From assembly GCA_017526725.1 (NCBI GenBank), contig JAFXRA010000153.1:1-9683 (forward strand): a DNA stretch of 9,683 nucleotides, in the 5' to 3' direction. Positions 1 through 9,683 of the stretch are shown piece by piece; the first letter of the stretch is position 1; every line of letters starts with the position of its first letter. The position numbers were made by a program, and so were the translations under genes. Below the pieces are notes generated by a model. That model did no database searches and was not told the origin of the DNA. It was given only the letters and a program-made list of their open reading frames with translations. Origin of the DNA: Candidatus Rifleibacteriota bacterium. GTDB taxonomy: Bacteria; Riflebacteria; Ozemobacteria; Ozemobacterales; Ozemobacteraceae.

Positions 1-1
1 A

Positions 2-3000
2 ACCTTCTGGAATAGTAAGAGGGCAAACGTTGATACAGAAAAAGCTGTAAATTCTGTCAGTCTGCTTTACTTAGAAGAATTAGCTGGCCGACGTGCACAG
101 GTTGTTTCTTCCTCTTTGAATTATTATCTGGAAAAAATTCATACCGCCATTAGTCTTCTTGAAAGTGACGACTTGATGTCTGTTGAAAATTTACAGCGTT
201 ATCAAGACAGAATGAAAAAGCTTTACAGCTTGGAAAAATTTGCTTTTGTAGATACTGAAGGGGTCGTTTATACTTCATCTGGCCCACAGACTGACATAGA
301 GCAATATCCTTTCGATTATAAAACTTTAAAAAGAGATAAAATTTTAATTAAAGACGTTAGCAAAAAAGACAAAAAAGTAATAATAGCTGTTCCTTTAGAT
401 AGTATGAGGGTTGCCGACAAAGAACTCAAAATCTGTTTTATAGAAATTGCAATGACAAATATGATTGATATGGTTTCTCTTCAAACAGATAATAATAAAA
501 CTACCTTTTGCAATATCTATACACAAAAAGGTGTTGCTCTTACCAATTTGGTTCTTGGTGGCTTAGCTCAGGAAGATAATCTTCTTGATGCCATGAAAAA
601 TGCTTCTTATGATTCTGATATTTCATATCTTAACTTTGAAAAAAGATTCACTAAAGGTAAAGATGGAGTTATTAGCTTTACTTATAATAATATTAAGGAA
701 ACTCTTTACTATGAACCAATTCCAAACACAGATTGGGTTTTAACTTATTTAATCAGAGAAAGTGTTTTAAATAATCAAATCAGCAATATTTCCGACAGTA
801 TTCTTGTTAGAAGTCTTATTCAGGCAATTTCTGCAACAATAATTCTTATAATTATGTTTGGTGTAATTATTGTTCAAAATAGAAAAAAAGCAAAGTTAGA
901 ATTTGAAAAAGAAAAGATAGATTCTGAAAACAAAATTAAACAGGAAGAATTAGAACAACGACTTAGTATTCAGCAACAACTTCTTGAACAGGAAAAACAG
1001 AAAACTCAGGCTGATTATATGATAACAGCTTTATCTTCTGATTATCGCAGTGTTTATTATGTTGATTTAAAAGAAGATGAAGCTGTTTGCATTAGAAGCG
1101 ATATTAAATTAGCGGGTAGAGTGGTTGACGGTAATCCTTTTCCATATATGGCAAAGGTTACAGAATATGCTAATGCACATGTTGCAGAAAGCTATAGAGA
1201 AGGATTTCTTGACTTTATAAAGCCAGAAAACATTCGTGAGAAATTAATGTGCGAGCAGGTAATATCATTTCGTTATCTAGCAATTCATGATGGTATAGAA
1301 GCCTACGAAATGTTAAAAATGGCACGTGTTCGACATTCAAAAGTAGATGAAGAAAACGAGATACAATTGATAGGGGTTGGATTTACAGATATTGATGCTG
1401 AAATGCGTGATTCTTTGCAGAAAAGCAAGACTTTGAGTGAGGCTTTAAAAACCGCAGAGGAAGCTAGTAAAGCTAAGACTATTTTCTTGTCTAATATGAG
1501 TCATGAAATAAGAACCCCAATGAATGCTATCATAGGATTGGACAGTATAGCCTTGCATGACCCTGATATTTCCGATAAAACTAGAGATATACTCGAAAAG
1601 ATAGGAACTTCAGCTCAACATCTACTTAGTTTGATCAATGATATTCTTGATATGTCTAGAATCGAATCTGGCAGAATGGTTATCAGGAATGAAGAATTCC
1701 TTTTCTCTAAGTTAATAGAACAGATAAATACCATATTCAGCTCTCAGTGCCGAGAGAAAGAAATAGAATATGACTGCCGGTTAGAAGGTAATATTGCTGA
1801 TTATTATATTGGTGATAACACCAAACTTCGCCAGGTTTTGATAAATATTCTTGGTAATGCAGTTAAATTTACTAATAAAGGCGGTAAAGTCAGCCTTTTA
1901 ATATCTAATACAGCAAGTTTTAATGGTAAATCAACTTTCAAGTTTGTGATTAAAGATACTGGCATTGGTATCAGTAAAGAATTTTTGCCTAAGATATTTG
2001 AAAGTTTTACTCAGGAAGATTCATCTCTAACTAACAAATATGGTAGTTCTGGTCTTGGAATGGCAATAACTAAGAGTATTGTAAAGTTGATGAATGGAGA
2101 TATTGATGTAGAAAGCGAAAAAGGCGTTGGTACCACTTTTACAGTAACAGTAACCTTGTTAGATTCTAAGAGAAACTCTGCTAATGAAAAAGCAGAAGAA
2201 ATTAGATTGCAAGATTTATCTGTGCTTTTGGTTGATGACGATAAAGTTGCTTCTGAACACGCAAAACTAGTTTTAGAAAAAGTCGGTATCAAATCAGAAA
2301 TTGCTAATTCTGGTAGAGAAGCAATAGAAATGGTTAAGATACGACATGCTAGACGAGAGCCTTTCAATCTTATAGTAGTGGATTGGCAGATGCCAGATAT
2401 GGACGGCATTGAAACAACACGACAAATTAGATCGATAATAGCAAATGAATCTGCAATTATTATTCTAACAGCTTATAACTGGGATGATATTATAGACGAG
2501 GCCATAGCTGCTGGAGTAGATAGTTTTATTGCTAAACCTCTTTTTGCTTCAAACCTTTTAGACGAATTTAAAGAAGCCGTCAAGAAGAAAAAAATCAAGA
2601 CTGCAATTTCTAATAAGGTTGATTTAAAAGGCAAACGCATTTTATTAGCTGAAGATATGCAGATTAACGCAGAAATTATGATAATGATTTTGAAAATGCG
2701 TGATATGATTGTAGAACATGCTGTTAATGGGAAAGTTGCTGTTGAAATGTTTGAATCACACGAACCTGGATATTATGACGCAATTTTGATGGATATGAGA
2801 ATGCCTGAGATGGATGGTTTAGAAGCAACCAAAAAGATTCGTAGCTTAGGTCATGATGATTCTAAGACTATTCCGATAATTGCATTAACGGCTAATGCTT
2901 TTGACGAAGATGTTCAAAGAAGTTTGCAAGCAGGTCTCAACGCACACCTCAGCAAACCAGTACAACCTGACGTTCTGTTAGAAATCTTAGAAAACATGAT

Positions 3001-3010
3001 TCCCGCGTAA
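2..3010 (+). CDS. Hybrid sensor histidine kinase with dCache-like sensor and two receiver domains (5' end outside window)
   Basis: The frame is open from base 2, so the TTG at 116 is not the real start: the 38 codons before it read as the first helix of a periplasmic sensor. Numbering from base 2, residues 1 to about 265 form a dCache-like extracytoplasmic sensor. One membrane helix lies at about 270-292, then a charged coiled coil at 293-340, a PAS-like region at about 341-465, and HisKA with SHEIRTP (phospho-acceptor His501). The ATPase has an N box (LRQVLINILGNAVKF), DTGIGIS and SGLGMA. Receiver 1 has VDDD, Asp794 in VVDWQMPDMDG and a KP motif; receiver 2 has AED, Asp931 in LMDMRMPEMDG, LTAN and SKP. 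Both receivers keep all key residues. No HPt domain or DNA-binding output is present, so phosphate presumably passes to a separate HPt protein. The ligand is unknown. The phosphatase gene follows after 8 bases. Confidence 0.93.
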   Translation, partial: TFWNSKRANVDTEKAVNSVSLLYLEELAGRRAQVVSSSLNYYLEKIHTAISLLESDDLMSVENLQRYQDRMKKLYSLEKFAFVDTEGVVYTSSGPQTDIEQYPFDYKTLKRDKILIKDVSKKDKKVIIAVPLDSMRVADKELKICFIEIAMTNMIDMVSLQTDNNKTTFCNIYTQKGVALTNLVLGGLAQEDNLLDAMKNASYDSDISYLNFEKRFTKGKDGVISFTYNNIKETLYYEPIPNTDWVLTYLIRESVLNNQISNISDSILVRSLIQAISATIILIIMFGVIIVQNRKKAKLEFEKEKIDSENKIKQEELEQRLSIQQQLLEQEKQKTQADYMITALSSDYRSVYYVDLKEDEAVCIRSDIKLAGRVVDGNPFPYMAKVTEYANAHVAESYREGFLDFIKPENIREKLMCEQVISFRYLAIHDGIEAYEMLKMARVRHSKVDEENEIQLIGVGFTDIDAEMRDSLQKSKTLSEALKTAEEASKAKTIFLSNMSHEIRTPMNAIIGLDSIALHDPDISDKTRDILEKIGTSAQHLLSLINDILDMSRIESGRMVIRNEEFLFSKLIEQINTIFSSQCREKEIEYDCRLEGNIADYYIGDNTKLRQVLINILGNAVKFTNKGGKVSLLISNTASFNGKSTFKFVIKDTGIGISKEFLPKIFESFTQEDSSLTNKYGSSGLGMAITKSIVKLMNGDIDVESEKGVGTTFTVTVTLLDSKRNSANEKAEEIRLQDLSVLLVDDDKVASEHAKLVLEKVGIKSEIANSGREAIEMVKIRHARREPFNLIVVDWQMPDMDGIETTRQIRSIIANESAIIILTAYNWDDIIDEAIAAGVDSFIAKPLFASNLLDEFKEAVKKKKIKTAISNKVDLKGKRILLAEDMQINAEIMIMILKMRDMIVEHAVNGKVAVEMFESHEPGYYDAILMDMRMPEMDGLEATKKIRSLGHDDSKTIPIIALTANAFDEDVQRSLQAGLNAHLSKPVQPDVLLEILENMIPA

Positions 3011-3018
3011 TATTTTTT

Positions 3019-3831
3019 ATGAAAAGTGAAAAATTAGAATTTGAAAAACTGAATAATGTACGTGATTTAGGCAGTCTTGTAACCAAAGATGGCAAAAGAA
3101 TTGCTAAGGGCAAACTTCTCAGAAGCGGACATCTGACTGGCGCTAGTGAATCTGATATAGAAAAACTGAGTAAAATGGTTGAAATCATTTTTGATTTCAG
3201 ATCTAAAAGAGAAACAATAGAAAAAGCTGACCCTGAAATCAAAGGTGCAGAGAAAGTTAATCTCCCAGTTATCAGAGAACTTACAGAAGGAATAACCAGA
3301 GAAAAGAAGGCTACGCTTTCTCTCGTTCAGAGATTTGCAGATAATTCTGAAGGCGCTAGAAATCATATGATTTATATTTATAAAAGCTTTGTTACCGATG
3401 AATTACCCATTACTAGTTATAAAACCTTTATAGAATTGCTTTTGAAAAAAAGAGATAAAGCTGCTTTGTGGCATTGTACAGCCGGAAAAGACAGAGCGGG
3501 TTTTGGCGCAGTTATTATAGAAGAATTATTAGGTGTTGCTAGAGAAGATATTTTTGAGGACTATCTTTATACAAATGAATGCATAAAAGATGAAGTAGCA
3601 GAAATAGCATTGAGACTATCTCAAAAGTATTTAAATCCTGAACCTTCATCTGACGAATTGTCAGTATTTAATAAAACAATAGAATACTTATTTGGCGCCA
3701 AAGAAGAATATCTATTAGGTGTTTATCAAAAGATAGAAGAATTATATGGTGATTTTAACGGTTTTATTCGAGATGGTTTAAAGATTTCCAAAGATAAAAT
3801 TGATTTTTTCAAAAATATATATTTATCATAA
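3019..3831 (+). CDS. Tyrosine/dual-specificity protein phosphatase-like enzyme (Y_phosphatase3 type)
   Basis: This 270-residue protein appears cytoplasmic, with no signal peptide or membrane helix. It carries the Cys-based phosphatase loop HCTAGKDRAGF at about 152-162, with nucleophile Cys153 and phosphate-binding Arg159. The N-terminal block NVRDLGSL...GKLLRSGHL (about 13-39) is the conserved 'N-x-RDLGG...G-x-xxRSG-L' element of the Y_phosphatase3 (PF13350) family, whose members remove phosphate from phosphotyrosine, phosphoserine or phosphoinositides; the substrate here is unknown. The length fits the family. The loop ends RAG rather than the commoner RTG. The start is 8 bases after the kinase stop with no clear Shine-Dalgarno, so translation is probably coupled to the kinase. 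This suggests a shared operon, but a functional link to the kinase is inference. The stop abuts the stop of the opposing gene with no gap. Confidence 0.88.
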   Translation: MKSEKLEFEKLNNVRDLGSLVTKDGKRIAKGKLLRSGHLTGASESDIEKLSKMVEIIFDFRSKRETIEKADPEIKGAEKVNLPVIRELTEGITREKKATLSLVQRFADNSEGARNHMIYIYKSFVTDELPITSYKTFIELLLKKRDKAALWHCTAGKDRAGFGAVIIEELLGVAREDIFEDYLYTNECIKDEVAEIALRLSQKYLNPEPSSDELSVFNKTIEYLFGAKEEYLLGVYQKIEELYGDFNGFIRDGLKISKDKIDFFKNIYLS

Positions 3832-4536
3832 TTATTTTATTTTTTCTAAATCTCTATTTGTAAAATATTTAATTCCTAAAAGTCCTGTATGAACATTTAT
3901 TTCTATTTTATTCCCTTTATTTATTGAATTATAAGTGCTAGAAGTTAGTTCTAATGTTTTGTTATTGGCAATTGGTGGCTCTATTACAATATAATATTCT
4001 TTTTGACCATTTACGCTGTCATGGCCCCTTGTGTATTTTTCTGTTACATTTACTATTTCTTTACTGCAGATAGAAAAATCTAACAATTTATTGGTAATAA
4101 CCGTAAATGAAATTGTTGCTGAGCCTGATAAAGAAAATAATGCAAATATAATTGAAATTAAAAGATAAGGTCTTTTTGTTTTTATTTCACTATTAAGCTT
4201 TTTGTATTCTTTAAATATGACAAAAGATAGAATAGTAATAATACAAACAAAAATTAGTAATATTATGAAATGATCTTTTATATCTATTAAATATACGATA
4301 TAAAAATAATCATATAAATATAAAAAATATAAAATAAGCATGGAGAAAGAAGAAACAGCGGCAGTAATTAAAGTAATTCTCCAGGATAAAGGGAATGCTT
4401 TATTTAATGAAATTCTTAACTCATCATTTTTATATTCTTTAATTTTGTCTTTATAATTATCTTTAGAAGGGATTATTGTGCAAATAGAAATAATAAATAA
4501 ACTAAACAAAAGTGTAAATAGCGATAAATAAGACAT
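3832..4536 (-). CDS. Four-helix membrane protein with soluble C-terminal domain, unknown function
   Basis: I do not recognise a named family for this 234-residue protein. Hydrophobic helices lie at roughly 3-22, 52-75, 86-108 and 122-147, followed by a polar domain of about 80 residues. That domain ends with YNSINKGNKIEINVHTGLLGIKYF, a 'Y-x-x-I-x-x-G-(D/N)-x-(I/V)-x-(I/V)...G-L-G-I' pattern I associate with small OB-like or beta-rich tails of uncharacterised membrane proteins. The N-terminal 150 residues resemble the whole of the neighbouring protein at 4560-5009: both have a first helix, a basic linker, a Phe-Pro at the start of helix 2, and a K-x-Y...E-K/E-x-x-P-L-L-I step before the last helix. 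It starts 23 bases after that gene, so the two probably form one operon. Only a weak ribosome site (TGGG, 8 bases from ATG) is visible. Confidence 0.72.
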   Translation of the reverse strand: MSYLSLFTLLFSLFIISICTIIPSKDNYKDKIKEYKNDELRISLNKAFPLSWRITLITAAVSSFSMLILYFLYLYDYFYIVYLIDIKDHFIILLIFVCIITILSFVIFKEYKKLNSEIKTKRPYLLISIIFALFSLSGSATISFTVITNKLLDFSICSKEIVNVTEKYTRGHDSVNGQKEYYIVIEPPIANNKTLELTSSTYNSINKGNKIEINVHTGLLGIKYFTNRDLEKIK

Positions 4537-4559
4537 TATTATATACCCAGAAAAGCTTT

Positions 4560-5009
4560 TTATTTTTTTAAAATTAATAATAACATCAGTGTTATGGTTA
4601 TAGCATTAAATAATACCATTAATAGAACCGGAATAATAAGTAAAGGATAATTTTCTTTTAATTCTTTGGAAGCGGTTGAATAATTCTTTAGTGAACTGGG
4701 TAAAAATATAGCTACTAAAATTGTAACTGGAATTATTAGATCAGTTATTGAAAACTCTTTATCCATCAATTTAGAAATATCAGCTGGAGGAGCATATTTA
4801 ATTACAGTTATAAAAAAGAATAATAAAGAAGTGATTAGGGTTCCTATAGTGTAATAGAAGAGAATTGGGAAACTGTGAATAAATAGCGCTCTATTCTTGG
4901 CTGTAAATCTTCTTTCTTCTGCTCTGGTGTGTCTGCCTGTTAAAGCAATAATACCATATGCAGCAAAACTTATAACTGCGGAAATCACAAAGAATGGAAA
5001 TATAGTCAT
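4560..5009 (-). CDS. Four-helix membrane protein, unknown function; shorter paralogue of downstream gene
   Basis: This 149-residue protein is almost entirely membrane: helices at about 3-23, 44-68, 89-107 and 122-147, with a basic loop at 25-40 (GRHTRAEERRFTAKNR). It lacks the polar C-terminal tail of the protein encoded at 3832-4536 but aligns with that protein's N-terminal part by eye, notably SKELKENYPLLII against NSEIKTKRPYLLI. Tandem duplication followed by loss or gain of the tail is the likely history. The ATG is only 12 bases past the U-run of the serA terminator and has no convincing Shine-Dalgarno (the upstream bases read ATAAGAAACT), so the start is less certain than the frame. No function can be assigned. 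Confidence 0.7.
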   Translation of the reverse strand: MTIFPFFVISAVISFAAYGIIALTGRHTRAEERRFTAKNRALFIHSFPILFYYTIGTLITSLLFFFITVIKYAPPADISKLMDKEFSITDLIIPVTILVAIFLPSSLKNYSTASKELKENYPLLIIPVLLMVLFNAITITLMLLLILKK

Positions 5010-5021
5010 AGTTTCTTATAT

Positions 5022-5056
5022 AAAAAAAGCTTCACGATTTAATCGTGAAGCTTTTT
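5022..5056 (-). terminator. Rho-independent terminator after serA
   Basis: Bases 5024-5039 pair perfectly with 5041-5056, a 16-bp stem whose core is AGCTTCACGAT/ATCGTGAAGCT. On the minus strand the stem ends in a run of seven Ts (complement of 5022-5028), placed 6 bases beyond the serA stop. The stem also ends in five Ts on the plus strand, so it could act in both directions, but no plus-strand gene runs into it here. It sits just before the start of the next minus-strand gene, so any expression of that gene from the serA promoter would need readthrough. Confidence 0.9.
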
Positions 5057-5061
5057 AATTT

Positions 5062-5985
5062 TTATTTATTTACTTGGAATTTTTTGTTGCCGGTTTCAAA
5101 GAAATCCATAATCTGTTTAACAGCAGCTACACCAGCATTAATGTTAGCTTCTTCTGTCTGAGCACCAAGTTTCTTTGGTGTGAAGAATACTCTGTCAGCA
5201 TATTTTTCTTTAAGTTCAGCAGCACAGTCAGGAGCAACGTCTGCAACATATTTGAAGTCTGGTCTTTCAGCAAGCATCTTCTTCAAAGATTCTTCGCAGA
5301 CAACTTCTTTACGAGCAGTATTTACAAGAGTAGCACCCTTTGGCATTTTGCCCATCTTGCTCATATTGATAGAATTTTTGGTTTCATCGTTGGCTGGGCA
5401 GTGGAGAGAAACATAATGGCAGGTTCCAAAGAGAGCATCAAGATCAGTGCATTGTTTAGCGCCAGTAGCTTCGATAACTTCTTTAGTAAGATATGGGTCG
5501 TATGCAATAACTTCCATACCGAAGCCCATAGCATATTTGCCGATAAGTCTGCCGACATTGCCGTAACCGTAGATACCGAGTTTCTTTCCGTGAATTTCAG
5601 TTCCTGATTTACCGTTGTAATTGTTGCGGGCAATCATAATCATCATGCCGATTGCAAGTTCTGCAACAGCATTAGAGTTCTGACCAGGAGTGTTCATAGC
5701 AACAAGACCGTGAGCAGTGGCTTCTGGAAGGTCGATATTATCAAAACCAGCACCAGCTCTTACGATAATCTTAAGATTCTTGGCTGCATCCATAATTTCT
5801 TTTGTTGCTTTATCACTTCTGATAATAAGAGCATCAACATCTTTTACAGCAGCTTTGAATTCATCAACACTTGTATATTTTTCTAAGAATGTCATTTCAT
5901 AACCGTCTTTAAGAGCGGCTTTCATGAGTTCAGTAGCTTCTTTTGCAAAGGGTTTTTCAGTAGCAACAAGTATCTTTTTAGTCAT
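5062..5985 (-). CDS. serA: D-3-phosphoglycerate dehydrogenase, short type lacking ACT domain
   Basis: The enzyme oxidises 3-phosphoglycerate to 3-phosphohydroxypyruvate with NAD, the first step of the phosphorylated serine pathway, in the cytosol. It has 307 residues: substrate domain halves at about 1-98 and 285-307, and a Rossmann domain between them with GYGNVG at 140-145 and Asp163 (AYDPY) closing the second strand, which favours NAD over NADP. Arg225 in NTARKE matches the substrate-binding/catalytic Arg. The usual catalytic pair is altered: TPH-(I/L)-GA is TPKKLGA here (Lys271 at the His site), and the Glu site in D-V-F-x-x-E-P reads DVAPDC. This matches the class I recall from Entamoeba and Bacteroidetes (type III). 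There is no C-terminal ACT or ASB regulatory domain, so serine feedback through an ACT domain is not expected. AAAGGAA lies 11 bases before the ATG. serC is next upstream. Confidence 0.9.
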   Translation of the reverse strand: MTKKILVATEKPFAKEATELMKAALKDGYEMTFLEKYTSVDEFKAAVKDVDALIIRSDKATKEIMDAAKNLKIIVRAGAGFDNIDLPEATAHGLVAMNTPGQNSNAVAELAIGMMIMIARNNYNGKSGTEIHGKKLGIYGYGNVGRLIGKYAMGFGMEVIAYDPYLTKEVIEATGAKQCTDLDALFGTCHYVSLHCPANDETKNSINMSKMGKMPKGATLVNTARKEVVCEESLKKMLAERPDFKYVADVAPDCAAELKEKYADRVFFTPKKLGAQTEEANINAGVAAVKQIMDFFETGNKKFQVNK

Positions 5986-6044
5986 TTTTATAAGTATTCC
6001 TTTCTTTATCTTTATATGAATCTTTGTAAGCTATCCACTTTTTA

Positions 6045-6069
6045 GGGGGTAGGGTGGAGGGAGGAGGGG
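6045..6069 (+). other. Potential G-quadruplex motif on plus strand
   Basis: Four runs of at least three Gs at 6045-6049, 6052-6054, 6059-6061 and 6066-6069 are separated by loops of 2, 4 and 4 bases (TA, TGGA, AGGA). This meets the canonical G3+N1-7 pattern. For the leftward serA transcript the plus strand is the template, so the mRNA here is C-rich. It lies about 60 bases before the serA start. Folding is untested. Confidence 0.6.
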
Positions 6070-6200
6070 ATTGTTTTAGCAAATCTTAGGTTTTATTGGT
6101 GTTGGGTGTGTTAGGTATTATTGTTTAATCGAAGATTGCAAAGTAAATATAATTTCAGATATTAGATATTTTGCAAAGCTATAACTTAACAATATAACCA

Positions 6201-6215
6201 AGAGGCTAAGCCTCT
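6201..6215. repeat. Perfect small hairpin AGAGGC-TAA-GCCTCT
   Basis: A 6-bp perfect stem with a 3-base loop. There is no T-run on either side, so it is not a simple terminator. The same GAGGC/GCCTC stem recurs at 7615-7628. It lies in the right arm of the long palindrome with no counterpart in the left arm, which fits an insertion. Confidence 0.65.
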
Positions 6216-6256
6216 AAACCATCACACCAATCTTATCTCTATTCTTTATTCCTAAT

Positions 6257-6280
6257 CCCTACACCCTTTACCCTTTTCCC
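6257..6280 (-). other. Potential G-quadruplex in mRNA just past the serC stop
   Basis: On the plus strand CCC occurs at 6257-6259, 6264-6266, 6271-6273 and 6278-6280, an exact 7-base period with 4-base loops. The minus strand and any serC transcript therefore read four GGG runs with loops AAAA, TAAA and TGTA, beginning 6 bases after the serC stop. A GGG array this regular is striking in such AT-rich DNA. It could fold in RNA and affect 3' stability or readthrough to serA, which is inference. Confidence 0.65.
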
Positions 6281-6286
6281 TACAAA

Positions 6287-7372
6287 TCAGGCATTTTCCT
6301 TATCGAATTTTCTGATGAAATCAGCAAGTTTCTGGCAGCCTTCGATTGGCATTGCATTATAGATAGAAGCTCTCATACCACCAATATTTCTGTGACCCTT
6401 AAGAGTTACAAGACCTTCAGCAGCTGCTTCAGCCAAGAATTTCTTGTTGATTTCTTCATTTGGTCCAAAGAATGGAATATTCATGATTGAACGATCTTCT
6501 GCATGTTCTGGAGTTATGTGTGCCTTGAGTAATTTAGAATTATCAATTGCATCATAAACAATTGCAGCTTTCTTCTTGTTCAATTCTTCGTAGTATGCTA
6601 CGCCACCCTTAGAAAGCATGTGTTCGAATACTAATTTTGCTATATAAATACCATATGTTGGCGGAGTGTTATACATTGAACCCTTGTCTGCATGAGTCTT
6701 ATAATCAAGCATGGTTGGAAGGTTCGGAATTCTGCCGATTAAATCATCACGAACAATAACAATTGTAACACCAGCAGGACCAATATTCTTCTGAGCGCCA
6801 GCATAAATCAAACCATAATCTGCTACGTTGAAACGTTCACTCATGATATTAGAAGACATATCAGCTACTAAAGGAATGCTGATCTGAGGAACCTTCATGC
6901 ACTTGGTTCCGTAAATAGTATTATTAGAAGTTACATGCAAATAATCTGCATCTTTTCTAACATCTTCTGCTTTATATTTTGGATAATATCTATTGTTGTC
7001 TTGAGTTGAAGAAGCGACTACATGGACGTCTACACCGTATTTCTTTGCTTCTTTAATAGCCTTGCTAGACCATTCTCCAGAATCAACAAAATCAGCTTTC
7101 TTTGTTACAGCTAAATTCATAGGAATCATTAGGAACTGGAGGTTAGCGCCACCCTGAAGGAAAAGAACTTTATAGTTAGATGGAATATCCATTAATTTGC
7201 GGATACCGGCTTCAGCGTCATCAATAATCTTTTGATAAGTAGAAGAGCGGTGGCTCATTTCCATAACGCTCATGCCTGAACCTTCGTAATCCATCATCTG
7301 ATCAGCAGCTTTTTTCAAAACTTCTTCTGGGAGAACGGCTGGACCGGCGGAAAAATTGTAAACTCTTGCCAT
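6287..7372 (-). CDS. serC: Phosphoserine aminotransferase
   Basis: This PLP enzyme transfers an amino group from glutamate to 3-phosphohydroxypyruvate, giving O-phosphoserine, the second step of serine synthesis. In some bacteria it also acts on the 4-phosphothreonine branch of vitamin B6 synthesis. It has 361 residues, normal for the family. It opens with YNFSAGPA, has MSHRS at 39-43 (substrate-contacting His41-Arg42), GGA at 74-76, Trp101 for ring stacking, Asp171 in VADMSS for the pyridine nitrogen, and the Schiff-base lysine Lys195 in YAGAQKNIGPAG. The C-terminal GHRNIGGMRASIYNAM block carries the conserved substrate arginines. The frame is intact. It is preceded by AAGGAG and a good sigma-70-like promoter, and followed 301 bases later by serA on the same strand. 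The enzymes act consecutively, but the large repeat-filled gap leaves open whether they are co-transcribed. Confidence 0.96.
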   Translation of the reverse strand: MARVYNFSAGPAVLPEEVLKKAADQMMDYEGSGMSVMEMSHRSSTYQKIIDDAEAGIRKLMDIPSNYKVLFLQGGANLQFLMIPMNLAVTKKADFVDSGEWSSKAIKEAKKYGVDVHVVASSTQDNNRYYPKYKAEDVRKDADYLHVTSNNTIYGTKCMKVPQISIPLVADMSSNIMSERFNVADYGLIYAGAQKNIGPAGVTIVIVRDDLIGRIPNLPTMLDYKTHADKGSMYNTPPTYGIYIAKLVFEHMLSKGGVAYYEELNKKKAAIVYDAIDNSKLLKAHITPEHAEDRSIMNIPFFGPNEEINKKFLAEAAAEGLVTLKGHRNIGGMRASIYNAMPIEGCQKLADFIRKFDKENA

Positions 7373-7384
7373 AATTAAAAATCA

Positions 7385-7390
7385 CTCCTT
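7385..7390 (-). promoter_or_regulatory. serC ribosome binding site
   Basis: The minus strand reads AAGGAG, a strong Shine-Dalgarno, with 12 bases to the ATG at 7372. The spacing is long, but no other in-frame start lies closer. Confidence 0.7.
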
Positions 7391-7391
7391 A

Positions 7392-7403
7392 AAATGATCA
7401 TTT
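7392..7403. promoter_or_regulatory. Perfect 12-bp palindrome AAATGATCATTT in serC leader
   Basis: It is a perfect dyad lying between the predicted serC promoter (start point near 7428) and the ribosome site at 7385-7390. That place suits a dimeric repressor operator or a short mRNA hairpin next to the ribosome site. In AT-rich DNA such a palindrome can also occur by chance. Confidence 0.35.
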
Positions 7404-7434
7404 GGGAAAAACACTTTATTTCTCAATATTTAAA

Positions 7435-7463
7435 CTAATAACATCAATAAAATTTTACGTCAA
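7435..7463 (-). promoter_or_regulatory. Predicted sigma-70-type promoter for serC
   Basis: On the minus strand TTGACG (7458-7463, 5 of 6 to consensus) is separated by exactly 17 bases from TATTAG (7435-7440, 4 of 6). Transcription would start near 7428 and give a leader of about 55 bases carrying the 7392-7403 palindrome. Confidence 0.6.
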
Positions 7464-7475
7464 GATATTATTTTT

Positions 7476-7593
7476 AGAGCAAAAGAGCGTAGAGCAAAGA
7501 GCGACAGAGCAACAGAGGAACAGAGCAACAGAGCGACAGAGCGACAGAGGAACAGAGCGACAGAGGAACAGAGCAACAGAGCGACAGAGCAAC
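7476..7593. repeat. Octamer tandem array AGAG-(CG/CA/GA)-AC
   Basis: From 7498 to 7593 there are twelve contiguous 8-base units without a slip. All are AGAG-NN-AC, and NN takes only three values, in order CG, CA, GA, CA, CG, CG, GA, CG, GA, CA, CG, CA. Three shorter or degenerate units (7476-7497: AGAGCAAA, AGAGCGT, AGAGCAA) precede them. There are no spacers, so it is not CRISPR. The array begins 12 bases beyond the serC -35 box. Reading frames through it are repeat translations without a credible ribosome site. Confidence 0.92.
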
Positions 7594-7607
7594 ATAGGAT
7601 GTGTAAA

Positions 7608-7702
7608 GTGAGACGAGGCCAAAGCCTCTGTGAGACGATTGCTACCGCAATCTGTGAGACGGCAGCTGACGCTGCCCGTGGTAGTTGTTCGACAATTCCC
7701 AC
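7608..7702. repeat. Hairpin module: GTGAGAC separators alternating with perfect stem-loops
   Basis: GTGAGAC occurs at 7608-7614, 7630-7636 and 7654-7660. Each copy is followed at once by a perfect inverted repeat with a 4-base loop. These are GAGGC/GCCTC loop CAAA (7615-7628), GATTGC/GCAATC loop TACC (7637-7652) and GGCAGC/GCTGCC loop TGAC (7661-7676). A fourth, imperfect hairpin follows: GTGG (7678-7681) with CCAC (7699-7702), enclosing TTGT-TCG-ACAA. Stems differ completely in sequence while separators are identical. No T-runs follow the stems. The stretch 7608-7747 is about 57% GC by my count (80 of 140), far above its surroundings. Confidence 0.88.
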
Positions 7703-7747
7703 AGTGTAACGTCCCACGACGAAGTGTCCCACAGCACAGCGTCACAC
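7696..7747. repeat. 15-bp periodic array of GTCCCAC-like heptamers
   Basis: Heptamers TTCCCAC (7696), GTCCCAC (7711), GTCCCAC (7726) and GTCACAC (7741) recur every 15 bases exactly, separated by the unlike octamers AGTGTAAC, GACGAAGT and AGCACAGC. GTCCCAC is the reverse complement of the upstream GTGAGAC except at one base, so the two arrays form an overall inverted arrangement centred near 7670-7678. CGTC-CCAC-GACG at 7710-7721 is a minor hairpin. Confidence 0.8.
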
Positions 7748-7754
7748 TATTAAC

Positions 7755-7790
7755 ACTTCTCACCCTTCCAACTCTTCTAACCCTTCTAAC
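7755..7790. repeat. Nonamer array of CCTTCTAAC type
   Basis: Four adjacent 9-base units read ACTTCTCAC, CCTTCCAAC, TCTTCTAAC and CCTTCTAAC. The array is pyrimidine-rich on the plus strand and ends 11 bases before the thrS -35 box. The first unit contains TCTCAC, echoing the reverse complement of GTGAGAC. Confidence 0.7.
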
Positions 7791-7801
7791 TTCATAAATA
7801 G

Positions 7802-7830
7802 TTGTTATCAAAATTGGTTAGTGGTATAAT
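7802..7830 (+). promoter_or_regulatory. Predicted sigma-70-type promoter for thrS
   Basis: TTGTTA (7802-7807, 4 of 6) and a perfect TATAAT (7825-7830) are separated by 17 bases. The start point would be near 7837, leaving a leader of about 25 bases, too short for a T-box or similar riboswitch. The repeat arrays lie upstream of this promoter, so they are not part of its transcript. Confidence 0.75.
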
Positions 7831-7849
7831 AGCCGCACAAAATATTTTT

Positions 7850-7855
7850 GAAGGG
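7850..7855 (+). promoter_or_regulatory. thrS ribosome binding site that fixes the start
   Basis: GAAGGG stands 6 bases before ATG 7862. The longer in-frame TTG start at 7802 lies inside the -35 box of the promoter and has no ribosome site, so it is rejected. Confidence 0.75.
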
Positions 7856-7861
7856 TTCAAC

Positions 7862-9676
7862 ATGGATAAAGAAAATAAAGAAGAATATAAAAAATTTTAT
7901 TCTGAAGTTTACCGCCATTCATTGGCTCATATTCTAGCAAAATCTGTTATGGAAATTTTCGGTAAAGAAAATGTCCAGATTGCTATAGGCCCTCAGATTG
8001 CTGATGGTTTCTATTACGATTTCATTCTTCCAAGAACAGTAACTAATGAAGATTTCAAGACAATCGAAGATAAGATGCACGAAATCATCAAGAGAAGAGA
8101 AGTTTGGAATGTAAAAGAACTTTCTCGTGAAGAAGCTTTAAAAGAATTTGCAGACCAGAAGTTCAAAGTAGAACTGATTAACGACCTTCCAGAAGACGAA
8201 AAGATAACTGTTTATTATACTGGCGACGATTTCAAAGACCTTTGCAGAGGTCCACATATTGCTAATTCTCAGGAATTAATGAACGCTGCTTTTAAGGTTA
8301 AATCAGTTTCTGGTGCTTACTGGCGTGGTGATGAACATAGAGACCAGCTTCAGAGAATCTATGTTTATGCTTTTGAAACCAAACAGGAACTCAGTGAACA
8401 TTTGAAGCTCATTAAAGAAGCTATGGAACGCGACCATAAGAAATTAGGTCCTCAGCTTGATTTGTTTATGTTTGATGAAACAGCTCCAGGTATGCCTTAC
8501 TGGTTGCCAAGAGGCTGGAGACTTTACAACGCTTTGTTGGATTATTGGCGTTCTGTCCATGATATTCACGGCTATCAGGAAATTTCAGCTCCTGTTATCA
8601 ACAATAAACAGCTTTGGGTAACTTCAGGTCACTGGGGTCACTATCGCAATAATATGTTCCTGGTTCCTGGTTTTGAACTCGATGATAACGGAAAGCGCAT
8701 TTATGACGATGAAAGCAATTCAACATATGCTGCAAAACCAATGAACTGCCCGAATGCTATAAATGTTTATAGAAGAAAACTTAATTCTTACAAAGAACTT
8801 CCAATACGCATCAGCCAGGTTGACGTTATTCATAGAAAAGAAAAGTCTGGTGAATTAAATGGTTTATTCCGCGTTCAGGAATTCAGACAGGACGATGCTC
8901 ATATATTTGTAACAGAAGATCAGATTGCTTCTGAAATCAAAGATATTATGGAAATCGCTACTGAAATATATAATACTTTCGGTTTAACTTACCGTGTTGA
9001 ACTTTCAACTAGACCAGATGATTATATGGGTGATATCGAAGTTTGGAACAATGCTGAAAAAGCATTGAAAGACATTCTTGATAAAACTTATGGCGAAGGC
9101 AAATACGAAATCAATGAAGGCGACGGCGCTTTCTACGGTCCAAAGATTGACCTTCAGATGAAAGACTGCTTAGGTCGTGAATGGCAGATGGGCACAATTC
9201 AGTTAGACTTCCAGCTTCCATTGAACTTTGATTTGAAGTATGTTGCTGATGATGGTAGCTACAAGCGCCCAGTTATGATTCACCGTGCTATATTCGGTTC
9301 GTTGGAAAGATTCATCGGTATTCTTATAGAAAATTTCAAGGGTCAGTTCCCATTCTGGCTGTCTCCGTTCCAGGTAGGAATCGTTCCTATAATGCCAGAA
9401 CATAATGAATATGCTAAGGAAGTTTTAGAAACTTTGAGAGCTGCTGGTATCAGAGCTGAAGCAGATTTCTCTGACCACAATATGAAGGCTAAGATTAAAG
9501 ATTTCCACAATAATAGAGACCCATTTATTGTTGTATTAGGTAATAAGGAAGCAGAAACCAAGACCGTAGCTATTACCGCTCGCGGAAACAAGAAGCTTAA
9601 TGATGTTCCATTAGATAAATTTGTTAAGATGTGTCAGAATCTCAATAAAGAACATAGCTTGGAACTGCTGAAGTAA
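7862..9676 (+). CDS. thrS: Threonyl-tRNA synthetase lacking TGS domain
   Basis: This class II synthetase charges tRNA-Thr with threonine using ATP. The protein is 604 residues from ATG 7862. The editing (N2) domain begins almost at once: HSLAH (His19, His23) and Cys128-Arg-Gly-Pro-His132 form the HxxxH...CxxxH editing site that clears Ser-tRNA-Thr. The catalytic domain (about 200-495) has the zinc ligands Cys296 (PMNCP), His347 (DDAHIF) and His474 (MIHRAIFGSLERF); the Cys-to-His spacing of 51 matches E. coli ThrRS. Motif 2 is FRVQEFRQDDAH, and motif 3 lies in the His474 segment. The anticodon-binding domain is about 500-604. Only 18 residues precede the first editing His, against about 72 in E. 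coli, so the N-terminal TGS (N1) domain is absent. As I recall this is normal for Treponema and Borrelia. The frame is complete to a TAA at 9674-9676; no terminator is visible in the last 7 bases. Confidence 0.97.
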   Translation: MDKENKEEYKKFYSEVYRHSLAHILAKSVMEIFGKENVQIAIGPQIADGFYYDFILPRTVTNEDFKTIEDKMHEIIKRREVWNVKELSREEALKEFADQKFKVELINDLPEDEKITVYYTGDDFKDLCRGPHIANSQELMNAAFKVKSVSGAYWRGDEHRDQLQRIYVYAFETKQELSEHLKLIKEAMERDHKKLGPQLDLFMFDETAPGMPYWLPRGWRLYNALLDYWRSVHDIHGYQEISAPVINNKQLWVTSGHWGHYRNNMFLVPGFELDDNGKRIYDDESNSTYAAKPMNCPNAINVYRRKLNSYKELPIRISQVDVIHRKEKSGELNGLFRVQEFRQDDAHIFVTEDQIASEIKDIMEIATEIYNTFGLTYRVELSTRPDDYMGDIEVWNNAEKALKDILDKTYGEGKYEINEGDGAFYGPKIDLQMKDCLGREWQMGTIQLDFQLPLNFDLKYVADDGSYKRPVMIHRAIFGSLERFIGILIENFKGQFPFWLSPFQVGIVPIMPEHNEYAKEVLETLRAAGIRAEADFSDHNMKAKIKDFHNNRDPFIVVLGNKEAETKTVAITARGNKKLNDVPLDKFVKMCQNLNKEHSLELLK

Positions 9677-9683
9677 GCTATAT

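Follow-up and report, generated by a model that had tools for sequence, protein, structure and literature searches.

The locus between serC and thrS raises the question of why three hairpins whose stems share no sequence should all be perfectly paired and all follow the same heptamer. The window, i.e. the whole stretch of 9,683 nucleotides that was analysed, comes from a contig of a Candidatus Rifleibacteriota bacterium. It carries serC on the minus strand (6287-7372) and thrS on the plus strand (7862-9676), both named from reading of their translations, and the tagged hairpins lie between these divergent genes. The original prediction described three units of GTGAGAC plus hairpin at 7608..7676, with perfect stems (5, 6 and 6 bp) and tetraloops, and this description is exact. 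The three hairpins are only half of the element, however, which continues to 7747, and what had been taken for a local oddity is one copy of a dispersed family.

Layout, orthologue and dispersal

The whole element (7608..7747) is supported by its orthologue at locus L001 and by covariance model R1. In its 140 bases, inward-facing tagged hairpins flank a central hairpin: three GTGRGAC-plus-hairpin units on the left, and on the right three mini-hairpins with the complement of the tag. The left units (22-24 bp) lie on the plus strand and are recognised from the sequence and the other copies. Tag 1 (7608..7614), which is GTGAGAC in the window and GTGNNAC in most other copies, precedes the slot 1 hairpin GAGGC/caaa/GCCTC (7615..7628, 5 bp). 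Tag 2, again GTGAGAC (7630..7636), precedes the slot 2 hairpin GATTGC/tacc/GCAATC (7637..7652, 6 bp), and tag 3, of the same sequence (7654..7660), the slot 3 hairpin GGCAGC/tgac/GCTGCC (7661..7676, 6 bp). On the other strand the loops of slots 2 and 3 read GGTA and GTCA, both of the GNNA type. The central hairpin GTGGTAGTTGT/tcg/ACAATTCCCAC (7678..7702) has one T.C mismatch in the window copy.

The right arm is read on the minus strand. It consists of the slot 3' mini-hairpin GT/gta/AC (7704..7710), in whose place some other copies have longer unrelated hairpins, tag 3' (GTGGGAC, 7711..7717), the slot 2' mini-hairpin AC/gaa/GT (7719..7725), tag 2' (GTGGGAC, 7726..7732), the slot 1' mini-hairpin GC/aca/GC (7734..7740; GC/gca/GC in the RUG334 orthologue) and tag 1' (GTGTGAC, 7741..7747). 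Each strand, followed from its end, thus runs three times through tag and hairpin toward the centre. With the tag placed 3', the repeat unit reads as a hairpin, whose loop is mostly GNA or GNNA, and then GTCYCAC; on the other strand it reads GTGRGAC and then the hairpin, and three units oppose three across the central hairpin. All five GTGRGAC sites of the window lie inside the element, compared with 0.78 expected, and five were reached in 0 of 200 shuffles.

A search with the ThrS protein led to three loci with 95-96% identity: L001, from the uncultured bacterium RUG334 (genome G001), and L002 and L003, from Candidatus Riflebacteria, whose genomes are listed as members in a family search around G001. 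The nearest relative of the window is the MAG RUG334, a rumen bacterium grouped with Riflebacteria, and among the three loci only L001 has the serC-thrS region in common with the window. There the two sequences are 94.6% identical over 6068-7519 and 89.5% over 7752-9680. The orthologous element (L001 1460-1599) is a 140-base block with 4 differences from the window, none of them in the three left hairpins or their tags and one in a right-hand tag. Drift or unpaired stems in related strains had been named as evidence against selection. In this one strain (L001/L134) the same three stems are present and fully paired and the 4 differences in 140 bases lie elsewhere, but this says little about selection because the non-repeat intergenic sequence around the element is well conserved too.

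The arrays that border the element, 8-base on the left and 9-base on the right, vary in length between the window and L001. The 8-base tandem array (7476-7594; AGAGCAAC and variants, about 15 units) is a variable-number repeat adjoining the element, since it is much shorter at the L001 locus. The 9-base array (7751-7790; TTCCAACCC-like) is far longer in L001, at about 1600-1710; 9-mers resembling TTCCAACCC adjoin many element copies and lie in the central loop of several. At 6201-6215 the window has a single perfect hairpin, AGAGGCTAAGCCTCT, near the slot 1 hairpin in sequence and without a tag, which is kept in L001.

A search of related genomes for spaced tag pairs set RUG334 apart. The pattern GTGRGACN{8,20}GTGRGAC, which does not require pairing, had 162 matches in G001 and 0 in the reversed control. 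In each of 38 other Riflebacteria genomes the same-spaced pattern had at most 4 matches; as the reversed control gives larger counts there, most of these are at chance level. Among 48 genomes reached through more distant ThrS relatives, for which 48 of the 77 loci L004-L080 served, it had at most 7 matches, and the 7 are a plain tandem repeat. Covariance model R1, built from seven copies, gave at least 57 matches in G001 at E<=1e-4, with at most 135 of 507 candidates scored, and 0 in 23 other family genomes among the candidates scored (at most 135 per genome). With as many as 3 mismatches allowed, the right-arm core had 86 occurrences in G001, 3 in G002, 1 in G018 and none in 36 others; its reversed control gave 0 in all 39 genomes. 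The G002 and G018 copies that were examined are partial. Viral contigs, searched with two exact patterns, and phage and plasmid records, searched with the window copy, had no match.

After removal of 4 duplicates and 12 opposite-strand matches, the 78 model matches left a list of 62 copies, i.e. 61 from G001 and the window, in which the window copy and its RUG334 orthologue are both counted. The usual order in these copies is tag, slot 1, tag, slot 2, tag, slot 3, central hairpin, and then slot 3', tag', slot 2', tag', slot 1', tag'. The stems had been called diversified, and this needs qualification: slots 3 and 3' hold most of the diversity, but each slot has its own recurrent stem. Slot 1 is mostly GAGGC/GCCTC, slot 2 is GATTGC/GCAATC or has GTTGC/GCAAC forms, and slot 3 is mostly GGCAGC/GCTGCC or GGCAAC/GTTGCC. 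Slot 3' could be parsed in 27 of the 62 copies and is GTGAAAC or a one-base variant of it in 17 of the 27; others have longer unrelated hairpins there (e.g. GGCTG/CAGCC, AGCAGC/GCTGCT, GGCAAC/GTTGTC), and the unrelated hairpins of this slot measure 7 to 16 nt. Units are also gained and lost: L190:3262-3431 has four left units, slot 2 is missing in L123, and some copies are without much of the right arm.

Pairing of the stems across copies

The stretches of RUG334, which were selected for containing tag pairs or model matches, hold 59 distinct inserts (123 occurrences) between adjacent tags. An insert was taken as fully paired if 2 or more Watson-Crick pairs ran inward from its ends and its loop was no longer than 5. 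This applied to 45 of the 59 distinct inserts (109 occurrences), whereas 2000 letter shuffles gave 3.6 on average and 10 at most; the remaining 14 (14 occurrences) were incompletely paired.

Slots 2 and 3 were counted over 16-base hairpins only, with two units set aside, including an imperfect one of the slot 2 type. These stem counts, like the loop counts below, are counts of copies and not of independent events, because the copies are related by descent. Slot 2 (46 copies of 16 nt, 10 stems) has all six pairs in 28 copies (2 stems) and lacks at least one pair in 18 of the 46 copies and 8 of the 10 stems; its second commonest form has five pairs with T.T at the foot (GTTGC/GTTGC-type, 10 copies). 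In slot 3 (51 copies of 16 nt, 20 stems) all six pairs are present in 39 copies (10 stems, G.T counted) and at least one is missing in 12 of 51 copies and 10 of 20 stems. Jointly, 67 of 97 copies have all six pairs, and the statement that the stems are always paired was too strong for either slot. The stems of the mini-hairpins are paired in 107 of 113 cases.

Covariance analysis of the aligned copies, likewise suggested beforehand, speaks for maintenance of the pairing with some exceptions. Slots 2 and 3 together show 40 paired double changes, where independent change of the two arms would give about 0.1, and slot 3 alone has seven distinct types of such change. Another 25 changes affect one side only, and in 11 double changes, all of them in slot 2, the two new bases do not pair. 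In a sequence-driven alignment of 19 near-full-length copies, changes on both sides are seen in 19 cells, compared with a shuffle mean of 10.9, a value reached by 1 of 500 shuffles, but the number of pairs with two-sided changes (7 compared with 6.0 in shuffles) is unremarkable and the number of pair types (20) is below that of the shuffles (22.6). Slid controls in this alignment gave at most 2 pairs with two-sided changes.

The paired double changes and the swaps of unrelated hairpins at one slot across copies support the conclusion that pairing in the stems is under selection or actively maintained. The alternative offered originally, selection for structure or a copying mechanism, is thus upheld as far as maintenance goes, but the two causes, selection on the one hand and copying or correction on the other, are indistinguishable here.

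A purely mutational origin would be intrastrand template switching (quasipalindrome correction), in which one arm is rewritten from the other and pairing arises without function. The many alternative paired stems, including the swaps to unrelated hairpins, agree with this, and template switching at quasipalindromes is documented in E. coli (PMC7202029). It leaves the dispersal, the fixed slot order, the conserved tags and the conserved loop ends unexplained, however, and A.C-mismatched intermediates persist in slot 3 (GGCAAC/GCTGCC, 3 of 51). We regard it as an unlikely explanation.

Single folds also suggested a ladder of four-way junctions in which left tags pair with right tags. Covariation does not support it: 16 of 19 copies have a mismatch at the left-right tag pair 50:109, and 11 of 19 and 8 of 19 at the variable outer pairs, and the left-right tag pairs show either a steady A.C mismatch or independent variation.

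Loop type, folding and gene context

On the strand on which the tag is 3', 98 of 113 mini-hairpins have a GNA loop; a GNNA loop is present in 34 of the 46 copies of slot 2 and in 40 of the 51 of slot 3. GNRA loops are limited to 10 of the 46 slot 2 copies and to none of the 51 in slot 3. Slot 1 is off this pattern, with GNNA in 1 of 48. According to PMC4686876, a DNA mini-hairpin is extraordinarily stable if its loop is GNA or GNNA and it has two or more G-C pairs; GCGAAGC melts at 78 C. Slot 1' is GCGAAGC itself in 9 of 27 parsed copies. The published stem of two G-C pairs is found in 55 of the 113 mini-units (GC/GC); AC/GT stems with a single G-C pair, below that condition, make up 48 of 113. 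Most loops outside slot 1 fit very stable DNA mini-hairpins of the GNA/GNNA type and not RNA GNRA loops.

A different reading is that the element is transcribed, as 3' UTR hairpins, an mRNA stabiliser or a small RNA, and that it is the RNA fold which is selected. Stem covariation would be expected in that case, and for the window copy the RNA fold of either strand has a stability that none of 200 shuffles attains (z -4.0 and -3.8). However, the DNA fold of the same copy also beats all shuffles (z -3.4), so that fold energy does not decide between DNA and RNA. The loops are GNNA and not GNRA, and the Rfam scan of the window gave 0 matches at the gathering score, with a chance-level match only at a relaxed threshold. 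Nor do the neighbouring genes impose an orientation: the window copy itself lies between divergent genes, and by crude ORF calls, with a few gaps in overlapping stretches counted twice, the 41 gaps with an element are 22 tandem, 10 convergent and 9 divergent, compared with 19/7/7 for gaps without it. As these counts are similar, there is no gene-orientation rule. The overlap-free count is 26 tandem, 11 convergent and 10 divergent (47 of the 62 copies, those for which both neighbouring genes were called), and 54 of the 62 elements overlap no crude ORF of at least 100 codons. Selection on an RNA fold is therefore given little credence here, and DNA-type folding remains the preferred reading.

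The statement that the locus is not a CRISPR array, an integron site or a terminator is borne out for all three as far as sequence and gene context go. No T run directly follows any hairpin in 7608-7747, and 9 of the 41 element-bearing gaps lie between divergent genes, which argues against an intrinsic terminator. The inserts recur genome-wide and are not unique, and the repeat is 7 bases and not long, unlike in a CRISPR array. The R box motif of integron attC sites is GTTRRRY, and position 3 of GTGRGAC is G instead of T.

Known repeat families and possible mobility

The stems vary between scattered copies yet are mostly paired, and the element therefore looks like a new relative of the bacterial hairpin repeats. 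We consider it probable that it represents a family of dispersed, non-autonomous DNA repeats that is specific to this lineage and has the build of a compound REP, BIME or REPIN. With these families, as described by Nunvar 2010 (PMC2817692), Bertels and Rainey 2011 (PMC3116915) and Di Nocera 2013 (PMC3733652), it has in common that its palindromes are short, intergenic and present in high copy, carry a conserved tag on the 5' side, form inverted dimers, are specific to a species and show compensatory changes in their stems. Such changes are reported for REPINs in PMC3116915, and preserved palindromy for REPs in PMC2817692; copying from folded single strands has been proposed for both. By size the element also agrees with a REP/BIME (a palindromic unit of 20-40 bp, high copy, intergenic), and the P. 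putida REP starts with TGTGGGAG ahead of the palindrome, to which TGTGGGAC of the element is close (PMC2817692).

The differences are considerable. Most REPs sort into GTAG and CGTC tags (PMC3733652), and neither fits the tag GTGRGAC (loosely GTGNNAC), so that the relation is one of analogy only. The element has three tandem tagged hairpins per strand where a REP has one, and 2-bp GNA mini-hairpins on one arm. Neither a GTAG tag nor a RAYT flanked by the same repeats was found, the latter in G001, a fragmented MAG. Compared with REPINs, inverted arms and covarying hairpins are present, but arm-to-arm tag pairing is unsupported. REPs lie mostly between unidirectional or convergent genes (same source), whereas the element is not depleted between divergent ones. 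The CGTC-tagged REPs are likewise tagged palindromes, often dimers, in genomes without a tied transposase gene; their stems are 8-9 bp, with first pairs almost always AT and mostly a CCA tail (PMC3733652), whereas those of the element are 2-6 bp, differ in sequence and go with a different tag. The element is not proven to be a REP, because its tag is not GTAG and the only Y1 gene found in G001 is of IS200 type beside unrelated hairpins.

Small dispersed repeats (SDR), ERIC and NEMIS, compared by description only, presumably resemble the element in further respects as well. The likeness on record is that they are short interspersed palindromic repeats (PMC3116915). In the literature covered, with subscription journals thinly represented, no description of Riflebacteria repeats, of such arrays or of the GTGAGAC tag was found. 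The family thus adds a REP-like element, with a tag and build for which that literature holds no description, from the uncultured phylum Candidatus Riflebacteria. Its dozens of natural copies differ in stem sequence but largely retain their pairing and loop type, and they allow one to ask if it is the folding of single-stranded DNA, and not that of RNA or a bias of mutation, which maintains pairing in the palindromic repeats of bacteria.

How such a family could spread can be outlined. Each strand would fold as single-stranded DNA, on the lagging strand or in a cruciform. A single-strand transposase or recombinase that reads hairpins and acts in trans would then copy the folded strand, and by this, copies that fold would spread. 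Recombination between the near-identical 7-base tags may add, lose or swap hairpins. Flanking direct repeats of at least 4 bases were absent from all 33 intact-ended copies. Single-strand transposition of the IS200/IS605 type leaves no target duplication. Direct repeats of 3 bases flank 2 of the 33 copies, compared with 0.6 expected, so that there may be a very short target duplication.

Another reading is movement as a miniature inverted-repeat element by a classical DDE transposase acting on GTGNNAC...GTNNCAC ends. The ends do form short inverted repeats, and a length of about 140 bp is common among the copies. Against this stand the missing target duplication of at least 4 bases, the variable positions of the two ends, which mismatch each other, and the internal hairpins, which need not stay paired for such a transposase. 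We hold this very improbable, and copying of a folded single strand is preferred.

The only Y1_Tnp gene found in the fragmented G001 is of IS200 type by NCBIfam (locus L102). This locus (3342 bases) has a lone GTGRGAC at 2990, more than 1 kb past the gene end at 1944, and no second tag. At L102 1330-2190 the IS200-type gene lies amid hairpins like CCTAGGGCG...CGCCCTAGG (CCTAGGG-type), perhaps a repeat family of its own. Among 24 family genomes, 12 have Y1 loci (13 loci); four of these loci have one lone tag-like site each, and none of the 13 has a tagged-hairpin array. The genes between neighbouring copies in L133 and L190 look ordinary and not transposase-like by reading of their translations, and neither an autonomous partner nor pairs of empty and occupied sites were seen in the genomes compared. 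RAYTs are said always to be flanked by two inverted REPs (PMC2817692). As the only Y1 found in G001 is of IS200 type amid different hairpins, the mobiliser may be absent from the fragmented MAG, act in trans or be of another kind.

More tentatively, the element could be a cassette-like structure of single-stranded DNA, an idea that we put forward as possible but rather doubtful. The near-identical 7-base tags would serve as joints between exchangeable hairpins, and the slots would accept DNA-type hairpins with GN(N)A loops. Copying would be due either to a hairpin-reading enzyme other than a RAYT or to a mode of replication by which perfect hairpins arise de novo.

Two other repeats were noticed around copies of the element. 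A second short repeat, with ends CGGACAG...CTGTCCG in L084, lies in or beside central hairpins in L084, L187 and L211 and also occurs in G018. Another repeated palindromic block, roughly GTCTACACATTTGTCATAAA...TTTATGACAATGGGTAGAC, lies near copies in L088, L094, L096, L110 and L112 and is present in G002 as well.
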